From NCBI RefSeq assembly GCF_000238315.3, contig NZ_CP011924.1, positions 62,001-126,000 on the forward strand: a stretch of DNA of 64,000 nucleotides. Direction: 5' to 3'. This DNA is from Pseudoalteromonas piscicida. GTDB taxonomy: Bacteria; Pseudomonadota; Gammaproteobacteria; Enterobacterales; Alteromonadaceae. Below are positions 1-64,000 of this stretch, piece by piece (within the stretch, counting starts at the first letter, position 1; every line of letters starts with the position of its first letter). The position numbers were made by a program, and so were the translations under genes. The notes under the pieces are model-generated. The model searched no databases. It saw only the letters and a program-made list of their open reading frames with translations, and had not been told where the DNA came from.

Positions 1-93
1 ACTTTCAGAAGCCGTTGTATCAATAACTGCAGCATGCACAAACATAGGTGCGCTTACTAAAACTGCAAAGAGTGATTTTTGTATAGTGTTCAT
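1..93 (-). CDS. Pilin-like secreted subunit, N-terminus only (cut by window edge)
   Basis: Thirty-one codons run from an ATG at 93 off the left edge. They encode a typical signal peptide (MNTIQKSLFAVLV..., cleavage after VHA) and the first mature residues (AVIDTTASES). The signal peptide and leader closely resemble those of the next pilin gene at 315-815: both begin MNT, have the same hydrophobic length and an Ala-x-Val mature start. Both are preceded by a TACTTTATT...GGGGA leader. I infer a paralogous second pilin at the distal end of the chaperone-usher operon. The body of the protein is outside the window, so its final domain cannot be checked. Confidence 0.6.
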   Translation of the reverse strand, partial: MNTIQKSLFAVLVSAPMFVHAAVIDTTASES

Positions 94-100
94 GGCTTCT

Positions 101-269
101 TCCCCCTCAAATAAAGTACAGCAGTTATGTCTCAATTTGCAAGTGAAATGCCACGGGCTGCGGGATATTTTATCTGTAGATTTGGGGAGAGTAGAACATT
201 ACCTTAGCGCTATAAAGTAATCGCCGGGATGTATAATTACTTGCCCGGTCATTTACTTTATTTGGGGGA
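101..269. repeat. Inverted copies of the pilin leader motif flanking about 135 bp
   Basis: The minus strand at 118-101 reads TACTTTATTTGAGGGGGA, the Shine-Dalgarno leader of the pilin cut by the window edge. The plus strand at 254-269 reads TACTTTATTTGGGGGA, the same motif with a 2-nt gap, in opposite orientation. A related leader lies upstream of the pilin at 315-815. The enclosed stretch is AT-rich and has no gene. It could be a decayed duplication of a pilin leader or inverted repeats of a switch. No recombinase is present in the window. Confidence 0.4.
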
Positions 270-270
270 G

Positions 271-303
271 GGCAACGAGTGCTTTTGTCAAACGCTCGCT
301 GCC
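271..303 (-). other. Hairpin between the two pilin genes
   Basis: On the minus-strand transcript, directly after the stop of the pilin at 315, GGCAGCGAGCG pairs with CACTCGTTGCC across an 11-nt loop, allowing a G-U pair and one mismatch. There is no U-run afterwards. An mRNA-stabilising or processing hairpin that lets the upstream pilin be expressed more than the distal gene is more likely than a full terminator. This is inference from structure only. Confidence 0.35.
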
Positions 304-314
304 TCATTATTTTG

Positions 315-815
315 TTAGTTAGGACTAACCGTTACTGTGATGGTATCAGAGTATGTACCCGCATCGTTTAAGCCATTTGACTGTGGTGTGATCTTTAACG
401 TAGTTGCTTGCGTGTCACCTGCGCTGCCTGTGCCTGCAAGCGTAGTTAGGTGCTTATAAGTACCGCTTTGTAAGTCAACACCTGAAGTGCTGCCGATATC
501 TAGCGTGTAAGCAATTTTGCTGTTTTTGCCGTTACCAGCAACTAAGAAGCCGCCGTTAGCTGAGCTATATTCAGTTATTGCATTTTCACCTGTGTTACAC
601 CACACGTCTAGCGTACCAATTTCTTGAGTTTCTTGAGTAGAATCTAGATTTAAGTTAGTTACGCTGTTTGAGCCACTATCAGTTTTACACATGGCTTCAA
701 TAGTACCTTCAAAGGTGAAACTTGCTTCATTTCCTGTTGTTTCTACTACAGCAGCTGCCGCAGTCATTGACGTGATTGCTGAGGCAACAAATAGTGATTT
801 AAGTAATGTGTTCAT
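315..815 (-). CDS. Pilin-type structural subunit of a chaperone-usher fimbria
   Basis: The 166-residue protein has a signal peptide of about 21 residues (cleavage near AAA-AVVETT) and two cysteines (in EAMCKTD and DVWCNTG) placed as in a pilin disulfide. It ends in DAGTYSDTITVTVSPN. That ending is the usual last strand of spore-coat-U/fimbrial subunits: a Tyr three residues after Ala-Gly, then an alternating Thr/Val strand that fills the chaperone groove. It is the fourth gene of the leftward operon after chaperone, usher and a tip-like subunit, and it has its own 136-nt leader. It is probably the polymerising shaft subunit, exported to the periplasm and assembled at the outer membrane. The spore-coat-U-like ending suggests an archaic-type fimbria, but the clade is not settled. 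Confidence 0.75.
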   Translation of the reverse strand: MNTLLKSLFVASAITSMTAAAAVVETTGNEASFTFEGTIEAMCKTDSGSNSVTNLNLDSTQETQEIGTLDVWCNTGENAITEYSSANGGFLVAGNGKNSKIAYTLDIGSTSGVDLQSGTYKHLTTLAGTGSAGDTQATTLKITPQSNGLNDAGTYSDTITVTVSPN

Positions 816-963
816 GGCGCATCCCCTTGAATAAAGTACTGCTTTATAATCTGTGTTAGGTTGAATACCTAGTTATTTCAAATTAAAAGCAATTGGTGTG
901 CCAATGTTTTTAAGTTTTATTTTTTTTTATTGTTTTGTTTTTTTGTTCTTATAATTCAAGTTA

Positions 964-1827
964 TTATCTTGGGTATACGGTGAGTGATAAATTGTCGCGA
1001 TAGTAGCCTGCAGGCATAAGCTCGGTATTGCCTAGTTGAAATTCAAAGCCAAACCACGAATCTCTGACGCCGGGATAGAAATTATAGCTTCGCGTTAAAC
1101 GTTCCGATGACGATATTTTGACGTTATCGAAACTAATTGCGTAATCAATAAGGGCTCGTTTGTTGGTTTCATGACGCAAGCCGTTATATTCAGAGTCTAG
1201 GACGATATCGTATGAGCTATTACTCAATATTTTTATACCCCAGTAAAAGCGCATATTCGTTTTTAGTTCGCCTAAGTCTATGAGGTAGTGACCATCATCG
1301 CCCGACACTTTACCTTTGCTTGAGTTATCGAGCGAGATGGCGATTTGTGGCTCAGCATAATAGGTCATCTCCAGATATTGCTCTGCGATGACCTTGTTGC
1401 GCCTTACAATAGACACTTTTATCGCACCATAGTAATAACCCGCAGGAAACAAACTGTAGTGCCTTAAGCGCATCCACATTTGTGTAGAGCGGCTAGTTAA
1501 GGCTGCTTTGGCGATACCGTTTTTAACGTTAATACGTTTGTATTGAGAGTCCAGTAGTCTACCGTATTTATCTTCAGTCGGGCCCGAGAAGACAAACGAA
1601 TAATAATACGTATCTTCAACCCAGATTTCATCGGCACAATCTAAAAGCGAATCAGAGACTTGTATTTTTAGCGGTAAATATACAGTTACTCGATTGCCAT
1701 ACTCTTCTTTTATTTCGGCTGAGTTAGAGGTCGCCAAAAAATTGCCATCACATTTGTTGCGCTTGGCTAATGCAAAAGGCGAGATCAAATAGCTGAGTGC
1801 AAGCAGCAAAAATAGTGCGAACTTCAT
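964..1827 (-). CDS. Two-domain fimbrial tip-adhesin-like subunit
   Basis: This 287-residue secreted protein has a signal peptide ending at about residue 21 (SPFALA-KRNKC). Its C-terminal half ends in LMPAGYYRDNLSLTVYPR, a pilin-like final strand similar to that of the shaft pilin. The N-terminal half is unlike the pilin and would be the receptor-binding or lectin part. A protein nearly twice pilin length, encoded between usher and pilin, is the normal place for a two-domain tip adhesin. Its start overlaps the usher stop by four bases (ATGA), implying translational coupling. I did not recognise a specific adhesin family, and the ligand is unknown. Confidence 0.6.
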   Translation of the reverse strand: MKFALFLLLALSYLISPFALAKRNKCDGNFLATSNSAEIKEEYGNRVTVYLPLKIQVSDSLLDCADEIWVEDTYYYSFVFSGPTEDKYGRLLDSQYKRINVKNGIAKAALTSRSTQMWMRLRHYSLFPAGYYYGAIKVSIVRRNKVIAEQYLEMTYYAEPQIAISLDNSSKGKVSGDDGHYLIDLGELKTNMRFYWGIKILSNSSYDIVLDSEYNGLRHETNKRALIDYAISFDNVKISSSERLTRSYNFYPGVRDSWFGFEFQLGNTELMPAGYYRDNLSLTVYPR

Positions 1828-4277
1828 TTGTTTGGATCTCCCTGTAATTGTGCTTGCTCAAGCGTGATGGTGCCAATTTTGATAAATCGTTTTTCGCCAT
1901 CATTCACGGTAAATCGTCCGACGATGTCGTTAATTTCGATTAGGTAGCTACCTGTACTGACTCCTTCTACAACAAATCGACCCACTCGGTTGGTAAAAAA
2001 GGTGCGATTGATGGGAGCGTTGTCACTTGCACTAGATTGCCTTATTACTTGTCCTCTTCCCAGTGCAATAGGTGTGCCTTGTTCGTCGACCACTGTACCT
2101 ATCACGGTATAAGACAGGTCCGAACCTACTTGAATATGGTGCCCTGTATTGGCGCCACCTACTAATTTATAAGTGCCTGGACCCCAATCATAACCCAGAG
2201 GTGCGTTGGGTACATCAATATTAAATTGATAGTTGGTGTAGCCAGCGCCTAAATCAATTAATGCGCCAATGTGTTGCGTTGGTTGGTTTTGTGCACGGCC
2301 AAAGCGGTCAACGTTAACTAATACGTCGTTATTTTTTAATGTTTTATGCTTAGTAACTACAGCAAAAGGAGTGGTAGTGGTGGCACCCATACCAAAGTGA
2401 CCATCAGCAAATCCTATACTTGACGATAAGTTAACACTGGCGGAGCTGTCACTCGTAAATTGCGAGCGAGTGTAATTACTTGCGGTCATATCAGCTCTAA
2501 AAAATGCGTTAGTATGGCTGGCTTTTAGCTGTTCTTGCCTATACCCACTGCCTTTTTCCGCCCGTAATTCATAGCCATAGTCATTGACGTAGTTATTGTT
2601 AGTTTTGGCATAGCTTACGCTGGCGACTTTACTACGGTTGTTATATTGAGCTCTCGTGCGGACGTTGTCTTGGCGGTTGTAATGGTTCCACGTGAAGTTA
2701 AGCACGAATTGATTTTCAGAGACGACACGAGGATCGTCACTGACATTATGGTTATACCCAACTCTTACCCTAGCCCCTTCGTAGCGAAAGTTAAGCTCAG
2801 CAGAGAGGTTTTTAGTGACCAAATCTTCATTATTTACTTGCCGCGTTGCGTTGAGCGTAAAGTCTATGTGGTCGTTGATAATATAGCTGTAGTCAGCAAA
2901 AGCCCTTTTGTTATTGCTGAGCGTGACTTCTTCAAGCCAAGGCGAATTGCTAAAGTCTTCCATGATTTCATAGCCCAAACGTAAGTTGGGCGAGCCATAA
3001 TTACCATGACCAAAAATACTATGCTCGGTTTCTATCGAGAAAGCATTGCCGGAAATATCAGACGTTTTACTTTGCGAGTAACGCAGCGATACATTGCCCA
3101 AAGGGCTACTGAATGTGGTGATTGAGCCAAATACTTGCCCTTGTGGATGGGCCGCGCCATTAACTCCAAGTGAGAGTTTGTCGGTAACGCCATATTCGTA
3201 ACTGCCAGAAAGCAGCGCGTCGTCGTCATAATGATAACGACCATCATCTACTACCGATAAAAAACCAACTGCTAGCGAGTAGTCACTCACTCCTTGAGCT
3301 AATAGCCGAGAGTTATAGTGGCTAGTAAAATGGAAGTGCTGGGTTTCACCGTTGGCATATGTCGCAACAACGTGAATATTATTTATGCCTGAAGTCAACG
3401 GTAAGTCATTGAGGTCATAGCGTCCCGCTTTGAGGCGTACTCTAGAAATCAAAAACTCATTAATAAATATCTCAAGTGTTGCAGGGCGGGGTAACATAAA
3501 CTGTTGGCTGTTACCTGGGGTGATCTTACGTTGGGGTTGTAGCTTTGAATAGGCGCTTGCGACTTTGAAGCCTGCAAGTGGAGCACCCGATAAATGGCCA
3601 TTGTTACTGCTTTGGGTATCGCCTAATGTGAATCGTCTCGGTTTTTCGGGCTGGTCGTAAAATACCGCCGTATCACCACGGTAGACGTGACTTTGCTCGG
3701 TGCTGCCGCTTTCCCAAAAAACCGAACTGTGCATATTTATGCCGTTGCTACCGCCAACATTGGCATTTATAAGCCATTCGAATTGTGAGTGGTAGCTTTG
3801 ATTATTGTCACTACGCTCATGGTTTAGGTTGAGATTATTCAGTAAAGCCCAACGCGCTTCTTGTGTTGGTTGTTCAAAGTATTTCTTTCTGCCATAAGAA
3901 AGCGTGTCTGTAGCCATGGCCGCTTCTGCTAGTGACATGTCTATAGTGAGATCTTGTGCCTTGAGATCAAGCGTAATTCCCTTTGCTTGTAACATATATA
4001 GGGTGACCTCGTGCTCCTCAAGACTTGAGAGCCAATCGAGTACGTCTTTACTTAATACCGATTGTAGGTTTTCCTTTAGCTGCATGGCTGAAACCGATTT
4101 TAAATCGTATCCATCTACAGAGGCAGAAACTTGCCCCACCTCGGCATTATTCAGCCGAACAGGAAAATCCATTGAATAAACTGCCGCCCATGCGGGGGCT
4201 GTCCACATCAGATAAAGTGGAGTAAACCAAAATTGTTTTAAACGAGGCAAGCCCAGGCTTGAGCGCACTGTTAACAT
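1824..4277 (-). CDS. Fimbrial outer-membrane usher
   Basis: This 817-residue protein has an N-terminal signal (…TAPAWA-AVYSM). An N-terminal periplasmic domain is followed by a long region of alternating beta strands with frequent aromatic ends, which is the usher barrel (roughly residues 140-690). It includes the typical RRFTLGDTQSS segment and a plug-like stretch (LPRPATLEIFINEFL...RYDLNDLPLTSGINNI). The C-terminal part has carboxypeptidase-regulatory/CTD-like strands (VVDEQGTPIALGRG...TNRVGRFVVEGV). It forms the channel that takes subunits from the chaperone and secretes the fimbria. It lies 11 bp after the chaperone and overlaps the tip subunit. It is slightly short for classical ushers (about 830-880). 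Confidence 0.88.
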   Translation of the reverse strand: MLTVRSSLGLPRLKQFWFTPLYLMWTAPAWAAVYSMDFPVRLNNAEVGQVSASVDGYDLKSVSAMQLKENLQSVLSKDVLDWLSSLEEHEVTLYMLQAKGITLDLKAQDLTIDMSLAEAAMATDTLSYGRKKYFEQPTQEARWALLNNLNLNHERSDNNQSYHSQFEWLINANVGGSNGINMHSSVFWESGSTEQSHVYRGDTAVFYDQPEKPRRFTLGDTQSSNNGHLSGAPLAGFKVASAYSKLQPQRKITPGNSQQFMLPRPATLEIFINEFLISRVRLKAGRYDLNDLPLTSGINNIHVVATYANGETQHFHFTSHYNSRLLAQGVSDYSLAVGFLSVVDDGRYHYDDDALLSGSYEYGVTDKLSLGVNGAAHPQGQVFGSITTFSSPLGNVSLRYSQSKTSDISGNAFSIETEHSIFGHGNYGSPNLRLGYEIMEDFSNSPWLEEVTLSNNKRAFADYSYIINDHIDFTLNATRQVNNEDLVTKNLSAELNFRYEGARVRVGYNHNVSDDPRVVSENQFVLNFTWNHYNRQDNVRTRAQYNNRSKVASVSYAKTNNNYVNDYGYELRAEKGSGYRQEQLKASHTNAFFRADMTASNYTRSQFTSDSSASVNLSSSIGFADGHFGMGATTTTPFAVVTKHKTLKNNDVLVNVDRFGRAQNQPTQHIGALIDLGAGYTNYQFNIDVPNAPLGYDWGPGTYKLVGGANTGHHIQVGSDLSYTVIGTVVDEQGTPIALGRGQVIRQSSASDNAPINRTFFTNRVGRFVVEGVSTGSYLIEINDIVGRFTVNDGEKRFIKIGTITLEQAQLQGDPNK

Positions 4278-4288
4278 CTAGCTATTTT

Positions 4289-4984
4289 TTACTTAGAAGC
4301 CAGTAGATTGATAAGCTCTACTGTTTTACTCGGCTTGTCATTGAGCAATGGTTGTAAATTTATCACCATAGTGTGATTTGGCATTATAAAACGGCCTGAA
4401 GTAACTGACTGAAACTTCACCCAATCTATGACAGTTGCGCCATCGTGGAAACGGTATTCAAACTGCGATAGGTCTAGTACTCGGTCGCCTTGGTTACTTA
4501 GGGTGAGTGTACAGTCGGTTAGCTCTTCACATTGCAGCGCGCTGTTTATTTGCGATTGAACACCATCCGGACTTACAAACACTAAAGTGGCAAAGTTAAA
4601 TACCATTTTAACGCCAGATGCTTCATCTTCTCCGGGAAGTGGCAGCTGTTTGAAGACAATGCGATAAGACTGTGTTTGTTTGAGTTCGGGCGAGCCTAGG
4701 TATTTTGCTCTGAATACTTGATAGCTTTTTGCCGGTACTTCCACTTGCGGAGGCAGCACAATAAAGTCTTCTTCGGCGCTGATCAGCACTTCTTTTTGGT
4801 GCTCGTCAAAAGTACGTTTAAGTACCTCTATCTCGATGGGTAAAGGATTGTCACTGGGGTTTTGGAGGCGGTAGGTCACGAGTGACTTTTTACCATGTGA
4901 CGAGAGGTCGACAATCATAGGTTGTACTTGGTAAGCCAAAGCCTGAGCTGCTAAACAAAACAGCAATAACAACAATATACGCAT
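4289..4984 (-). CDS. PapD-like periplasmic fimbrial chaperone (intact copy)
   Basis: The 231-residue protein has a signal peptide of about 17 residues (…AAQALA-YQVQ) and two Ig-like domains. The first holds the family pattern: SLVTYRLQNPSDNPLPIEI, a polar turn, then YRIVFKQLPLPGED and an FATLVFV strand. The second ends with HTMVINLQPLLNDKPSKTVELINLL. It would bind pilins by donor-strand complementation and deliver them to the usher encoded 11 bp downstream. The 3' boundary of a perfect tandem duplication falls inside this gene at 4391. This copy keeps the original C-terminus and the usher linkage, so it is probably the functional one. Its leader, 4985-5146, is also present upstream of the damaged copy. 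Confidence 0.82.
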   Translation of the reverse strand: MRILLLLLFCLAAQALAYQVQPMIVDLSSHGKKSLVTYRLQNPSDNPLPIEIEVLKRTFDEHQKEVLISAEEDFIVLPPQVEVPAKSYQVFRAKYLGSPELKQTQSYRIVFKQLPLPGEDEASGVKMVFNFATLVFVSPDGVQSQINSALQCEELTDCTLTLSNQGDRVLDLSQFEYRFHDGATVIDWVKFQSVTSGRFIMPNHTMVINLQPLLNDKPSKTVELINLLASK

Positions 4985-5146
4985 TCAAACTCCAACACTG
5001 AGAAGACCAAAATTTCCGCTACACGATACCCAGACTATTTGGTATTACAAGGGTAACATATACACTTTTTTTAATAATAACCAAATAGTATGGTTGAAAT
5101 TAGAAGAGTGACAGTTTTTCACAAACCCGAATAAATCTACATTGCT

Positions 5147-5455
5147 TCAGTCTTCAGGACCAAGCAAAGTAAAGGTTAAATGTTTACGCATATCTTTTAA
5201 AATCACTCCTTTTTTCAGCATGGCGGCGCTTAAGCGCTTTTGCCATTTAAGGAGTTCTGGCTTTGCGGCTTCCAGTGCCTGTTCGTTCTCAAATTGGAAA
5301 AAGAGTATTAATGAGCCGGGGAACAAGTGATATTCCACATCAAACCAACATTGCACCATGCCGGGAATTTCTGCACGAGCTTGTTCTTCGAGTTTATCTG
5401 CAATGGTCAGTACCAAAGCTTGTTGTTTTTCTTGTACTTTTGAGAGCTTTTTCAT
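5147..5455 (-). CDS. Small conserved-looking cytoplasmic protein, copy A
   Basis: I chose the ATG at 5455 (102 residues, MKKLSKVQEKQQ...). A TTG at 5497 would add 14 residues, but neither start has a good ribosome site. There is no signal peptide and no membrane segment. The N-terminus is an amphipathic helix (KVQEKQQALVLTIADKLEEQA), then a short beta part (FPGSLILFFQFEN), helices, and LKDMRKHLTFTLLG. The layout, helix then FP-x-SL strand then a C-terminal K-H-x-x-F strand, vaguely recalls small proteins often mislabelled as Fis-family regulators, but I cannot name a family. It is duplicated word for word at 6366-6674. Confidence 0.55.
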   Translation of the reverse strand: MKKLSKVQEKQQALVLTIADKLEEQARAEIPGMVQCWFDVEYHLFPGSLILFFQFENEQALEAAKPELLKWQKRLSAAMLKKGVILKDMRKHLTFTLLGPED

Positions 5456-5503
5456 AATGCTATGGATGTAAGAGGCCAAAAGCCTAATTATACTCAAGCT
5501 TAT

Positions 5504-5564
5504 GGGCTATCAACAACTTTGTTGTTGATAGCCCGCTCAGAGTGAATTGCTTTTTCAATTCACT
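5504..5564. terminator. Double hairpin, copy A
   Basis: GGGCTATCAACAA (5504-5516) and its exact complement (5522-5534) form a 13-bp stem with a 5-nt loop. Next to it AGTGAATTG (5541-5549) pairs with CAATTCACT (5556-5564) over a T-rich loop. It lies just upstream of the small gene at 5147 on the minus strand. It is a duplicated copy of 6723-6783, where it follows the peptidase gene, so its original role was probably termination of leftward transcription. Confidence 0.6.
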
Positions 5565-5581
5565 TAGAGTCGTTTTTGGGG

Positions 5582-5609
5582 TTAATACCAGTTGTATTAG
5601 GTAAATGAT
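5582..5609. mobile_element. 28-bp left-end fragment of the MITE at the duplication junction
   Basis: These 28 bases are identical to the left end of the element at 6801-6967 and stop abruptly at the duplication junction. They are not an independent insertion: they were carried in as the end of the duplicated unit. The fragment marks the recombination point exactly. Confidence 0.75.
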
Positions 5610-6365
5610 ACGGCCTGAAGTAACTGACTGAAACTTCACCCAATCTATGACAGTTGCGCCATCGTGGAAACGGTATTCAAACTGCGATAGGTCTAGTACT
5701 CGGTCGCCTTGGTTACTTAGGGTGAGTGTACAGTCGGTTAGCTCTTCACATTGCAGCGCGCTGTTTATTTGCGATTGAACACCATCCGGACTTACAAACA
5801 CTAAAGTGGCAAAGTTAAATACCATTTTAACGCCAGATGCTTCATCTTCTCCGGGAAGTGGCAGCTGTTTGAAGACAATGCGATAAGACTGTGTTTGTTT
5901 GAGTTCGGGCGAGCCTAGGTATTTTGCTCTGAATACTTGATAGCTTTTTGCCGGTACTTCCACTTGCGGAGGCAGCACAATAAAGTCTTCTTCGGCGCTG
6001 ATCAGCACTTCTTTTTGGTGCTCGTCAAAAGTACGTTTAAGTACCTCTATCTCGATGGGTAAAGGATTGTCACTGGGGTTTTGGAGGCGGTAGGTCACGA
6101 GTGACTTTTTACCATGTGACGAGAGGTCGACAATCATAGGTTGTACTTGGTAAGCCAAAGCCTGAGCTGCTAAACAAAACAGCAATAACAACAATATACG
6201 CATTCAAACTCCAACACTGAGAAGACCAAAATTTCCGCTACACGATACCCAGACTATTTGGTATTACAAGGGTAACATATACACTTTTTTTAATAATAAC
6301 CAAATAGTATGGTTGAAATTAGAAGAGTGACAGTTTTTCACAAACCCGAATAAATCTACATTGCT

Positions 6366-6674
6366 TCAGTCTTCAGGACCAAGCAAAGTAAAGGTTAAAT
6401 GTTTACGCATATCTTTTAAAATCACTCCTTTTTTCAGCATGGCGGCGCTTAAGCGCTTTTGCCATTTAAGGAGTTCTGGCTTTGCGGCTTCCAGTGCCTG
6501 TTCGTTCTCAAATTGGAAAAAGAGTATTAATGAGCCGGGGAACAAGTGATATTCCACATCAAACCAACATTGCACCATGCCGGGAATTTCTGCACGAGCT
6601 TGTTCTTCGAGTTTATCTGCAATGGTCAGTACCAAAGCTTGTTGTTTTTCTTGTACTTTTGAGAGCTTTTTCAT
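6366..6674 (-). CDS. Small conserved-looking cytoplasmic protein, copy B
   Basis: This is the second copy of the gene at 5147-5455, identical in every residue, including the alternative TTG start (6716). In the ancestral order it sat between the S33 peptidase and the fimbrial chaperone on the same strand. It could be the first gene of the fimbrial operon or an independent unit; a 163-bp gap separates it from the chaperone-copy ATG. Function unknown. Confidence 0.55.
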   Translation of the reverse strand: MKKLSKVQEKQQALVLTIADKLEEQARAEIPGMVQCWFDVEYHLFPGSLILFFQFENEQALEAAKPELLKWQKRLSAAMLKKGVILKDMRKHLTFTLLGPED

Positions 6675-6722
6675 AATGCTATGGATGTAAGAGGCCAAAA
6701 GCCTAATTATACTCAAGCTTAT

Positions 6723-6783
6723 GGGCTATCAACAACTTTGTTGTTGATAGCCCGCTCAGAGTGAATTGCTTTTTCAATTCACT
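6723..6783. terminator. Double hairpin, copy B
   Basis: This has the same two stems as at 5504-5564. A 13-bp perfect stem (6723-6735 with 6741-6753) is followed by a 9-bp stem (6760-6768 with 6775-6783). The MITE at 6801 separates it from the peptidase gene whose leftward transcript it probably ended before the insertion. Confidence 0.6.
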
Positions 6784-6800
6784 TAGAGTCGTTTTTGGGG

Positions 6801-6967
6801 TTAATACCAGTTGTATTAGGTAAATGATCTATTTTGAAGCGGGGAAATAGCTTTAGTAGCAAGGCAAAAATTTTGCTATTTAGTTGTTCTAAATGAGAAA
6901 TTTTTAACGAAGCTAATATGCTATTTCACCTTTCAAATTGATTGGAGAATTAATTCAATTGGTATAA
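6801..6967. mobile_element. MITE-like miniature inverted-repeat element, about 167 bp
   Basis: The left end begins TTAATACCAGTTGTATTA and the right end, read inverted, begins TTATACCAATTGAATTA, giving imperfect terminal inverted repeats of about 18 bp. The interior is AT-rich, has no reading frame and is partly self-complementary (GCTATTT...AAATAGC motifs). This matches non-autonomous elements common in marine gammaproteobacteria. The right end overlaps the last codons of the peptidase gene, and the left 28 bp are the end of the tandem duplication. Confidence 0.7.
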
Positions 6968-8436
6968 GGTGCTGACAGCGCAAGTTTTGGTAGCGGTAGT
7001 TGGATTGCTTCTGCGCTGACGGGTTTTCCGCTTAAGAAAGTTTGCATTCTGGCGAGCACCAAGGGTGAGCTTGTATAAAGGTTGTGGCCCGCATTGTTCA
7101 CCATAATCAGGGTCAAATTTGTGAGCCCTCTCACAGCTTCAAGTTGTTCTTCTGGATAAGTTCTACCGTCTAGACTCCCTGTAAACAATAAAGTTGGGAT
7201 GTTGGATAGGGGAGCGGTTCTAAAACCATCGCCTAAATCTAGTTTTTTATCTATCAAGTGAAGTGTTGGCATTGGAAAGTTAAGCTTGTCGCCAAGCAAG
7301 GCCGTTGGCGATTGGTTTGTCACTTTTGCAAGGCGTTTAGCGGTGATCCCTGAAGCCACATCCATCGCCAGCGGCATCAATTTGAACGTAATGGGCTCAT
7401 CGGTAAACATTCCACGCTGTAAAACATGCTTTAACAGCTCGGTATTGCCATTATCTAAACCTAAATAAATATGAATTAGCATGGCAAGATATTGGTTAGG
7501 ATCGGCAATCATCATGCTAGCTAACGACTGAATATGATGCTTTTGAAATAACATGGGTGTTTTTGAGCCGTCTTTTTGTGTAATTTGAAGTGCAATAGGT
7601 TGTTGTTCAAGTTTACTGTGCACTCGGCGCATCAAAGCGGGTAGATCCGAAACTTGTTGTTTAAGAGCTTGCTGATTGATAATTCCTTGAATTCTTTCAA
7701 AGTATTGATCGGTTAGATAAGGTAGTTTAACGGTCTGATTGAGCCCTTCAGCACTGGCGATAATTACTTTGTCAAGATGCGCTGGCATCGCTTTTATGGC
7801 ACTGAGTGCCAGATGGCTGCCGTAAGAGATCCCCCAAAGTGATACTTTGTCAGCTTTTAGGTGTTTTCGTAAGTCGTTTATATCTAGCGCATTCTGCTCG
7901 GTATTATAACCATATATATCAATGTCTTGAGACTTCCATAGAGTAAAGCATTCTAATGCGGCTTTGCGGTAACGGTCTGCAATTTGCGCTTCAGTGGTAA
8001 CAGAATTAAGCGCAATATGTTCATTAGACACGCAAGGAGCAGCTTGCTCTGACTGGCCCGTACCTCTTTGATCTAGCGCAATAACATCACCAAACTCTCT
8101 TAGTGCTTGAAATAAAGGAAATCTTCGCCACTTGGCAGTCGCGATCCCTGAACCGCCGGGGCCACCAGATAAATATACGATAGGGGAACCTTTATTGTTG
8201 CGGGTTGCAGGAAAGCGCACATAGTTAATTCTAATTCTTTTGCTGCTGGGGTTATTCCTGTTTTCAGGCACCCAGAGGTGCCCAGCTATGGCATCCGTTG
8301 TTTCTCTGCTGTTGGCTTGAAACTCGATTTGTTGCTCATTGCTGTACAGCACTTGCTTATCGCTGCCTTTCTCTGCGCTTACGCATAAGCAAGTGAATAA
8401 GCTTAACGCGGCTATTAATGTGTGTGTTGATCGCAT
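6955..8436 (-). CDS. Secreted S33-family alpha/beta-hydrolase (tripeptidyl aminopeptidase-like)
   Basis: I chose the ATG at 8436 because AAGGAG lies 7 nt upstream and it opens a clean signal peptide (MRSTHTLIAALSLFTCLCVSA); an upstream in-frame start at 8475 has neither. The protein has the oxyanion motif GGPGGSG, the D-QRGTGQS loop, the nucleophile elbow GISYGS, and a C-terminal TAP-like part with the catalytic Asp (FTGSLDGRTYPEEQ) and His (NNAGHNLY). Proteins of this type release N-terminal residues or peptides outside the cytoplasm. The final residues YTN and the stop codon are supplied by the right end of the MITE, so the original C-terminus was altered slightly. It is divergent from the LytTR regulator at 8583. 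Confidence 0.82.
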   Translation of the reverse strand: MRSTHTLIAALSLFTCLCVSAEKGSDKQVLYSNEQQIEFQANSRETTDAIAGHLWVPENRNNPSSKRIRINYVRFPATRNNKGSPIVYLSGGPGGSGIATAKWRRFPLFQALREFGDVIALDQRGTGQSEQAAPCVSNEHIALNSVTTEAQIADRYRKAALECFTLWKSQDIDIYGYNTEQNALDINDLRKHLKADKVSLWGISYGSHLALSAIKAMPAHLDKVIIASAEGLNQTVKLPYLTDQYFERIQGIINQQALKQQVSDLPALMRRVHSKLEQQPIALQITQKDGSKTPMLFQKHHIQSLASMMIADPNQYLAMLIHIYLGLDNGNTELLKHVLQRGMFTDEPITFKLMPLAMDVASGITAKRLAKVTNQSPTALLGDKLNFPMPTLHLIDKKLDLGDGFRTAPLSNIPTLLFTGSLDGRTYPEEQLEAVRGLTNLTLIMVNNAGHNLYTSSPLVLARMQTFLSGKPVSAEAIQLPLPKLALSAPYTN

Positions 8437-8582
8437 AGTATTACTCCTTAATAGTTTGTTCTTATTGAATACCATGGCAACTTTATGGGGTAGTGAACTT
8501 CTATGAGAGGCCTATATTTATTGGTTTGTAGGCTCAGCGGTAGTAAAAGGCCGACGAACGGTTAAAGGAAAAGCGGTAGAGT

Positions 8583-10106
8583 GTGAATATTAATCTTGTA
8601 CTTTATTTAGTGATGGCTGTGTGTTGCTCGGGCGCTCTAGGTAAGGCTTATGCCAGCCAACCTTTGTTGCCATTTTCTTATGATCAAGCCGTGATGGTTT
8701 GCCCATGGTCAGTCTCACCAAAAGAAATTCCACAGTTTACTGAGCCGCAATGTTACCGAGCGAAATTATCTGAGATAGACCCGCAAAATCAGGCTGTTTG
8801 GGTGTTAATCGAATTTGAGCGAGCGAAATTAGCCTCAATACCAAGGCCCGTAGGGTTGTATTTATTTGCTAAAACATCAAGCGAAGTCTTTTTAAATGGT
8901 AGTAAGGTAGGGAACAGCGGTTTTCCTGCCGTAGATAAAGCTGAGCAAATAGGCAAAATGGACAGCGTATTTTATTTGCCAGACTCACTTATAAAGAAAA
9001 GCAATCAGCTGGTGTTTGGTTTGTCTGCGCAGCATAGCCTTATTTCATTAGGATACCCAATACATTTTGTTGGGATAGGGCAATTTGGCGATCCTAAGCA
9101 ATATATTCAATCATTTAGTGGCTTAGGCCTGATTTTGGTTGGTGCCTTTTTGTTGGGCGCGTTGTACTTTATAAGTCTGAGCTTTGGTCGTTATGGCAAT
9201 ACAAGCGTTCGGATATTTTCCGCACTGTGCCTGCTTGCGACAATGCAGCTCAGTGCTGAAATATCGCGAGGAGTAGTTGACTATGGCTATGTGTGGCATG
9301 ATATTCGACTATTGACTGTGACGGCGTTGTCGTTTTTATTTGGCACTTTGTTGCTTGTATATAGCTCCTTAAAAGTTGCAAAAAAGCACGCGCTTCACTG
9401 GATTTATATCGGTACACTAATCACGCTTATTGTTATTATTTTTGCGCCAGGCTTTGACTCTAAAACCACGGCCGGAGTGTTTGTGCCATTACTCGTTAGC
9501 CTAGTCCAGCTAGGCTATTGTTGGCGACGCGCCAAAAACAATAATTTAGCGGTTTGGTTTGTGGTGCAGTTGTTGGTGGCTGCAACCGTGCTATTTGTTG
9601 CATCAAGCTTCCACGAAATTACTCACTTTGTGATCATTGCCGTCTTGCTAGTCTACCTTTTCATTCGTCAAGCTAAAGAGTATCGTGCTCAGCAAGTACA
9701 GTTGAGTAGTGATCAAGCTCATATTGCCAAGCTTGAGTTCAAACTCGCGCAGAACAAACAACTTCAATCTCCTTCTAAGCTGGAAGTCAGTATTGCAGGT
9801 AAAACTGACTATGTTGTGCTCACGGATATCGCGTTTTGCAAAGCCGCAGGGGACTACGTTGAGCTGCACATGAAAGATACCACGCAGAAGCTGTTTATAG
9901 GCTCACTAAAACAACTCGAACTTGCTTTACCCTCTATTTTTGTAAAAGCACATCGTTCTTATTTAACTAATCTAAATGAAGTGGTGTCATTAGAAAGTGA
10001 TAATAATCAGAGCAACTTGAAATTAACCAATGGAGCAAGTGTTCCCGTCAGTCGTCGGCTTGTCCCGTCGGTTAGGGCGACGCTTAAAGCGTCTAATAAA
10101 CCCTAA
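8583..10106 (+). CDS. Membrane-bound LytTR-family DNA-binding regulator
   Basis: This 507-residue protein starts at GTG. A signal or anchor segment (residues 1-25) is followed by a periplasmic beta-rich domain (about 30-170). Several membrane helices come next (about 180-365: SGLGLILVGAFLLGALYFI..., LLTVTALSFLFGTLLLVY..., others), then a short coiled coil (about 368-395). The C-terminus is a LytTR domain (about 400-500: TDIAFCKAAGDYVELHM, SLKQLELALPSIFVKAHRSYLTNLNEV, VPVSRR). The design is a one-component receptor that senses an external signal and binds DNA without a separate kinase. It is divergent from the secreted peptidase; whether it regulates that gene is inference. The signal is unknown. 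Confidence 0.8.
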   Translation: MNINLVLYLVMAVCCSGALGKAYASQPLLPFSYDQAVMVCPWSVSPKEIPQFTEPQCYRAKLSEIDPQNQAVWVLIEFERAKLASIPRPVGLYLFAKTSSEVFLNGSKVGNSGFPAVDKAEQIGKMDSVFYLPDSLIKKSNQLVFGLSAQHSLISLGYPIHFVGIGQFGDPKQYIQSFSGLGLILVGAFLLGALYFISLSFGRYGNTSVRIFSALCLLATMQLSAEISRGVVDYGYVWHDIRLLTVTALSFLFGTLLLVYSSLKVAKKHALHWIYIGTLITLIVIIFAPGFDSKTTAGVFVPLLVSLVQLGYCWRRAKNNNLAVWFVVQLLVAATVLFVASSFHEITHFVIIAVLLVYLFIRQAKEYRAQQVQLSSDQAHIAKLEFKLAQNKQLQSPSKLEVSIAGKTDYVVLTDIAFCKAAGDYVELHMKDTTQKLFIGSLKQLELALPSIFVKAHRSYLTNLNEVVSLESDNNQSNLKLTNGASVPVSRRLVPSVRATLKASNKP

Positions 10107-10120
10107 GCGCAGCTGATCTT

Positions 10121-10552
10121 TTAAATTGGGTTTTGCAGAGCTGAAATTAAATACATCGCTCCGTTTGGCTCTATATGGCCGTCGCAGTTGCCGCTTTCTA
10201 TTTGAGTGTTGCTCAATGCGGCATGACCATCGGTTGGTAAATAAAGTGCCTTTGATACACGTCTGCAGCTCTTTTGTTGGATAGTTTGCTGTTCGACGAT
10301 AAGAATATGTCCACCACCTATCACGTAAGCGTTGGGAATGTTGGTTTGGGCTAGATAGGCGACTTTACAGGCTTTATCGTTATTGAAACCGTTTGCTATT
10401 ATCTCTTTTGAAGCGCGGGTTGAAATGGTAATGACACATTTTTCACCGATGGATACAGCGTATTGTCCCAGTTGCCACTTTGCTGCTACTTCGTCTTGTG
10501 CAGCCGCTAAATTACTTATGCTGATCGTTGCTATAAGTGCTAAATATTTCAT
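10121..10552 (-). CDS. Small periplasmic protein of unknown function
   Basis: The 143-residue product has a signal peptide ending at AAAQ (about residue 19). The mature part contains five cysteines (KCVITIST, DKACKVAYL, QKSCRRVSK, SGNCDGHIE and the context between), probably disulfide-bonded in the periplasm. There is no recognisable domain. It is convergent with the LytTR gene (14 bp apart) and divergent from the membrane protein at 10700. AGGAGGC lies just upstream of its ATG. Confidence 0.6.
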   Translation of the reverse strand: MKYLALIATISISNLAAAQDEVAAKWQLGQYAVSIGEKCVITISTRASKEIIANGFNNDKACKVAYLAQTNIPNAYVIGGGHILIVEQQTIQQKSCRRVSKALYLPTDGHAALSNTQIESGNCDGHIEPNGAMYLISALQNPI

Positions 10553-10699
10553 GAAAGCCTCCTTGCATATCCCTATTCATCATTGTGTGGTCACTTTACA
10601 TTAGTATCTCATCCTGCAGCTGAGGTACTGCTCGACCAAAAGGGCTAAATATTTTATTATCGTGGCAGTATAAATCTTATGCAAGGAGCATAGTCTGTT

Positions 10700-11269
10700 A
10701 TGACCAAGGAAAAATCGTTATCACTCTCTACAAAGCTGAAGTTTTTGTTTGCTGCAATTGGTAAGCATTTGGGTTTTATCTCCGTTGGCATTCCGTTTTA
10801 TATTGTTGGTGGATTCATTATTTACATTGGGGTAACTGAGCAATACGGTGCAGGTATTGGGGCTGTTATTTTTGGCGCTATATTTATCTTGATACCTCTT
10901 GGAATGTACGCTTTTTCCCTGCCATCAAGTATTCGCTACTACTACGAAAAAGAATTGACGAAAGAGTTTGGTAAACACCTTCTCGGCACCATTACTAACA
11001 AAAGAATTGAATCTAATACGTATGTTCACCGGGACGAGTATGACCGAGAAGTGGAGCATCGGGAGACTTTCTATTTCGTTGAGTACAGCTATCAATTTCA
11101 GGGCAGTCGTGAAGGTGAGTTTATTCTGGATAACAAAGATTTTTATGACAAGTTGCAGGTTGAAGATGATTTACCTATCCAAGTATTGACGGTAAAACCA
11201 AGCGTAGCAGAGCCCAGACTTATCAAATTGGGAAAGCGCTACGGACTTAAACCCGCTGAAAGTTACTAG
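10700..11269 (+). CDS. Two-helix membrane protein, DUF3592-like
   Basis: The 189-residue protein has two hydrophobic segments (about residues 25-47 and 53-75). A soluble C-terminal part has beta strands (LLGTITNKRIESNT, TFYFVEYSYQFQGSREGEFIL, LPIQVLTVKPSVAEPRLI). The order of two membrane helices and a small beta domain with a Tyr-x-Tyr-x-F strand resembles DUF3592 proteins, whose role is unknown. It appears to be a single gene, ended by the stem-loop at 11280. Confidence 0.6.
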   Translation: MTKEKSLSLSTKLKFLFAAIGKHLGFISVGIPFYIVGGFIIYIGVTEQYGAGIGAVIFGAIFILIPLGMYAFSLPSSIRYYYEKELTKEFGKHLLGTITNKRIESNTYVHRDEYDREVEHRETFYFVEYSYQFQGSREGEFILDNKDFYDKLQVEDDLPIQVLTVKPSVAEPRLIKLGKRYGLKPAESY

Positions 11270-11279
11270 GCTAAATATG

Positions 11280-11311
11280 CAATTGGTTGAGGCTTACGCT
11301 TCAACCAATTG
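11280..11311. terminator. Bidirectional terminator overlapping the lysR stop
   Basis: CAATTGGTTGA (11280-11290) pairs perfectly with TCAACCAATTG (11301-11311) across a 10-nt loop between convergent genes. The right arm is part of the LysR coding sequence (its last residues QLVEA). Confidence 0.65.
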
Positions 11312-12199
11312 ACGCTGAAAATACCCTTTTAGAAAATCGAGCAGTAGTCGCACTTTTTTAGAGTTGGCATTGCCTTCTGGAAAAACGCCATAAACATGTA
11401 TGTCTGGCAGCGTGTAATCTTCTAATACAGGCACTAAAGTTCCGGCCTGTATTTTTGGTAATGCATCGTAAGTTGGAATTCGTCCAAGACCATGACCTCC
11501 CTCAACAAAAGCAGTGCGTGCGGCGGCATTGTTGGTGCTTATATCGCCTTTCATCGTGATGCTATAAGCCCGAGCCCCTTTACTCAATGTGAGTGCCCCC
11601 GATGTCAGCTTGTAAATCACCCATTGATGCTGGTAGAGATCGGTAGGGTGTTTGGGGACGCCGTACTTTTGCAAATAGTCGGGCGATGCGCACAGGCAGG
11701 TTTTTAGCACTGAAAGTTTACTGGCTTGCAAACCTGAATCGGGAAGTGGGGCGCCTCGAATGGCCAGATCAATGCCTTCTTTGATGATATTGACGACTTC
11801 ATCTGTGAGCATGATATCGAGCTGGATCTTAGGATACATAGCTCTAAATTCATTGAGTGCAGGCACTATGGTTTGCAAGCCAACATTAACAGGGCAGGTA
11901 AGCTTTATTAGACCGATTGGTTCTTTCTTTAAATTCTCAATTTGCTGGTTTGCGGCAAAGGCTTGCTCTGCAATCACACGGCAGCGCTGATAGTATTCGC
12001 GACCTGCCTCTGTAAGTGAAATGGTGCGAGTCGAGCGATTGAGCAATTTTATGCCTAACTGTGACTCCAGTTTTTTAACATGGTAGCTCACCACTGCGCG
12101 AGACAAATTTAAATGCCTAGCGGCGCCAATTAAAGTGCCTTGCTCGATAACTTGGGCAAAGACAACCATGCTTTTGAGTTGCTCAAACGAAATATCCAC
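11294..12199 (-). CDS. LysR-type transcriptional regulator
   Basis: The 301-residue protein has an N-terminal winged helix (residues 1-60: TLIGAARHLNLSRAVVSYHVKKLESQLGIKLLNRSTRTISLTEAG). A linker helix and a substrate-binding-type effector domain (about 90-295) follow. It is of the CrgA/AaeR-like group, short form. It is divergent from a three-gene set encoding an Hsp31/DJ-1-like protein, an NADP-dependent oxidoreductase and a glutathione transferase. Divergent LysR regulators usually control their neighbour, so response to reactive carbonyls or electrophiles is likely. A perfect palindrome (12223-12239) lies in the shared intergenic space. Confidence 0.85.
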   Translation of the reverse strand: MDISFEQLKSMVVFAQVIEQGTLIGAARHLNLSRAVVSYHVKKLESQLGIKLLNRSTRTISLTEAGREYYQRCRVIAEQAFAANQQIENLKKEPIGLIKLTCPVNVGLQTIVPALNEFRAMYPKIQLDIMLTDEVVNIIKEGIDLAIRGAPLPDSGLQASKLSVLKTCLCASPDYLQKYGVPKHPTDLYQHQWVIYKLTSGALTLSKGARAYSITMKGDISTNNAAARTAFVEGGHGLGRIPTYDALPKIQAGTLVPVLEDYTLPDIHVYGVFPEGNANSKKVRLLLDFLKGYFQRQLVEA

Positions 12200-12216
12200 G
12201 CACTACTCCATCGACT

Positions 12217-12239
12217 TTGATAAATTGATTGTATCAATT
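12217..12239. promoter_or_regulatory. Candidate LysR operator
   Basis: A 7-3-7 perfect palindrome, AATTGAT-TGT-ATCAATT (12223-12239), overlaps a second inverted repeat TTGATA-N9-TATCAA (12217-12237). It sits 18 bp upstream of the lysR ATG and about 120 bp upstream of the divergent operon. LysR-type sites commonly are such interrupted palindromes with a T-N11-A core. Binding is inferred from position and symmetry. Confidence 0.5.
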
Positions 12240-12357
12240 GTTTGAACAAAGAGTTAGCTTTTGTCTGCATTGTTTAACTAGTCTTCAGCTCATATTTTTA
12301 TATTTATCCGCAGGCTAAATAGTCTGAAGTTTGAAGAAAGAATGAGAGGTAATTTTG

Positions 12358-13050
12358 ATGACAGCAAAGAAAATTTTAATGGTGCTAACGTCACATGCAG
12401 AACTAGGCAACACAGGTGAGAAGACAGGGTTTTGGATTGAAGAGTTTGCTGCACCTTACTATGCCTTTGTGGATGCAGGGGTAGAAGTAACGCTTGCTTC
12501 ACCAAAAGGTGGTCAGCCGCCAATTGACCCAAAAAGCGAACAGCCTGATTTCCAAACCGACAGTACTAAACGGTATTTTGATGATCAAAAAACGCAGGAA
12601 CTGGTGGCAAATACGCTGCCGCTAGCAGAGGTGAACGCGGCAGATTTTGACGCTGTGTTTTATCCTGGCGGTCACGGACCATTATGGGATTTAGCAACAG
12701 ATACCAATTCAATCCAATTGATCAGTGCCTTTTTAGCTGCAGATAAACCGGTTGGTACGGTATGCCATGCAACAGCTGTGCTGATGGATGTAAAAACCAC
12801 GTCGGGTGAGTATCTGGTAAAAGGCAAAGTGGTGTCTGGCTTTACGAATAGTGAAGAGGCGGCAGTTGGGCTGACTGATGTTGTGCCATTTTTATTAGAA
12901 GATGAGCTGGTTAAACGAGGTGCTGATTTCCAGAAAGTCGATGATTGGAATGTGTTTGCTGTTAGAGATGGCTTAATTTTTACAGGGCAGAATCCAGCAA
13001 GCTCTGAACTTGTCGCTGAGAAAATGCTGACGTACCTAAACCAGCTGTAA
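12358..13050 (+). CDS. DJ-1/PfpI-family protein, Hsp31-like (probable glyoxalase/deglycase)
   Basis: The ATG at 12358 is preceded by GAGAGGT; a TTG one codon earlier is less likely. The 230-residue protein has the class-I glutamine-amidotransferase-like fold. It shows an early acidic segment (NTGEKTGFWIEEF), YPGGHGPLWDL, and the nucleophile elbow VGTVCHATAVL with the catalytic Cys. Family members act as glutathione-independent glyoxalases or chaperones on methylglyoxal-damaged molecules in the cytoplasm. It is followed 24 bp later by an oxidoreductase and then a glutathione transferase, which fits a carbonyl-detoxification operon. Confidence 0.82.
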   Translation: MTAKKILMVLTSHAELGNTGEKTGFWIEEFAAPYYAFVDAGVEVTLASPKGGQPPIDPKSEQPDFQTDSTKRYFDDQKTQELVANTLPLAEVNAADFDAVFYPGGHGPLWDLATDTNSIQLISAFLAADKPVGTVCHATAVLMDVKTTSGEYLVKGKVVSGFTNSEEAAVGLTDVVPFLLEDELVKRGADFQKVDDWNVFAVRDGLIFTGQNPASSELVAEKMLTYLNQL

Positions 13051-13074
13051 CCTGCTTATTAAAAGGAATAAATC

Positions 13075-14136
13075 ATGAGTAACGCAATAAACCAAGCTCA
13101 AAACGCACAAACGAATCGTCGCATTACCTTGGCGTCACGCCCACATGGTGCACCAACGCAAGAAAATTTCAATTATGAAGAAGCACAGATCCCAACGCCA
13201 AAAGAGGGCGAGGTGCTCCTTCGTACCGTCTTTTTGTCGTTAGATCCATACATGCGTGGCCGTATGAGCGATGCAAAATCTTATGCTGAGCCGGTTGCTA
13301 TTGGTGAAGCGATGGTGGGTGGCACAGTATGCCGAGTTGAAGCGTCAAATAACCCTAAATTTGTCAAAGGTGACTGGGTACTCGCGATGAGTGGCTGGCA
13401 GGACTATAGCGTTTCGGATGGCACGGGCTTACTTAAGTTAGATAACAATTTACCCAACCCATCATATAGCTTGGGTGTGTTAGGGATGCCAGGCCTTACT
13501 GCCTACATGGGACTGATGGATATCGGCCAGCCAAAAGCTGGAGAAACGGTAGTCGTTGCCGCAGCAACCGGTGCTGTAGGTAGCCTTGTTGGGCAAATAG
13601 CAAAACTGCAAGGCTGTAGAGTAATAGGCATAGCTGGTGGCGCCGAAAAATGCAGTTACGCTACCGAGACACTTGGCTTTGATGCCTGTCTTGATCACCG
13701 CAAGGATGATCTCGCTGAGCAGTTAGCGCAGGCATGTCCATCAGGAATTGACGTCTATTTTGAAAATGTGGGTGGCAAGGTGTTCGATGCGGTTATGCCA
13801 TTGCTTAACTCAAGTGCCCGGGTTCCACTTTGTGGGTTGATCTCTCAATATAATGCCACCGAGTTGCCATCGGGACCCGATCGTATGTCGATGCTGATGG
13901 CGACGCTGCTGATTAAGCGAGTGAAAATGCAAGGCTTTATTGTATTCGACGACTATGGGCATAGATACAACGAGTTCAGCGAAGCGATGCTGCCGTGGTT
14001 AAACGCGGGCAAGATTAAGTACAAAGAGCACTTGGTCGAGGGGATGGATAATACTGTCGAGGCATTTATTGGCTTATTGGAAGGTAAAAACTTCGGCAAA
14101 CTTGTCGTGCGCTTAGGTCCAGACGAGCTGGTATAA
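13075..14136 (+). CDS. NADP-dependent oxidoreductase, zinc-free MDR family (CurA/prostaglandin-reductase-like)
   Basis: This 353-residue cytoplasmic enzyme has the N-terminal GroES-like part (FLSLDPYMRGRM, GEAMVGGTVCRV). The Rossmann domain shows AATGAVGSLVGQIAKLQGCRVIGIAGG near residues 160-185 and NVGGKVFDAVMPLLN. The zinc-binding cysteines of alcohol dehydrogenases are absent. Relatives reduce the double bond of alpha,beta-unsaturated carbonyls using NADPH. The gene is between the Hsp31-like gene and the GST gene, all within 25 bp of one another. Confidence 0.85.
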   Translation: MSNAINQAQNAQTNRRITLASRPHGAPTQENFNYEEAQIPTPKEGEVLLRTVFLSLDPYMRGRMSDAKSYAEPVAIGEAMVGGTVCRVEASNNPKFVKGDWVLAMSGWQDYSVSDGTGLLKLDNNLPNPSYSLGVLGMPGLTAYMGLMDIGQPKAGETVVVAAATGAVGSLVGQIAKLQGCRVIGIAGGAEKCSYATETLGFDACLDHRKDDLAEQLAQACPSGIDVYFENVGGKVFDAVMPLLNSSARVPLCGLISQYNATELPSGPDRMSMLMATLLIKRVKMQGFIVFDDYGHRYNEFSEAMLPWLNAGKIKYKEHLVEGMDNTVEAFIGLLEGKNFGKLVVRLGPDELV

Positions 14137-14160
14137 CTAAATTTTAGGAAGGATAAATAG

Positions 14161-14769
14161 ATGTTAACTGTTCACCACTTAAACGAATCACGCTCGACAA
14201 GAGTACTTTGGCTTTTACATGAACTCGACATGCCTTATGACCTTGTTGAGCACGAGCGAAACTCTGAAACGCGCCTTGCGCCTGAAAGTCTTAAAAAGGT
14301 GCATCCGCTCGGAAAAGCCCCCGTGTTGGTCGATGACAGCCTAGTCTTATGTGAGTCTGGAGCCATCATGGAATATCTGCTAGATAAGACAGAAGACAGT
14401 AGTTTGCGACCAGATGCGGGGACACCTGAATACTATCAATATCAAGAATGGTTGCACTTTGCTGAGGGGTCATTGGCACTGCCGGTGATCGCATCTTTGA
14501 TGATGAAGATGGAGCAGCGTACAGGCGATAAACCAATGGATGGTTACATTGCTAAAGAAGTCAATGTCGACTTTTCTTATATAGATGCCACACTCGCCAA
14601 GCAAAGCTATTTTGCAGGCAACGACTTTACCGCCGCCGATATTATGATGACGGTGATGCTAGAAATCGCAGACAACGTCGGCTTGCTCACAGCGCATGGC
14701 AATATCAAGGCCTATCTTGAAAAAGTGCAAGCTCGCGCCGCATATCAAGCCGCACGAAGCCACGGTTAG
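14161..14769 (+). CDS. Glutathione S-transferase
   Basis: This 202-residue cytosolic protein has an N-terminal thioredoxin-like domain (LTVHHLNESRSTRVLWLLHEL, LGKAPVLVDDSLVLCESGAIMEYLLD: the cis-Pro and Glu-Ser glutathione-binding motif). The helical C-terminal domain is at about residues 85-200 (YFAGNDFTAADIMMTVML). It would conjugate glutathione to electrophiles. It is the last gene of the divergent LysR-linked set, with AGGAAGGA 8 nt before the ATG. Confidence 0.88.
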   Translation: MLTVHHLNESRSTRVLWLLHELDMPYDLVEHERNSETRLAPESLKKVHPLGKAPVLVDDSLVLCESGAIMEYLLDKTEDSSLRPDAGTPEYYQYQEWLHFAEGSLALPVIASLMMKMEQRTGDKPMDGYIAKEVNVDFSYIDATLAKQSYFAGNDFTAADIMMTVMLEIADNVGLLTAHGNIKAYLEKVQARAAYQAARSHG

Positions 14770-14876
14770 CCGGTTTTGAGGCGAAGTCTATAAGATCTTG
14801 ATTTCGCCCTATTACTCTCGTTTACGCCTGAATACAAGACCATGTTAGATAGAGTTTCTAGCTATCAAGTTTTGCT

Positions 14877-16472
14877 TTATTTGCAGTTGTTTGCAATATC
14901 TTCAGCATCAATTTGCCATTCTGCGCATTGCCAAAACTTTAGCTTTCCAAAATGACCGTGTTTGAAAGGGAGCTTATCATTGTCTTTATTATAAGACTTT
15001 AATATAACAGGATCCATAACGTTTTTGAAAGCTGCAGCTATAGCTATAAGAGAGGAATGGATATTCACTTCAGATCCGAATGTACGCAATAAATGATGTT
15101 CGGGCGCATCATGATACTTATCAATAGAGACCAATAAAGAGCCGCTTGGTGCTAAGCCTAATCCATAGGTTTCAGCAACTTCGGCTACTCTGTTGAGAGT
15201 TAGGTTGTAAAAGTGGATTGTTTTTGGGTTATTTTTTAACACATCGGGAATGATTGATAGAGTGTCACTAATATTTGCAGCCGCGGCCATGTAAACAATA
15301 GAATCAAGGGACTTACTTTGCTCAAATTTAGACTGATAGCGAGTAAGTAGGTTATTGAAAACTATCGTCCCCATGCTATGTCCAACTAGAGTTAGTTTGA
15401 TCGGTAAATCTGGATATTTGTTTTCAAGTTTAAAGAGTTCTTCAAAGAGAAAGCCAACACTTTGGCCAATACCTTTATTTGTATCTGTTCGAACGGTCTC
15501 GTTAACTTCACCAGTAGGGTAGGCTATAGCTCTTGCTCGACGCTTCATCATATCCCAGCTGTCCCCAGCTAAAGTACCATTCCACAAAATTCCTGTGGCG
15601 TATCTGATGGGAGTGACTGCGATGACTCCTGCAGATTTTGCCCCGTTAACAAAGCCTTGATTACGATAAGTACTTTGATTGACTTTTATATTGTCTAGCT
15701 TGTTGACGTAATAATCATTTGATTCGTAAGTGTCAGAATTATTTTTAAAAAAATGGTTTTGATATTGATAGTTGGCTTCACGCCAGACATTTGATAAGTA
15801 TTTATTGCTTGAGCCTGATGCGAACCTGTCCTTATCATTTGTAAATTGATAATAGATATTTGCCGGAGCTCTAGCTATTGCGGTTACCAAGTCTTCAAAT
15901 AAGACAAATGGAGAGCTTAGAATACCAGCCAAAGCTGAAGTGTCTCTGCCTTCACGTATTTCAAAAAAGTGCTCAAATACAGTTCCCGGTATATTAGATG
16001 GCCATGATATATAAATAGGATAATGCCAGTCAGACTCCTCAGACAAAATAGGCTGAAGTTGCTCTTCCATCCGCTCATCAGTATCTTTGTATGTGTTAAG
16101 CCCTCCATGCGCATAAACCAATATCTTGACTTCATTTACTTTTGAAACTATTTCTGTAGAAAGGGAATCTAACGATGTTAGTTCATTACATGTAAAACCC
16201 GATTTAATGCAGCTAAGCTTTATAGCTTCAATAAGCATATTTTCAATTTGTTGATTTACTTCAGTTACAGGTTTTGCACGCTGTGATTGCCGAGAAAGCA
16301 GCGGTTTTGCAGCAAAATCACTATCAATAATGTACCCATGACGATTTACCCTTAGAATATGTTTTTGAGTGTCCATTTTATAATCGTTGTAATCGGGGTA
16401 GGCTTTCTTGTCGGGTGAATGTGCGCATGCAGTAAGCATCAGAGTAAAAACTAAAGTTACTAATGATTTCAT
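14877..16472 (-). CDS. Lipoprotein with alpha/beta-hydrolase domain
   Basis: I chose the ATG at 16472 (531 residues). AAAGGAAA precedes it and it opens a lipoprotein signal (VFTLMLTAC, lipobox Cys at residue 16); nine more codons upstream lack this. The C-terminal half has a serine-hydrolase elbow, LTLVGHSMGTIVFNNLL (GxSxG), and the N-terminal half has VNEVKILVYAHGGLNTY, an oxyanion-type HGG segment. A later segment, KYHDAPEHHLLR, may give the His. It is probably an envelope-anchored esterase or lipase-like enzyme. The rest (about residues 150-330) matches nothing I know. The surrounding DNA is more AT-rich than the neighbours, hinting at transfer. Confidence 0.65.
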   Translation of the reverse strand: MKSLVTLVFTLMLTACAHSPDKKAYPDYNDYKMDTQKHILRVNRHGYIIDSDFAAKPLLSRQSQRAKPVTEVNQQIENMLIEAIKLSCIKSGFTCNELTSLDSLSTEIVSKVNEVKILVYAHGGLNTYKDTDERMEEQLQPILSEESDWHYPIYISWPSNIPGTVFEHFFEIREGRDTSALAGILSSPFVLFEDLVTAIARAPANIYYQFTNDKDRFASGSSNKYLSNVWREANYQYQNHFFKNNSDTYESNDYYVNKLDNIKVNQSTYRNQGFVNGAKSAGVIAVTPIRYATGILWNGTLAGDSWDMMKRRARAIAYPTGEVNETVRTDTNKGIGQSVGFLFEELFKLENKYPDLPIKLTLVGHSMGTIVFNNLLTRYQSKFEQSKSLDSIVYMAAAANISDTLSIIPDVLKNNPKTIHFYNLTLNRVAEVAETYGLGLAPSGSLLVSIDKYHDAPEHHLLRTFGSEVNIHSSLIAIAAAFKNVMDPVILKSYNKDNDKLPFKHGHFGKLKFWQCAEWQIDAEDIANNCK

Positions 16473-16786
16473 GTTTCTTTCCTTTTTATAAATAATCATT
16501 TACATAACTAGCACATTAATTTCTGTTTTGCGTAATTTTAATAATTTAATTTTTATGCTAATAATCTCTGCTTTAATCCTATGTGTTGTTAGAGGGCGAG
16601 AAAGTAGGGTGAAGTTGATTGCTTTTTGGTATCTCTTTAATAACGTATGATTTATTTCTTTTTTATTTAGTTTTTATTTCTGGTTCTATTAAATTAAAGA
16701 AGATCTCAAACTCCTAATTCTACCTTTTTTATTAACAGGTTTATGAGTTTTTATTATACTTAACTTAGTTTATATGAAAATAATTT

Positions 16787-16957
16787 ATGGTTCTTGCAGT
16801 GTGGATATGCTTTTTAATTGCTAAATTTATTTTCATCCAGTTTGCACTGAATGGTGAGCCCACTTACAAACAGAACCATGTATTTTATATCGAAATTTCA
16901 CTGGATACTGGCGAGCAATTTTCACTTGAATCTCATGAGCTTAGTTTTGCCAAGTAG
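16787..16957 (+). CDS. Possible 56-residue membrane peptide or gene remnant
   Basis: An ATG at 16787 opens 56 codons to TAG (16955). The product has an N-terminal hydrophobic helix (VLAVWICFLIAKFIFIQFAL) followed by a short beta-like tail (HVFYIEISLDTGEQFSLES). There is no clear ribosome site. The surrounding 16473-17024 stretch is AT-rich and otherwise empty. The tail looks like real protein, so it may be the end of a decayed gene or a small genuine one. Confidence 0.25.
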   Translation: MVLAVWICFLIAKFIFIQFALNGEPTYKQNHVFYIEISLDTGEQFSLESHELSFAK

Positions 16958-16967
16958 GTGAAATGAG

Positions 16968-16998
16968 AAAAGCGCTCAATATGAAGTTGAGCGCTTTT
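16968..16998. terminator. Rho-independent terminator after prolyl oligopeptidase
   Basis: AAAAGCGCTCAA (16968-16979) pairs with TTGAGCGCTTTT (16987-16998), a 12-bp stem with a 7-nt loop. The A/T flanks make it work in either direction. It lies 26 bp after the stop of the leftward gene. Confidence 0.75.
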
Positions 16999-17024
16999 AA
17001 CGTACTAGATAGTAAATTTTAAAG

Positions 17025-19100
17025 CTATTTGAGTCTGTCCATGAGGTAAACAAACTCAAGGCTATTTACCATCGCGCGCTGTTCATTGTTTGCAGCGCCT
17101 GCATGGCCACCTTCGGTATTCTCAAAATACAGAACTTCAAATCCCATATCTTTCATCTTAGCAACCATTTTACGTGCATGGCCTGGGTGAACGCGGTCAT
17201 CTCGGGTTGAGGTTGTGAAAAATACTTTTGGATATTGTTTGTCTTTACTTAGGTTATGGTAAGGCGAGTACGTTTTAATGTATTCCCACTCCTCAGGAAC
17301 ATCTGGATTACCATATTCGCCCATCCAACTTGCGCCAGCGAGTAGCTTATTAAAACGCTTCATATCGAGTAATGGCACTTGGCAAATAACGGCGTTGTAA
17401 AGTTCAGGCCTGCGAGTGAAAGCGGCGCCCACTAGCAATCCACCGTTACTACCACCTTTAATACCTAAATGTTGAGGCTTGGTTACTTTGTCTGCAATCA
17501 GCTGCTCTGCTACGGCTTCAAAGTCTTCATACGCCTTGTGGCGATTTTCTTTTAGTGCTGCTTGGTGCCAGCTTGGTCCATACTCACCGCCGCCACGAAT
17601 ATTCGCAAGCACATAAACACCGCCTTGTTCTAACCAGTTTTTACCAGTTGATGCCGAGTAGTACGGTTGCATAGAAACTTCAAAGCCACCATAGGCATAT
17701 AATAAAGTAGGGTTGCTACCATCTAACTTGATATCTTTCTTATGAACAATAAAGTAAGGCACTTTTGTACCGTCTTTTGATGTCGCAAATTTTTGCTGGG
17801 TAACGAACTTATCTGCGTCGAAATGTGATTTATTACCTTTGAGCTTTGTTGTTCCAAGTGATTTACCTTCGACTAAGTAAAGACTGGTCGGTGATAAAAA
17901 GTCCGTGTAGGTGACAAAAAAGTCGTCTCTATTGGGATCAGTATCAAAAACGGATAATGAACCGGTATCAGGAAAGTTCACTGGGTCTATTTTCCACTGC
18001 CCATTCGCTTTAGGCATATAGCGGAAAACCTTATTTTTTACATCATCTAACACGGTAACTAGTATAGAAGATTTGGTAAAACTCAAATCTTCTATTGAAC
18101 GATTTGCTGTTGGTTTGATTAAACTCGTAAACTGGATATTTTTAGAATCCATATCGTTAATGTTGGCATATATTACTTCTGCTTGTGAAAAATGCTTCCA
18201 AGCAGATTTTAGCTGGATAAAGAGCATGCCATTGTTTAATCCGAGGAGGCTTGCGTCGCTAGGCACTGGAATTTTTATCTGCTTATCACCTTCGAGTTTA
18301 TAGACATCGCGAGTATAAAAACTTGTAGAATCGTATAGAAAGTGATTTGTATTGCCTTGGTCGTATATCGTAAAACCTCCGGCACTGATAGAACTTTTAT
18401 TTGCCTGATAGACCGTTTTAGCGTCGTCCAGCAGCGTACCGCGTTGCCACACTTTAACCGTTCCAGCATAACCTGAGTCAGTTAATGAGCCTTCTCCAAA
18501 ATCTGTTGCAACAAATATTGAATTCTCGTCGAACCAAGATACTGAGGTTTTTGCTTCAGGTAAATAAAATCCATCTTTTACAAAAGATTTGCTTGGAATG
18601 TCGAACTCTCTCACGACTTTTGCATCAGCACCACCGCGCGATAAATACACCAAACAGCGTTCATACTTTGGATAGTGACAGTTCATCCCGCCATAAACCC
18701 AGTTTTCGTCTTCAGCTTTTGCTAGCGCATCTAAGTCGAGAACGGTTTCCCACTTAGGATCCGCTTTTTTATACTCTTCAAGGGTTGTTCTGCGGTATAT
18801 GCCTCTTACATGATCCGCATCTCTCCAGAAATTATAGTAATAACCTGCACGTTCAGTTGCGTAAGGAATACGAGACCGATCATTGATAATATCTAATGTA
18901 TTTTGAAAGATATGATTATATTGGCTGTGGCTTTTGAGTTGTTTTAGTGAGCTATCGTTTTGTGCCGTTACCCACTCTAGCGCTTGTTTGCCTTCAATCT
19001 CTTCAAGCCATAGGTATGGATCCTTTTCTAATGCCATAGATTTACCAGCAAAGGTGGTTAGCATACATAGTGTCGCAATATTAGTAATTTTTTTTCTCAA
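17025..19100 (-). CDS. Periplasmic prolyl oligopeptidase (S9A)
   Basis: This 691-residue protein has a signal peptide of about 23 residues (…AGKSMA-LEKDPYLWLEEI) and the seven-bladed beta-propeller region (about 70-410). The C-terminal hydrolase domain carries the nucleophile in GGSNGG (Ser near 551), Asp in TSTRDDRVHPGH (near 635) and His in EGGHAGA (near 666), the usual spacing for the family. It cleaves after proline in short peptides. The length is normal. It is a single gene with its own terminator (16968). Confidence 0.9.
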   Translation of the reverse strand: MRKKITNIATLCMLTTFAGKSMALEKDPYLWLEEIEGKQALEWVTAQNDSSLKQLKSHSQYNHIFQNTLDIINDRSRIPYATERAGYYYNFWRDADHVRGIYRRTTLEEYKKADPKWETVLDLDALAKAEDENWVYGGMNCHYPKYERCLVYLSRGGADAKVVREFDIPSKSFVKDGFYLPEAKTSVSWFDENSIFVATDFGEGSLTDSGYAGTVKVWQRGTLLDDAKTVYQANKSSISAGGFTIYDQGNTNHFLYDSTSFYTRDVYKLEGDKQIKIPVPSDASLLGLNNGMLFIQLKSAWKHFSQAEVIYANINDMDSKNIQFTSLIKPTANRSIEDLSFTKSSILVTVLDDVKNKVFRYMPKANGQWKIDPVNFPDTGSLSVFDTDPNRDDFFVTYTDFLSPTSLYLVEGKSLGTTKLKGNKSHFDADKFVTQQKFATSKDGTKVPYFIVHKKDIKLDGSNPTLLYAYGGFEVSMQPYYSASTGKNWLEQGGVYVLANIRGGGEYGPSWHQAALKENRHKAYEDFEAVAEQLIADKVTKPQHLGIKGGSNGGLLVGAAFTRRPELYNAVICQVPLLDMKRFNKLLAGASWMGEYGNPDVPEEWEYIKTYSPYHNLSKDKQYPKVFFTTSTRDDRVHPGHARKMVAKMKDMGFEVLYFENTEGGHAGAANNEQRAMVNSLEFVYLMDRLK

Positions 19101-19206
19101 AACTTAGTCCCTATTTTGTAGTTGTTTATTACGTTTTATCATCAAGTCGTCAAAATAGGAATGTGCGCTGATTAAAAAAGCGCAATTTGCTTACATTGAT
19201 TCACAC

Positions 19207-20832
19207 TTAATCTGCTTGTGATGGAGAGAGCTGCGCTTCAATGGCGTGGATCAGCAACATTGCTTTATGCCACTGCTGTGAAAGTTGCCACATCTCCGCT
19301 AGTGTATTGATATTACTTACCATCTTATCTATCGCCAGTGACGCGTGAGTACCTGCTAGAATTAAGTCGTCTTTCACATCGTCATGTAAACGTTGCAATG
19401 TCTCTTGCGCCAACGACAGCTCTGCAGGTGTGACGCTTTGCCCATGTAAACTGGTTTTCATGAAGTGGCTAAGCTGGGCTTGGTATTCATTCAATTGTGC
19501 ATGCAAGTCATGATGCTCTGCGAGTTGCTTATATGGAGCGTGTTCCGTTAATTGTTCTACACAGTGACTACAAGTAAACAAATACTGCTCAATACGCATG
19601 AGTTTAGCGAGTAGTGAGGTGGTCTGTGATGATAATGCTGATTGCTCTACCGACACAATAAAAAGGCTAATTTGCTGACACAGAGATTGGATTGCATGGA
19701 GTGCCTGTTCAACTGCGAGTTTATCGGTTGGGAGTAGGCATTTATCAAACTGGGCTAACACCTTATCTGCAACGAGTTTGGACTCAAGCAATAACGCATT
19801 GATTGCAAGCTCTGGCGTTTGGGCGATGGTATTATCTAAAAAGCGTGGCCTCGAAGCCGTCTCCTCGGCACTACAAAATCGTTTCATTAAAAAGCCAGCG
19901 AGCCTGTCATTGAGTGGAAAGATGAGTAGCACGCCCAAAATATTAAACAAAGTATGAAAAAGTGCCAATGACAACGCAGGATCAGCAGTGACGCCGAAAA
20001 GCGCGGTAAAATGGTTGATGAGATAAAACAGCACTGGCAACACCGCGAAAGCGACCATCGCAGTGAACACATTAAATATGACCTGAGCCGCTGCGACGCG
20101 TTTGGCATTAGAAGTTGCGCCAATGGATGCCAAGATAGATGTTGACGTGGTGCCGACGTTTGCGCCGATGACCATCGCGCCTGCGGCATATAATCCAATC
20201 ATACCACTAGCAGCGGCGGTAATGGTCAAGGCGATGGAAGCACTGGAAGACTGAGTGAGAGTTGTCATCACCATACCCACCAGCAAAAAGGTCAACATGC
20301 CGTTTATTCCCTCTGCGGTAAATTGGCTTAAATCAAAAGCAGCGACAATATGCTCAAATGCGCCTTTGAGAATATCAATACCGATAAAAAATAGCCCAAA
20401 ACCAACTAAGGCCATGCCTGCCGACGCTAGTCGCGAGCGAGGAAGTAGCAACTTCATCAAGGCACCAATGCCTATCAAGGGGAGTGCGATAGCTTGGATA
20501 TTAAATTTAAATCCAACCGCGGCCACTAACCAGCCAGTGATGGTGGTGCCAACATTGGCGCCATAGACAATACCAAGCGCCTGATGCATGGTAATAAGAC
20601 CTGCGTTCACAAAGCCCAAAGAGGCCACGGTAACCGCGCTGGAAGACTGCACTAAGGCTGTCATGGAAAAGCCAGATGCAATACCGCGCTGAGGGGTTTT
20701 GGTCCACACACCAAGCGCTCGGCGCAGCGACGACCCGGCTGCTAGTTTCAGGCCGTCTGTCATCATGCTTATCGCAACTAAAAATATCCCCAAACCGCCG
20801 AGTAGCGTTCCTGCAAGTTGAAGTGTTTCCAT
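19207..20832 (-). CDS. Na+/phosphate cotransporter family protein with PhoU-like tail
   Basis: The 541-residue protein has two repeated membrane halves with the NptA/PNaS signatures (TALVQSSSAVTVASLGFVNAG, then TTLTQSSSASIALTITAAASG and GANVGTTSTSILASIGA). The helical cytoplasmic C-terminus (about residues 350-530) is PhoU-like. It probably imports inorganic phosphate with sodium across the inner membrane, which suits a marine organism. It stands alone on its strand. Confidence 0.87.
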   Translation of the reverse strand: METLQLAGTLLGGLGIFLVAISMMTDGLKLAAGSSLRRALGVWTKTPQRGIASGFSMTALVQSSSAVTVASLGFVNAGLITMHQALGIVYGANVGTTITGWLVAAVGFKFNIQAIALPLIGIGALMKLLLPRSRLASAGMALVGFGLFFIGIDILKGAFEHIVAAFDLSQFTAEGINGMLTFLLVGMVMTTLTQSSSASIALTITAAASGMIGLYAAGAMVIGANVGTTSTSILASIGATSNAKRVAAAQVIFNVFTAMVAFAVLPVLFYLINHFTALFGVTADPALSLALFHTLFNILGVLLIFPLNDRLAGFLMKRFCSAEETASRPRFLDNTIAQTPELAINALLLESKLVADKVLAQFDKCLLPTDKLAVEQALHAIQSLCQQISLFIVSVEQSALSSQTTSLLAKLMRIEQYLFTCSHCVEQLTEHAPYKQLAEHHDLHAQLNEYQAQLSHFMKTSLHGQSVTPAELSLAQETLQRLHDDVKDDLILAGTHASLAIDKMVSNINTLAEMWQLSQQWHKAMLLIHAIEAQLSPSQAD

Positions 20833-20959
20833 ATCCTTTCCACGTACTATATTCTTACTCTATTTGCTCGTAGCACAATATCATTTTTGTTGTGCTTTGC
20901 TTTGTTTAACGTCAACTTTTACATGAGTTGTATTAGCAGCTCTAAACAAAATTTAATAG

Positions 20960-21976
20960 TTAGGGTTTTGAACTCAAACCCTGCAGAAATTGCATAGGCG
21001 TTACGCCGTTCCACGACTTAAACGCACGGATAAAGCTACGCTCATCTGAAAACTGCAGCGTGTGCGCCACCTCATACAAACTACTGCCTTGAGTCAGTCG
21101 CAGTTTGGCCTGCTTGTTCTGTACGTTATTTTTGAGTTGCCTAAAATTGGTTTGATACTCAGCGAGCCTTCGTCTTAATGTTGCCGGACTGATATTGAGC
21201 TTGTCAGCCATTTGTTCTTGGCACAGTGTTCCCGCGTTAAGCTCACTATAGACTTTATCGAGTAAGTTGGCATGGTCGTTAATCGACTGCTGATGATGGA
21301 GCGTATTTGCCAGTGAATGGTAAATGGTACTGAGCGTTAGGTACTCTAACTTCGCCAAGTCTAATGATTGATTCGTTTCTTGGTATTGATAGGTGAGTAA
21401 GTAGCGATTGCTTAAGGGTTTAATGGGAATGTGGGTGATAACCGAATTTAGCAGCGAGTTTGAGTCACTTTTGGTCTGCACTAGTGTGAGTTGAACTTGG
21501 GTGGTTTCGGCGCACACATATTTTACGAGGCCATGGATCAATATCAGCATGCTATCTAACATACAGCGAGAAAATTGCGCGTCAGCGGCCGTGGCGTAGT
21601 CAAAGGCTGCATCATCAATTATGTAACTCACTTGAGAGTGTGATACTTCGCAGAAATTGTAAGTTCCCGCGTGGATAAAGTTATAGCCACGGGCAAGCTC
21701 TTGTAAGAGCTGAGTAATGGTGCGGCAATGGCGCAGGCTATTGAATACAAATTCGTTGGTGCCAGGCAGAAGCTTTTTGCGGTTGAGATTTAGACTTTCG
21801 TCATTGAGTTCGACAGCACAGTGTTCCATCACGCGCATAAACTCAATGGCATCTAGGGCGTCAATGGCTTTATTGATAGCCAAAGACCGAGCGACCGCAG
21901 CAAATTCCAGTTTTGCTGCGGTGAGTGTGTGCTGCATCAATTGCACGTAGCAAGGTGCAATGGCGGTGTTTGACAT
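20960..21976 (-). CDS. AraC-family transcriptional regulator
   Basis: The 338-residue protein has a large N-terminal effector domain of the Arabinose_bd/OruR type (about residues 20-210). The C-terminal double helix-turn-helix is at about 235-335 (LCQEQMADKLNISPATLRRRLAEYQ; SLYEVAHTLQFSDERSFIRAFKSWNGVTPMQF). Regulators of this type often respond to lipid-like or amino-acid-derived effectors. It lies downstream of, and on the same strand as, the lipase-esterase-TonB receptor genes, separated by 110 bp, so it probably controls them. Confidence 0.85.
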   Translation of the reverse strand: MSNTAIAPCYVQLMQHTLTAAKLEFAAVARSLAINKAIDALDAIEFMRVMEHCAVELNDESLNLNRKKLLPGTNEFVFNSLRHCRTITQLLQELARGYNFIHAGTYNFCEVSHSQVSYIIDDAAFDYATAADAQFSRCMLDSMLILIHGLVKYVCAETTQVQLTLVQTKSDSNSLLNSVITHIPIKPLSNRYLLTYQYQETNQSLDLAKLEYLTLSTIYHSLANTLHHQQSINDHANLLDKVYSELNAGTLCQEQMADKLNISPATLRRRLAEYQTNFRQLKNNVQNKQAKLRLTQGSSLYEVAHTLQFSDERSFIRAFKSWNGVTPMQFLQGLSSKP

Positions 21977-22086
21977 AAATACGTAAGCTCATCCTGTCAC
22001 TCTCAACAATTCAGTTAATCAACATCAACTCTAGATAGCAATAGTTTTGCGTTGCAACTTTAGTGCAGTATTTTGTCACCACTCAT

Positions 22087-23328
22087 CTAGGGTGTACTTA
22101 ACCAATTTTTGATTTGGTTGATTGCACTGGGCTCCCAGCCAAGCTCTAGATGGTTGGTGGCCACAACCGCTGAGCCAGCCAAGTTACTTATTCCTGTGCT
22201 GTCGATGCAGCTACTGATAAATACAACGCCATCGGAAGGGCCGGTATGTTCATTGTGAATAAATGCCATGTCGGCCTGATCGCCGCAAAGATTATAAACT
22301 TGAACGCTGCTGTCGGTGCCAGCGCTACGAACTTGGTCTACCAGTGAGTCGACCGTAAACGCTGCGATACCTCGGCCTTTGCTCACAAACCCTAAGCCAC
22401 CGTAGTAAGTGGTGTACCAATCTTGTTCTGTGGTGGGGAGTGCATATTTATCATCTAGTGCTTTTAGCATCTGCGCGGAGCCTGGAAAGTAAGGCGAGTC
22501 GTAAACCCACTCAGAACTTGAATACCATAAGCCAAAACATAATATCTGATCATGCGCAGTAGGCCCATTTATGCTGCCGCCACATTGCGAATAAGCACCA
22601 TAGGTATGATTAACGCCGTGACGAAATGACCAATCAATGCCGTTGTTGGGGGCGCCGAGCATCACTAGTTTGCGTACATCACTGTTGAATTTAGTGCTCC
22701 AAGCATTGGTCAAAGAAGAAATATACATGCGGGCATTAAACGCGCTTTTTGACCAAGTGACTAAATCGACTTGCGTTGCCCCCGTCTTATTTTTAACCTG
22801 AGCGATGGCATTGGCGATCTGCTCCGCCCAGATAAAGCCATCGCCATTTTTATGCGCCAGATTTAAGGCAAAGACTTTGTAATCATCATTGGCAAGCGTT
22901 TGCATTAAGCCTTGCGAAGGGCAGTTTTGTCGGCCACAGCCGTAACTACCGGCCTCGTTCGGATTTGCCCAAGCCAAATCAGCATCTTGATTGGCACCGT
23001 GGATCAGCAACACCGGTGTTTGGCGGCTGTTACTATCCCAACCCGGCGCATGATAAAGCAGAAACTGCGCAGAGCTTGGTTGGTTAGATGCAAAGAAAGT
23101 AGCACGCTGACCTGATTGATCGCCACGGCCGTCAGCAGGAAAGCTTTCATTGCCGATATGCCCTGAGCTATCTCGCCATCTTTCAACCTTTTGCCAGCCA
23201 TTATTAATACCAGAGGTATAGGTGGCTTCAAGTGTCGCTGAAGCGTGCGCTAAACCACTTGCTGCGAGTGAGATAAAAACGAGCAATCCATAAGTGTGAG
23301 TGCGCAACGCTGTGTTTGTGTTTTTCAT
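22087..23328 (-). CDS. Secreted lipase-like alpha/beta-hydrolase
   Basis: This 413-residue protein has a signal peptide of about 29 residues (…SGLAHA-SATLEAT). The hydrolase fold shows the oxyanion strand VLLIHGANQDADLAW, a nucleophile elbow VTWSKSAFN in place of GxSxG, an Asp in GPSDGVVFI and a His in ATNHLELGW. Paired cysteines (CGRQNC, QCGG, LCFG, ISSC) suit extracellular work. The Trp before the elbow serine is unusual. A lipase, esterase or polyester depolymerase is possible. It is the last gene of a tight cluster, 9 bp after the HSL-type esterase. Confidence 0.7.
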   Translation of the reverse strand: MKNTNTALRTHTYGLLVFISLAASGLAHASATLEATYTSGINNGWQKVERWRDSSGHIGNESFPADGRGDQSGQRATFFASNQPSSAQFLLYHAPGWDSNSRQTPVLLIHGANQDADLAWANPNEAGSYGCGRQNCPSQGLMQTLANDDYKVFALNLAHKNGDGFIWAEQIANAIAQVKNKTGATQVDLVTWSKSAFNARMYISSLTNAWSTKFNSDVRKLVMLGAPNNGIDWSFRHGVNHTYGAYSQCGGSINGPTAHDQILCFGLWYSSSEWVYDSPYFPGSAQMLKALDDKYALPTTEQDWYTTYYGGLGFVSKGRGIAAFTVDSLVDQVRSAGTDSSVQVYNLCGDQADMAFIHNEHTGPSDGVVFISSCIDSTGISNLAGSAVVATNHLELGWEPSAINQIKNWLSTP

Positions 23329-23337
23329 ATTTTTATC

Positions 23338-24288
23338 CTAGGTCAAGTCATGTTTTAACTGATTGGCGATATTACTGCGCGCGAGCTTGCAGACGTCGAG
23401 CACGGCAAAGGAGAAAAACGCATGTATGGTATTTTCAAAGCAGGTTAAGGTATTAAGCACGCCCGCTTGCTTTAGTTTTTTGGCGAGCAGCATTCCCTCA
23501 TCGTAAAGTGGGTCGCAGCCGGCAAGCAGCACACTGGTGGCAGGAAGATGCGTCATGTCTTCAATAAATAATGGCGAGACATTGACGTCCGCCGCGCTTT
23601 GCTCGGGTGCGAGATACCAGTTGCAGGTGTCTTTTATTGCCTCTCTGGTTAGCAACAAGTTTCCATCGCCATACTGCATGCGTGACGGATAGGTTTCATG
23701 GGGAGAAAAGGAGTCAACCACCGGGTAAACTAGGTATAAGTTACTTAGGGTGTTTGGTTGTTGTTGATGTAAGTTATGCGCTGCAACAAGCGCTAAGTTA
23801 CCACCTGCACTGTCGCCCATCAGGGAAATCTTAGTGGGGTCTAGCTCCAAGCGCTGGTGGTTTTCTTGCAGCCAATCAACTACAGCTATTACTTGTTGCA
23901 GGGCGCATGGAAACTTATGCTCGGGCGCAAGGCTGTATTCGACACTGAAAAAAACGACACCGGATTGCTGGCATAAGTCTTTTACCAGTCCGTCATAGCA
24001 GTCGACATCTCCTATGGACCAGCCGCCGCCGTGGATAAACACCACCGCGGGACTGGGGCTTGCCAAAGACTGCGCTGGGCGGTAACAGCGAACGCCCACG
24101 TGAATACCATTGTGTTCAATGTGTAGGTCTTGGCTACTTACTTTTGCTTCAATCTCTCCCGCGAGCCCCAAAAACATCGCTCTTGCGCCTTCTCGTGAGG
24201 TCTCAATGGAGATTTCGATGTCATGAATGTCGCCAGCTTGAGCCGCGAGGTCGTCTAACAATGCTTGTGTTTGTTTGTCTAATTTCAT
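23338..24288 (-). CDS. HSL-family alpha/beta-hydrolase (esterase)
   Basis: This 316-residue enzyme has no signal peptide. It has the HSL/BFAE hallmark HGGGW (VVFIHGGGWSIGD), the elbow GDSAGGNLA, an Asp in LLAGCDPLYDEG and the His in TIHAFFSF. It would hydrolyse short-chain esters in the cytoplasm. It lies 2 bp after the TonB receptor and 9 bp before the secreted hydrolase, so the three are almost certainly one transcript: outer hydrolysis, uptake, inner hydrolysis. Confidence 0.88.
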   Translation of the reverse strand: MKLDKQTQALLDDLAAQAGDIHDIEISIETSREGARAMFLGLAGEIEAKVSSQDLHIEHNGIHVGVRCYRPAQSLASPSPAVVFIHGGGWSIGDVDCYDGLVKDLCQQSGVVFFSVEYSLAPEHKFPCALQQVIAVVDWLQENHQRLELDPTKISLMGDSAGGNLALVAAHNLHQQQPNTLSNLYLVYPVVDSFSPHETYPSRMQYGDGNLLLTREAIKDTCNWYLAPEQSAADVNVSPLFIEDMTHLPATSVLLAGCDPLYDEGMLLAKKLKQAGVLNTLTCFENTIHAFFSFAVLDVCKLARSNIANQLKHDLT

Positions 24289-24290
24289 AA

Positions 24291-26561
24291 TTAAAACTTA
24301 TATTTAAGGTTGATACCGTACGTTCTAGGTGCGCCGTAATAACCAAGTTGAACCCCAGGTGCTGCGCTAAGATCGAAGCCGTGTTGGCGATAGCGTTTAT
24401 CGCCTAAGTTTTTGCCGTATAAACTTGCTTCCCAACTGTCGTCCGCGGAGCGGTAGTGTAGTGACATATCAAAGAGGGTGTAGCCAGATTGTGCGAGTAC
24501 CTCTGAACTGCTCACGGTGAGATAGGTTTTACTGCGATAGGCGGCACTAGCACGTAGTGAAAATTCGCCTTGTGTAAAGGCGCTAAAGAAGTATTCAAAG
24601 CTTGCACGGCCATTCCATTTGGGTGAATTAACCAGCTCCCTTTCATCGCTGACTTCTTTACCAAAGTCGCCGATGAGCTCATCATAACCGCCCCCTAAAT
24701 AGCCCAGATTGAGGTTCAGAGTGAGGTTATCGGAAGCCACGGCTTCGAGCTCCATTTCTGCGCCGTAAATAGTGGCTTTACCTGCATTTTCAAACAGTGA
24801 TAAAAACGCACCGGTGTCGGGGTCGATAGAAAAGCGGCTGAGCTGAAAGTTTTTGTAGTCATTGAAAAAAGCCGCGGTATTTAAGCGAATATTCTGATTA
24901 TTCAATAAAGACTTAGAGCCAATTTCATAGCTCCACAAGGTTTCTGGTTCAAAAGGTTGTGCAAATGAGGTGATCCGGCCGTTAAAACCGCCACTTTTAA
25001 ACCCTTTTCCAGCGCTTAGGTAAACCATACTGTCGTCAGAGATGGTGTAATCGAACACCACTTTTGGGGTAAATTCTTTCCACTCCTTGGATGCGCTGTA
25101 GCCTGTAGGGCTATAGCCAATCCCCGTGCCGAATACCGCCTCCATTTCCTCAGCTGTTGTTACACCGGTGCCAAAAAACTCCTCGCCGTTGGACGTGACT
25201 TCTTTTTTCTCTATGGTGTAGCGTGCGCCAAGCGTGACGTCGAGCTTTTCAGTCAAAGACCAAGAGAGGTTAGCGTAGAGGGCTGAGCTGGTATTTTCTT
25301 GATCGCGTTCTCCTGCGTTAATCACAGGCCAAGGTAGGTAAACCTCTGGCGCCACCATAACGAAAAAGTCCGGTGCTACGGAGCCGCCAAAACTCAGATC
25401 GTCCTCATTAATGTAATAGAGCCCAGATACCAAGGAGAACTTGTCGTCTTTGTATAACCATTGAAATTCTTGGCTTATCTGCTGTTGATCTTCGAAGTTA
25501 AAAATACCAAATGATGCATCGGGAGTGGCATCTAAGTCTAAGTGCGTGCGGTATTCCATTTCGCGTCGAGCAGTGATGGATTTAAATACCGAGTGGCCCG
25601 TGAGATATTCAAGTGTTAAGCTCGCTCCCGAGGTATCGAGCTCTTCTAAATCGTTGTAGTTAACGTCAACGACAAAAGGGTCTTCCTCAGGCGCATAATA
25701 GCCTTCTTTTATCACCGAATAGATAGGCGTTTCTCGATGTGGAGTGCGTGAGCTTGAGGGAGATGCGTTCGAGCCATCGACGACTAAATAGGCCGAAAAA
25801 TTCTCACTTGGTTGATAAAGTAAGCTGCCGCGCCATGCTAAGGTATCTTTGTCGTGGTCGTCACTATTGTTATAGCGATTCTCACTAAAACCATCTCGGC
25901 TACTTTTGGCAATCGCAAAACGTCCAGAGAGCGTGTCTTCAACCAATGCACCGTTGACGCTAGCTTTTACCGTTCGAGCATTATAATTTCCAAGCGCCAC
26001 GCTGACATACCCTTCGTTGTCTTGCGAAGGTTTGGCACTACTGAAACGCACCGCGCCACCTATGGTATTGCGACCGTAAAGGGTGCCTTGTGGACCACGT
26101 AATACCTCGATTTGCTCAGGGTCGACAACATCTAAAAAGGCACCTTGGACGCGCCCAAGATATACGTCATCAAGATACACACCAACGCCGGGATCGTTAA
26201 ATGAGATAGAGTCAATTTGGCCAATTCCGCGAATATAAATGACCGCGTTGGAAGCATCACCTGAGTGCAGGTTGAGGTTCGGAACGTGAGACGCCAAGTC
26301 ACCGAGATCTTGTACGTTCATCTTCTCAAGCTCTGAGGCGGAGAGGGCGGTCACCGCAAGCGCGACATCTTGTAGATTTTCGGTTTGCCGCGTTGCGGTA
26401 ACGCTGATCCGCTCAATTTTTTTGCTTTGCTCAGAGCTAAGCGTGGATTCCGCTTCGGCATAACTATGGCCTGATAATACTGTCGCTATCAGAAGTGACA
26501 AGGTATGCCGTGGTATTCCTTTGGTTGAACTGACTCTGTGCGATTGAGTTGCTGCAATCAT
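24291..26561 (-). CDS. TonB-dependent outer-membrane receptor
   Basis: I chose the ATG at 26561 (756 residues) because it opens the signal region (…LSLLIATVLSGHSYAEA) and has AAAGG upstream; an ATG at 26621 adds 20 hydrophilic residues. The TonB box area (IERISVTATR), the plug domain (NVQDLGDLASHVPNLNL, YIRGIGQ, EVLRGPQGTLYGRNTIGGAVRF) and the beta barrel, ending in the terminal aromatic strand TYGINLKYKF, are all present. It imports a large substrate using proton-motive force. The attached hydrolases suggest an ester or lipid-derived ligand; vitamin or iron specificity is not indicated by neighbours. Confidence 0.9.
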   Translation of the reverse strand: MIAATQSHRVSSTKGIPRHTLSLLIATVLSGHSYAEAESTLSSEQSKKIERISVTATRQTENLQDVALAVTALSASELEKMNVQDLGDLASHVPNLNLHSGDASNAVIYIRGIGQIDSISFNDPGVGVYLDDVYLGRVQGAFLDVVDPEQIEVLRGPQGTLYGRNTIGGAVRFSSAKPSQDNEGYVSVALGNYNARTVKASVNGALVEDTLSGRFAIAKSSRDGFSENRYNNSDDHDKDTLAWRGSLLYQPSENFSAYLVVDGSNASPSSSRTPHRETPIYSVIKEGYYAPEEDPFVVDVNYNDLEELDTSGASLTLEYLTGHSVFKSITARREMEYRTHLDLDATPDASFGIFNFEDQQQISQEFQWLYKDDKFSLVSGLYYINEDDLSFGGSVAPDFFVMVAPEVYLPWPVINAGERDQENTSSALYANLSWSLTEKLDVTLGARYTIEKKEVTSNGEEFFGTGVTTAEEMEAVFGTGIGYSPTGYSASKEWKEFTPKVVFDYTISDDSMVYLSAGKGFKSGGFNGRITSFAQPFEPETLWSYEIGSKSLLNNQNIRLNTAAFFNDYKNFQLSRFSIDPDTGAFLSLFENAGKATIYGAEMELEAVASDNLTLNLNLGYLGGGYDELIGDFGKEVSDERELVNSPKWNGRASFEYFFSAFTQGEFSLRASAAYRSKTYLTVSSSEVLAQSGYTLFDMSLHYRSADDSWEASLYGKNLGDKRYRQHGFDLSAAPGVQLGYYGAPRTYGINLKYKF

Positions 26562-26750
26562 GCTGAGTAACCTTTCGTCGTTATTATTATGTTCTTCAGT
26601 ATAGGAATGAAGAAAATTCAATAGCTAGGACAAAAACAGTCAACTTGATGAGCAAATTAGCTCAGGGTAGAGCAAAGCCGTACTCGACTAGTATTTAGTC
26701 AATAAATAGGTTAATTTTATTGCACCTAGAAAAGATACAATCCGAGTTGC

Positions 26751-28457
26751 ATGAAAAATACAATAACATTAACAATTACTTTGCTATTCTCGTTGCTACT
26801 AATGCTATCAACGCCGACTTTGGCATCTGAGAGTGAAAATAAGCTGCAGATCCATGTCCATTATCAGCAAGCCTCGGATTCATGGTTGATACAGTACAAA
26901 TTGCCTAAAGCAGTTGAGCGGGTAAGCTTTGCAAGACAAAGCAACTTCGACCGCACGCAGCACTACCAAATAACTCAACCGGACTTAAAGTGGCAGCAAG
27001 AAGATGGAGTACTATCAATCACCGCAGCGTATGGTAAAAAGTTTACGTCTTTCTCGCTTGCATTTGATTCGTTTTATGGTTTTATCCTAAAAGACTACAG
27101 CCAAAATGTGCAATACAGTGATGGCAGCGTTTTGTTTTACACCAATCATCTTAGCCTTAGTGAAAAGTTAACTGCGCAATCTGAGCCTATATTTGATGGG
27201 ACCCGGTTTTATTTTTATAGCCCTAAGACCGATATTGTTTTCTCGGGCAAGCGATATAAGCATAAGGCAAGCTGGGATTTAGCCGGAGATGGAACTTATA
27301 TTTACTTTGGCACGATCACTCCCATTGAGAATGACAACATGATAGCGGTGGTAGATCCTGCGCTGCCTAAGTGGGTGTGGCAAAACACACAAACGTATTT
27401 CCCCAAATTATTTGACTATTACGCCAAAAAACTTGATCAACCACTTAACTTCAAGCCAGTGGTATTTTTTAATTATGCACACTTAGCTGACGATTTTGCC
27501 AATTATGAAGGGGGAACGTTAGCTGGACTGGTGCAGTTAAGTGTGAATGGTAAACGTTGGCAAAACAAAGACAGTGAGCGTTTTAATCAGCTCTTCCACT
27601 TTCTTGCTCATGAATCCGCTCATTTTTGGAATGGTCAAATGTATGCGGTTGAAGACCATGGACATGCTTGGCTTCACGAAGGGGGAGCCGATGCTTTTGC
27701 TAACTTTGCGATGCTTGAGTTTGGTTTTATTGACGCTAAACAGTGGTTACAAAAATTTGAAGAGTCAGCCAATCAATGTTTATTGAACAAAGAGCAAACG
27801 GCGCTTAACGAATCAGCGAAGTTGCAACGATACAAAAACTATTATTCTTGTGGCGCGGTAATGGCGCTTGCTAGTCATTATCAGGTTCAAGCTACAAACC
27901 CCTCGCTGTCACTTTTTGATATCTGGCGACATCTATTCGCACAAAGTAAGGCCTACTCATACAATCAAAGCGATTACTTTAATGTACTAAATGGCTTAAT
28001 CGGTAATGATAGGCTTGCTAAGGTGCTGGGACGTTTTAGCGATCAAAGAGTGGAAGATAACCTCAGCGAAATAGAGACTTGGTTTGAAGGCACTGTGCTA
28101 AAGGGGGCTGTGTCAACGGACTACCCTAGTTTTTACCATCAACATTGGGGTAAAGAGATTATAATAGAACTAATGCGTACTCATTGCAGCAGGATTAGCC
28201 TCAGCTATTACGATGACTATATCAAGACCTACCCGATAGAGAACTGCAAAGTATTTGACCATGACATGGAGATACAGTTTGTAGATGGAGTGGATCTGCT
28301 TAAAAATGGGGGATCGGCTTATCAAGCTTTCAAAGCAAAATGTCAGCGCGGTGGCGTTGTTAATTTTGCAGATAGAGCAAAGCAACCTGTTGCCCAAATC
28401 CGCTGTTTGGATCAAGTCGGTGCACTTACGCCTTACATAAAATTAACGACCGAATAA
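26751..28457 (+). CDS. Secreted M1-like (gluzincin) metallopeptidase homologue
   Basis: This 568-residue protein has a signal peptide of about 26 residues (…STPTLASES). The zinc site is complete: HEXXH at residues 287-291 (HESAH) and the third ligand Glu at about 310 (HEGGAD), exactly the HExxH-x18-E spacing of the gluzincins. The usual M1 exopeptidase motif GAMEN is not evident, so an aminopeptidase activity is not assured. The N-terminal beta-sandwich (about 30-190) and C-terminal part do not match a named family. It is divergent from the TonB operon. Confidence 0.65.
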   Translation: MKNTITLTITLLFSLLLMLSTPTLASESENKLQIHVHYQQASDSWLIQYKLPKAVERVSFARQSNFDRTQHYQITQPDLKWQQEDGVLSITAAYGKKFTSFSLAFDSFYGFILKDYSQNVQYSDGSVLFYTNHLSLSEKLTAQSEPIFDGTRFYFYSPKTDIVFSGKRYKHKASWDLAGDGTYIYFGTITPIENDNMIAVVDPALPKWVWQNTQTYFPKLFDYYAKKLDQPLNFKPVVFFNYAHLADDFANYEGGTLAGLVQLSVNGKRWQNKDSERFNQLFHFLAHESAHFWNGQMYAVEDHGHAWLHEGGADAFANFAMLEFGFIDAKQWLQKFEESANQCLLNKEQTALNESAKLQRYKNYYSCGAVMALASHYQVQATNPSLSLFDIWRHLFAQSKAYSYNQSDYFNVLNGLIGNDRLAKVLGRFSDQRVEDNLSEIETWFEGTVLKGAVSTDYPSFYHQHWGKEIIIELMRTHCSRISLSYYDDYIKTYPIENCKVFDHDMEIQFVDGVDLLKNGGSAYQAFKAKCQRGGVVNFADRAKQPVAQIRCLDQVGALTPYIKLTTE

Positions 28458-28523
28458 TCTAACCCAAGGATGTATGGAGGCGATATTTTTATTAAAAAAG
28501 TTGGACGAGCAACCATAGTGAGG

Positions 28524-28551
28524 TGTGATACGAATTTGAGCTTGTATCACA
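28524..28551 (+). terminator. Hairpin after the metallopeptidase gene
   Basis: TGTGATAC (28524-28531) pairs with GTATCACA (28544-28551) across 12 nt, followed by a short T-run. It lies 66 bp after the stop. Confidence 0.45.
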
Positions 28552-28644
28552 TTTCAACATTATTTATTCAACCGCAGCTCAGGTTATTTATGATTAATAT
28601 CCATACTCCCCCCTATACATAGTCGCTGTATCTACTTATTAGCA

Positions 28645-28857
28645 GTGATGTGTCTAACTTACAGGTTCGACAGTAATTCTTTGCTAAAAGATTTCTTTTA
28701 TGTGCTGACTGGTGAGCCTGCGTATTACTCACGCTTTGGGTTTAACCACTCCCCAAGGCTTACGGCTTCAGGGATACCTGCAGAATATTTTATGATTAAC
28801 AGCTGGTGTGAAAGTATCCCTAGTGGAGACGTTGGTTTCGATCTAGCGTTTGGGTGA
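28645..28857 (+). pseudogene. C-terminal remnant of a YhbS-like GNAT acetyltransferase
   Basis: The reading frame gives VLTGEPAYYSRFGF, then GIPAEYFMINSW and IPSGDVGFDLAFG. This is the characteristic end of YhbS-type N-acetyltransferases: VLGEPAYYxRFGF, then a PxxxFM segment, then a G-x-V-x-F-x-AF finish. The acetyl-CoA-binding core that should precede it is missing: upstream DNA has no matching frame back to the terminator hairpin. Decay rather than a complete gene. Confidence 0.6.
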
Positions 28858-29202
28858 AGCCATGCAAAATCTTGGATAAGTGTTGACCTAAATCTGGAAG
28901 GCACTATCGAAATTTACTCAAATAAAACAGTATTGTTTCGGGTACTAACAATTGGCTAGTTTCAATTGTTGATAAAAAAGGTATTAAAATTTCAAAGTGC
29001 AACATTTTTTTAAGTGATAACTTTTTGTAAGTAATGGTTTTAATTTTCATTTCTGCTGTAAATTACACTTAATAACTGGTTTGGAGGTTGGGATTGTTCA
29101 GTTTGATAATTAACCTATAATTAATTTGGCAGGTAGAAATAAAACTGATAACCTACCGTCCGTCTTAAAATAATCTCACTTAAACACAAGGATTATAGTG
29201 TT
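28858..29202. other. AT-rich intergenic region
   Basis: There is no credible reading frame on either strand. It contains the leader and promoter of the small membrane protein at 29203 and probable debris from the GNAT gene. I see no repeat or RNA motif I can name. Confidence 0.5.
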
Positions 29203-29451
29203 ATGAATGCTCAAAGATTGGAGCGCATATTAAGTGCGTTTTTGCCTTCTTTTATTGCCAAGCAACTGGCTAAATCACCAAAGCTTTTGTTGTTTGTTGT
29301 TCTATTTATCACCTTACTCGTCATTTTTATTATTAAAGTTGCCTCTTTTGCTATTTACTCTTTGGTCGTGGGAGCTGTGTTATTCGGCTGCTGGATGGCG
29401 TGGAGTGGCACTAAACGCATCATGTCGAAGCGCAAGAAACGAGTCTCTTAA
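29203..29451 (+). CDS. Small two-helix membrane protein
   Basis: The 82-residue product has two adjacent hydrophobic segments (LLLFVVLFITLLVIFII, then ASFAIYSLVVGAVLFGCWMAW) and a strongly basic C-terminus (KRIMSKRKKRVS). It has AAGGA upstream. It lies 128 bp before the coiled-coil SHOCT-like protein on the same strand, and the two may act together. I do not recognise a family. Confidence 0.6.
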   Translation: MNAQRLERILSAFLPSFIAKQLAKSPKLLLFVVLFITLLVIFIIKVASFAIYSLVVGAVLFGCWMAWSGTKRIMSKRKKRVS

Positions 29452-29579
29452 AGTTAAGTCAAGATACTCTGGGCTTAATAATTATTACTTAATTAATCTG
29501 AAATATATTTTGTCGGTTTGTCTGCCGTATTAGATATTACATAAATTGAAAATCTCAATCTATTTAAGGAAAAATAACC

Positions 29580-30146
29580 ATGAGTCTATTAAATAAATTC
29601 AAAACTCAAGCGCAATCTATTGGTAGTAGTATTGGCGAATCTACCAGTAAACTAAGCGGTGATATTGTGTCTTCAACAAAAGACAATGCAAAGCTTGCTG
29701 GTTTGAAATCAGATATCGCATCAATCGATGGTCAACTTAATATTGCATACCAAGATATTGGCCGCAAATACATTGAAAACCTAATCAAAAACGATGGTGC
29801 AAACCTTGAAGTTGTATTGCAAGACACTATCGAGCGTATCGACCCATTAATTAAGCGTAAAGATGATTTAGAAGCAGAAGTTATTGCTATTGAGAAGCAA
29901 CTAAAAGATCAGATTGTTATTCAGGAAAAAGCGGTTTTCCAAAAAGAATTTGATGGTGAAAAGGAGAAGCTAGAAAAAGCGCTAAAGCTTGATGTTATCT
30001 CACAAGACGAATTTGATACTAAGCTGGCTAAAGCGCGTTTGAAACTAGACAATTTCGATGAAATTCGTAAAACCAAAAAGCAGCACGAAATGGGTCTAAT
30101 CAATAAAGAAGAATTAAAAGAAAAGCTAACGGCATTAGGTGCGTAA
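29580..30146 (+). CDS. Coiled-coil protein with SHOCT-like C-terminal repeats
   Basis: This 188-residue cytoplasmic protein has a Ser/Gly-rich N-terminus (FKTQAQSIGSSIGESTSKLSG), then long charged helices (about 35-135). Two short modules end it: LEKALKLDVISQDEFDTKLA and KKQHEMGLINKEELKEKL. Each has the SHOCT-like pattern (L-x-x-G/D-x-I-x-x-x-E-F/L) seen at the C-termini of many small oligomerising or tethering proteins. AAGGA lies upstream of the ATG. A scaffold role beside the membrane protein at 29203 is possible but only inferred. Confidence 0.6.
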   Translation: MSLLNKFKTQAQSIGSSIGESTSKLSGDIVSSTKDNAKLAGLKSDIASIDGQLNIAYQDIGRKYIENLIKNDGANLEVVLQDTIERIDPLIKRKDDLEAEVIAIEKQLKDQIVIQEKAVFQKEFDGEKEKLEKALKLDVISQDEFDTKLAKARLKLDNFDEIRKTKKQHEMGLINKEELKEKLTALGA

Positions 30147-30281
30147 TTTAGCTATCAAAAGCTTAATTGCCTCGGATTCGCCAGCGCTAATAATTTAACC
30201 GTTATATGCGCTGGCCAAATTATCCCCTAGCGAAAAGCCGCAATATCTCACATCTCGTGTACATCATTTCTAACCAATGGA

Positions 30282-30830
30282 TTACTCAATTCGAAGACTT
30301 TTTATTGCAAGGCTTGCTTCACCACCTTCCACATCCGTTAAATCTGGTACGAAGTAAAGTGCTGAAACATGCTTGAGTATGACCCCTTTGTCTTTTGACC
30401 AAGCAGGTGTCCAATTAGGCCTGGCAAAATCACTCAAAGATACGTTGACTGTATGCCAAGTGTTTGATGCAGGTAATTTAGTTTGGTAGTGAGCATAGCT
30501 TTTATCACCTGAACCGCCATACTCCTGTTGCGATAACTTAACGATTAAAGCGTTATCACTTTTATAAGTCAGTGCGATGTTGAATTGAGAGGGGAGCTGT
30601 TTTGTGGGCAAGTCGTAAATAAGTTCTACCCAAGAGTTGTTTTGTTTGTCGACTCGAGGTACGCGTTTAAACTGAATTGCAACTTGCTCTTCATTAACAA
30701 GCGGGCCGTTCAGAATTGCTTGGCTGCCATGCGGATCGGTCGCAAAACGCCATTGTTTTGGGTTTAAGTTTGGCTGAGTATAGCTACAGCCAGAAACCGC
30801 AACAACGAGTAAAAGTGATAAAAAACGCAT
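30282..30830 (-). CDS. Lipoprotein of unknown function
   Basis: The 182-residue protein has a lipobox (LLVVAVSGCS, Cys near residue 15). The mature part looks like a beta-sandwich: NSWVELIYDLPTKQLPSQFNIALTYKSD, NTWHTVNVSLSDF, and SLAIKSLRIE as the last strand. The pattern resembles carbohydrate-binding-like jelly rolls, but no catalytic part is attached. It is probably attached to the outer membrane. It faces an inverted repeat (30180-30187 with 30208-30215) at its 3' side. Confidence 0.55.
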   Translation of the reverse strand: MRFLSLLLVVAVSGCSYTQPNLNPKQWRFATDPHGSQAILNGPLVNEEQVAIQFKRVPRVDKQNNSWVELIYDLPTKQLPSQFNIALTYKSDNALIVKLSQQEYGGSGDKSYAHYQTKLPASNTWHTVNVSLSDFARPNWTPAWSKDKGVILKHVSALYFVPDLTDVEGGEASLAIKSLRIE

Positions 30831-31071
30831 AGAAAAAGCCTTAGAACAACGTCCCTAAAATATAATTTTTTAGTGTATTTACAAGGAGGTAATATGACAA
30901 CGGGCGCATGTGCATTTTTGGCCAATGTTAGAAAATTTCAAGTCATCATACTTCTATGTGGCTTGCTAAAGTTATGGCACCCATCATGAGAGATTGATTT
31001 ATTGGTGTGGTTGATCTCATACTCTTTCTAATACAGGTTAGCTAGGGCCTAGCAAACAAATAAGGAATCGT

Positions 31072-33762
31072 ATGGAAACGGAGTTTATCTCTTTTATTTT
31101 TTATCTTTTTGTATTTATTGGCGCTGTTTTCGCTCTACAAGATAGACAAAGGCTCAAGCAACTTGTCAAAAAAGTACATCAGTTACAAAATACGATAGAG
31201 CAGCAAAGTCGCCGGATCTCGACACTTGAAGGTCGTGAATTATCAGATCAAGCATGCTCAGAGCAAACACATTCAGAGAATAAGCTATCTGAGTGTGGAC
31301 AAAAGAATGGCGAAACAGCTCATAGTACATCATTAACAGCACGGACTGCATTGGGCGAATCCACGGCAACAGCCAATCATACACAACCTCAGCAGCCTGA
31401 AAGTACGGTCACTATCGCAAGAGCTAAGCCTAGTAAGAGTAAACCTGCCTTTGAATTTGACTTTACTTTAGATTCCTTATTAAAAGGAAATGGACTTTTT
31501 TGGATAGGTGCCGTAGTACTAGCTCTTGGCGGCGTTTTTCTAGCTAAGTACTCTATTGAAGTCGGACTTCTTCCCCCAAGTGTGCGAGTGATACTGGGGG
31601 CCCTTTTTGGAATCAGTTTGGTTACTGCCGCTGAAGTCGTAAATCGCTACAAAGAAAAGCTAAAAATTAATACTCCATACATTTCTGCAGCGCTTGCCAG
31701 TGGTGGCGTGATCACTTGCTTTGCCATGACATTGGTTGCTTTTGATTTCTATCATTTTATACCGGCTAATATGGCCTTTGTTTTACTCGCTATTATTTCA
31801 TTGGCTGCGACCTCTTTGGCACTGAGATTTGGCCCCGTGCTCGCCGGTATTGGCATCGTTGGTGCGTATGTCGTGCCTGCTTTGGTATCGACAGGTTCTA
31901 ATAATATCGGTGCGTTACTGCTGTATATCAGCTTTGTTTCACTCTCTGCGATATGGGTTGCGGATTATGTGAAGCGCAAATGGTTGTGGTGGCAAAGTTT
32001 TGTTGGTCATTTCTTATGGTTTTGCACCGCGGTTGCGGTTGGTGGAAGCGGCGACTTTTGGGTGCTGCTGATTTTTGCGCTTATCTCTATGTACTTATAT
32101 GTGTTGGTAGACGTACTGGGTTGGCGACTGACGAATTCAATGATAAGTCCTTTGCCTATCAAAGATCTATTAATGCCAAGAAAAGAGCAGTTGGGAATTT
32201 TACTCCCACTGTTATTTATCGCATGTGCGCTAATAATAAAAACCCAAATCGATACGCTTATTTGGGCTAATGTCTTATTTGCTAGCGTTGTTTTGTGTGC
32301 GGCTTATAGACATAGTGCATTGGATAGTTGGCCATTTTATTTGCTATTGTTTGTACTTCTCTCATTCTACTTGATGCCCAAAGTGGGCACTTACGACGAC
32401 GTACTTTTTCCTTTCATCGGTAAGTATTTGTTTATCCAAGTAGCAGTGGTCATCATGTTGTTATTTAGCATGATGATGATTAAGCGATATCCATCAAGAC
32501 TCGCTTATTTGATGCTGTTGAACTTGGCACCACTTGCGCTTTACGGTGTAAGCTACGCTATTTCTCCTAAAGTCGCAGAAGCAATTTTATATCCTGTATG
32601 GGCGGTTGAAATGTTGGTCATCGGGCTTTTTGCTTCGTATTGTGCGATGAAAACGGATACAAATATTCAGCAGGTCACTTACCTTATTTTGGCGAACGCT
32701 ATGCTGAGTTTGTGTTTTACGATGTTACTCTCGGCAAGCTCGTTGACTTTAGCGATTGCGGCACAAGTAGCGTCTATGAGTTATTTGAGCTGGAAGTACA
32801 AAGTGCGTTTACCTGATTGGTTGTATAAAGCTGCACTTATTGCTGTTGTTACCCGTCTTACTTTTGCGCCTTGGCTTGCAGATTACAAGCACGAAACGAT
32901 TTTATCCATACACTGGACACTTGTTGTCTATCCGTTGGTGCTGGGCATTATTTGGTTTGCTACCAAATACAACCCTTCAAAGACCCTGAACACTTGGTTT
33001 ATGGGTGTCGCAATGCATATTGTGGCGCTTCTGGTCACGACCGAAACAAGCTATCTATTGATTGGTGACTACCCTGATTTTACTAACCTCAGTTTCCAAG
33101 AATCCGTGTTGCTAGCTTTGAATTGGCTAGTGCTTGGCGCTGTATATCTGTGCCGAGGGCAGCTCAGCGACAAGGGCAACAGACTTTATCCGCTTGCCGC
33201 GAGCTTGCTATTACTTGGAAGCGCGTTGCTCCACGCCGATATTTCGTTTGCCAATAATCCGTTTTTGGATAGGCAATATATTGGAGGCGGTGTGATTAAT
33301 TGGCTACTTTTGCAGTGGTTGATACCAGCATGCGTATTTGCTGTCATGCTCCAGTTTAAGTTAATGCCACCGCAATTTAAGCGTTTGGTATACGGCCTGA
33401 TAGCCTTGCTAGGGATCTTATTTATCAACGGTGAAATTCGGGCCTTATTTCATGAGGGTTTCCTTGTGCTGTCGATGCCGATGGAACAACCCGAGTTATA
33501 TACCTATTCAATTGTTTGGCTATTGATTTCAACCGTATTGATTTTTGTTGCCAAGCGGATAGAGCATAAAGTGCTGATTAACGCCGGTTTTGCAGGGCTA
33601 GCCATTGTTATTTTAAAAGCCTTTGTGGTCGATATGGCAAATCTTGAAGGCTTGCTGCGAGCCTTGTCTTTTATCGGTTTAGGCTTATGCCTAGTGGGAA
33701 TTGGTTGGCTGTTTCAAAAAATGCAGGATCAGCCCAGAGAGGTAAAACCAACGGCGGACTGA
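31072..33762 (+). CDS. DUF2339 multi-pass membrane protein
   Basis: The 896-residue protein has an N-terminal helix and coiled coil (QRLKQLVKKVHQLQNTIEQQ). A polar linker of about 80 residues rich in Thr/Ser/Gln follows. From residue 140 on there are some two dozen membrane helices, starting with NGLFWIGAVVLALGGVFLAKYSIE. This is the usual entry to the DUF2339 family. The end (LLRALSFIGLGLCLVGIGWLFQKMQ) is also typical. Its function is unknown; it is a single gene with TAAGGAA upstream. Confidence 0.8.
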   Translation: METEFISFIFYLFVFIGAVFALQDRQRLKQLVKKVHQLQNTIEQQSRRISTLEGRELSDQACSEQTHSENKLSECGQKNGETAHSTSLTARTALGESTATANHTQPQQPESTVTIARAKPSKSKPAFEFDFTLDSLLKGNGLFWIGAVVLALGGVFLAKYSIEVGLLPPSVRVILGALFGISLVTAAEVVNRYKEKLKINTPYISAALASGGVITCFAMTLVAFDFYHFIPANMAFVLLAIISLAATSLALRFGPVLAGIGIVGAYVVPALVSTGSNNIGALLLYISFVSLSAIWVADYVKRKWLWWQSFVGHFLWFCTAVAVGGSGDFWVLLIFALISMYLYVLVDVLGWRLTNSMISPLPIKDLLMPRKEQLGILLPLLFIACALIIKTQIDTLIWANVLFASVVLCAAYRHSALDSWPFYLLLFVLLSFYLMPKVGTYDDVLFPFIGKYLFIQVAVVIMLLFSMMMIKRYPSRLAYLMLLNLAPLALYGVSYAISPKVAEAILYPVWAVEMLVIGLFASYCAMKTDTNIQQVTYLILANAMLSLCFTMLLSASSLTLAIAAQVASMSYLSWKYKVRLPDWLYKAALIAVVTRLTFAPWLADYKHETILSIHWTLVVYPLVLGIIWFATKYNPSKTLNTWFMGVAMHIVALLVTTETSYLLIGDYPDFTNLSFQESVLLALNWLVLGAVYLCRGQLSDKGNRLYPLAASLLLLGSALLHADISFANNPFLDRQYIGGGVINWLLLQWLIPACVFAVMLQFKLMPPQFKRLVYGLIALLGILFINGEIRALFHEGFLVLSMPMEQPELYTYSIVWLLISTVLIFVAKRIEHKVLINAGFAGLAIVILKAFVVDMANLEGLLRALSFIGLGLCLVGIGWLFQKMQDQPREVKPTAD

Positions 33763-33772
33763 CCCCACATTT

Positions 33773-34525
33773 TTACAAGCAGTAACCACCGTCAACAGTG
33801 ATGTGCGCACCGCGCATTGCTGTTGACCCTTCGCCAGTTAAAAAGTCTAAGCTTGCTAGCATTTCTGTTGCTTGTAACATGCGCCCTAATGGAATCGACG
33901 ACAACCCTGCATTTAGCTCGGCTATTTGTTGCTCGCTCATTCCTGCTTTATTTTGGATTTCAGTATGAGTCACCCCAGGACGCAGGTGGTTAATACGTAC
34001 TCCACGATCACTCCATTCTAAATTGAGCGTCGCTGCAAGCGCCTCAAATGCGGCTTTGCTAGCGGCATAACTTGCCGCTCCTGCAAAAGCACGCTGTACC
34101 GCAATACTTGATACATAAACAACACTACATGGATTATTCATTACAGGTAACAAGCGTTGTAATAGCATTGCAGGGCCTGTGAAGTTAATAAGCATGGTCG
34201 TATTTAAATCGCTTAGCTCATTGTCAGCAAAAGGTTTTGGATAGAATACACCTGCATTTAAAATCACCGCGTCAAGCTTAATACCTTGTGCTTTTAGCTC
34301 CTCTGGTAAGCTTTCAAAGTGGGCTGGAACGCTGCTGTCACAGATTAGCCCTAGCACTTGTGAGGGATGGCTTGCGCATGCTAGCAGTTGGTTTTCGACC
34401 GTTGCAATTTTGTCTTTGTTTCTTCCCGTAAAAATGACTTTCCAGCCTTGGGTGAGGTAATGCTTGGCAGCTGCAAATCCAATTCCAGCGGTTGCGCCAG
34501 TGATCAAGATGGTTGGTAATGATAT
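33773..34525 (-). CDS. Short-chain dehydrogenase/reductase with probable AUA start
   Basis: The SDR signatures are clear: ITGATAGIGFAAA (cofactor turn), NAGVFYP, the catalytic Ser/Tyr/Lys (VYVSSIA...SYAASKAAF), and a C-terminal ITVDGGYCL. No ATG or GTG opens the frame. The only standard start is TTG at 34507, which begins in the middle of the first beta strand with no ribosome site. Upstream in frame, AAGGA at good spacing is followed by ATA (34525-34523), giving a normal N-terminus of Ser-Leu-Pro-Thr-Ile-Leu before the glycine motif. I therefore suggest 250 residues with a rare AUA start. It is divergent from a LysR gene. Confidence 0.78.
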   Translation of the reverse strand: MSLPTILITGATAGIGFAAAKHYLTQGWKVIFTGRNKDKIATVENQLLACASHPSQVLGLICDSSVPAHFESLPEELKAQGIKLDAVILNAGVFYPKPFADNELSDLNTTMLINFTGPAMLLQRLLPVMNNPCSVVYVSSIAVQRAFAGAASYAASKAAFEALAATLNLEWSDRGVRINHLRPGVTHTEIQNKAGMSEQQIAELNAGLSSIPLGRMLQATEMLASLDFLTGEGSTAMRGAHITVDGGYCL

Positions 34526-34636
34526 GGTAAATCCTTATGCGTTATACGATGGTATAAATGACATTGTAGTGATTGCAATTCGTGCTGATAAGATGATAAA
34601 AAACGAATTGATAAGTTCTCTTAGAGAAACAATGAA

Positions 34637-35542
34637 ATGGAATTACACAAGCAATTAGAAAATTTGTATTTATTTAGGCTAGTGGCCTCTATAGGTAGTT
34701 TTCAGGGCGCTGCCGATAAAGTGCAGTTACCACGCTCGTCAGTCAGTAAGCGCATATCGCAGCTAGAGCAGCAGCTCAATGTGCGTTTATTAGAGCGCAG
34801 TACGCGTAAATTGGCACTGACCCAAAGCGGCAGCCAATTACTCAAAAGTACCGAAAAGTTACAGGAAGTATTAAGCCAGACTGAGCAGTTAAGTGAGCAG
34901 CAACGTTTAACACCAAGCGGTAAGGTAAAGATCAGCTGCTCGACCTTGATGGCTGAGCGCTATTTGCTGGCTAAACTACATGATATTTCTAAACAGTTTC
35001 CTGATATACGCTTCGAGCTGAACTTGACGGACGATATTGTTGATTTAATCGATAATCAGATAGATATTGCTATCCGAATAGGGCATTTACCTGATTCTTC
35101 ATTACTTGCTAAGAAAATCGGTGAAAAATCTTTTGCTTGGTTTGCCAGTCCGGAGTATTTGGCTGTAGCCGGCACGCCTGACTCTCCCGATGCTTTATTG
35201 AGTCATCGTTGCTTGGTATTTAAAAATAAAGGCACCACCATGGACAAATGGCCATTTGTCCATCAAAACGGTCAGGTGTTCAACATCAAGCCCCATGCCG
35301 TAGCGTATTGTGATGATGCCCGTGCAATGGTGCAACTGGCGGTGTTTGGACAGGGGATTGTGATGGGAGACCCTTACTACGTTCAACAGGAATTAAACCA
35401 AGGTCAGTTGGTGCCTATTTTAACTCAATACGCACATCCTGACCGCCAACCAATTCATTTAGTGTGTTTAGGTAAACAAGGCCGCAGTAAAGCCGTACAG
35501 TGTGTATGGGAAGCATTAAGCCATAGTTTGAATAGGATGTAA
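34637..35542 (+). CDS. LysR-type transcriptional regulator
   Basis: The 301-residue protein has a standard N-terminal helix-turn-helix (SFQGAADKVQLPRSSVSKRISQLEQQLNVRLLERSTRKLALTQSG). The effector domain (about 90-295) has the DLIDNQIDIAIRIGHLPDSSL segment of the CrgA/DmlR-like group. It is divergent from the SDR gene, with a 111-bp shared spacer, and is likely to regulate it. I saw no strong palindrome in the spacer. Confidence 0.85.
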   Translation: MELHKQLENLYLFRLVASIGSFQGAADKVQLPRSSVSKRISQLEQQLNVRLLERSTRKLALTQSGSQLLKSTEKLQEVLSQTEQLSEQQRLTPSGKVKISCSTLMAERYLLAKLHDISKQFPDIRFELNLTDDIVDLIDNQIDIAIRIGHLPDSSLLAKKIGEKSFAWFASPEYLAVAGTPDSPDALLSHRCLVFKNKGTTMDKWPFVHQNGQVFNIKPHAVAYCDDARAMVQLAVFGQGIVMGDPYYVQQELNQGQLVPILTQYAHPDRQPIHLVCLGKQGRSKAVQCVWEALSHSLNRM

Positions 35543-35616
35543 TTGTGGCGTCAGGTTCAATCACTTCAACAGAACTGGTATTCTACGCTGCATACTGAGT
35601 AAGTGAGAGTAAAGAG

Positions 35617-35865
35617 ATGATCAACGATAAAGATATCATTGAAACCTTGGACGAGCTGGAAGCTTTTTTGTTGCTAATTGATAACGGTGGCTTAGGGTTA
35701 CAAAACGTGGCTGGTGTGGCGCTGGCAACGAACAACAGCGATGGTAGACCATTTATTGCGATTTTGGATGATAAACACCAATTGTTGTTGGGTCGTTGGG
35801 TATCTCAAGACGTGTATGAAAACGGCAAAGACATGGTTCGTTACGGACCAAAGAAAGCACATTAA
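35617..35865 (+). CDS. Small conserved-looking protein of unknown function
   Basis: The 82-residue protein is acidic at the N-terminus (MINDKDIIETLDELEAFLLLID), then has beta-like strands (RPFIAILDDKHQLLLGRWV). There is no signal or membrane segment. It is a single gene with AGAGTAAAGAG upstream and its own terminator. I cannot place the family. Confidence 0.55.
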   Translation: MINDKDIIETLDELEAFLLLIDNGGLGLQNVAGVALATNNSDGRPFIAILDDKHQLLLGRWVSQDVYENGKDMVRYGPKKAH

Positions 35866-35896
35866 CATCTTTTGAGTAGCCGCATCACTGGATTTA

Positions 35897-35930
35897 GGAT
35901 TGGAGTGCAGGATAAACCTGCTTCCAATCC
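35897..35930 (+). terminator. Rho-independent terminator
   Basis: GGATTGGA...GCAGG (35897-35911) pairs with CCTGC...TCCAATCC (35917-35930), with a small internal bulge and a 5-nt loop, followed by GTTTTG. It serves the rightward gene ending at 35865. Confidence 0.7.
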
Positions 35931-35965
35931 GTTTTGTCGGTGGTTATATGAAACTGCATCTGTGC

Positions 35966-37351
35966 TTAAGCGTTGTTTTCAATATACACGGAATCGCTTG
36001 CCATAAGCTCTATGGCGACGATTTCAGAACGATTCATGGTGAGTTTATATCTTTCTAACTGTATTCCCTGAGAAGATTTAAACCGCATTACCAAGTTGAT
36101 TTGATAGCGACGTTCAACTGACTTTTTAGAGACCTTTTTCCCTTCAAGGCTATAAAGCTTTCCTGCGCCTTTTTTTAGATAGCGTACAAACGAACTCATG
36201 TTAAAGGTGATACGTTGTTGTACTTCTTCGTAACCGGGTAAAAACTCATCAATATGCACTTGGTTTTTACAGCAAAAATGCAGAAGATGCGCAGCTTGTT
36301 TATTTTGCTGTCGACGCTTCTTTAGCAGCTTATCAACGTCTTCTGGTAGGTCTTTTTTACGAATATGTTCCAGCCATATCGTTTGTGTACAAACGATAGC
36401 GTCCGTCACTGAGTTTTTAAACTTGTTGCGCCACTTTGGCCGGCCGCGTTGAATATGACGCCATGCCCACTGGGTTAAGTCTTCTTTGAATGTTTCTCTA
36501 AGGCCATAAATTACCCCAAGCAAAGCGATAAGGGCGACGGTGACTTCTTGAAAGTTAGAGCGGGCGTTGAGCACAATAAACATCACGAAGGCCATGATAA
36601 TACCAGTAACCACACCGCGAACTAAACGCTTTAGATTGGTACTTAAGTCGATGGTTTGTTTGTTAAAAACAACGCCATATTCGATGAGTCTTTCAAGCAA
36701 TTTCATTTTATTGGTAATGCGGTTTGGGTCGTCCAACGTGACTTGCGAGTTGTAGCTCTGCTCCTCGCGGTATTGGCTTTCTCGTTGACAGAAACTAACA
36801 ATACAGCTTCGCTCATGACTAAAATCGCTTGACTTCGGCCCGCTGGAGAGGAGTTTCAAAAACGCTTGCTCAGTATGCCAGCTGAGGTAGTTATCTGCGT
36901 TTTGATAGTAAGGCTTAAGCTTATTATCTGGCGGCGTGTAACGCCTGAGCTTCTTCAATAGGCGTTCGGTTTCTTCCACCAATAATTGTGCGGCTGGATA
37001 AAACTCATCAGCCTCTTTTAGCTTCAATGTCTGCTTTACATCGGCATCTAGCGCAATGCGGATCTGGTAGCAAAATAGATTTAGATTAACGCGGTAATCC
37101 GTTTTTTGACCTTTGCTTTGGCTGATAAAGCGGCTACGTACCAAGGGGAGGTGGAGCTGTTCCGAGTAATATGCACTGTGGCTTTTTATATTGGCATTAA
37201 AGTAGTCTACTTCGTTCAACGTGTTGGTATTAATCCCCATATCGGTTGGGATTGAAAAATACAGGTCGAGTTGGTTTGTCTCTTTGGGAAGGAGTTGATA
37301 GTTGATTTTAAAAGATAAGCTTTCGTCTTGACTTAGTTTGGCTCTGCTCAC
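35966..37351 (-). CDS. Large protein with central membrane hairpin, unknown
   Basis: The 461-residue protein starts at GTG (37351), with AAGGAGG 12 nt upstream and no in-frame ATG nearby. Residues 1-235 are soluble. Two membrane helices follow (LVRGVVTGIIMAFVMFIVL, VTVALIALLGVIYGL), and then a basic soluble C-terminus (about 290-461). There is no signal peptide, so both ends are probably cytoplasmic. No family recognised. It appears to be a single gene; a 237-bp gap with a hairpin separates it from the MBL gene. Confidence 0.6.
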   Translation of the reverse strand: MSRAKLSQDESLSFKINYQLLPKETNQLDLYFSIPTDMGINTNTLNEVDYFNANIKSHSAYYSEQLHLPLVRSRFISQSKGQKTDYRVNLNLFCYQIRIALDADVKQTLKLKEADEFYPAAQLLVEETERLLKKLRRYTPPDNKLKPYYQNADNYLSWHTEQAFLKLLSSGPKSSDFSHERSCIVSFCQRESQYREEQSYNSQVTLDDPNRITNKMKLLERLIEYGVVFNKQTIDLSTNLKRLVRGVVTGIIMAFVMFIVLNARSNFQEVTVALIALLGVIYGLRETFKEDLTQWAWRHIQRGRPKWRNKFKNSVTDAIVCTQTIWLEHIRKKDLPEDVDKLLKKRRQQNKQAAHLLHFCCKNQVHIDEFLPGYEEVQQRITFNMSSFVRYLKKGAGKLYSLEGKKVSKKSVERRYQINLVMRFKSSQGIQLERYKLTMNRSEIVAIELMASDSVYIENNA

Positions 37352-37588
37352 TCGGGTATGGTGCCTCCTTGAATTAACACTTTGTAATTATAACACATTA
37401 ACCTGAACAAAACCGGAATAGGCCTTATAACTACTTGTTGTATCTGTTTTTATTAATTGTTTTTTGTTGTCATCTATACCACTTTTTAGCCAATAAAAAG
37501 CATAATTAACCATCACTGAGAAAAGCTAGAAAATAGGAGGCTTTATAACGCACCAAATCAATTAGAGACTTGGTGCGCTAGCATAAGG

Positions 37589-38671
37589 TTATAGGTGCAC
37601 TGAATCACCTTCATTTAAAATATACAGTGGCGTTTGGGCTTTTAGCACTTGTTGCATATGCAGTAAGCGGAAAAGCGCTGAATGCGAAGTTTTATCTCCC
37701 ATTTTCCAACTAGCATTACCGTAGCCCCACGGCACCATAACCTTGCAGCCCAGCTCTTTTGCGGCAGTCAGTGCATCTTCTGGTGTGGTGTGTACTTTAC
37801 GATACCAATCAGGATGTTCTTCGCTGTAGTATGAGGCAATTGGAAGTAGGCACACATCAATATCACCGTATTTTTCTTGAATGTCTTTAAAGTGCGGTGA
37901 ATATCCAGTATCTCCAGCAAAAAATAGAGTCTTGCCTTGGTGTTCTAATATCCAGCCACCCCATAGTGCAGCGCCATGATCTTCGTATAAAAACGGCACC
38001 CAAATACGGCTGCTGAAGTGATTTGCAGGCACAAAGTGTGCGGTTACTTCACCAAGTTGTTTGCTTGAATACCACTCCATTTCAGAAACTTTGTATCCAT
38101 CTTCAGGAAAGTGCTCTGCAAATCCAAGCGGGGTGAGGTAATTTGGTCCAGTACCAATCGCTTCGATATCGCTCTTGTTAAAATGATCGTAATGAATGTG
38201 GGAGTACATAACCGCATTGGTTTGCTGTAACTCTGTTTGACTGAGCTGTGCAGGTTGCTTGCGATTAAACCCTTCTGAGAGGCGAAATGCCCAGTTTACA
38301 GGCCAGTCAAATTGAGCCGTGACGGGGTCAAACAAAAACTGTTGCCCATCTTTGGTGTTGACTTTAAAACTCGCATGTCCGAGCCATTGGATAGCAAAGC
38401 CGGTATTGAGCGAGAGAGTGGGGTTGTTGCCAACGTACGTGCAATCTTGCATTTCGGACTGACATTGAATTTGTTGGGTGACTGGATAGCAGTTTTCTTC
38501 GCAGGTCACGGGATAATCTTTAAACTTATTGTAGATGTTGGAATATCTATCTTCATACCCTTCTACAGAGCTATGTTTTACCGCGGAAGACTCAGATTTT
38601 ATTCGCTCTACAACATTACTATTACTGCAGCCTGTTAATGTGATTATGACTGCCAAAGCAAGCCTTTTCAT
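37589..38671 (-). CDS. Lipoprotein metallo-beta-lactamase-fold hydrolase (NAPE-PLD/UlaG-like)
   Basis: I chose the second of two in-frame ATGs (38671), because AAGGA is then 6 nt upstream. The lipoprotein signal is LAVIITLTGCS. The metal site is complete: SHIHYDHF (HxHxDH), PANHFSS, FAGDTGYS and a C-terminal HTTPEDA. The order and the IQWLGHASF entry fit the NAPE-phospholipase D / UlaG-like branch. It is probably a membrane-anchored phosphodiesterase acting on lipid head groups; the substrate is inferred from family resemblance only. Confidence 0.8.
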   Translation of the reverse strand: MKRLALAVIITLTGCSNSNVVERIKSESSAVKHSSVEGYEDRYSNIYNKFKDYPVTCEENCYPVTQQIQCQSEMQDCTYVGNNPTLSLNTGFAIQWLGHASFKVNTKDGQQFLFDPVTAQFDWPVNWAFRLSEGFNRKQPAQLSQTELQQTNAVMYSHIHYDHFNKSDIEAIGTGPNYLTPLGFAEHFPEDGYKVSEMEWYSSKQLGEVTAHFVPANHFSSRIWVPFLYEDHGAALWGGWILEHQGKTLFFAGDTGYSPHFKDIQEKYGDIDVCLLPIASYYSEEHPDWYRKVHTTPEDALTAAKELGCKVMVPWGYGNASWKMGDKTSHSALFRLLHMQQVLKAQTPLYILNEGDSVHL

Positions 38672-38756
38672 GCCCATTCCTTTTTATAATTATTAGTTAT
38701 TTTTTGGAGTTTACCAATAAAAGGGAATGGGGTGTAGCGGTGAATTAAGCCTTAGG

Positions 38757-38789
38757 TGAGAGTTGGATTAGTGTATAACCCAACTCTCA
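38757..38789 (-). terminator. Stem-loop after the BaeR-like gene
   Basis: TGAGAGTTGG (38757-38766) pairs perfectly with CCAACTCTCA (38780-38789) over a 13-nt loop, 15 bp past the stop of the leftward response regulator. Confidence 0.6.
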
Positions 38790-38803
38790 TTGTAGGTTAG
38801 AGA

Positions 38804-39502
38804 CTAGGAATTACGTTCCTGCGCCTCAAACTTATATCCCGCTCCGTAAATAGAGTGGATAAAGTCGTATTTAGGCGCGATGCTTTGCAGTTTTTTACGA
38901 ATATTTTTAATATGGCTATCTATGGTTCTGTCGCTAACAATGTGGCTGTCATCGTAGATGTGATCCATCAATAAGTCGCGGCTATAAATTCGGCATGGGT
39001 GTCCGTACATTGCCTTTAAGAGCATAAACTCGACATAAGTGAGTGTCGCTCTCGCGTCAAGGAAGGAGACAAACAAGCTCTCTTCGTCCAATTTAAGTTT
39101 GCTCTCGGTTTCTGACACTGTGCCGCGCTCATTTAGCGTCACGCGTCTTAAAATCGCTTTCACCCTTGCGACGACTTCTTTTGGACTATAAGGTTTACAC
39201 ACATAATCATCAGCACCCACTTCAAGACCAAGGAGACGATCGATTTCTTCTACTTTGGCGGTGATCATGACAATTGGCACGTTAGAATAAGTTCTGATCC
39301 GCTTGCAAATTTCGATACCGTCAAGATTAGGCAGCATGAGGTCGAGTAAGATAAGGGCGGGTTGCTGTTGTTTAAAAGCCTCTTCAGCTAAAGCGCCATC
39401 ATGAACACAATGGCTGGTATACTCGGCTTGAGCCAAATACTTACTTAAAATATCGGCAAGTTTTGGTTCATCTTCGACAATTAAAATATGTTTGTTTGGC
39501 AC
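38804..39502 (-). CDS. baeR: OmpR-family response regulator, BaeR-like
   Basis: The 232-residue protein has a receiver domain (residues 1-120; phosphoacceptor Asp in LILLDLMLPNLDG, Lys in VCKPYSPKEV). The C-terminal winged helix is at about 135-228 (TYVEFMLLKAMYGHPCRIYSRDLLMDHIY, SDRTIDSHIKNIRKKL, HSIYGAGYKFE). The segment EEIDRLLGLEVGADDYVCKPYSP is close to BaeR of enteric bacteria, an envelope-stress and efflux regulator. It is 15 bp after the kinase gene. The symbol reflects sequence resemblance; the regulon here may differ. Confidence 0.75.
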   Translation of the reverse strand: MPNKHILIVEDEPKLADILSKYLAQAEYTSHCVHDGALAEEAFKQQQPALILLDLMLPNLDGIEICKRIRTYSNVPIVMITAKVEEIDRLLGLEVGADDYVCKPYSPKEVVARVKAILRRVTLNERGTVSETESKLKLDEESLFVSFLDARATLTYVEFMLLKAMYGHPCRIYSRDLLMDHIYDDSHIVSDRTIDSHIKNIRKKLQSIAPKYDFIHSIYGAGYKFEAQERNS

Positions 39503-39517
39503 GGGGGAAACTCATTA

Positions 39518-40987
39518 TTATTTCAGTTCAATAATAATAGCGAGACCACCCAGTTCGCTCAAGTCCGCAGTGATTTTTCCGTTGTGGGCAGCAACAATAC
39601 TTTGGCAAATGGCTAAACCAAGGCCAGAGCCACCCGTTTTTCTACTCCGCGCTTCCTCTACTCGATAGAGCCTATCAAATAGTTTGTTTAGCTGTTCTTG
39701 TGGTACAGAAGGTGCGCTGTCCTGCCAGTAAATTATCGTTTTATCTTGTCGTTGTATGACTTTTACATCGAGATTTCCCGGTTGTTCAACTGAGGAGTCT
39801 GTGTAACGCAAGGTGTTTTGCAGTAAGTTGTCGAATAGCTGTCCAAGGCGCTGCTCGTCACATTCTAAGGTAATATGTTCGTCGCATTGCAAGGAATAAG
39901 CAAGATGGTGCTTTTCAATTTGGTGACTACTTTTCGCAAACGTGCGTGAGAGCAGGTCGTAAAGGTTTTCGTTATCCATGTTGTAAGTAAGTGCACCGCG
40001 GTCTGACAGCGATAGTTGATGTAAATCGTCCACTAGCCGAGTCAATCGTTGGATCTCTTCATTAAGGGACATAAGTTGTTCAGGATCGCTTGCGATAATG
40101 CCATCAATCATTCCCTCAAGTTCCGCGCGGATCACGGCAATCGGCGTGCGTAGCTCGTGCGAAATATCCGCTATCCATTGCTGCCTAGCTATTTGGTTCT
40201 GTGCTAATGTGTCTGCCAAACGGTTCATATCTCTGGCAAGCAAACCGAGTTCGTCTTTACTCGCGATATCGACGCGAGCATCGTAATTTCCTTGTGTCAG
40301 TGTTTTTGCATTGCGGCGCAACAACACGATTGGGTTGACCATATATTTACTAAAAGGCACGGCAATCACTAAAGTAACCAACAGGGCGACAAGCGCAATG
40401 ATGATGAACTGTTTACGTTGTTGCTCTGCAAACAATTGGTCGAAGTCATTGCGTATCAAGCCACTTTGCTCGACACCTAAGTAGGCGATAATCTGTTCGC
40501 GTTTAGGCTTCGCCAAATGGTCGCTTTGATAGACTGGGAACCACAGCGAAGTCTGCTTACTTTTCGGTGTGCCCATAATAATATTGCCTTGTGCGTCTTT
40601 GATCAGCAGGCGTTTTTTATTGTCAAAACGCGGTGGGGGGCCGTCACGTCTTCTTGGCCCTCCGTCGCCTCTTTCACGATGCCTTGGTGGTGGACGAGAA
40701 TGTTGCCTGTCTCGTGGGCGCTCATCCTCAGAAAGACCATAGAAGCTACGTACTATGCTGTCCCAATCCTCTGAGCCTCGATACACCCAGTCCAAAGAAC
40801 CATGGCGTGCGTAAGTCTCAGCAACTTGCGTTACCACATTTTTGAGCTGTGCCCGAGAGGTATTTTCAAGATAGGCCGTAAAGCTCTTTTCAAACGCTAA
40901 TTTATTGGCGATATAGATAGCCAGCACCAATGTGGTGTTGGCTATCAAAATTATCAGCAATAGTTTGACGCGAATGGTCATTTTCAT
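39518..40987 (-). CDS. baeS: Membrane sensor histidine kinase, BaeS-like
   Basis: The 489-residue kinase has membrane segments at about 7-27 and 190-210, and HAMP at about 210-265. The H-box is WIADISHELRTPIAVIRAE. The catalytic domain has the N-box DNLLQNTLRYTD and G-box KTGGSGLGLAICQS. The periplasmic domain (about 28-190) contains an Arg/Pro/Asp-rich run (about 90-125), unusual for the family and likely disordered. It should phosphorylate the adjacent BaeR-like regulator. It lies 20 bp after a di-heme peroxidase gene on the same strand, so a redox or peroxide link is plausible. Confidence 0.8.
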   Translation of the reverse strand: MKMTIRVKLLLIILIANTTLVLAIYIANKLAFEKSFTAYLENTSRAQLKNVVTQVAETYARHGSLDWVYRGSEDWDSIVRSFYGLSEDERPRDRQHSRPPPRHRERGDGGPRRRDGPPPRFDNKKRLLIKDAQGNIIMGTPKSKQTSLWFPVYQSDHLAKPKREQIIAYLGVEQSGLIRNDFDQLFAEQQRKQFIIIALVALLVTLVIAVPFSKYMVNPIVLLRRNAKTLTQGNYDARVDIASKDELGLLARDMNRLADTLAQNQIARQQWIADISHELRTPIAVIRAELEGMIDGIIASDPEQLMSLNEEIQRLTRLVDDLHQLSLSDRGALTYNMDNENLYDLLSRTFAKSSHQIEKHHLAYSLQCDEHITLECDEQRLGQLFDNLLQNTLRYTDSSVEQPGNLDVKVIQRQDKTIIYWQDSAPSVPQEQLNKLFDRLYRVEEARSRKTGGSGLGLAICQSIVAAHNGKITADLSELGGLAIIIELK

Positions 40988-41007
40988 GGTTGTTGTTATT
41001 CCACCGG

Positions 41008-42504
41008 TTAACGTTGTGCATGCAAGCGTAAATTATCAGGGTCTGGTGTGCGACGGTTTGGCACCCATCTTCTTACGCACTGTTGGTCTTTTGCACACTT
41101 GTCTGTCAAGGCATGTAAAAACGCAACGAGATCCTGCTTTTGTTGTGGCGCTAAATTGGCGGCAACAAAGGGAGATTGGCGCAGTAACGTTAACGCCGCT
41201 TCACTATTTTCTCTCGCTTGTAGGTTTAGTGTGTCACACTGAGCGGTTAAGGAAAACTGCTTTAATCCACAAGCACCACCACGTTGAAAAAATTGCTCGA
41301 CGGTTTGCTCAGGATTTGAGTAATGATTGACCACCTGTTCTAACGACTCGTAGGCTCCTGCGTGACCATATGGCGCAGTCAGAGCAACATTGATTAAGCT
41401 CGGGACTCTAAACGCAAATTGGTTGCGAGGCGAGGGGTCAATTGCAGCGCGTCCGATATCGGCCTGATTATCTTGTGTACCAATACCATACTGTGGAAAG
41501 GCGAGGTTAAAGAAACCATCGTTAGTGAAACGTTCACCACTGTGGCACCCAACACATCCTGCACCGCCTTCAGCTACTGGAGTAAAAAAGAGTTTAGCAC
41601 CACGTTTTTGTTGATCGTTAAGTGCGCCACGGTCACCACGGGCATAGCGATGCCAATCGGTATCCACCATCACAAATGACGCTTGATACTGGCCGAGCGC
41701 AAAGGCAATACTATCAAAGGTAATTAAGGTTTGCGCGTCAGCTTGTGAGTTGAATGCTTCTCTAAAGGCTTGAAGCCAATCATTAGTGGCCAAGCCTCCT
41801 GCCTCTTCACCGTAATCGCCAATACGCTGGGCTAAGTGTGAGCGAACTTGTTCATTGGTTTCGGCACTTTCGAAAGCCTCTCCACGCATTTCTTCACGAG
41901 AGGTGACAGGAAAGCGAGACAGGGTTGCAACTAGTGAATCTGCCGCGTTTACATCTGGTTGGTTAAAGCCTGAATCAGGCGTACTGATAAAACTGCTTTC
42001 ATCGCCCTGGTCGTCAGTGATAGTCACACGTTGAACACGACCGTCCCAAAATAAAGCGTTGTTGGCAAATCCGGTATTAAAAATGGTGGGAGAGTTACGT
42101 GGAATATTGATGTCATCGTTGACTGCTTGACGACCTGGGCCTATCACATCACTTTCTACTGCGTTTGTACCTATTGGCAACGAAAGGCCATCGGCACCAC
42201 CGAGCCTTGGATCGTGACAGCTCGCACAGGCGACTGATTTTTCTCCCCCAAGGGCTTTGCTAAAAAATAACTGCATGCCGAGCTGAGCAATGGGATCTGA
42301 GATCCTCGGCAGTTGTTGCGCACCCGCAACTCTGCCAGTAATACCGCGAGCAGTAATAATTTCTGAGAGTTCATCATCCAGTGCCGAGTTCGGTTGTGGC
42401 TGGCCTGGAGGCGGAGGTGGTAGAGGTTTATGTTGTGCAGCTATTGGTAAACTTGCCACCGCGGTAACAAGTGCTATTGCACGTAGAAAGTTCGCGTTGT
42501 TCAT
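41008..42504 (-). CDS. Secreted di-heme cytochrome c peroxidase / MauG-like protein
   Basis: I chose the ATG at 42504 (498 residues), which starts the signal peptide MNNANFLRAIALVTAVASLPIAAQ; a longer frame upstream has no signal-like start. Two heme-binding motifs, CASCHD and CVGCHS, lie in the order and spacing of bacterial cytochrome c peroxidases, with a Pro-rich mature N-terminus (PLPPPPPGQPQP). The function is peroxide reduction, or protein or quinone oxidation, in the periplasm. It is the first gene of a transcript that continues into the BaeS/BaeR-like pair. Extra cysteines near the C-terminus (GACGLKQFSLTAQC, DKCAKDQQC) are notable. Confidence 0.82.
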   Translation of the reverse strand: MNNANFLRAIALVTAVASLPIAAQHKPLPPPPPGQPQPNSALDDELSEIITARGITGRVAGAQQLPRISDPIAQLGMQLFFSKALGGEKSVACASCHDPRLGGADGLSLPIGTNAVESDVIGPGRQAVNDDINIPRNSPTIFNTGFANNALFWDGRVQRVTITDDQGDESSFISTPDSGFNQPDVNAADSLVATLSRFPVTSREEMRGEAFESAETNEQVRSHLAQRIGDYGEEAGGLATNDWLQAFREAFNSQADAQTLITFDSIAFALGQYQASFVMVDTDWHRYARGDRGALNDQQKRGAKLFFTPVAEGGAGCVGCHSGERFTNDGFFNLAFPQYGIGTQDNQADIGRAAIDPSPRNQFAFRVPSLINVALTAPYGHAGAYESLEQVVNHYSNPEQTVEQFFQRGGACGLKQFSLTAQCDTLNLQARENSEAALTLLRQSPFVAANLAPQQKQDLVAFLHALTDKCAKDQQCVRRWVPNRRTPDPDNLRLHAQR

Positions 42505-42815
42505 CGTTATTCCAAACCTTATTGTGATTCGAGTTTTAAAATTGGCAGGCAAAAGTGCAGAGAATGTGAAAATTGAATTTTTTATATTTTGAGTTTTGGT
42601 GACTACCAATTACTTCCTAGTTGACAGAGGTAATGAAAATGTTAACATTTACCTTTGTTTGGAACGTTCTTTTTTTTGGGGCTAGAGCTGAACGCTATTG
42701 TTCTCTATTTAGCTGTTATCAAATTTTCCTGTCATATAAAAATTATTTAAAAGTCTATTGCCAGTATTAGGCATAACAAAGAAGTAGAAATTTAATAACT
42801 AAAAGGAATCATTTA
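42505..42815. other. Divergent promoter region
   Basis: This stretch between the peroxidase and the secreted protein at 42816 is AT-rich. It has a poly-T patch (about 42669-42679), but I see no gene, repeat or confident operator. It must hold both promoters. Confidence 0.4.
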
Positions 42816-43322
42816 ATGAAAGCAAAATTGTCGAGATTTATTTTTGGAACGTTACTGGTTTTGGCAGGGTTCCAAACTTGTGCCAAGCCTAATAATTTGT
42901 ATCTACCCGAACAATCAAATCAAAACAATATAACGAATATAGAGCCTATCTATGTGGGTGGAGCAAGGTATGAATTGCTTAATTACTTCTTCGAGCCAAT
43001 CCATGCGACTCGATACGAAAAATATGGAAGTGAGGGTAAATATAGGTTAGTGAAGTATATTGTGGGTTATGAAATGACGATACCGGTTGATGGTGATTTT
43101 GGTCAGGAGCTAATTTTTGATGTTTCAGGGTATGCGAGTAAAGACGCTAAGCTTAGCGTATCTTGCGGCAGTTTTTCAGGGAGTGATTTTGGTACTAGGT
43201 ACTATATTACGAAGCGGATCAGCACTGGCGGGAGTTGTAAAACAATGAAGGTTCGGTTGGATGGACCTGAGCAGTATGGCTTTGGTATGACAATCTCAAT
43301 TCTAAATCAACTCAGCTTTTAG
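42816..43322 (+). CDS. Secreted protein of unknown function
   Basis: This 168-residue protein has a signal peptide of about 24 residues (…AGFQTCA-KPNN) and AAAGGAA upstream of the ATG. The mature part is beta-rich (YRLVKYIVGYEMTIPVDG, QELIFDVSGYASKDAKLSV) and has two cysteines (VSCGSFSG and GGSCKTM), probably a disulfide. No family recognised. Confidence 0.6.
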   Translation: MKAKLSRFIFGTLLVLAGFQTCAKPNNLYLPEQSNQNNITNIEPIYVGGARYELLNYFFEPIHATRYEKYGSEGKYRLVKYIVGYEMTIPVDGDFGQELIFDVSGYASKDAKLSVSCGSFSGSDFGTRYYITKRISTGGSCKTMKVRLDGPEQYGFGMTISILNQLSF

Positions 43323-43355
43323 ATCGGCATGCCAATATAGTTCAATTTGACCCTT

Positions 43356-43387
43356 AGAGTAGGAATAAAGAGTTTTATTCCTACTCT
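43356..43387. terminator. Bidirectional terminator between convergent genes
   Basis: AGAGTAGGAATAAA (43356-43369) and its exact complement (43374-43387) form a 14-bp stem with a 4-nt loop between the genes ending at 43322 and 43423. A/T-rich stem ends suit either direction. Confidence 0.75.
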
Positions 43388-43422
43388 GGTAATTGGTACA
43401 TCATCGAATTAGTTGATATTGA

Positions 43423-44376
43423 CTACTTAGCTGCTAACGAAGAATTAACGTGAGTCATTTCTTTTAAACGATATTTCGCTGATGCAAGAGGTACTGTGAA
43501 GCGCCTTATAGAACTCGGGAAGGCTGATAGAAACATCGGTTCAACAGCGCTAATATCAAATGCGTATGCTGGTGCATTGTCATATTCGCCGAATAAGGCG
43601 GTAACCTGAGAAAAAGATGTAGGTACAAGCTTGTATGGCGCTAGCGAACGCGGTAAATCAAGTTGATATTGATATGCTTTCACCAGTTGTAATGCGTGAT
43701 CAAAGTGGCAAATATTCCAACTTTGATTTTCATTGTTTAGCTGTAAAGCCCACACCCCATTTTTATCGGTAGCAACAGTGTATGGGTTTTCACAAGGCGC
43801 AGGTAGTGACTGTGTGTTACTGCGTTGCCAAGTACCCTGGTGATTCAAACAGAGATTCTCTTTGCTATTAAGCGTCACGACTCGTGTGCTGAGTCTTGCT
43901 TTACAAGCATCTTCCACAGGTAACCAATAGGCGGGTTTGGTGCTGGAAAGTACCATAAATCCGACAGGTCTTTCTGGGTCGTGCGAGGTCCATCCAATAA
44001 AATATTCATTGTCTACGCGCCACTGATCATAGCTTAACCGACCTCGTTGATATTTAGTAGCTAAAGGCAAAGCGCCTTGTCGGTCAGCAAACTGGCAATG
44101 GATGGTGTCACTCTTAAGTTTACAGGCTGACTGAACCCTATCGAAATTGAGAGGTATTGCAGCATCTGGATAGTTTGGTGGAATAAAACGCGTGTGCGGC
44201 AACGATGTTGGCTTTAACTCATTATTGTCTGATTGTTCAAAGCGGCACTCTGGCCGCTCAGTAGAGGGTGCTAAGGCTACTTTATCGCTAGACATAGCGA
44301 GCTCGCAGCTTAATAAATCAAAGCTTGCCGAAATGCTAAAGATAGCGAGATAAATTAGCCAAGCGATATTCGTCAT
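43423..44376 (-). CDS. Secreted protein of unknown function, coupled to a LAS peptidase
   Basis: The 317-residue product has a signal peptide (MTNIAWLIYLAIFSISASF). The mature protein contains nine or so cysteines (RPECRFEQ, QSACKLK, IHCQF, DACKARL, NLCLNHQG, APCENP, NICHF), indicating an oxidising compartment. Its ATG overlaps the stop of the upstream peptidase by one base (TAATG), so it is translated with it. A partner or inhibitor of the peptidase is possible. No domain recognised. Confidence 0.6.
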   Translation of the reverse strand: MTNIAWLIYLAIFSISASFDLLSCELAMSSDKVALAPSTERPECRFEQSDNNELKPTSLPHTRFIPPNYPDAAIPLNFDRVQSACKLKSDTIHCQFADRQGALPLATKYQRGRLSYDQWRVDNEYFIGWTSHDPERPVGFMVLSSTKPAYWLPVEDACKARLSTRVVTLNSKENLCLNHQGTWQRSNTQSLPAPCENPYTVATDKNGVWALQLNNENQSWNICHFDHALQLVKAYQYQLDLPRSLAPYKLVPTSFSQVTALFGEYDNAPAYAFDISAVEPMFLSAFPSSIRRFTVPLASAKYRLKEMTHVNSSLAAK

Positions 44377-45518
44377 TACTTTCCTAATTCAAAATGAAAG
44401 TCGGTAACCTGTAACGATTTAACTTGAGGCACGAAATAGCTAGTATCGTAGATATTGCTGTAGTCATGCCAAGCTTCACCTTCGCGATCAAGCTCGTTAT
44501 CATTAGGAGCAAGCCAAGGTTCTAAAGGTTCAGTTAAGAAGCTGACATGTAGGTGATTCTTATGATTTGATTTAACATCTGTAACGCCTTTCAAATTATC
44601 GGCAAAGATAATTTTAGTTGCGCCTAATTGTACCAAAGCGTCAACTATAGTCTGTGTGGCTTGGCGATGGTAGTGTGCGTCACCAACGCTAACCGGGCCT
44701 GATGATGTTCCTATCGGACGAATATCTACTGTACCACCAAACTTGTGCGTAAAATGAGGAGGATTTATTCCACCCCAGCGCATGGTTGCTCCCGTTATTG
44801 TGAGATAATTTGGCATCCCGATAGGTTTGTTTTGTACGTTTTTCCAAGCTTGTCCTAAATTTTGTAAAGCACTTAGCAAGTCTGGGTGTAAGTAGCGGCC
44901 AACTAAACCAGCTGTAGTAAGCCCCTCACTTGCGCGGTCTGGAATGTTGACTAAGCCTGTTACTGCGCATTTTACAATTAGCTGAGCCTGCAAGTTACCA
45001 GTTGAGGCTGTTAACTTATCAGAACCTGGCTGTTGTTCATTACCGCAGCTATGGAAGTTATTTACGGTAACTTTCACTTGGCCATTAGCATCGGTCACTA
45101 GACTTGAAGCTTCGTAAGGAGCACGTAATCGGAACAGCCCTTGGTCTATTCTTTGAATTACCGTTGCTCTTGAACCACTCGGAAAGCGGTTTGCCATGGT
45201 ATTTTTATCTCGCCAACTTGATGTGGTGAGCGTGTTATAAGTTGAATTTATAGTAATGGTTTTACCAACGGCCGGTCTGCCATCAGAATAGGTTAATGTT
45301 AATGTCCAAAGCGCGCTGTTGCCATTTTTTGGGTACAAAGTGACTTCACTGGCATTTTCAAACCATTGCTGACCAAAATAAGCCTTTCCATTCGGTGTTG
45401 TAATGAGGCCGTCATAATCAAGGTTAGTGTTGATCGAAAGGGTTGGTTGAGGTGTCTTGGCGGATAAGTGGGCACAAAATCCCAAGGCAACACAGATTAG
45501 TGCATTTCTTCTGTTCAT
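44376..45518 (-). CDS. Secreted LAS-superfamily (M15/M74-like) peptidase with Ig-like domain
   Basis: The 380-residue protein has a signal peptide of about 20 residues and AAAGGAG upstream. The first half holds an Ig-like domain (about 45-180: LTLTYSDGRPAVGKTITINS, VTDANGQVKVTVNN). The second half has the zinc-peptidase pattern of MepA/D-Ala-D-Ala peptidases: an early HKFGGTVDIRP (His six residues before Asp) and a late HKNHLHVSF (HxH). This suggests murein cleavage or other peptide cleavage outside the cell. It is coupled to the Cys-rich protein downstream. Confidence 0.65.
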   Translation of the reverse strand: MNRRNALICVALGFCAHLSAKTPQPTLSINTNLDYDGLITTPNGKAYFGQQWFENASEVTLYPKNGNSALWTLTLTYSDGRPAVGKTITINSTYNTLTTSSWRDKNTMANRFPSGSRATVIQRIDQGLFRLRAPYEASSLVTDANGQVKVTVNNFHSCGNEQQPGSDKLTASTGNLQAQLIVKCAVTGLVNIPDRASEGLTTAGLVGRYLHPDLLSALQNLGQAWKNVQNKPIGMPNYLTITGATMRWGGINPPHFTHKFGGTVDIRPIGTSSGPVSVGDAHYHRQATQTIVDALVQLGATKIIFADNLKGVTDVKSNHKNHLHVSFLTEPLEPWLAPNDNELDREGEAWHDYSNIYDTSYFVPQVKSLQVTDFHFELGK

Positions 45519-45803
45519 CGTTAATCTCCTTTTATTAATCGATATGAACGTGATTACTGCGTTAAATTTGCTTTGTTTTAAGAAAACACCCAGCGAGACA
45601 AAAGTAATGATAGTAAAGCTATCGCTTTTGATGAATAAACTAGCAGTACACTCCTTGTGGTGAATCCAAGATAGACTAGTATAAATTTTGTTAAATACAA
45701 GTGAGCTTTTTGTGTTTTTGATTTGGGTTTACATCTAAGCTTATTGAAATAGTGATCGACTCAGCTATCTTTAATTGAGGTATGGAATTTAGGTTGTACT
45801 CCC

Positions 45804-46913
45804 ATGTCTAAGAGTAGACGTCAATTTCTTGAAGCTTCACTAGCGGCATGTTTGAGTGCTTCATTTCCGGTTAGCCAAGTACTTGCACTAAATTTATTCT
45901 CAGAAGATGAACGAGAACAAGAAATGGCTAAGCGCAGTGCTGCCCTCCATATTTTAAGATTAGCTTCCCCATACCCTGCGGATCAAAGTGACTTTATCCC
46001 GCACATGCATCAAGTGCTTAAGGAGAATGTTGAGTCTATGACTCGCGGTAAAATCTATGTTGATGTTCACCATAGTGGCGCGCTTGGAAGTGGCCGCGAG
46101 TTAATGGCGGCAGTGACTCGGGGACATGTGGGGGCCGCACTTATCTCTGTGTCAAATCTGTCTCGGGCGTTACCTGTGCTAGATATCCTTAATATCCCAT
46201 TTTGGGCGAGCTCAAATCGCGCGTTTCTCAATCTAATTTGTTCGCCACAATGGCAGTCACTTGTTATTAAGCCTATTAGTGAACAAGGAAAACTGAATAT
46301 CTTAATGCATCATCTCGTTGGAGGTCGCACCCTAACAAGCACAAAGCAGTTCAACCGCTTGATTAATTTGCCTGAAAAACTTAAAGGAGTAGTGCTAAGA
46401 GTACCTGCTTCTAAGGTTTTGAGTCATTTTTACAGTATGACGTCGGCAAATGTTATTGATGTGCCTTGGGCACAAGTGGCCAAAATGGCAAGAACAGAAC
46501 ATATAGAGGTTATTGACCCTAGCGTTGTTGGCTTGTTTTCAGGTCCTGATCTGCTAAAAAACGAGATAGGGCAGATAGCTTTACTCGAAAGTGTTCCCGA
46601 TGCTTGGGTGACCGTCGCAAATCAGCATTGGTTAGATGGTTTACCGCTGCGCTTAAAAGGGGAAATCGAGGACGCGGGTAAGCAAACATTTCATACTCAT
46701 ATTGCGCAGATAGAGCAACTGCAAAAACACTGTGAGCGCGAGCTCATGGCCTTGGGCGCAAAGCTGCACCCTTTAAGTGTGGACGAAAAGCGCGAATGGC
46801 AATTAAGGTTTGGTCACCACAATGCACAGTGGAATAAGGTAAAGCGAGAGCTCCTCGGCAGTACTCGCGCATTTCAACAGCTGGTAAATGCAACAGAAAA
46901 AGAGTTTATTTAA
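45804..46913 (+). CDS. DctP-like TRAP solute-binding protein with Tat signal
   Basis: The 369-residue protein begins with a twin-arginine signal (SRRQFLEASLAACLSASFPVSQVLA), implying folded export. The mature part follows the TRAP DctP pattern (MTRGKIYVDVHHSGALGSGRELMAAVTRGHVGAALIS, LNIPFW, LKGVVLRVPASKV, DPSVVGLF). No TRAP permease (DctQ/DctM) is adjacent; neighbours are unrelated. It may work with a distant permease or act as a sensor ligand-binder. An imperfect stem-loop (46921-46965) follows the gene. Confidence 0.7.
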   Translation: MSKSRRQFLEASLAACLSASFPVSQVLALNLFSEDEREQEMAKRSAALHILRLASPYPADQSDFIPHMHQVLKENVESMTRGKIYVDVHHSGALGSGRELMAAVTRGHVGAALISVSNLSRALPVLDILNIPFWASSNRAFLNLICSPQWQSLVIKPISEQGKLNILMHHLVGGRTLTSTKQFNRLINLPEKLKGVVLRVPASKVLSHFYSMTSANVIDVPWAQVAKMARTEHIEVIDPSVVGLFSGPDLLKNEIGQIALLESVPDAWVTVANQHWLDGLPLRLKGEIEDAGKQTFHTHIAQIEQLQKHCERELMALGAKLHPLSVDEKREWQLRFGHHNAQWNKVKRELLGSTRAFQQLVNATEKEFI

Positions 46914-46987
46914 TAACCTAGGTTGAGAGCAACAACAGGCCTTCTCGCTATTGTTACTCCCAACCCAAACGAATTATTGGTACTTTG

Positions 46988-47827
46988 TTATCGACTCTCT
47001 TTAACCAGTGGAATGCCGTTGGTGCCAACCGGAATATAAACCGTTGTATGGTTGGGAGATTCTGCCATTTTTAGCTGCGCATTTATCGCTTCATGTTGTA
47101 AGTAGTTTGCAGTAAGTGTGGCGTTGATGATCTTTTGCGCTTCAGCGATACCTTTTGCTTCTTCAATCCGAATTTCAGCATCTTTTTTAGCAATGGCCTT
47201 TTGAGTCTCTTTTTCTGCTAGCAGCTGTTGCGCAGCGAGTTTCTTTTCTACAGCATTGGCTACAATATCTGGATAATTAATGTTACCGATCACCACTTGT
47301 TTGATATCAAATGGCGCTGACTATAGGTAGCCTTTTAAGCGCTTTGTTACGATTTCAGCAATTTGTTCGCGTTTGCTTTTTAATGCGCCACTATCGTATT
47401 GTTGGACTTCGTCGCGAACATAGGTTCTGAAAGTTTCGCGAACAAAACGCTGATACCAATTCTCTGCACCATAATTTTCAACGACATCTTTTACTGTGTC
47501 TGGCTTAATTGCAATGACTGCATGAAAATCAAAACTGATGTTCAAGTCATCTTTGGCTAAGATCTCAAAGCGTTCTGTATAAGTGTTTGGGCGCATATCG
47601 ATATTGACGACTTGATTTCTGAGCGGGGAAAAACCATAGTTGCTCGGACCTACTAAGCTACCTTGGTAACCACCAGAACCAAAAAATCTCGGTTGCTCAA
47701 AAACATAGCCTTCATGTCCTGCGGGTGTGCTTGGATTTGTGCAAGATGTGATGGAAAAAAGTAACACAATGCCAATCACGATAATAGATACAATTGAGCT
47801 TCCAATGCTAGATTTTGATTTCATCAT
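46988..47827 (-). pseudogene. SPFH/band-7 (prohibitin-like) gene interrupted by an in-frame amber codon
   Basis: From the ATG at 47827 (AAGGA upstream) the frame encodes an N-terminal hydrophobic segment with a lipobox-like ITSC and an SPFH domain (RFEILAKDDLNISFDFHAVIAI, YGAENWYQRFVRETFRTYVRDEVQ). It meets TAG at 47323-47321. The same frame continues without a shift as SAPFDIKQVVIGNINYPDIVANAVEKK, the AEAQ-rich coiled coil (AEKETQKAIAKKDAEIRIEEAKGIAEAQ) and a C-terminal tail. One nonsense change therefore splits an otherwise intact membrane-scaffold protein. Readthrough or a sequence error are alternatives to inactivation. Confidence 0.78.
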
Positions 47828-47926
47828 AGATGATTCCTTTATAGGTATTTTGTTGGCTATGATAGGTGACAATACTAAAACGAACAACAATTACCTTAGT
47901 TCAACGAAGTCAACCGGAGCGTAGCT

Positions 47927-48340
47927 GTGAAAATATCCGTAGTAGAAAATCCTGATCAACAATTTGTCGATTTTTTAAGTAGTAAAATTAGCGAGTTTAA
48001 CTGGGCGAATTGGGAGGTCACAGAGCGCCTTCCATTGGCGGTTGAAGTAAAGGATGAGTCTGGAGAGGTTGTTGCAGGTGCAGCCGCGCGTACTTTTGGT
48101 AACTGGTTGTTGCTAGATACTTTGTGGGTTTCTGAGACACTTAGAGGTCAAAATATCGGCTCACAGATACTAGAAAGCCTAGAAGCGGCAGCCAAACAAA
48201 GAGGGTGCGTGAAATGCTTACTCGATACCTTAAATTTTCAGGCAATGCCGTTTTATGAAAAGCATGGCTACGAGACTCAATGGATCCAAGAGCATTACCC
48301 TAAAGATGGCTGTAAGTATTTTATGGTAAAGGTGTTATAA
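47927..48340 (+). CDS. GNAT-family N-acetyltransferase
   Basis: The 137-residue protein has the GNAT core: strand VVAGAAARTFGNWLLLDTLWV, the acetyl-CoA loop LRGQNIGSQILESLE (R/Q-x-x-G-x-G/A type), and C-terminal LDTLNFQAMPFYEKHGYE. The substrate is unknown. It is divergent from the broken SPFH gene, with 99 bp between starts. Confidence 0.85.
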   Translation: MKISVVENPDQQFVDFLSSKISEFNWANWEVTERLPLAVEVKDESGEVVAGAAARTFGNWLLLDTLWVSETLRGQNIGSQILESLEAAAKQRGCVKCLLDTLNFQAMPFYEKHGYETQWIQEHYPKDGCKYFMVKVL

Positions 48341-48566
48341 CAAGTTTTCTGTGGAGAGAGTGGTTGAGTGGAGATAATCTCGGCCGCCGATACGTGGGTG
48401 AATGTGCCAAGGCATTTTTAAGTAATAATGTTAGCTAAACTTCAGAATCCCACTAGGCCTAGGGGGGACAGTTTTTAATTCAATTGCGAATATAGGACGC
48501 TCAGCTATTGAGCGCACGCACGGGATTACCTACAATACAGCATGCTTAAATAATTGAAGAAAAACG

Positions 48567-48815
48567 ATGACAGATTCAACTGAAAAACCAGCACTACCAG
48601 ATAGACTTTCAATCAACCCTCGCAGCCCACATTATGCTAAAGAAGTGCTAGAACACCATATTGGCATCCGTTTCAACGGAAAAGAGCGCACGGATGTTGA
48701 AGAGTACTGCATCAGCGAAGGCTGGATTAAGGTAGCATCACCAAAGGCGTTAGACCGTCGTGGTCAGCCTTTGCTACTGAAGTCAAAAGGGACTGTTGAA
48801 GCTTACTACTGCTAA
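48567..48815 (+). CDS. DUF3297 family protein
   Basis: This 82-residue protein carries the family text LPDRLSINPRSPHY, HHIGIRFNGKERTDVEEYCISEGWI and LLLKSKGTVEAYY. DUF3297 proteins are short, cytoplasmic, widespread in proteobacteria and uncharacterised. It is a single gene with a strong terminator 22 bp after the stop. Confidence 0.85.
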   Translation: MTDSTEKPALPDRLSINPRSPHYAKEVLEHHIGIRFNGKERTDVEEYCISEGWIKVASPKALDRRGQPLLLKSKGTVEAYYC

Positions 48816-48837
48816 GCTTAACAAACAAAGATACAAA

Positions 48838-48864
48838 AATGCCGGACTTTATCCGGCATTTTTT
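48838..48864 (+). terminator. Rho-independent terminator
   Basis: AATGCCGGA (48838-48846) pairs with TCCGGCATT (48852-48860) over a 5-nt loop, followed by TTTT. Classic form. Confidence 0.85.
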
Positions 48865-48887
48865 ACATCAATTATATTACCACTCAA

Positions 48888-49058
48888 TTAATGTGCTGAA
48901 GTTAACCAGCTCAGAAATTGACGTGCTTCGCCGCCATTGGCGAATTGTGTGATCTTACGGCCTGTGCCGTCAGCAAAGATCACTTTAGATTTGTTCACCG
49001 AAATTGAGCGAATTGGTTGCTCAACACGGATCTCTGTTCCGTTATATGTATATGACAT
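48888..49058 (-). CDS. Small conserved-looking protein (56 residues)
   Basis: I chose the ATG at 49058: it starts MSYTYNGTEIRVEQ with AGTGAG upstream, and the longer frame upstream has an unnatural composition. The protein is small and beta-like (IRSISVNKSKVIFADGTGRKITQF) with a C-terminal helix (GGEARQFLSWLTSAH). No signal peptide. It is convergent with the DUF3297 gene. Unknown function. Confidence 0.5.
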   Translation of the reverse strand: MSYTYNGTEIRVEQPIRSISVNKSKVIFADGTGRKITQFANGGEARQFLSWLTSAH

Positions 49059-49454
49059 AATAAAACTCACTTTTATAATGCACAGCAAATTAGCTGATGC
49101 TTTTGATAGTAGATGAGCTTCATTACAGTTTAGCGAACAGAAGACACTGTCCTCGCAACGACCCGAGACGGGCATGACAGCTTATACCAATTTTCGTAAT
49201 TGGCTTGATTTCGCCTGACTATATTAAGCTCTACTTGTATTTTTTATGCGGACTTACTGGATCAAGGCAAGGAGGCATTACTTGAGGTTTGCTTTATTTT
49301 GAGAGGAAGTTAAAGCAAGAGAGGGATAATATAGAATTGCATTTTTTAAAGCAAGCTTTTTATGTCGATGTAGCGGTAAATATTCTCAACACTTAGCCAA
49401 ATAAAGCACCTAAGTTTGCCCCGAGGCGTTAAACCCCGAGACATAGTTACTCTA
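49059..49454. other. Intergenic region with a solo MITE-like end
   Basis: There is no credible gene. TTATACCAATTTTCGTAATTGG near 49184-49206 resembles the terminal repeat of the element at 6801-6967, but I find no matching right end within 250 bp. The rest is AT-rich. Confidence 0.3.
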
Positions 49455-50084
49455 TTAGCACAGCGTTTGTTCGACTGACTGCTTGCCGTTAAATAGCTCA
49501 AATGTTAGGTTCTGAGGATGTTGAGTGGCAAGGTAAGCTAGCGCGTCTGCGACATTCTCTCGACTTATTACGGCATCTTCTCTATTTGCAGGGCGTGAAG
49601 TGGAGAACCCGCCGGTTGCAGGCTCATTTTGTAACGCACCCGGTCGGACGATGGTGTAGTTTACAATACTTTTCTGTAGGTGTTGGTCAGCCATGTGTTT
49701 GGCTACCAAGTACGGTTTGATTTCACTTTCAATGTTATCAGGATCGTCGGCGCCAATAGAGCTGACCATAATAAAATGCTTAACGTTTGCTTTCACAGCA
49801 TAGTTAATTGCTTTAATGGCGGCCCACAAATCAATAAGTAGGGTTTTATCCGCACCAGTCTCTCCACCAGAGCCTGCGCTAAATATTACCTGCTCGACGT
49901 TGCCAAAGGCTGAGCTAAAATCGCCTTCAAGGTCTTGCTCAATGATAGTAAGTTGCTCAGATTGAAGATCAGCTAGCTTGCTTTTATTGCGCACTAACGC
50001 CACGACGTCATGGCCTTGTTCCAGCATTTTCTTTGTCGTCATTTTTCCAATTTGACCACTGGCACCAATGATTAAGGTCTTCAT
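49455..50084 (-). CDS. Atypical SDR / NAD(P)-binding reductase
   Basis: The 209-residue protein has an N-terminal Rossmann turn (LIIGASGQIGKMTTKKML: GxxGxxG), VVALVRNKSKL, and the mid segment HFIMVSSIGADDP with TIVRPGALQNEP. These are the features of small NAD(P)H-binding (NmrA/YwnB-like) proteins. There is no Tyr-x-x-x-Lys pair as in classical SDRs. Function in redox sensing or flavin-like reduction is inferred. AAAGGAG lies upstream. Confidence 0.8.
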   Translation of the reverse strand: MKTLIIGASGQIGKMTTKKMLEQGHDVVALVRNKSKLADLQSEQLTIIEQDLEGDFSSAFGNVEQVIFSAGSGGETGADKTLLIDLWAAIKAINYAVKANVKHFIMVSSIGADDPDNIESEIKPYLVAKHMADQHLQKSIVNYTIVRPGALQNEPATGGFSTSRPANREDAVISRENVADALAYLATQHPQNLTFELFNGKQSVEQTLC

Positions 50085-50204
50085 AGATAAACTCCTTTAA
50101 AGTGTTTGCTTAACTAAGACCTTGGGGTCATGGTGTAGATTTAAACCCCTGTGGTGGAAATAGGTTATAAATAGGCGAGTAATTGTATAGATAATCTAAA
50201 GTCG

Positions 50205-50231
50205 TGGTGGTCAGGGGAAAATTGACCACCA
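50205..50231 (-). terminator. Stem-loop after dbpA
   Basis: TGGTGGTCA (50205-50213) pairs with TGACCACCA (50223-50231) over 9 nt, just after the dbpA stop in leftward reading. The U-tract is weak. Confidence 0.5.
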
Positions 50232-50252
50232 TAGAGAGGGGAGAGTGACCTG

Positions 50253-51641
50253 TTACTTTGTTACTTTGCGAGCTCTAAAGTTACGGCCTTTCATTTTTCC
50301 TTCTGAGATTGTTTTAAGTGCCACGTTGGCAATACTGCGCTCAACCGCAACGTATGATGACATCGCGGTGACTTTTATTTTGCCGATTTGGTCACCTTTT
50401 AACGCTTGATTTGAGGTCAGTGCACCTAAGATATCACCTGGTCTTAATTTTGCTTTTTTACCGCCGTCGATTTGAATGGTTACCATCGGCGCTCGGTTAA
50501 TTTTGTTATTTAACACTTGGTCGCTTGGCAGGGTATTGGGCTCAATGGTCTTACCTAAATAGTCTTCGAGGGCATTTACTTTATGCGATTCTTTATAACT
50601 CATTAAAGAGCATGCCACACCTTTATTGCCTGCACGTCCAGTTCTGCCAACGCGGTGAACATGTACTTCTGGGTCATGGGCGATATGGTAGTTGATCACC
50701 ATATCTACGTGATCGACGTCGATACCCCGGGCTGCGACATCCGTTGCCAATAAAATGGTCACGCTCTTATTCGCAAAACGAACCAATGTGCGGTCACGGT
50801 CTTTTTGCTCTAAGTCACCGTGAAGTGCAGCCGCATCAAAACCTAGGCTATACAGGCTGTCGCATACGTTCTGGCACTCTGCCTTGGTGTTGCAGAAGAT
50901 AACCGCTGAGTTTGGTTGAAATTGCATTAACAGCTTTTGTACCGCAGGCAATCTTGCATCGTTATTGTCGACTTCGTAAAAATACTGTTCAATTGAGCTA
51001 TCATCATGTGTCGCTTCAACCGTGACTTTGGCAGCATCTTTCATGATGTGCTGCGCGAGCTGCTCTATTTTTGGTGGGTAAGTTGCACTAAATAACAGAT
51101 TTCGGCGTGCTGTAGGGCAGTGATCTATGATGCACTGTAGTGACTCTTCAAAACCCATCTCCAACATGCGATCCGCTTCATCCAGTACAAAGGTATTCAC
51201 TTCATCTAGCGACAAACGGCCTTTGCGCAGGTGCTCTTCAATACGCCCTGGCGTGCCCACAATGATGTGCGCACCGTGTTCAAGAGAGCCAATTTGTGGA
51301 CCCATAGGCGCGCCACCGCACAGCGCTAACACTTTGATGTTATGAACAGCACGGGCAAGCTTGCGAATTTCAACCGCCACCTGATCGGCAAGCTCTCGAG
51401 TTGGGCATACCACAAGCGCCTGCACACGAAAGCGTTTTACATTTAAATTATGCAATAGTCCTAAAGAGAAAGCGGCGGTTTTACCTGAGCCTGTTTTACC
51501 TTGGCCAATGACATCTTTACCCGCCAAGATAAGCGGTAAGGTTTGTGCTTGAATGTCAGTCATGGTGTGATACCCCAATGACGCGAGGTTATCGAGTAAG
51601 GCGCTGGAAAGTGAGGTACTTGAAAAAAGTGGCTGAGTCAA
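50253..51641 (-). CDS. dbpA: DEAD-box RNA helicase DbpA
   Basis: The 462-residue helicase has all core motifs: GQGKTGSGKTAAF (I), [31 protein letters not shown] (DEAD), LLFSATYP (SAT), ATDVAARGIDVDHVD and HRVGRTGRAG. The C-terminal RNA-binding domain (residues about 385-455: TIQIDGGKKAKLRPGDILGAL, VAVERSIANVAL) is the DbpA type that recognises 23S rRNA hairpin 92. It acts in large-subunit assembly. Length is normal. Confidence 0.92.
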   Translation of the reverse strand: MTQPLFSSTSLSSALLDNLASLGYHTMTDIQAQTLPLILAGKDVIGQGKTGSGKTAAFSLGLLHNLNVKRFRVQALVVCPTRELADQVAVEIRKLARAVHNIKVLALCGGAPMGPQIGSLEHGAHIIVGTPGRIEEHLRKGRLSLDEVNTFVLDEADRMLEMGFEESLQCIIDHCPTARRNLLFSATYPPKIEQLAQHIMKDAAKVTVEATHDDSSIEQYFYEVDNNDARLPAVQKLLMQFQPNSAVIFCNTKAECQNVCDSLYSLGFDAAALHGDLEQKDRDRTLVRFANKSVTILLATDVAARGIDVDHVDMVINYHIAHDPEVHVHRVGRTGRAGNKGVACSLMSYKESHKVNALEDYLGKTIEPNTLPSDQVLNNKINRAPMVTIQIDGGKKAKLRPGDILGALTSNQALKGDQIGKIKVTAMSSYVAVERSIANVALKTISEGKMKGRNFRARKVTK

Positions 51642-51705
51642 AGTCGCTGTCTCTGTAGTTCTAAAACAGCAATTATAACATGACTCGAATGGATAGCGCG
51701 TGTAA

Positions 51706-51733
51706 GGCCGTGATAAAATTTTTTATCACGGCC
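51706..51733 (-). terminator. Perfect stem-loop after the beta-trefoil gene
   Basis: GGCCGTGATAAAA (51706-51718) pairs completely with TTTTATCACGGCC (51721-51733). It lies 8 bp past the stop of the leftward gene and before dbpA. The U-run is inside the stem end. Confidence 0.75.
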
Positions 51734-51740
51734 AAGTGCG

Positions 51741-52550
51741 TTAAAAAATAATCTTAAACATTTCCCATGAACAGGGGTAAGTGGCATTACAGCCTATGAC
51801 GGTAGGATGCACATTGGCTCCCGCGCCACCATTACCTGCGGCTTGGATATAGTGACCATTGATTGACTTAAGCGCCACTTTATCGCCATTTTGGATCAAA
51901 GCACCGGGATTATTCGGCAACTCAATCGTGAAGGTTTCCCAAATAGAAGCCACCGTTCGATTAGCATTTAACTCAGCGCCCCCACCTTGCTCTGCAACAA
52001 AGTAATAGCCAGTGGCTGTTTGAATGTGAATGGTGTCGCCATCAAACAGGTTACCGCCGTTGACATCGATAAGATTAAACCGTTCCCAAGGGCCAATCGC
52101 AATACGATTGGCGTTTACTGTATTACCGCCATTGTTTTCTGCAACGAAGTAATATTGTCCGCCCGTTTCAAACGACACATTAGTAAAAATCGTCGGGCCA
52201 CATGGGGCTGTAGTGAAGGTTAGGTCTTCCCCTTGAATGGTGGTGCGAGGTGGCTTTGGATCTCCTCGAAAACGGAAATGATATTCGCTGCCGCACTCTA
52301 GGTTCGCTATTTGTGCGCTAACCGGGCCATTCACGCCAGCCGGTGTTGCGAGTACGCTGTAGCCGTAGTTAGTGGTTGGGCCATAATCAAACGTTTCTCC
52401 ACTTAAACCAATAGTAGAGGCGGAATAGCCGTTTAATTGAGCGGAGGTTTCTGTGATATTGCTCGCAGCTTGGGTCACATATTGCGTACCAGCGTGCGCT
52501 AAAAATGTACTACCAAACAATGTGAACAGTATCAATTTCAAGATATTCAT
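51741..52550 (-). CDS. Secreted protein with fibronectin-like and fascin-like beta-trefoil repeats
   Basis: The 269-residue protein has a signal peptide of about 20 residues (…STFLAHA-GTQYV). Residues about 25-110 look like a fibronectin-III-like domain (ITETSAQLNGY, GSEYHFRFRG). Residues 120-269 hold three fascin/actin-crosslinking-type repeats, each with YYFVAENNGG or its variants (YYFVAEQGGG, HYIQAAGNGG) and then W-E-x-F. Such trefoils bind sugars or proteins. AAAGGAG lies 8 nt before the ATG. A terminator-like hairpin ends 20 nt upstream of the start. Confidence 0.7.
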   Translation of the reverse strand: MNILKLILFTLFGSTFLAHAGTQYVTQAASNITETSAQLNGYSASTIGLSGETFDYGPTTNYGYSVLATPAGVNGPVSAQIANLECGSEYHFRFRGDPKPPRTTIQGEDLTFTTAPCGPTIFTNVSFETGGQYYFVAENNGGNTVNANRIAIGPWERFNLIDVNGGNLFDGDTIHIQTATGYYFVAEQGGGAELNANRTVASIWETFTIELPNNPGALIQNGDKVALKSINGHYIQAAGNGGAGANVHPTVIGCNATYPCSWEMFKIIF

Positions 52551-52570
52551 TGTCTAGCTCCTTTGACGAA

Positions 52571-52598
52571 AAAAGGCTGTTACGATTAACAGCCTTTT
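52571..52598 (-). promoter_or_regulatory. Terminator-like hairpin just upstream of the beta-trefoil gene
   Basis: AAAAGGCTGTTA (52571-52582) pairs perfectly with TAACAGCCTTTT (52587-52598) over a 4-nt loop, with U residues following in leftward reading. It can end rhlE transcription. There are only 20 nt between it and the next ATG, filled by the ribosome site. No promoter fits there, so the trefoil gene's mRNA must pass through it: readthrough from rhlE or a promoter inside 52599-52700. Confidence 0.6.
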
Positions 52599-52645
52599 TA
52601 GCTTAGGAGAAGGTGTTGCAAATGCTATTACACCTGCTTACACCA

Positions 52646-54067
52646 TTAATTGCCAGAAGTGGGCTTCTGACGTGGTGTACGTTTTTCTCCAGAGTGTTGG
52701 CTCTTTGGCTTGTTTGCAGGTGATGATGGGCGACGTCTGCGGTTGCTATTGTTGTTACCAGCAGGCTTGCCGTTGCCACTTGGCCTATTGTTGCGAGGAC
52801 CTGAATTTTGCTTAGGTTTGTTTTTCGGCTGAGCAGAAGGTGCTTGTTCAGCGTCTGCCGCCTTTGGCTTTTTCGGTTTCTTTGGTTTTTTCGGTTTGAT
52901 TGGGCGCGTATCTAACTTTGACTCAGGTACGGCAAGTTGCGGTTCAAACCCAGGCTCCACTTTACGTGGCACCAACTGTTGAATTAATCGCTCAATGCCA
53001 AATAAATCGCTTGCTGTCTCTTGGGTAACAAACGAGATAGCTTCACCTGTCGCACCAGCACGGCCTGTTCTGCCGATACGGTGAACATAATCTTCGTAAA
53101 CATTTGGCAGGTCAAAGTTCACGACATGAGGCAGCTCTTGAATATCCAAGCCCCTTGCCACAATATCAGTAGCAACAAGTACACGTACTTCACCATTTTT
53201 AAAGCCAGCAAGGGCTTTCATGCGAGCGCTTTGGCTTTTATTACCATGGATTGCTGCGGCATTGATCTTGTCTTTTTCTAGATCCTTAACCAAGCGGTTG
53301 GCACCGTGTTTTGTGCGGGTGAATACCAACACTTGTTGCCAATCATGCGTTTGCACTAAATGCTTGAGTAAGCTCGTACGTTTACTTTTGTCTACCGGGT
53401 ATACCCATTGAGTCACGCTTTTTGCTGTGCTGTTTGCTGGTGCCACAGAAATCTCTACTGGATCATGAATTAGCCCTTTTGCCAATGCTCTAATCTCTTC
53501 AGAGAAAGTGGCAGAGAACATCAAGTTTTGTCTGCAGCTTGGCAATACTTTGATGATGCGCTTGATATCGTGAATAAAGCCCATGTCTAGCATACGGTCG
53601 GCTTCATCCAATACCAGTACTTCAAGGTCATCAAATTTGACAGCATTCTGCTGGTAAAGGTCGAGTAATCGCCCAGGTGTTGCCACTAAAACATCAATGC
53701 CTTTACGCAGCTTCATCATTTGCGGATTGATCTTCACACCGCCGTAAACAACTTCAGAGCTGATAGGCAGGTGTTTACTGTAAAGCGCAACACTTTGCCA
53801 TACTTGGTCAGCAAGCTCTCTGGTCGGCGTTAGAATTAACGCGCGTACATTGTTCGCACGAGGCTTAGTACCAGCAATCAGCTTTTGCAACAAAGGTAAT
53901 GTAAAGCCCGCTGTTTTACCTGTTCCCGTTTGCGCCGCAGCCATCACGTCTCTGCCTTCTAAAATAGCAGGAATGGCTTGCTCTTGAATCGGAGTCGGTT
54001 TGTCGTAACCTTGTTCGACAACGGCTTGATTTATTTCTGGGGCTAAACCTAAGTGGCTAAAGCTCAT
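52646..54067 (-). CDS. rhlE: DEAD-box RNA helicase RhlE
   Basis: The 473-residue protein has the RhlE N-terminus ([31 protein letters not shown]) and the motifs [65 protein letters not shown] and [10 protein letters not shown]. The C-terminus (about 395-473) is a basic tail rich in Pro, Lys, Asn, Gly and Arg, typical of RhlE and likely to bind RNA. It acts in ribosome or mRNA remodelling. It is transcribed leftward; the hairpin at 52571 follows. Confidence 0.9.
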
Positions 54068-54333
54068 GATTTTGTACTCTGTATTGGGCGGCGGGCAAGA
54101 GTACAGTATTTACTCCGCTTAAGCAATTTCGCCGTGCTGTTAAATAGGCCCAAGCTAAATAATGATAGGCGGGTAGATAACAAAGCATAGCGTAAACATC
54201 AGGATTACAATCAAAATAAATGAAAGGAAACGTTCGTACTGCAGGTCTATTGATGGCATTAGTTATTCACGACCAGTTTGCGCTGTATATAAGTCACTAA
54301 TTCGGAAAACTGGCTTAACTTAGGAGCTGTTTT

Positions 54334-55344
54334 GTGAAATACACATCTGTATCCTTGTTAGAAAAGGGGTTTTATTTTGCGAGTCTTGCTGTTGCGTTGT
54401 TACTTTCACCATTAACACAAGCGCAAACCGAGCAAGTCACCGCCCAGCAATTTGTCGATTTGCAACAAGGGCAAAACCACTTCCCTGGGTTTCGCCGGGC
54501 ACACGCAAAAGGGATTTGTGTGTCAGGAGAATTTAAATCGAATGGACGGCTATCTCAGTACTCAAACGCAACAGTTTTTAAAGCCGGTACGCATCCATTT
54601 ATTGGCCGATTGTCCATTGCTGGAAATAATCCGCACGCTGCTGAGTTGACTGCACCGGTAAGGAGTTTCGCGCTGAGCTTCGTAACCGGTGCTGAGCGTT
54701 GGAATATTGCGATGAATACGCCTCCAGTGATGGCGGTAACAAATCCCCATGATTTTTATCAGCAAATTGTTGCTCTGAAGCAGGGTAAAGAGGCAGTAAA
54801 AGACTTTTTTGCTAAGCATCCAGAGAGTTCGGATTTTTTGGCTTGGAAAGCGAGTTACACGCCAAGCCCGAGCTTTGCCCTTGAGACTTATCATAGTATT
54901 AATGCGTTTTATTTGGTTGATGAAAAAGCGCAGCGTCAGGCTATTCGCTGGAAAATGCTGCCATTAAATGAAGAAAGTAAAAATCCTTACACTGGCAAAG
55001 ACGCGCTACAGCAAGAATTTGCAACTCGATTAGAGAAAGGGGCTGTACGTTTCAATTGGCAGTTTATATTTGCCAAGCAAGAAGATGATGAAAATAATCC
55101 AGCCAAACTCTGGCCCAGTAATCGCGCGAAGGTAGATGCTGGAGGGATCTTCATAACGCATTGGCAACCGCAACTATCGGGTAACTGCCATGCGCTCAAT
55201 TTTGATCCCTTGATATTACCTAGCGGTGTTAATGCAACCGAAGATCCAATTCTAAGAGCGCGCTCTGCTGCCTATGCAGAGTCCTATCGCCGTAGGGCTA
55301 AGGAGCAATTGATGGGCGCACTTGAGGAGACAGTGAATGACTGA
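54334..55344 (+). CDS. Secreted catalase-like heme peroxidase (SrpA-like)
   Basis: This 336-residue protein starts at GTG (TAGGAG 7 nt upstream) and has a signal peptide (…LSPLTQAQTEQ). It belongs to small catalase-related peroxidases: FRRAHAKGICVSGEF with the distal His, FIGRLSIAGNNPHA, VRSFALSF, and the proximal RAAYAESYRRR-like region at the end. Small forms use peroxide to oxidise organic substrates rather than dismutate it. Its end overlaps the cytochrome b561 gene by eight bases, so the two are one transcript: the membrane cytochrome may supply electrons. Confidence 0.8.
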   Translation: MKYTSVSLLEKGFYFASLAVALLLSPLTQAQTEQVTAQQFVDLQQGQNHFPGFRRAHAKGICVSGEFKSNGRLSQYSNATVFKAGTHPFIGRLSIAGNNPHAAELTAPVRSFALSFVTGAERWNIAMNTPPVMAVTNPHDFYQQIVALKQGKEAVKDFFAKHPESSDFLAWKASYTPSPSFALETYHSINAFYLVDEKAQRQAIRWKMLPLNEESKNPYTGKDALQQEFATRLEKGAVRFNWQFIFAKQEDDENNPAKLWPSNRAKVDAGGIFITHWQPQLSGNCHALNFDPLILPSGVNATEDPILRARSAAYAESYRRRAKEQLMGALEETVND

Positions 55345-55864
55345 TCAAACAACACGATTTAATCTTGCGATGAGAGTGCTTCACTGGTCTATGGCATTAC
55401 TTATCTTTGCTATGATTTTTGCTGGCCTTACGATGGTACGTGCGCTTGAACCTTGGCAGCTTACTTTACTGGGGTTACATAAAGCATTTGGTATGCTGGC
55501 ACTTTTGCTACTTTTATTGCGCTTTCTTATTAGAATAAAGTCACCTACACCCAGCTTGCCATCTGGGATGTCGACAATACAGGTCAAACTGGCCAAACTC
55601 AGCCACTGGCTGCTTTACGTATTGATGTTAATTATACCGACTAGCGGCCTGTTGATGCAGTATTATGCTGCGCGACCAATTGTGGTGCTCGACTTATTCA
55701 CCATTCCAGCCGCGATGGTGCCTCACATCGAGTACTTCGCCGTGTTTCGCGAAGGGCATGGTTTAGCGGTATTGCTACTGATTGCAGTACTTGCAGTTCA
55801 TATCGGGGCGGCGCTTTACCATCACTTTATAAGAAAAGATGGCGTGCTAAAAAGCATGTTGTAA
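55337..55864 (+). CDS. Cytochrome b561
   Basis: The 175-residue protein has four membrane helices (FNLAMRVLHWSMALLIFAMIFAG; LHKAFGMLALLLLLLRFLI; LSHWLLYVLMLIIPTSGLLM; GHGLAVLLLIAVLAVHIGAALYHHFI). The histidines that hold two b hemes lie in helices 1, 2 and 4 (LHW, LHK, EGHG, VHIGAALYHH). It moves electrons between the quinone pool and a periplasmic acceptor, here probably the peroxidase encoded just upstream. Confidence 0.88.
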   Translation: MTDQTTRFNLAMRVLHWSMALLIFAMIFAGLTMVRALEPWQLTLLGLHKAFGMLALLLLLLRFLIRIKSPTPSLPSGMSTIQVKLAKLSHWLLYVLMLIIPTSGLLMQYYAARPIVVLDLFTIPAAMVPHIEYFAVFREGHGLAVLLLIAVLAVHIGAALYHHFIRKDGVLKSML

Positions 55865-55909
55865 TCGACAAAGAGTCATTGTAAGTAAAAACAGTTAAAT
55901 AACCGCGCC

Positions 55910-56235
55910 CTAACACTCTGGTGTCATATAGGTGTCGAAATAGCTCATGCTGCACGCGACTTGTTTAATGGCGGTATAGCTTTGCTCCATCGCCGCTCTT
56001 AGTAAGTTTTTATAATCGCTTCCTTTGATACTACTAACCATACAGGTTGCGCCAAAGTCTAGAAGCGCAAAATAAATAACGAGATGTAAAAACTCTCGAA
56101 TATCTCGTATGTGCCATTTAAAATTGAGCGCTTTTAATACGTTAGCTAGGTGCGATTTGTTCTTAGCGAGCCAATCAATGGCTTGGATAATTCACAGCTA
56201 GCCTGTTGCAGGCGATTTGCATGTTGAAATGACAA
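55910..56235 (-). pseudogene. Frameshifted gene remnant, unknown (faint phycobilisome/globin-like pattern)
   Basis: On the minus strand a frame with no standard start runs 93 codons from 56191 to TAG at 55910. It reads AIDWLAKNKSHL, HIRDIREFLHLVIYFALL, then LLRAAMEQSYTAIKQVACSMSYFD. A second frame just upstream, from a TTG at 56235, reads SFQHANRLQQASCEL and ends where the other takes over, so a frameshift near 56185-56195 is likely. The RDI-x-E-x-L-x-L-V-x-Y-x-x-L motif and the SYFD finish recall phycobilisome-type globin-like proteins, but this is only a pattern by eye. Gene decay is the best guess. Confidence 0.4.
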
Positions 56236-56308
56236 TGTTTGATTGGTAGGTTACTAAAAATAATAAATAAAGTTAGCTTGAATGTTGTTGTTTTTTACTT
56301 GTTGATAA

Positions 56309-57385
56309 GTGAGATATTCAAAAATTCACGCTAATGAGCTATTAGGTACTCAAAGGAATGCAGAGATGCTCTACAAAATAGAAGAACAAGCCGAAGCTTT
56401 TGAAAAGTTAGAGCCTGTAGAGTTCAAAGACTTTTCTAGTTTTGGAAAACTTGAGAAAGATCTAGAAAACTTAATTGCAAATAGCATCTTAGATGTGTTG
56501 TTTGAAGATGCTAGATTGATGCCTGTGTTTCAGGAAAGACAATGGCAAGCGGAAGCTGATATATATGCACTTAATGAAAATGGTGAATTAGTTATATTTG
56601 AATTAAAGCGTGCATCAGTTGGGAAAGATGCCGTCCATCAAGCACTAAGATATGCGCAAGACGCTGGTCAATGGAGCTACCAAAAGTTAGAACAAAAGTT
56701 CAAAGAATATAGCAAAAGCGAAATGTCGCTAGTTGAAGCTCACAGAGAGGCTTTTAGTCTTGAGCATGAATTAGATCCAAAAGAAATAAATAATAAACAA
56801 CACCTATTAGTTATCGGTAGTGCAGCCGATGAATCATTAGTATCTTCCATCGATTACTGGAAGAAAAATGGTATATCTATTGATTTCCTACCATATCGAG
56901 TTTATGAACTTGCTGGAGAAAAGTACTTTGAATTCTTTGCGCTTCCATATGATAAGCACAAGAATCCAAGTGATGTAAAAGGTGTATTATTTGATACAAA
57001 TCGTAGTTGGGATGAGAATTCTATTTGGTCGATGATGGATAATAGCCGTCTTGAGGCATATGGTGATGCGAAGAGGTTTGTTCACCATGTTCATGTAGGA
57101 GATATTGTTTTCTTCTCGCACAAATGGTGTGGCTTAATAGCTGCAGCAAAAGTAAAAGGAGAGGTTAAAGCTCCAGACAGTGAAACTTTGTATCGAGATG
57201 TAGAGTTTTTGACTCCTATTCCGAACCGGAAAGATAACAAACTGTTGGCTATGCCTTTTTCAGAAGTTAGCTCAAAAACAGGTAAAAGTTTCTTTTGGGC
57301 TAGAACTATAAAGGTCCCTTATCTAACAAAAAATGAAGCACTTGAGTTAGTCGAGGAGCTTAACAATTACTTACATCGCACATAA
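56309..57385 (+). CDS. PD-(D/E)XK nuclease-like protein with PUA/EVE-like C-terminal domain
   Basis: The 358-residue cytoplasmic protein has a nuclease-like core at about 48-120. It shows an early Glu helix (KDLENLIANS), Asp84 in AEADIYAL, and Glu98-x-Lys100 in VIFELKRA, followed by a helix with Gln (HQALRYAQ). This is the order of the PD-(D/E)XK fold, similar to NucS/DUF91-type proteins. The C-terminal part (about 260-345: VHVGDIVFFSHKWCGLIAAAKV) looks like a PUA/EVE-type nucleic-acid reader. Such pairing is typical of modified-DNA-targeting defence. The gene is AT-rich and bears an attC-like site at its end; this suggests a mobile cassette. Confidence 0.6.
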   Translation: MRYSKIHANELLGTQRNAEMLYKIEEQAEAFEKLEPVEFKDFSSFGKLEKDLENLIANSILDVLFEDARLMPVFQERQWQAEADIYALNENGELVIFELKRASVGKDAVHQALRYAQDAGQWSYQKLEQKFKEYSKSEMSLVEAHREAFSLEHELDPKEINNKQHLLVIGSAADESLVSSIDYWKKNGISIDFLPYRVYELAGEKYFEFFALPYDKHKNPSDVKGVLFDTNRSWDENSIWSMMDNSRLEAYGDAKRFVHHVHVGDIVFFSHKWCGLIAAAKVKGEVKAPDSETLYRDVEFLTPIPNRKDNKLLAMPFSEVSSKTGKSFFWARTIKVPYLTKNEALELVEELNNYLHRT

Positions 57386-57435
57386 TAAGTCAAGGCTGCC
57401 GGACTGCTTCGCTGCCGCAGCTTAACGCGTTAGGC
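57383..57435 (+). other. attC-like integron recombination site
   Basis: The sequence starts at the stop codon of the nuclease gene and ends in GTTAGGC (57429-57435), a standard R' core (G^TTRRRY). Inside, GTCAAGGCTGC pairs with GCAGCTTAAC if one G is left bulged, as in attC L''/L' arms with their extrahelical base. CGG pairs with CCG across the terminal loop. The outer R''-like ATAAT matches R' only in part, and both spacers are about 4 nt shorter than in well-known sites. The next gene begins 18 nt after R', as in cassettes. No integrase lies within the window. Confidence 0.5.
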
Positions 57436-57452
57436 ATACAAAAGAGAGTGAT

Positions 57453-57917
57453 ATGCAAAAACTAAGCTTTGCGTTAATGTTGATAGCTGTATCGTTTTCA
57501 AGTGTAGCTGGGAACGAATTTACACCTGAACAATTAATTGAAAAGGGTAAGGCGTTTGTCCAAGCTAAAAATGCGCGCCAGCAACCGAGTAGTAAGATTG
57601 AGGATATTGAAAATTATTTATCTTTGTTGTCAGACAGCTTTATTGACGAACACGTTAAATACAATTTCACTTATACCGATAAATCAAAACTCCGGCAAGA
57701 TATGATCGGAAAGCTTAAAGATGAAGTCATTAACAGCAGTATTACTATCAATGAGGTTATGACTGGCTCAAATGTCATTTTTATCAAAATGACGGAGTCT
57801 GGTAAGGTAAAGCCAGCGCATCTAGACAAAATCATTGAATACAATAAAACCAACATTGTCTCATTGGAATTCGATAAATCCGGTTTAATTAAGCGTATAC
57901 GAAGGCATCATGGTTAA
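57453..57917 (+). CDS. Small secreted protein of unknown function
   Basis: This 154-residue protein has a signal peptide of about 20 residues (…FSSVAG-NEFTPE). The mature part resembles a SnoaL/NTF2-like helper in layout: helices (TPEQLIEKGKAFVQAKN, IEDIENYLSLLSDSFID), then strands (SSITINEVMTGSNVIFIKMTESG, TNIVSLEFDKSGLIKRIRR). That is a structural guess only. The gene starts 18 nt after the attC-like R' core, so it could be the next cassette. A hairpin-like TGCCTT...AAGGCA and GTTAGGA follow its stop. Confidence 0.55.
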   Translation: MQKLSFALMLIAVSFSSVAGNEFTPEQLIEKGKAFVQAKNARQQPSSKIEDIENYLSLLSDSFIDEHVKYNFTYTDKSKLRQDMIGKLKDEVINSSITINEVMTGSNVIFIKMTESGKVKPAHLDKIIEYNKTNIVSLEFDKSGLIKRIRRHHG

Positions 57918-58058
57918 AAGTGTGCCTTTGAGCAAGGCATTGGTTAGGAAGTTATGCGTAAGTTTTTATATGTTGATTTTTTGTTTCTCCGCTGCCAGTA
58001 TAGTCGTTAGCTAGTTTCCATTTTAGAAACTTTAAACAATGATTATCAAGGAAATAAA

Positions 58059-58244
58059 ATGAAACTGAGCCTTAAGAAAAGGAACATGAAAGTACTCAAT
58101 AAAGATAATAGCCAAATAGCTAAAAATGTTACTTTGCAAATTGCTGGTGGTTATAATCGAGGTTATACAGACTTTTATTTTTGTGGGACAACGCATTGTC
58201 CATCTGCATATCCAGAGTGTGAAACGATGGGGTGTAACGCATAA
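58059..58244 (+). CDS. Orphan double-glycine-leader, four-cysteine peptide (RiPP/bacteriocin-like precursor)
   Basis: The 61-residue product has AAGGAAAT upstream. Residues 1-31 look like a leader: basic start (MKLSLKKRN), KVLNKDNSQIAKN, then TLQIAGG ending in Gly-Gly. This is the cleavage signal of peptidase-containing ABC exporters. The core, residues 32-61, is short and Cys/Tyr/Gly-rich with Cys at 42, 47, 54 and 59 and a C-terminal NA. The leader recalls lanthipeptide-like orphan precursors of marine gammaproteobacteria and Bacteroidetes. No modification enzyme, exporter or immunity gene is adjacent. Disulfide-bonded bacteriocin, RiPP or signalling peptide are alternatives. Confidence 0.6.
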   Translation: MKLSLKKRNMKVLNKDNSQIAKNVTLQIAGGYNRGYTDFYFCGTTHCPSAYPECETMGCNA

Positions 58245-58273
58245 CCTTTCCCCATAGTCAGCGGTTGCTCATC

Positions 58274-58311
58274 AATTCATAGGTTTGTTCTGAATCTCAA
58301 ACCTGTGAATT
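58274..58311 (+). terminator. Terminator of the double-glycine peptide
   Basis: AATTCATAGGTTTG (58274-58287) pairs with CAAACCTGTGAATT (58298-58311), 14 bp with one U-G wobble and a 10-nt loop. A T-run follows about 20 nt later. It marks the peptide as a monocistronic unit. Confidence 0.6.
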
Positions 58312-58509
58312 GTAATTCAGTGCATTCCTTTTTTATAAATACCTTCCAAAGTGCTTTTGAGTTTATTTGCTACAACACCATAAAAATCACAACAAGCAGA
58401 GATTGACTCTCTAGATGCTTTAAATACACGCATCTTTTGTATTCAGGGCTTTGTATCGAACACTCTTGTTGTTGTACGACTTTAACGTTTTACTCTTTTT
58501 TGATTGGTA

Positions 58510-58524
58510 TGTTATATTGTATCA
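58510..58524. promoter_or_regulatory. Candidate Zur/Fur-type operator
   Basis: TGTTATA-T-TGTATCA (58510-58524) is a 7-1-7 imperfect palindrome (5 of 7 positions paired) and close to the TGTTATA...TATAACA core of zinc-uptake-regulator boxes. It is placed 31 bp upstream of the MerC-like start. MerC-like and DUF1826 genes are often found in zinc-starvation regulons, which supports the reading. Confidence 0.4.
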
Positions 58525-58554
58525 ATTGTGGGCGAGCATGACAAAGGAGAAAGC

Positions 58555-58932
58555 GTGAACGCAAAAGTACAGTCGTTTGGAGACAAGGCAGCAATTGGGT
58601 TATCTATGCTGTGCTTAGTCCATTGTTTAATATTACCTTTTTTATTATTTGTACTTCCTCCCTTTGCGGGTTTACTAGCGCTCTCTGATGAAGCTTTTCA
58701 CGAATGGTTACTCATAGCCGTGCTACCCATTAGCGTATTGGCCCTTGGATTTGGCTATTTGCGGCATAAGTCAAGTCTTGTCGTGGGCTTGGGGTTAGTG
58801 GGCTGCACATTCTTGGTGCTAGCAACTATTTTAGGTGAACAACGCGGAGAAACCTTGTTCACAGTGCTTGGCTCTATACTCATCTCCTGCGCTCATCTTC
58901 GAAACTATGCGCTGCGTCGCAATTTTCACTAA
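58555..58932 (+). CDS. MerC-domain membrane protein
   Basis: I chose the GTG at 58555 (125 residues), because AAGGAG is 6 nt upstream; an upstream in-frame start adds unlikely residues over the promoter box. The MerC pattern is visible: KAAIGLSMLCLVHCLILPFLLFVLPPF, then three more hydrophobic segments. MerC proteins move metal ions across the inner membrane. The Cys-x-x-x-His (CLVHC) pair suits metal handling. It is the first gene of a three-gene transcript with DUF1826 (23 bp) and EEP (12 bp). Confidence 0.75.
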   Translation: MNAKVQSFGDKAAIGLSMLCLVHCLILPFLLFVLPPFAGLLALSDEAFHEWLLIAVLPISVLALGFGYLRHKSSLVVGLGLVGCTFLVLATILGEQRGETLFTVLGSILISCAHLRNYALRRNFH

Positions 58933-58955
58933 ATAAAACCTTATTTGGAGTTACT

Positions 58956-59594
58956 ATGAATAGCCTTATGCCCTTAGAGCCGTTGCTTGAGGTGGACTCA
59001 GTGCATCATCAGCAGTCAGAACACGCTACCGTGTTAACCAAGATTTATGAGCCCGACACCAATATTGTGATTTGGCAACATGCATTATCACCTGCTTTGA
59101 AAGCAGAGTTTGGTCGCTACTTAGAAGCAGCAAAAGAGCTAGAATTAGCGCTACAAATTGCGACTAGCAATATCACCTGTGAAGTTAGTGAGCCGTTAAA
59201 GCGGCTGAATTTTAGCGATGCGATGGTGGCGCATATTATTGAAATAGTAGATATGTTTAGCTGCTTATTTGAACTTCGCGTCGTTGGTTTTCGGTTAAAA
59301 ATGCTCAAGACTGCAATGTGCCCGAAATTTCATGTTGATAAAGTACCTGTACGACTGGTGACAACACTAGCTGGCGCTGGCAGTGAGTGGCTTAGAAACC
59401 AGCATGTATCAAGGGATGGCGACAAACTGACTGTGGCCTCGGAAGCAGACGCAATACAGCTTGCCTGTGGGGATGTGGCATTATTAAAAGGTGAGCGTTG
59501 GGATGGTAATGAAGGCCGTGGCTTAGTGCATCGCTCACCAGCGGTAGTAATAGGAGAAAAACGATTGCTACTGACGTTAGATTTTATCGCCTAG
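58956..59594 (+). CDS. DUF1826 protein, possible iron-dependent-oxygenase-like
   Basis: The 212-residue protein has the family core CPKFHVDKVPVRLVTTLAGAGSEWL (His126, Asp128), then CGDVALLKGERWDGNEGRGLVHRSP with a third His. A HxD...H arrangement in a cupin-like fold is what one sees in Fe(II)/2-oxoglutarate oxygenases. Activity is unproven for DUF1826. The family is often found next to zinc-regulated genes. Second gene of the operon. Confidence 0.75.
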   Translation: MNSLMPLEPLLEVDSVHHQQSEHATVLTKIYEPDTNIVIWQHALSPALKAEFGRYLEAAKELELALQIATSNITCEVSEPLKRLNFSDAMVAHIIEIVDMFSCLFELRVVGFRLKMLKTAMCPKFHVDKVPVRLVTTLAGAGSEWLRNQHVSRDGDKLTVASEADAIQLACGDVALLKGERWDGNEGRGLVHRSPAVVIGEKRLLLTLDFIA

Positions 59595-59606
59595 ATTGGA
59601 TTCATT

Positions 59607-60542
59607 ATGACAACAAAATTAACTGCATTTGCATTTAGCGCTATTTTTAGCCTCTCGCTATTGGGATGCCAGTCGGAGCCTTCAAATATCGGTTCCTCCG
59701 CGGTAAGCGGCCAAGCAACCGTCGCTCCGCTTAAAATTGCGACTTGGAACATGGAGCATTTAGCATATCCATCGAGTGCAGGATGTAGGCCTCGTGACGA
59801 GCAGGAGATAAGCGCGCTGCGCGATTATGCAAAAGGGCTTAATGCAGACGTTATTGCGCTGCAGGAAGTCGCATCGGTTAAGGCATTAGAGCAGGTCTTT
59901 CCAAGTAGTGAATGGCAATTACTGATTTCAAGTCGAGCTAATAGCACGACGTACGACTGTAGAGGAAGTGGCAATCTGTCTACACAGCAGAAAACCGCGT
60001 TTGCGATTAGAAATAACCTAGTCCCAAGCAAAGTGGATAACGTGAGCGAACTTAGCGTGGATGTTGAAGGATTAAGACATGGTCTAGTTGTGGCCTTAGA
60101 TACTCAGTTTGGTGAGCTTTCAGTGCTTAATGTTCACCTTAAAAGTGGCTGTTTTGTTGATAACTACTCGACTTCGGATAAAAAGGCCTGTCGATTGTTG
60201 GCAGATCAGTTACCAGTACTTAAATCTTGGTTGGAGAAACATGCAAATAGCAACACCATTGTGTTGGGTGACTTTAATCATCGTTTAAGCCATGGCGACA
60301 ATCAATTTTGGCAGCAATTAACCAAGCATCAAAATAATGCTTCTGTACCTTTGGTAAACGCAACTAAAACACTGACAGGTTGTCACCCACGTTACCCTGT
60401 GCCGATTGACCATATATTGCTGAGCAACAAACTTGCAAACACGGTGAAATTCGACCCCAGCGTACACTTTTTTGCGGATATGTCTGAAGAGAAAATGCTC
60501 AGCGATCATTGCGCTATTTCGGTGTCAATTAGCATGCGTTAA
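59607..60542 (+). CDS. Lipoprotein endonuclease/exonuclease/phosphatase-family enzyme
   Basis: The 311-residue protein has a lipobox (SLSLLGCQS) and the EEP motifs in order: IATWNMEHL, ADVIALQEV, SVLNVHLKSGC, NTIVLGDFNH, VPIDHILLS and SDHCAIS. These form the metal-dependent phosphodiester-cleaving site. It is anchored outside the cytoplasm, where it could break down DNA or phosphorylated nutrients. Third gene of the probable zinc-regulated operon: cleaving extracellular nucleic acid under metal stress is plausible but inferred. Confidence 0.8.
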   Translation: MTTKLTAFAFSAIFSLSLLGCQSEPSNIGSSAVSGQATVAPLKIATWNMEHLAYPSSAGCRPRDEQEISALRDYAKGLNADVIALQEVASVKALEQVFPSSEWQLLISSRANSTTYDCRGSGNLSTQQKTAFAIRNNLVPSKVDNVSELSVDVEGLRHGLVVALDTQFGELSVLNVHLKSGCFVDNYSTSDKKACRLLADQLPVLKSWLEKHANSNTIVLGDFNHRLSHGDNQFWQQLTKHQNNASVPLVNATKTLTGCHPRYPVPIDHILLSNKLANTVKFDPSVHFFADMSEEKMLSDHCAISVSISMR

Positions 60543-60746
60543 GACGGTTGTTCGTTATAACAAAGGGAGCGTATATAACCAAAAATTCAACCGGTGATGT
60601 GCAAATATTATCAAGGTCTAATCGGCAAAATCGGCGTCTTTAACGGTAACTTTAGTGTTGAAATTAGACCTTATTTGCTTTAGTCTGCTGCGCAAATTGA
60701 GCTGAGTTACATAGACTTAGCGCTTTGCATTCAAAGGATTTGAACG

Positions 60747-62720
60747 ATGACTAAACGCTGTTGGTTTACCATGCTTTATGGTGTATTGCTGGCAATCATT
60801 TTATTGGTTGTGAGCGTTCCTTCTCAGGCTTATTTGAGATTTAAAGATGCGTCGGTAGCAGATCCTCACTTCTCTCAGCTACAAGTTAAGCTCGATATTA
60901 ATAAAACTGGTGCACTTCAAGTTACTCAGCAAGGCATATTGCAAGGGGGAAACTTCGATTGGCAGGGGCTCGCGCAAACAATTGAGCTGGATGTGAGGTA
61001 TCCAGATGGTACACACTATCTGAGCGATATCAGCATTGACTCAGTAAAAATCGACGAGCAAGAAGTGCGTTATGCACTGAAGTATAACTACGATAGAAGT
61101 GCAGTCACGCTTGTAATAAGCAAAGAGCAGCTTCCAAAGCAAGGACAAGCTCAGCAATTTGAAGTGCGATATCAATCAAAAAACCGTATGCGATTTTATC
61201 CGGCATTGGATGAATTGACTTATGCACTCTTTCCGAATGTTAATCTTAAAATAAAAAAGCTTACCGTCTCCATTCTCTATCCTCAAACTGCGACGCTGAA
61301 GGAGCACCAATTGTTTGTCGATCACCTAAAAAATGATGCGTTTTTGATACGCGATGGGGTGGTTGATGGACGCAATCAGCTCCTATTCGAGAGCCAATCT
61401 GAGATAGCAGATAAAGCGCAGGGAGAAATCGCCCTCGCGTTTGAAAAAGGTGTGTTTAAGGATAACTTTCTTTACCGCAAAATTTGGTATCCGTTTAGAG
61501 TGTTATTTATTGCTTTGCCGTTTTTAATATTATTTGCATTGGCTGTGTGGCAAACGCGTAAGCGCCTCCACGCATTGCCAAAACTTGCCGATGCGCATCC
61601 TTGTTCAACTCAACCACCAGACTTACCGATTTGCTTGGTGAGAGAGCTGGTTGCTGCAAATATCGAGCGCATGCTAACAGCAAATGATGTGTTAGCTGAG
61701 GTGCTAAAGCTTGCAGTGGCGAAACAGTTAACCATTAGCGAACGGGGTAAAAACAATGATGAATTTAGTAATGTTGAGCCAAAAAAGCTGGATCAAATTC
61801 AGATAAATCCTGAAGCGCCGAGCCAGCCAGAGGCGGTTGGGTTAAGCGGTAAACTGCAACGTTACTTTTATCAACAGCAAGACGTTCAAAGCTCGAGTGG
61901 AAAACGCAAGCGAAAACGAGTAATAAAAAACCGCTTTGTTATTAACAAAGGAAACGAGGGGAGAACGTCTTTCACAGAAACAATATGTCATTATGTGAAT
62001 AATGCCGAAGTGGGGAAAGCTCAGCATAATGTAAACTTTCTTGCTTTTATTGTGCCTATTTTACTTTGGTTAAGTGCTTCTTTTGTTGTGATTGGAGTTG
62101 GTGCTGGCAATGGGTGGCAAGTGTTTGCGGGGAGTTTAATTGTAGTTTTATTGTGCACTTCAATATTATTAATTGCGGTGCTTATTGTAGAGATGTTTAT
62201 AGAACATCGCAGCGAAGATAAAAAGAGCCGAGAAATGTGGCTTGTACGCGCGTTAATTTATATTCCTACCTATTTATTCTTATTATGGATGTGTGTTGAT
62301 GGTGATGATGAGCTGGTGAATGGTACCAGTGTGGTTTTTCACTTCTTTTACCTGGGTTTTATTGCGGCTTTCTTTTCATTTATCGGGCCCTCCAAGCAAT
62401 TTAAAGCTTGGGTATTGCAGTCTCAGCAATTTTATCAATACATTAAACTTAAGAGTCAGCACTGCTTCGCTGAAGGGGTCGAAAAAGCAGAGTACGAAGC
62501 ATTGTTACCTTATGCGTATGCATTTGGTTTGTTGAATGAGTGGATTAAAGGGTATGAGGCCTACCTAACAGCTGAGCTGGACGACACTATGCCTTTGATC
62601 CCTTGGATCCGGTATAAAAAAATTACCGAGCCGAGAGAATTAAAGCAACATTTAAGTTGTCTTGAAGCGGTCATGCCTGCAATATCATGTTTGGCCTATG
62701 ATAAAAATATTGCGTATTAG
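60747..62720 (+). CDS. DUF2207-like membrane protein
   Basis: The 657-residue protein has an N-terminal signal or anchor (…LLVVSVPSQAYLRF), then a beta-rich periplasmic domain (about 35-235: QLQVKLDINKTGALQVTQQG, RFYPALDELTYALFPNVNLKIKKLTVSILYP). A membrane helix (about 252-268) and a cytoplasmic stretch (about 270-425) come before several helices (about 430-545). A long cytoplasmic tail follows. This is the DUF2207 architecture. Function unknown. It is a single gene in the same orientation as the DUF808 gene 71 bp downstream. Confidence 0.7.
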   Translation: MTKRCWFTMLYGVLLAIILLVVSVPSQAYLRFKDASVADPHFSQLQVKLDINKTGALQVTQQGILQGGNFDWQGLAQTIELDVRYPDGTHYLSDISIDSVKIDEQEVRYALKYNYDRSAVTLVISKEQLPKQGQAQQFEVRYQSKNRMRFYPALDELTYALFPNVNLKIKKLTVSILYPQTATLKEHQLFVDHLKNDAFLIRDGVVDGRNQLLFESQSEIADKAQGEIALAFEKGVFKDNFLYRKIWYPFRVLFIALPFLILFALAVWQTRKRLHALPKLADAHPCSTQPPDLPICLVRELVAANIERMLTANDVLAEVLKLAVAKQLTISERGKNNDEFSNVEPKKLDQIQINPEAPSQPEAVGLSGKLQRYFYQQQDVQSSSGKRKRKRVIKNRFVINKGNEGRTSFTETICHYVNNAEVGKAQHNVNFLAFIVPILLWLSASFVVIGVGAGNGWQVFAGSLIVVLLCTSILLIAVLIVEMFIEHRSEDKKSREMWLVRALIYIPTYLFLLWMCVDGDDELVNGTSVVFHFFYLGFIAAFFSFIGPSKQFKAWVLQSQQFYQYIKLKSQHCFAEGVEKAEYEALLPYAYAFGLLNEWIKGYEAYLTAELDDTMPLIPWIRYKKITEPRELKQHLSCLEAVMPAISCLAYDKNIAY

Positions 62721-62791
62721 GGTCTGTTGCTAACGTAAGCAGTAATTTGACAACCGCACCTGATGAATAACTTAAACGAAAGGAGTGTGCT

Positions 62792-63694
62792 ATGCCATCC
62801 GCAAACTTACTTGCCTTGCTCGATGATGTCGCTGCGCTAACAAAATTAGCCGCAACGAAAACCGCTCCGGTGTTAGGAGACGATCTTGCCGTCAACGCAG
62901 AGCAACTATCGGGCGGGATCAAACCAGATCGGGAGCTTGCAGTGGTATGGAAGGTGTTTAAAGGCTCCTTGCTGAACAAGTTTATTTTGGTGCCCGTTGC
63001 TTTGGCTTGCAGTTACTTTGCGTCGTTTATGATCCCCATTATGCTAATTTTAGGGGCGCTGTATTTGCTGTTCGAGGGCGGCGAAAAAATTCTCCACGCT
63101 ATTTTTCACCGTCAGGAGCAACAGCAAGAAACCGATGAGTTTGTCAAAGCGCTTGAGGATGAGCGTGTTGACTTGGTCGAGTTTGAAAAAGACAAAATCA
63201 AGGGCGCTATTGTTACCGACTTTGTTCTGTCGGCGGAAATTATCATTATTGCGCTGGGTGCGATTGCTGATCAGCCTTTTGAAAAGCAAGCAATAGTCCT
63301 TTCGTTAATTGGGCTTGCACTGACAGTCGGGGTCTACGGGATTGTGGCCTTGATTGTTAAGCTTGATGATATTGGTTTAGCCATGATTAAGGACGCAAGT
63401 AAGACTACACTTGCGGCGATAAAACGTGGGGTGGGTAAGGGGCTGCTTTATTTTGCCAACGGTCTGATGAAGTTTTTGTCGGTCGCCGGTGTGCTGGCAA
63501 TGCTTTTAGTTGGCGTTGATATTTTGGCTCACCAGTTCCACTTACTCGAAGAAATTGTTCACGCTATTGAAAAGCTGATCCCTGCAATAAGCTGGCTTTT
63601 GAATATTATCGCCAAGCTTGGCTTGGGGGCGGTGATTGGTGTCATTATTGCGGCGGTGCTAAGTCAGTTGTTGGCAGTGTTTAAAAAAGCATAA
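62792..63694 (+). CDS. yedI: DUF808 family inner-membrane protein (YedI-like)
   Basis: The 300-residue protein opens with the family text NLLALLDDVAALTKLAATKTAPVLGDDLAVNAEQLSG. Membrane helices follow at about 60-90, 150-170, 175-195, 220-250 and 270-295 (MLVGVDILAHQFHLLEEIVHAIE near the end). The family is widespread, contains YedI of E. coli, and has no known activity. AAAGGAG lies upstream. A good terminator ends it. Confidence 0.82.
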   Translation: MPSANLLALLDDVAALTKLAATKTAPVLGDDLAVNAEQLSGGIKPDRELAVVWKVFKGSLLNKFILVPVALACSYFASFMIPIMLILGALYLLFEGGEKILHAIFHRQEQQQETDEFVKALEDERVDLVEFEKDKIKGAIVTDFVLSAEIIIIALGAIADQPFEKQAIVLSLIGLALTVGVYGIVALIVKLDDIGLAMIKDASKTTLAAIKRGVGKGLLYFANGLMKFLSVAGVLAMLLVGVDILAHQFHLLEEIVHAIEKLIPAISWLLNIIAKLGLGAVIGVIIAAVLSQLLAVFKKA

Positions 63695-63700
63695 ATAATC

Positions 63701-63732
63701 GCAAGTAGCCCGTATATTTCAGGGCTACTTGC
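63701..63732. terminator. Bidirectional terminator between yedI and the sulfatase
   Basis: GCAAGTAGCCC (63701-63711) pairs perfectly with GGGCTACTTGC (63722-63732) across a 10-nt loop, between convergent genes. Confidence 0.75.
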
Positions 63733-63744
63733 AGAGCCTTTCGA

Positions 63745-64000
63745 TTACCTTCTAATCGGCACTTGCTGGTTGACTGGCTTTTGCGGTGCTTCATTGAGGT
63801 TTTGTGGTAATAAACGTTTGGCTTTACGCTGCTCCCGTAGCGTAAATTGAAGCGCTTTTAAAATCCGCGCCTCCAATGGCGTTTCGCAAAACGGGCTTAA
63901 CAGGTTGTTCTCTTCCGTCGGATCTTCACTCAAGTTATAACACTCGTATTCACTGGGAATGAACTGAGAGGTTGTTATTCCGTCAGAGTTGCCAACGCCA
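63745..64000 (-). CDS. Sulfatase-like hydrolase, C-terminal end (cut by window edge)
   Basis: The leftward frame is open from the right edge to the stop at 63745 (84 codons). It reads IPSEYECYNLSEDPTEENNLLSPFCETPLEARILKALQ and then a basic tail. The Leu/Tyr-Asn-Leu-x-x-Asp-Pro-x-E-x-x-N-L text is the common end of arylsulfatase-type enzymes. The catalytic Cys/Ser (C/S-x-P-S/A-R) would be outside the window. Marine bacteria use such enzymes on sulfated polysaccharides. Confidence 0.6.
   Translation of the reverse strand, partial: GVGNSDGITTSQFIPSEYECYNLSEDPTEENNLLSPFCETPLEARILKALQFTLREQRKAKRLLPQNLNEAPQKPVNQQVPIRR

Follow-up and report, generated by a model that had tools for sequence, protein, structure and literature searches.

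A solitary double-glycine peptide gene of Pseudoalteromonas piscicida is probably a class I lanthipeptide precursor served by a distant LanB/LanC and exporter locus

We propose that a small solitary gene (Table 1) in a 64,000-nucleotide stretch of the Pseudoalteromonas piscicida genome, the whole of which we call the window, is an orphan class I lanthipeptide precursor (LanA) that is matured in trans by a distant set of LanB, LanC, an ABC exporter with a C39 peptidase domain (C39-ABC) and HlyD, a reading to which we give a probability of roughly 0.86. It is built on direct observation of an open reading frame under selection, of a leader family, of a single machinery locus, of the co-occurrence of precursors and LanB among genomes, and of the order of Ser/Thr before Cys in the cores.

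The other parts of this reading, from the modification and the pattern of rings to cleavage, export and action in trans, we infer, and they would proceed as follows. Judging from the families involved, the window gene would be translated from a single-gene unit, and its LxLxKx5L leader would recruit the only LanB of the genome. Ser and Thr residues of the core would be dehydrated by LanB using glutamyl-tRNA, and LanC would link each Cys with a dehydro residue lying N-terminal to it, producing up to four small (methyl)lanthionine rings, of which T37-C42, T44 or T45-C47, S49-C54 and T56-C59 are the likely ones. The C39 domain of the ABC exporter would cut after Gly31 and the peptide would exit via the ABC/HlyD channel. 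About 20 other precursors, on both contigs, would be served by the same LanB/LanC/exporter set. As the core of the window peptide has been held constant, our guess is that the product serves as an extracellular signal or a narrow antagonist.

Table 1. Features of the precursor gene in the window (positions counted from its first letter) and the maturation and export locus elsewhere in the genome
Feature	Position	Strand	Basis
Ribosome binding site AAGGAA	58048..58053	+	sequence; five bases 5' of ATG; unchanged in 6/6 aligned genomes
Precursor peptide gene (LanA-type), 61 codons plus stop	58059..58244	+	ORF translation, giving a 61-aa peptide
Leader, residues 1-31, basic, L3-x-L5-x-K7-x5-L13 motif, ends TLQIAGG (GG end)	58059..58151	+	
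Core, residues 32-61, with Cys42, Cys47, Cys54, Cys59	58152..58241	+	
15-bp hairpin, possible terminator	58273..58312	+	z -4.2, 0/200 shuffles equally good
Locus, in order: LanB, LanC, precursor (opposite strand), C39-peptidase ABC exporter, HlyD	G000:C1 3,187,559-3,195,782		

Translation confirmed the double-glycine leader and the four-cysteine core that an earlier note on this DNA had described, and the good ribosome site that it had claimed is indeed in place; the leader is furthermore an exact fit to LxLxKx5L. Pfam and NCBIfam models, including the class I lanthipeptide leader model NF038153, gave no match to the window peptide at E up to 10. None of the five sister precursors tested reached the NF038153 cut-off of 22 (one sister scored 12.2 bits); that model describes one curated leader type, and class I lanthipeptide precursors are not defined by it.

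Of 108 Pseudoalteromonas genomes, its own included, 12 contain a match to the window peptide with E no higher than 1e-6. Apart from the gene itself, five of these genomes carry orthologues that are 93-100% identical, five carry relatives at 49-53% identity, with an additional relative at 37% in two of the five, and one carries a decayed piece. The right-hand gene context is conserved at the five orthologues. Of these orthologue loci, the one in G034 shares its sequence over 3183 bp, without a difference, with Pseudoalteromonas flavipulchra ATCC BAA-314, and the one in G071 is identical to Pseudoalteromonas sp. HM-SA03. When the six genomes are aligned, the core has seven variable codons, all synonymous and none nonsynonymous, and the leader has five with synonymous change only and five with nonsynonymous change. 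As some 76% of random substitutions in the core would be nonsynonymous, which puts the chance of seven silent ones at about 0.00004 if they are independent, the window ORF is a real gene and not a chance one. In an alignment of eight sequences, including four with identities near 50%, C42, G43, T44, C47, P48, S49, E53, C54, E55 and T56 are invariant, and C59 and T37 are variable; this alignment omits L073 and L074 (37% identity, with a different Cys pattern) as well as L062, L064, L068 and L129/L130, which repeat the cores of included members. The core relative L072 (G046:C188:6332-6415) has two in-frame stops within the match and is probably a decayed copy.

The surroundings of the gene agree with the earlier note in that no exporter, cyclase or immunity gene is recognisable among the four neighbouring ORFs tested. 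One of them weakly matches NucS, another (154 aa) falls into no convincing family, and the remaining two belong to the MerC family and to DUF1826. Its claim that the gene has a terminator of its own holds only in part. The hairpin behind the gene is strong (Table 1), but the T run downstream starts at 58329, 16 nt past the stem, and a terminator scan of 57900-58600 called no site. An Rfam search of 56000-60000 returned nothing at the gathering threshold. To the left of the precursor there is a sharp boundary at about 57951-57964, beyond which the relatives carry different DNA, giving a mosaic left flank. The sequence at about 57386-57437, following the NucS-like gene, may resemble an attC site, and together with the mosaic flank it raised the idea of an integron; a DNA search found no second copy of it, and the two integrase matches over cut-off both lie far from the window gene. 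A candidate second GG-peptide at L088:5901-6326 was rejected as a 141-aa protein without a GG end.

The earlier note had suggested looking through the genome for peptides with the same leader. A leader model built from ten leader-bearing ORFs marks 23 places in the genome, of which 22 are intact ORFs of 47-70 residues (two identical pairs among them) and the 23rd has an internal stop. Nineteen of the intact ORFs are on contig 1 and three on contig 2. The common leader of the 22 is approximately MKLxLxKKxxKxL...TPxIAGG, with LxLxKx5L present exactly in 12 and in a relaxed form in 19, and the cores that follow it vary in length, Cys number and sequence. Three near-identical same-leader ORFs in tandem (L033, L034 and L035; G000:C1 3254736-3255400) have a core without Cys, so thioethers are impossible for some members of the family; their products could be dehydrated but could not undergo ring closure. 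Another tandem duplication, with a period of 1,170 bp, occupies G000:C1 3485181-3486524 (L023, L024; L014) and repeats an identical precursor together with an identical 153-aa ORF, which by eye looks like a cyclic-nucleotide-binding regulator.

Upstream of the precursors there is no convincing motif that would show their co-regulation. Among 19 of the 22 intact precursors, the set that remains once three near-identical copies are removed, shared 12-mers were no better than those of six shuffled sets, and motifs of 16 and 20 nucleotides came out slightly above the shuffles, with four runs on the real set against two per shuffle and at no fixed distance.

The search for a C39 ABC transporter and for LanB that the earlier note had also suggested yielded one C39 domain match and one LanB match in the whole genome, both at the same distant locus (Table 1). 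Measured along the contig, 3.07 Mb separate the window gene from this locus (1.18 Mb should the contig be circular), and 20 of the 22 intact precursors are more than 15 kb from it, the other two being nearer than 15 kb. The proposal that the machinery is encoded elsewhere, or shared by scattered precursors, is therefore well matched by 22 leader ORFs and a single LanB/LanC/C39-ABC/HlyD locus at least 1.1 Mb away. The LanB is an ORF of 1054 aa that scores over cut-off with PF04738 and PF14028 (Lant_dehydr_N, 436 bits; Lant_dehydr_C, 213 bits) and aligns with NisB and two other solved dehydratases across about residues 23-910. The LanC scores 131 bits with PF05147, and its HG, CYG and CHG motifs align with NisC. 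We take these motifs to hold the ligands of the zinc (metal) site, in which case the LanC would be of the Cys-Cys-His type. A genome search with PF13575, the LanM domain, gave 0 matches, as did its control.

Across the 108 Pseudoalteromonas genomes, LanB is present in 51 and precursor matches (E up to 1e-4) in the identical 51. The LanB match above 300 bits is single in 49 of the 51, and there are two in G021 and in G076. When all candidates were scored, the 15 genomes with matches had from 1 (G016) to 75 (G026) precursor matches each; these numbers count matches, not every one of which has been confirmed as an intact ORF. In G034 a single LanB match goes with 21 precursor matches. We also took a sample of the family, 295 genomes that overlap with the genus search; here absence is less firm, since at most 21 candidates per genome were scored. 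The sample gave precursor matches in 25 genomes from 11 of 52 genera. All 25 are among the 33 genomes with LanB and none was found in the other 262; these co-occurrence figures, like those of the genus, are inflated by the shared ancestry of related species, as the counts ignore kinship. Within the family sample, genus g14 was the one group outside Pseudoalteromonas seen to have large precursor numbers (G120 at least 14, G167 28, G200 29 and G228 23), and the expansion is therefore not confined to Pseudoalteromonas. In the remaining nine genera the number per genome is 1-3, in some cases with matches close to LanB (for example in G201 and G320), which may mean an ordinary cluster layout there. 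Eight family genomes have LanB only. In seven of these the LanB is weak or partial (up to 122 bits). G361, the eighth, combines a full LanB with no precursor match by the leader model, all 39 of its candidates having been scored, and may have precursors with another leader.

The earlier note had left it undecided whether the exported peptide would be modified or disulfide-bonded, and the evidence supports the former, with lanthionine favoured over plain disulfides. A double-glycine bacteriocin or signal peptide that leaves through the same C39-ABC exporter with two plain disulfides, and with no modification by LanB or LanC, would suit a GG leader, four Cys and a genome that has a C39 exporter, and we nonetheless regard it as improbable. 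The leader of the window peptide resembles that of the precursor located between lanC and the exporter gene and has the class I LxLxKx5L motif, and precursor matches were found solely in LanB-bearing genomes. Lanthionine needs one Ser or Thr per Cys, usually on the N-side. All four Cys of the window peptide have an N-side Ser/Thr of their own (T37, T44/T45, S49 and T56), as have 58 of the 64 Cys in the leader family of its genome, where shuffles with Cys held fixed average 49.5 and 3 of 5000 are as high. For 40 precursors of our own choosing, drawn from 16 other genomes and comprising 38 distinct cores, the figure is 134 of 144, against a shuffle mean of 109.3 and 0 of 5000 as high. Counted on the C-side, the own genome gives 40 of 64 (shuffle mean 36.9, 806/5000) and the other genomes 104 of 144 (shuffle mean 88.8, 1/5000); the C-side enrichment is the weaker one and is not clear in the own genome, but given its presence in the other genomes the N-side direction is favoured rather than proven. 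The Cys number is moreover odd in 14 of 18 Cys-bearing distinct cores of the own genome and in 24 of 38 from other genomes, to which plain intramolecular disulfides are poorly suited. Taken as sequence patterns, the order of Ser/Thr and the odd Cys counts favour thioether rings and do not amount to proof of them.

Class I modification could itself take a mixed form, in which some residues are merely dehydrated, some Cys are dethiolated and few rings form. The title of one paper names dethiolation by PsfB of Pseudoalteromonas, and the leader family does include members without Cys; set against this are the invariance of three of the four Cys and of most Ser/Thr partners in the alignment of eight sequences, and the intact motifs of LanC, and we hold this sub-case to be rather unlikely. 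That the window gene is what remains of a former cluster now in decay, or a mere accidental ORF, could be argued from its isolation from the machinery and from the family place with an internal stop in the same genome, and it is hardly credible, barring a constraint at the RNA level, for a gene with protein-level conservation of the core amid synonymous change and with five orthologues in a conserved right-hand context. An orphan class I precursor matured in trans is thus the reading that we retain, and it can be placed beside systems already described.

Wang et al., as cited in PMC12819058 and PMC10885120, reportedly described pseudorosins A-C of P. flavipulchra S16, and their enzyme PsfB, in 2023. 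The LanB of the window genome is probably the PsfB orthologue, and the link to P. flavipulchra runs through G034, with its identical orthologue locus, its one LanB match and its many precursor matches. Pseudorosins A-C are three class I lanthipeptides of P. flavipulchra S16 (PMC12819058, in excerpt) and have genus and enzyme class in common with the window system. The Pci peptide of Pseudoalteromonas citrea DSM 8771, modified in E. coli by heterologous expression (PMC9993889, in excerpt), is likewise class I and of the same genus as the window peptide; it was described from a gene cluster and is compared here by description only. With pseudorosins A-C and the Pci peptide already published as class I lanthipeptides, the earlier note goes too far in calling this an uncharacterised system of the genus.

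The closest parallel in layout is that of the class II enzymes ProcM and SyncM, with 29 and 79 precursors whose genes can lie scattered (PMC10783134, in excerpt). The prochlorosins of cyanobacteria and the synechococsins share with the window system one enzyme for many GG-leader precursors that are dispersed singly or in tandem; in the present case the matches number as many as 75. The window genome itself has many scattered precursors per enzyme set, with 22 intact ORFs to one LanB and one C39 domain, a service that they would share. The differences are those of chemistry and of sequence. Prochlorosins have a LanM and Nif11-type leaders, whereas the window system has separate LanB and LanC and a short LxLxKx5L leader. 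The cyclase zinc site of prochlorosin synthetases is of the Cys-Cys-Cys type (PMC11251773, in excerpt), unlike the LanC of the window genome, which has a C, C-H pattern as in NisC. Finally, prochlorosins have hypervariable cores, whereas the window core is conserved among near relatives. Class I LanAs of Bacteroidetes have LxLxKx5L leaders, many of them GG-ended, and often a C39 protease in the cluster (PMC7268733, in excerpt), and so share leader motif, GG end, LanB with LanC and C39 protease with the window system; as far as that excerpt goes, they were picked up inside a set distance from the cyclase gene, in contrast to most of the precursors described here, whose host is Pseudoalteromonas. 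Our literature search, which left most subscription journals outside its scope, found no class I system with dispersed precursors, and in the parts of the sources covered such a layout was described only for class II prochlorosins. The name pseudorosin may echo prochlorosin, in which case the authors of that name may have noticed dispersed precursors.

In all likelihood the window peptide adds a new member to the class I lanthipeptide precursors. A class I enzyme set accompanied by as many as 75 dispersed precursor matches, as seen in half of Pseudoalteromonas and in one or more other genera, looks like a new form of a familiar layout. We consider it likely that Pseudoalteromonas and at least one further genus (g14) possess a class I counterpart of the prochlorosins, in which one promiscuous LanB/LanC/C39-exporter set serves up to about 75 dispersed single-gene precursors, and in which selection has fixed the cores of some of these, that of the window included, which would therefore have a defined extracellular target. 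A large genome-mining study capped the distance from precursor to cyclase (PMC7268733, in excerpt), and with such a limit most of these Pseudoalteromonas precursors would be missed. Whether individual peptides have a fixed job is a question still open for prochlorosins (PMC11251773, in excerpt), and conservation of the core may here serve to select those precursors that, like that of the window, probably have one. If it is true that one LanB/LanC pair handles up to 75 cores, nature would here offer a promiscuous class I system from which a great many new peptides could come.
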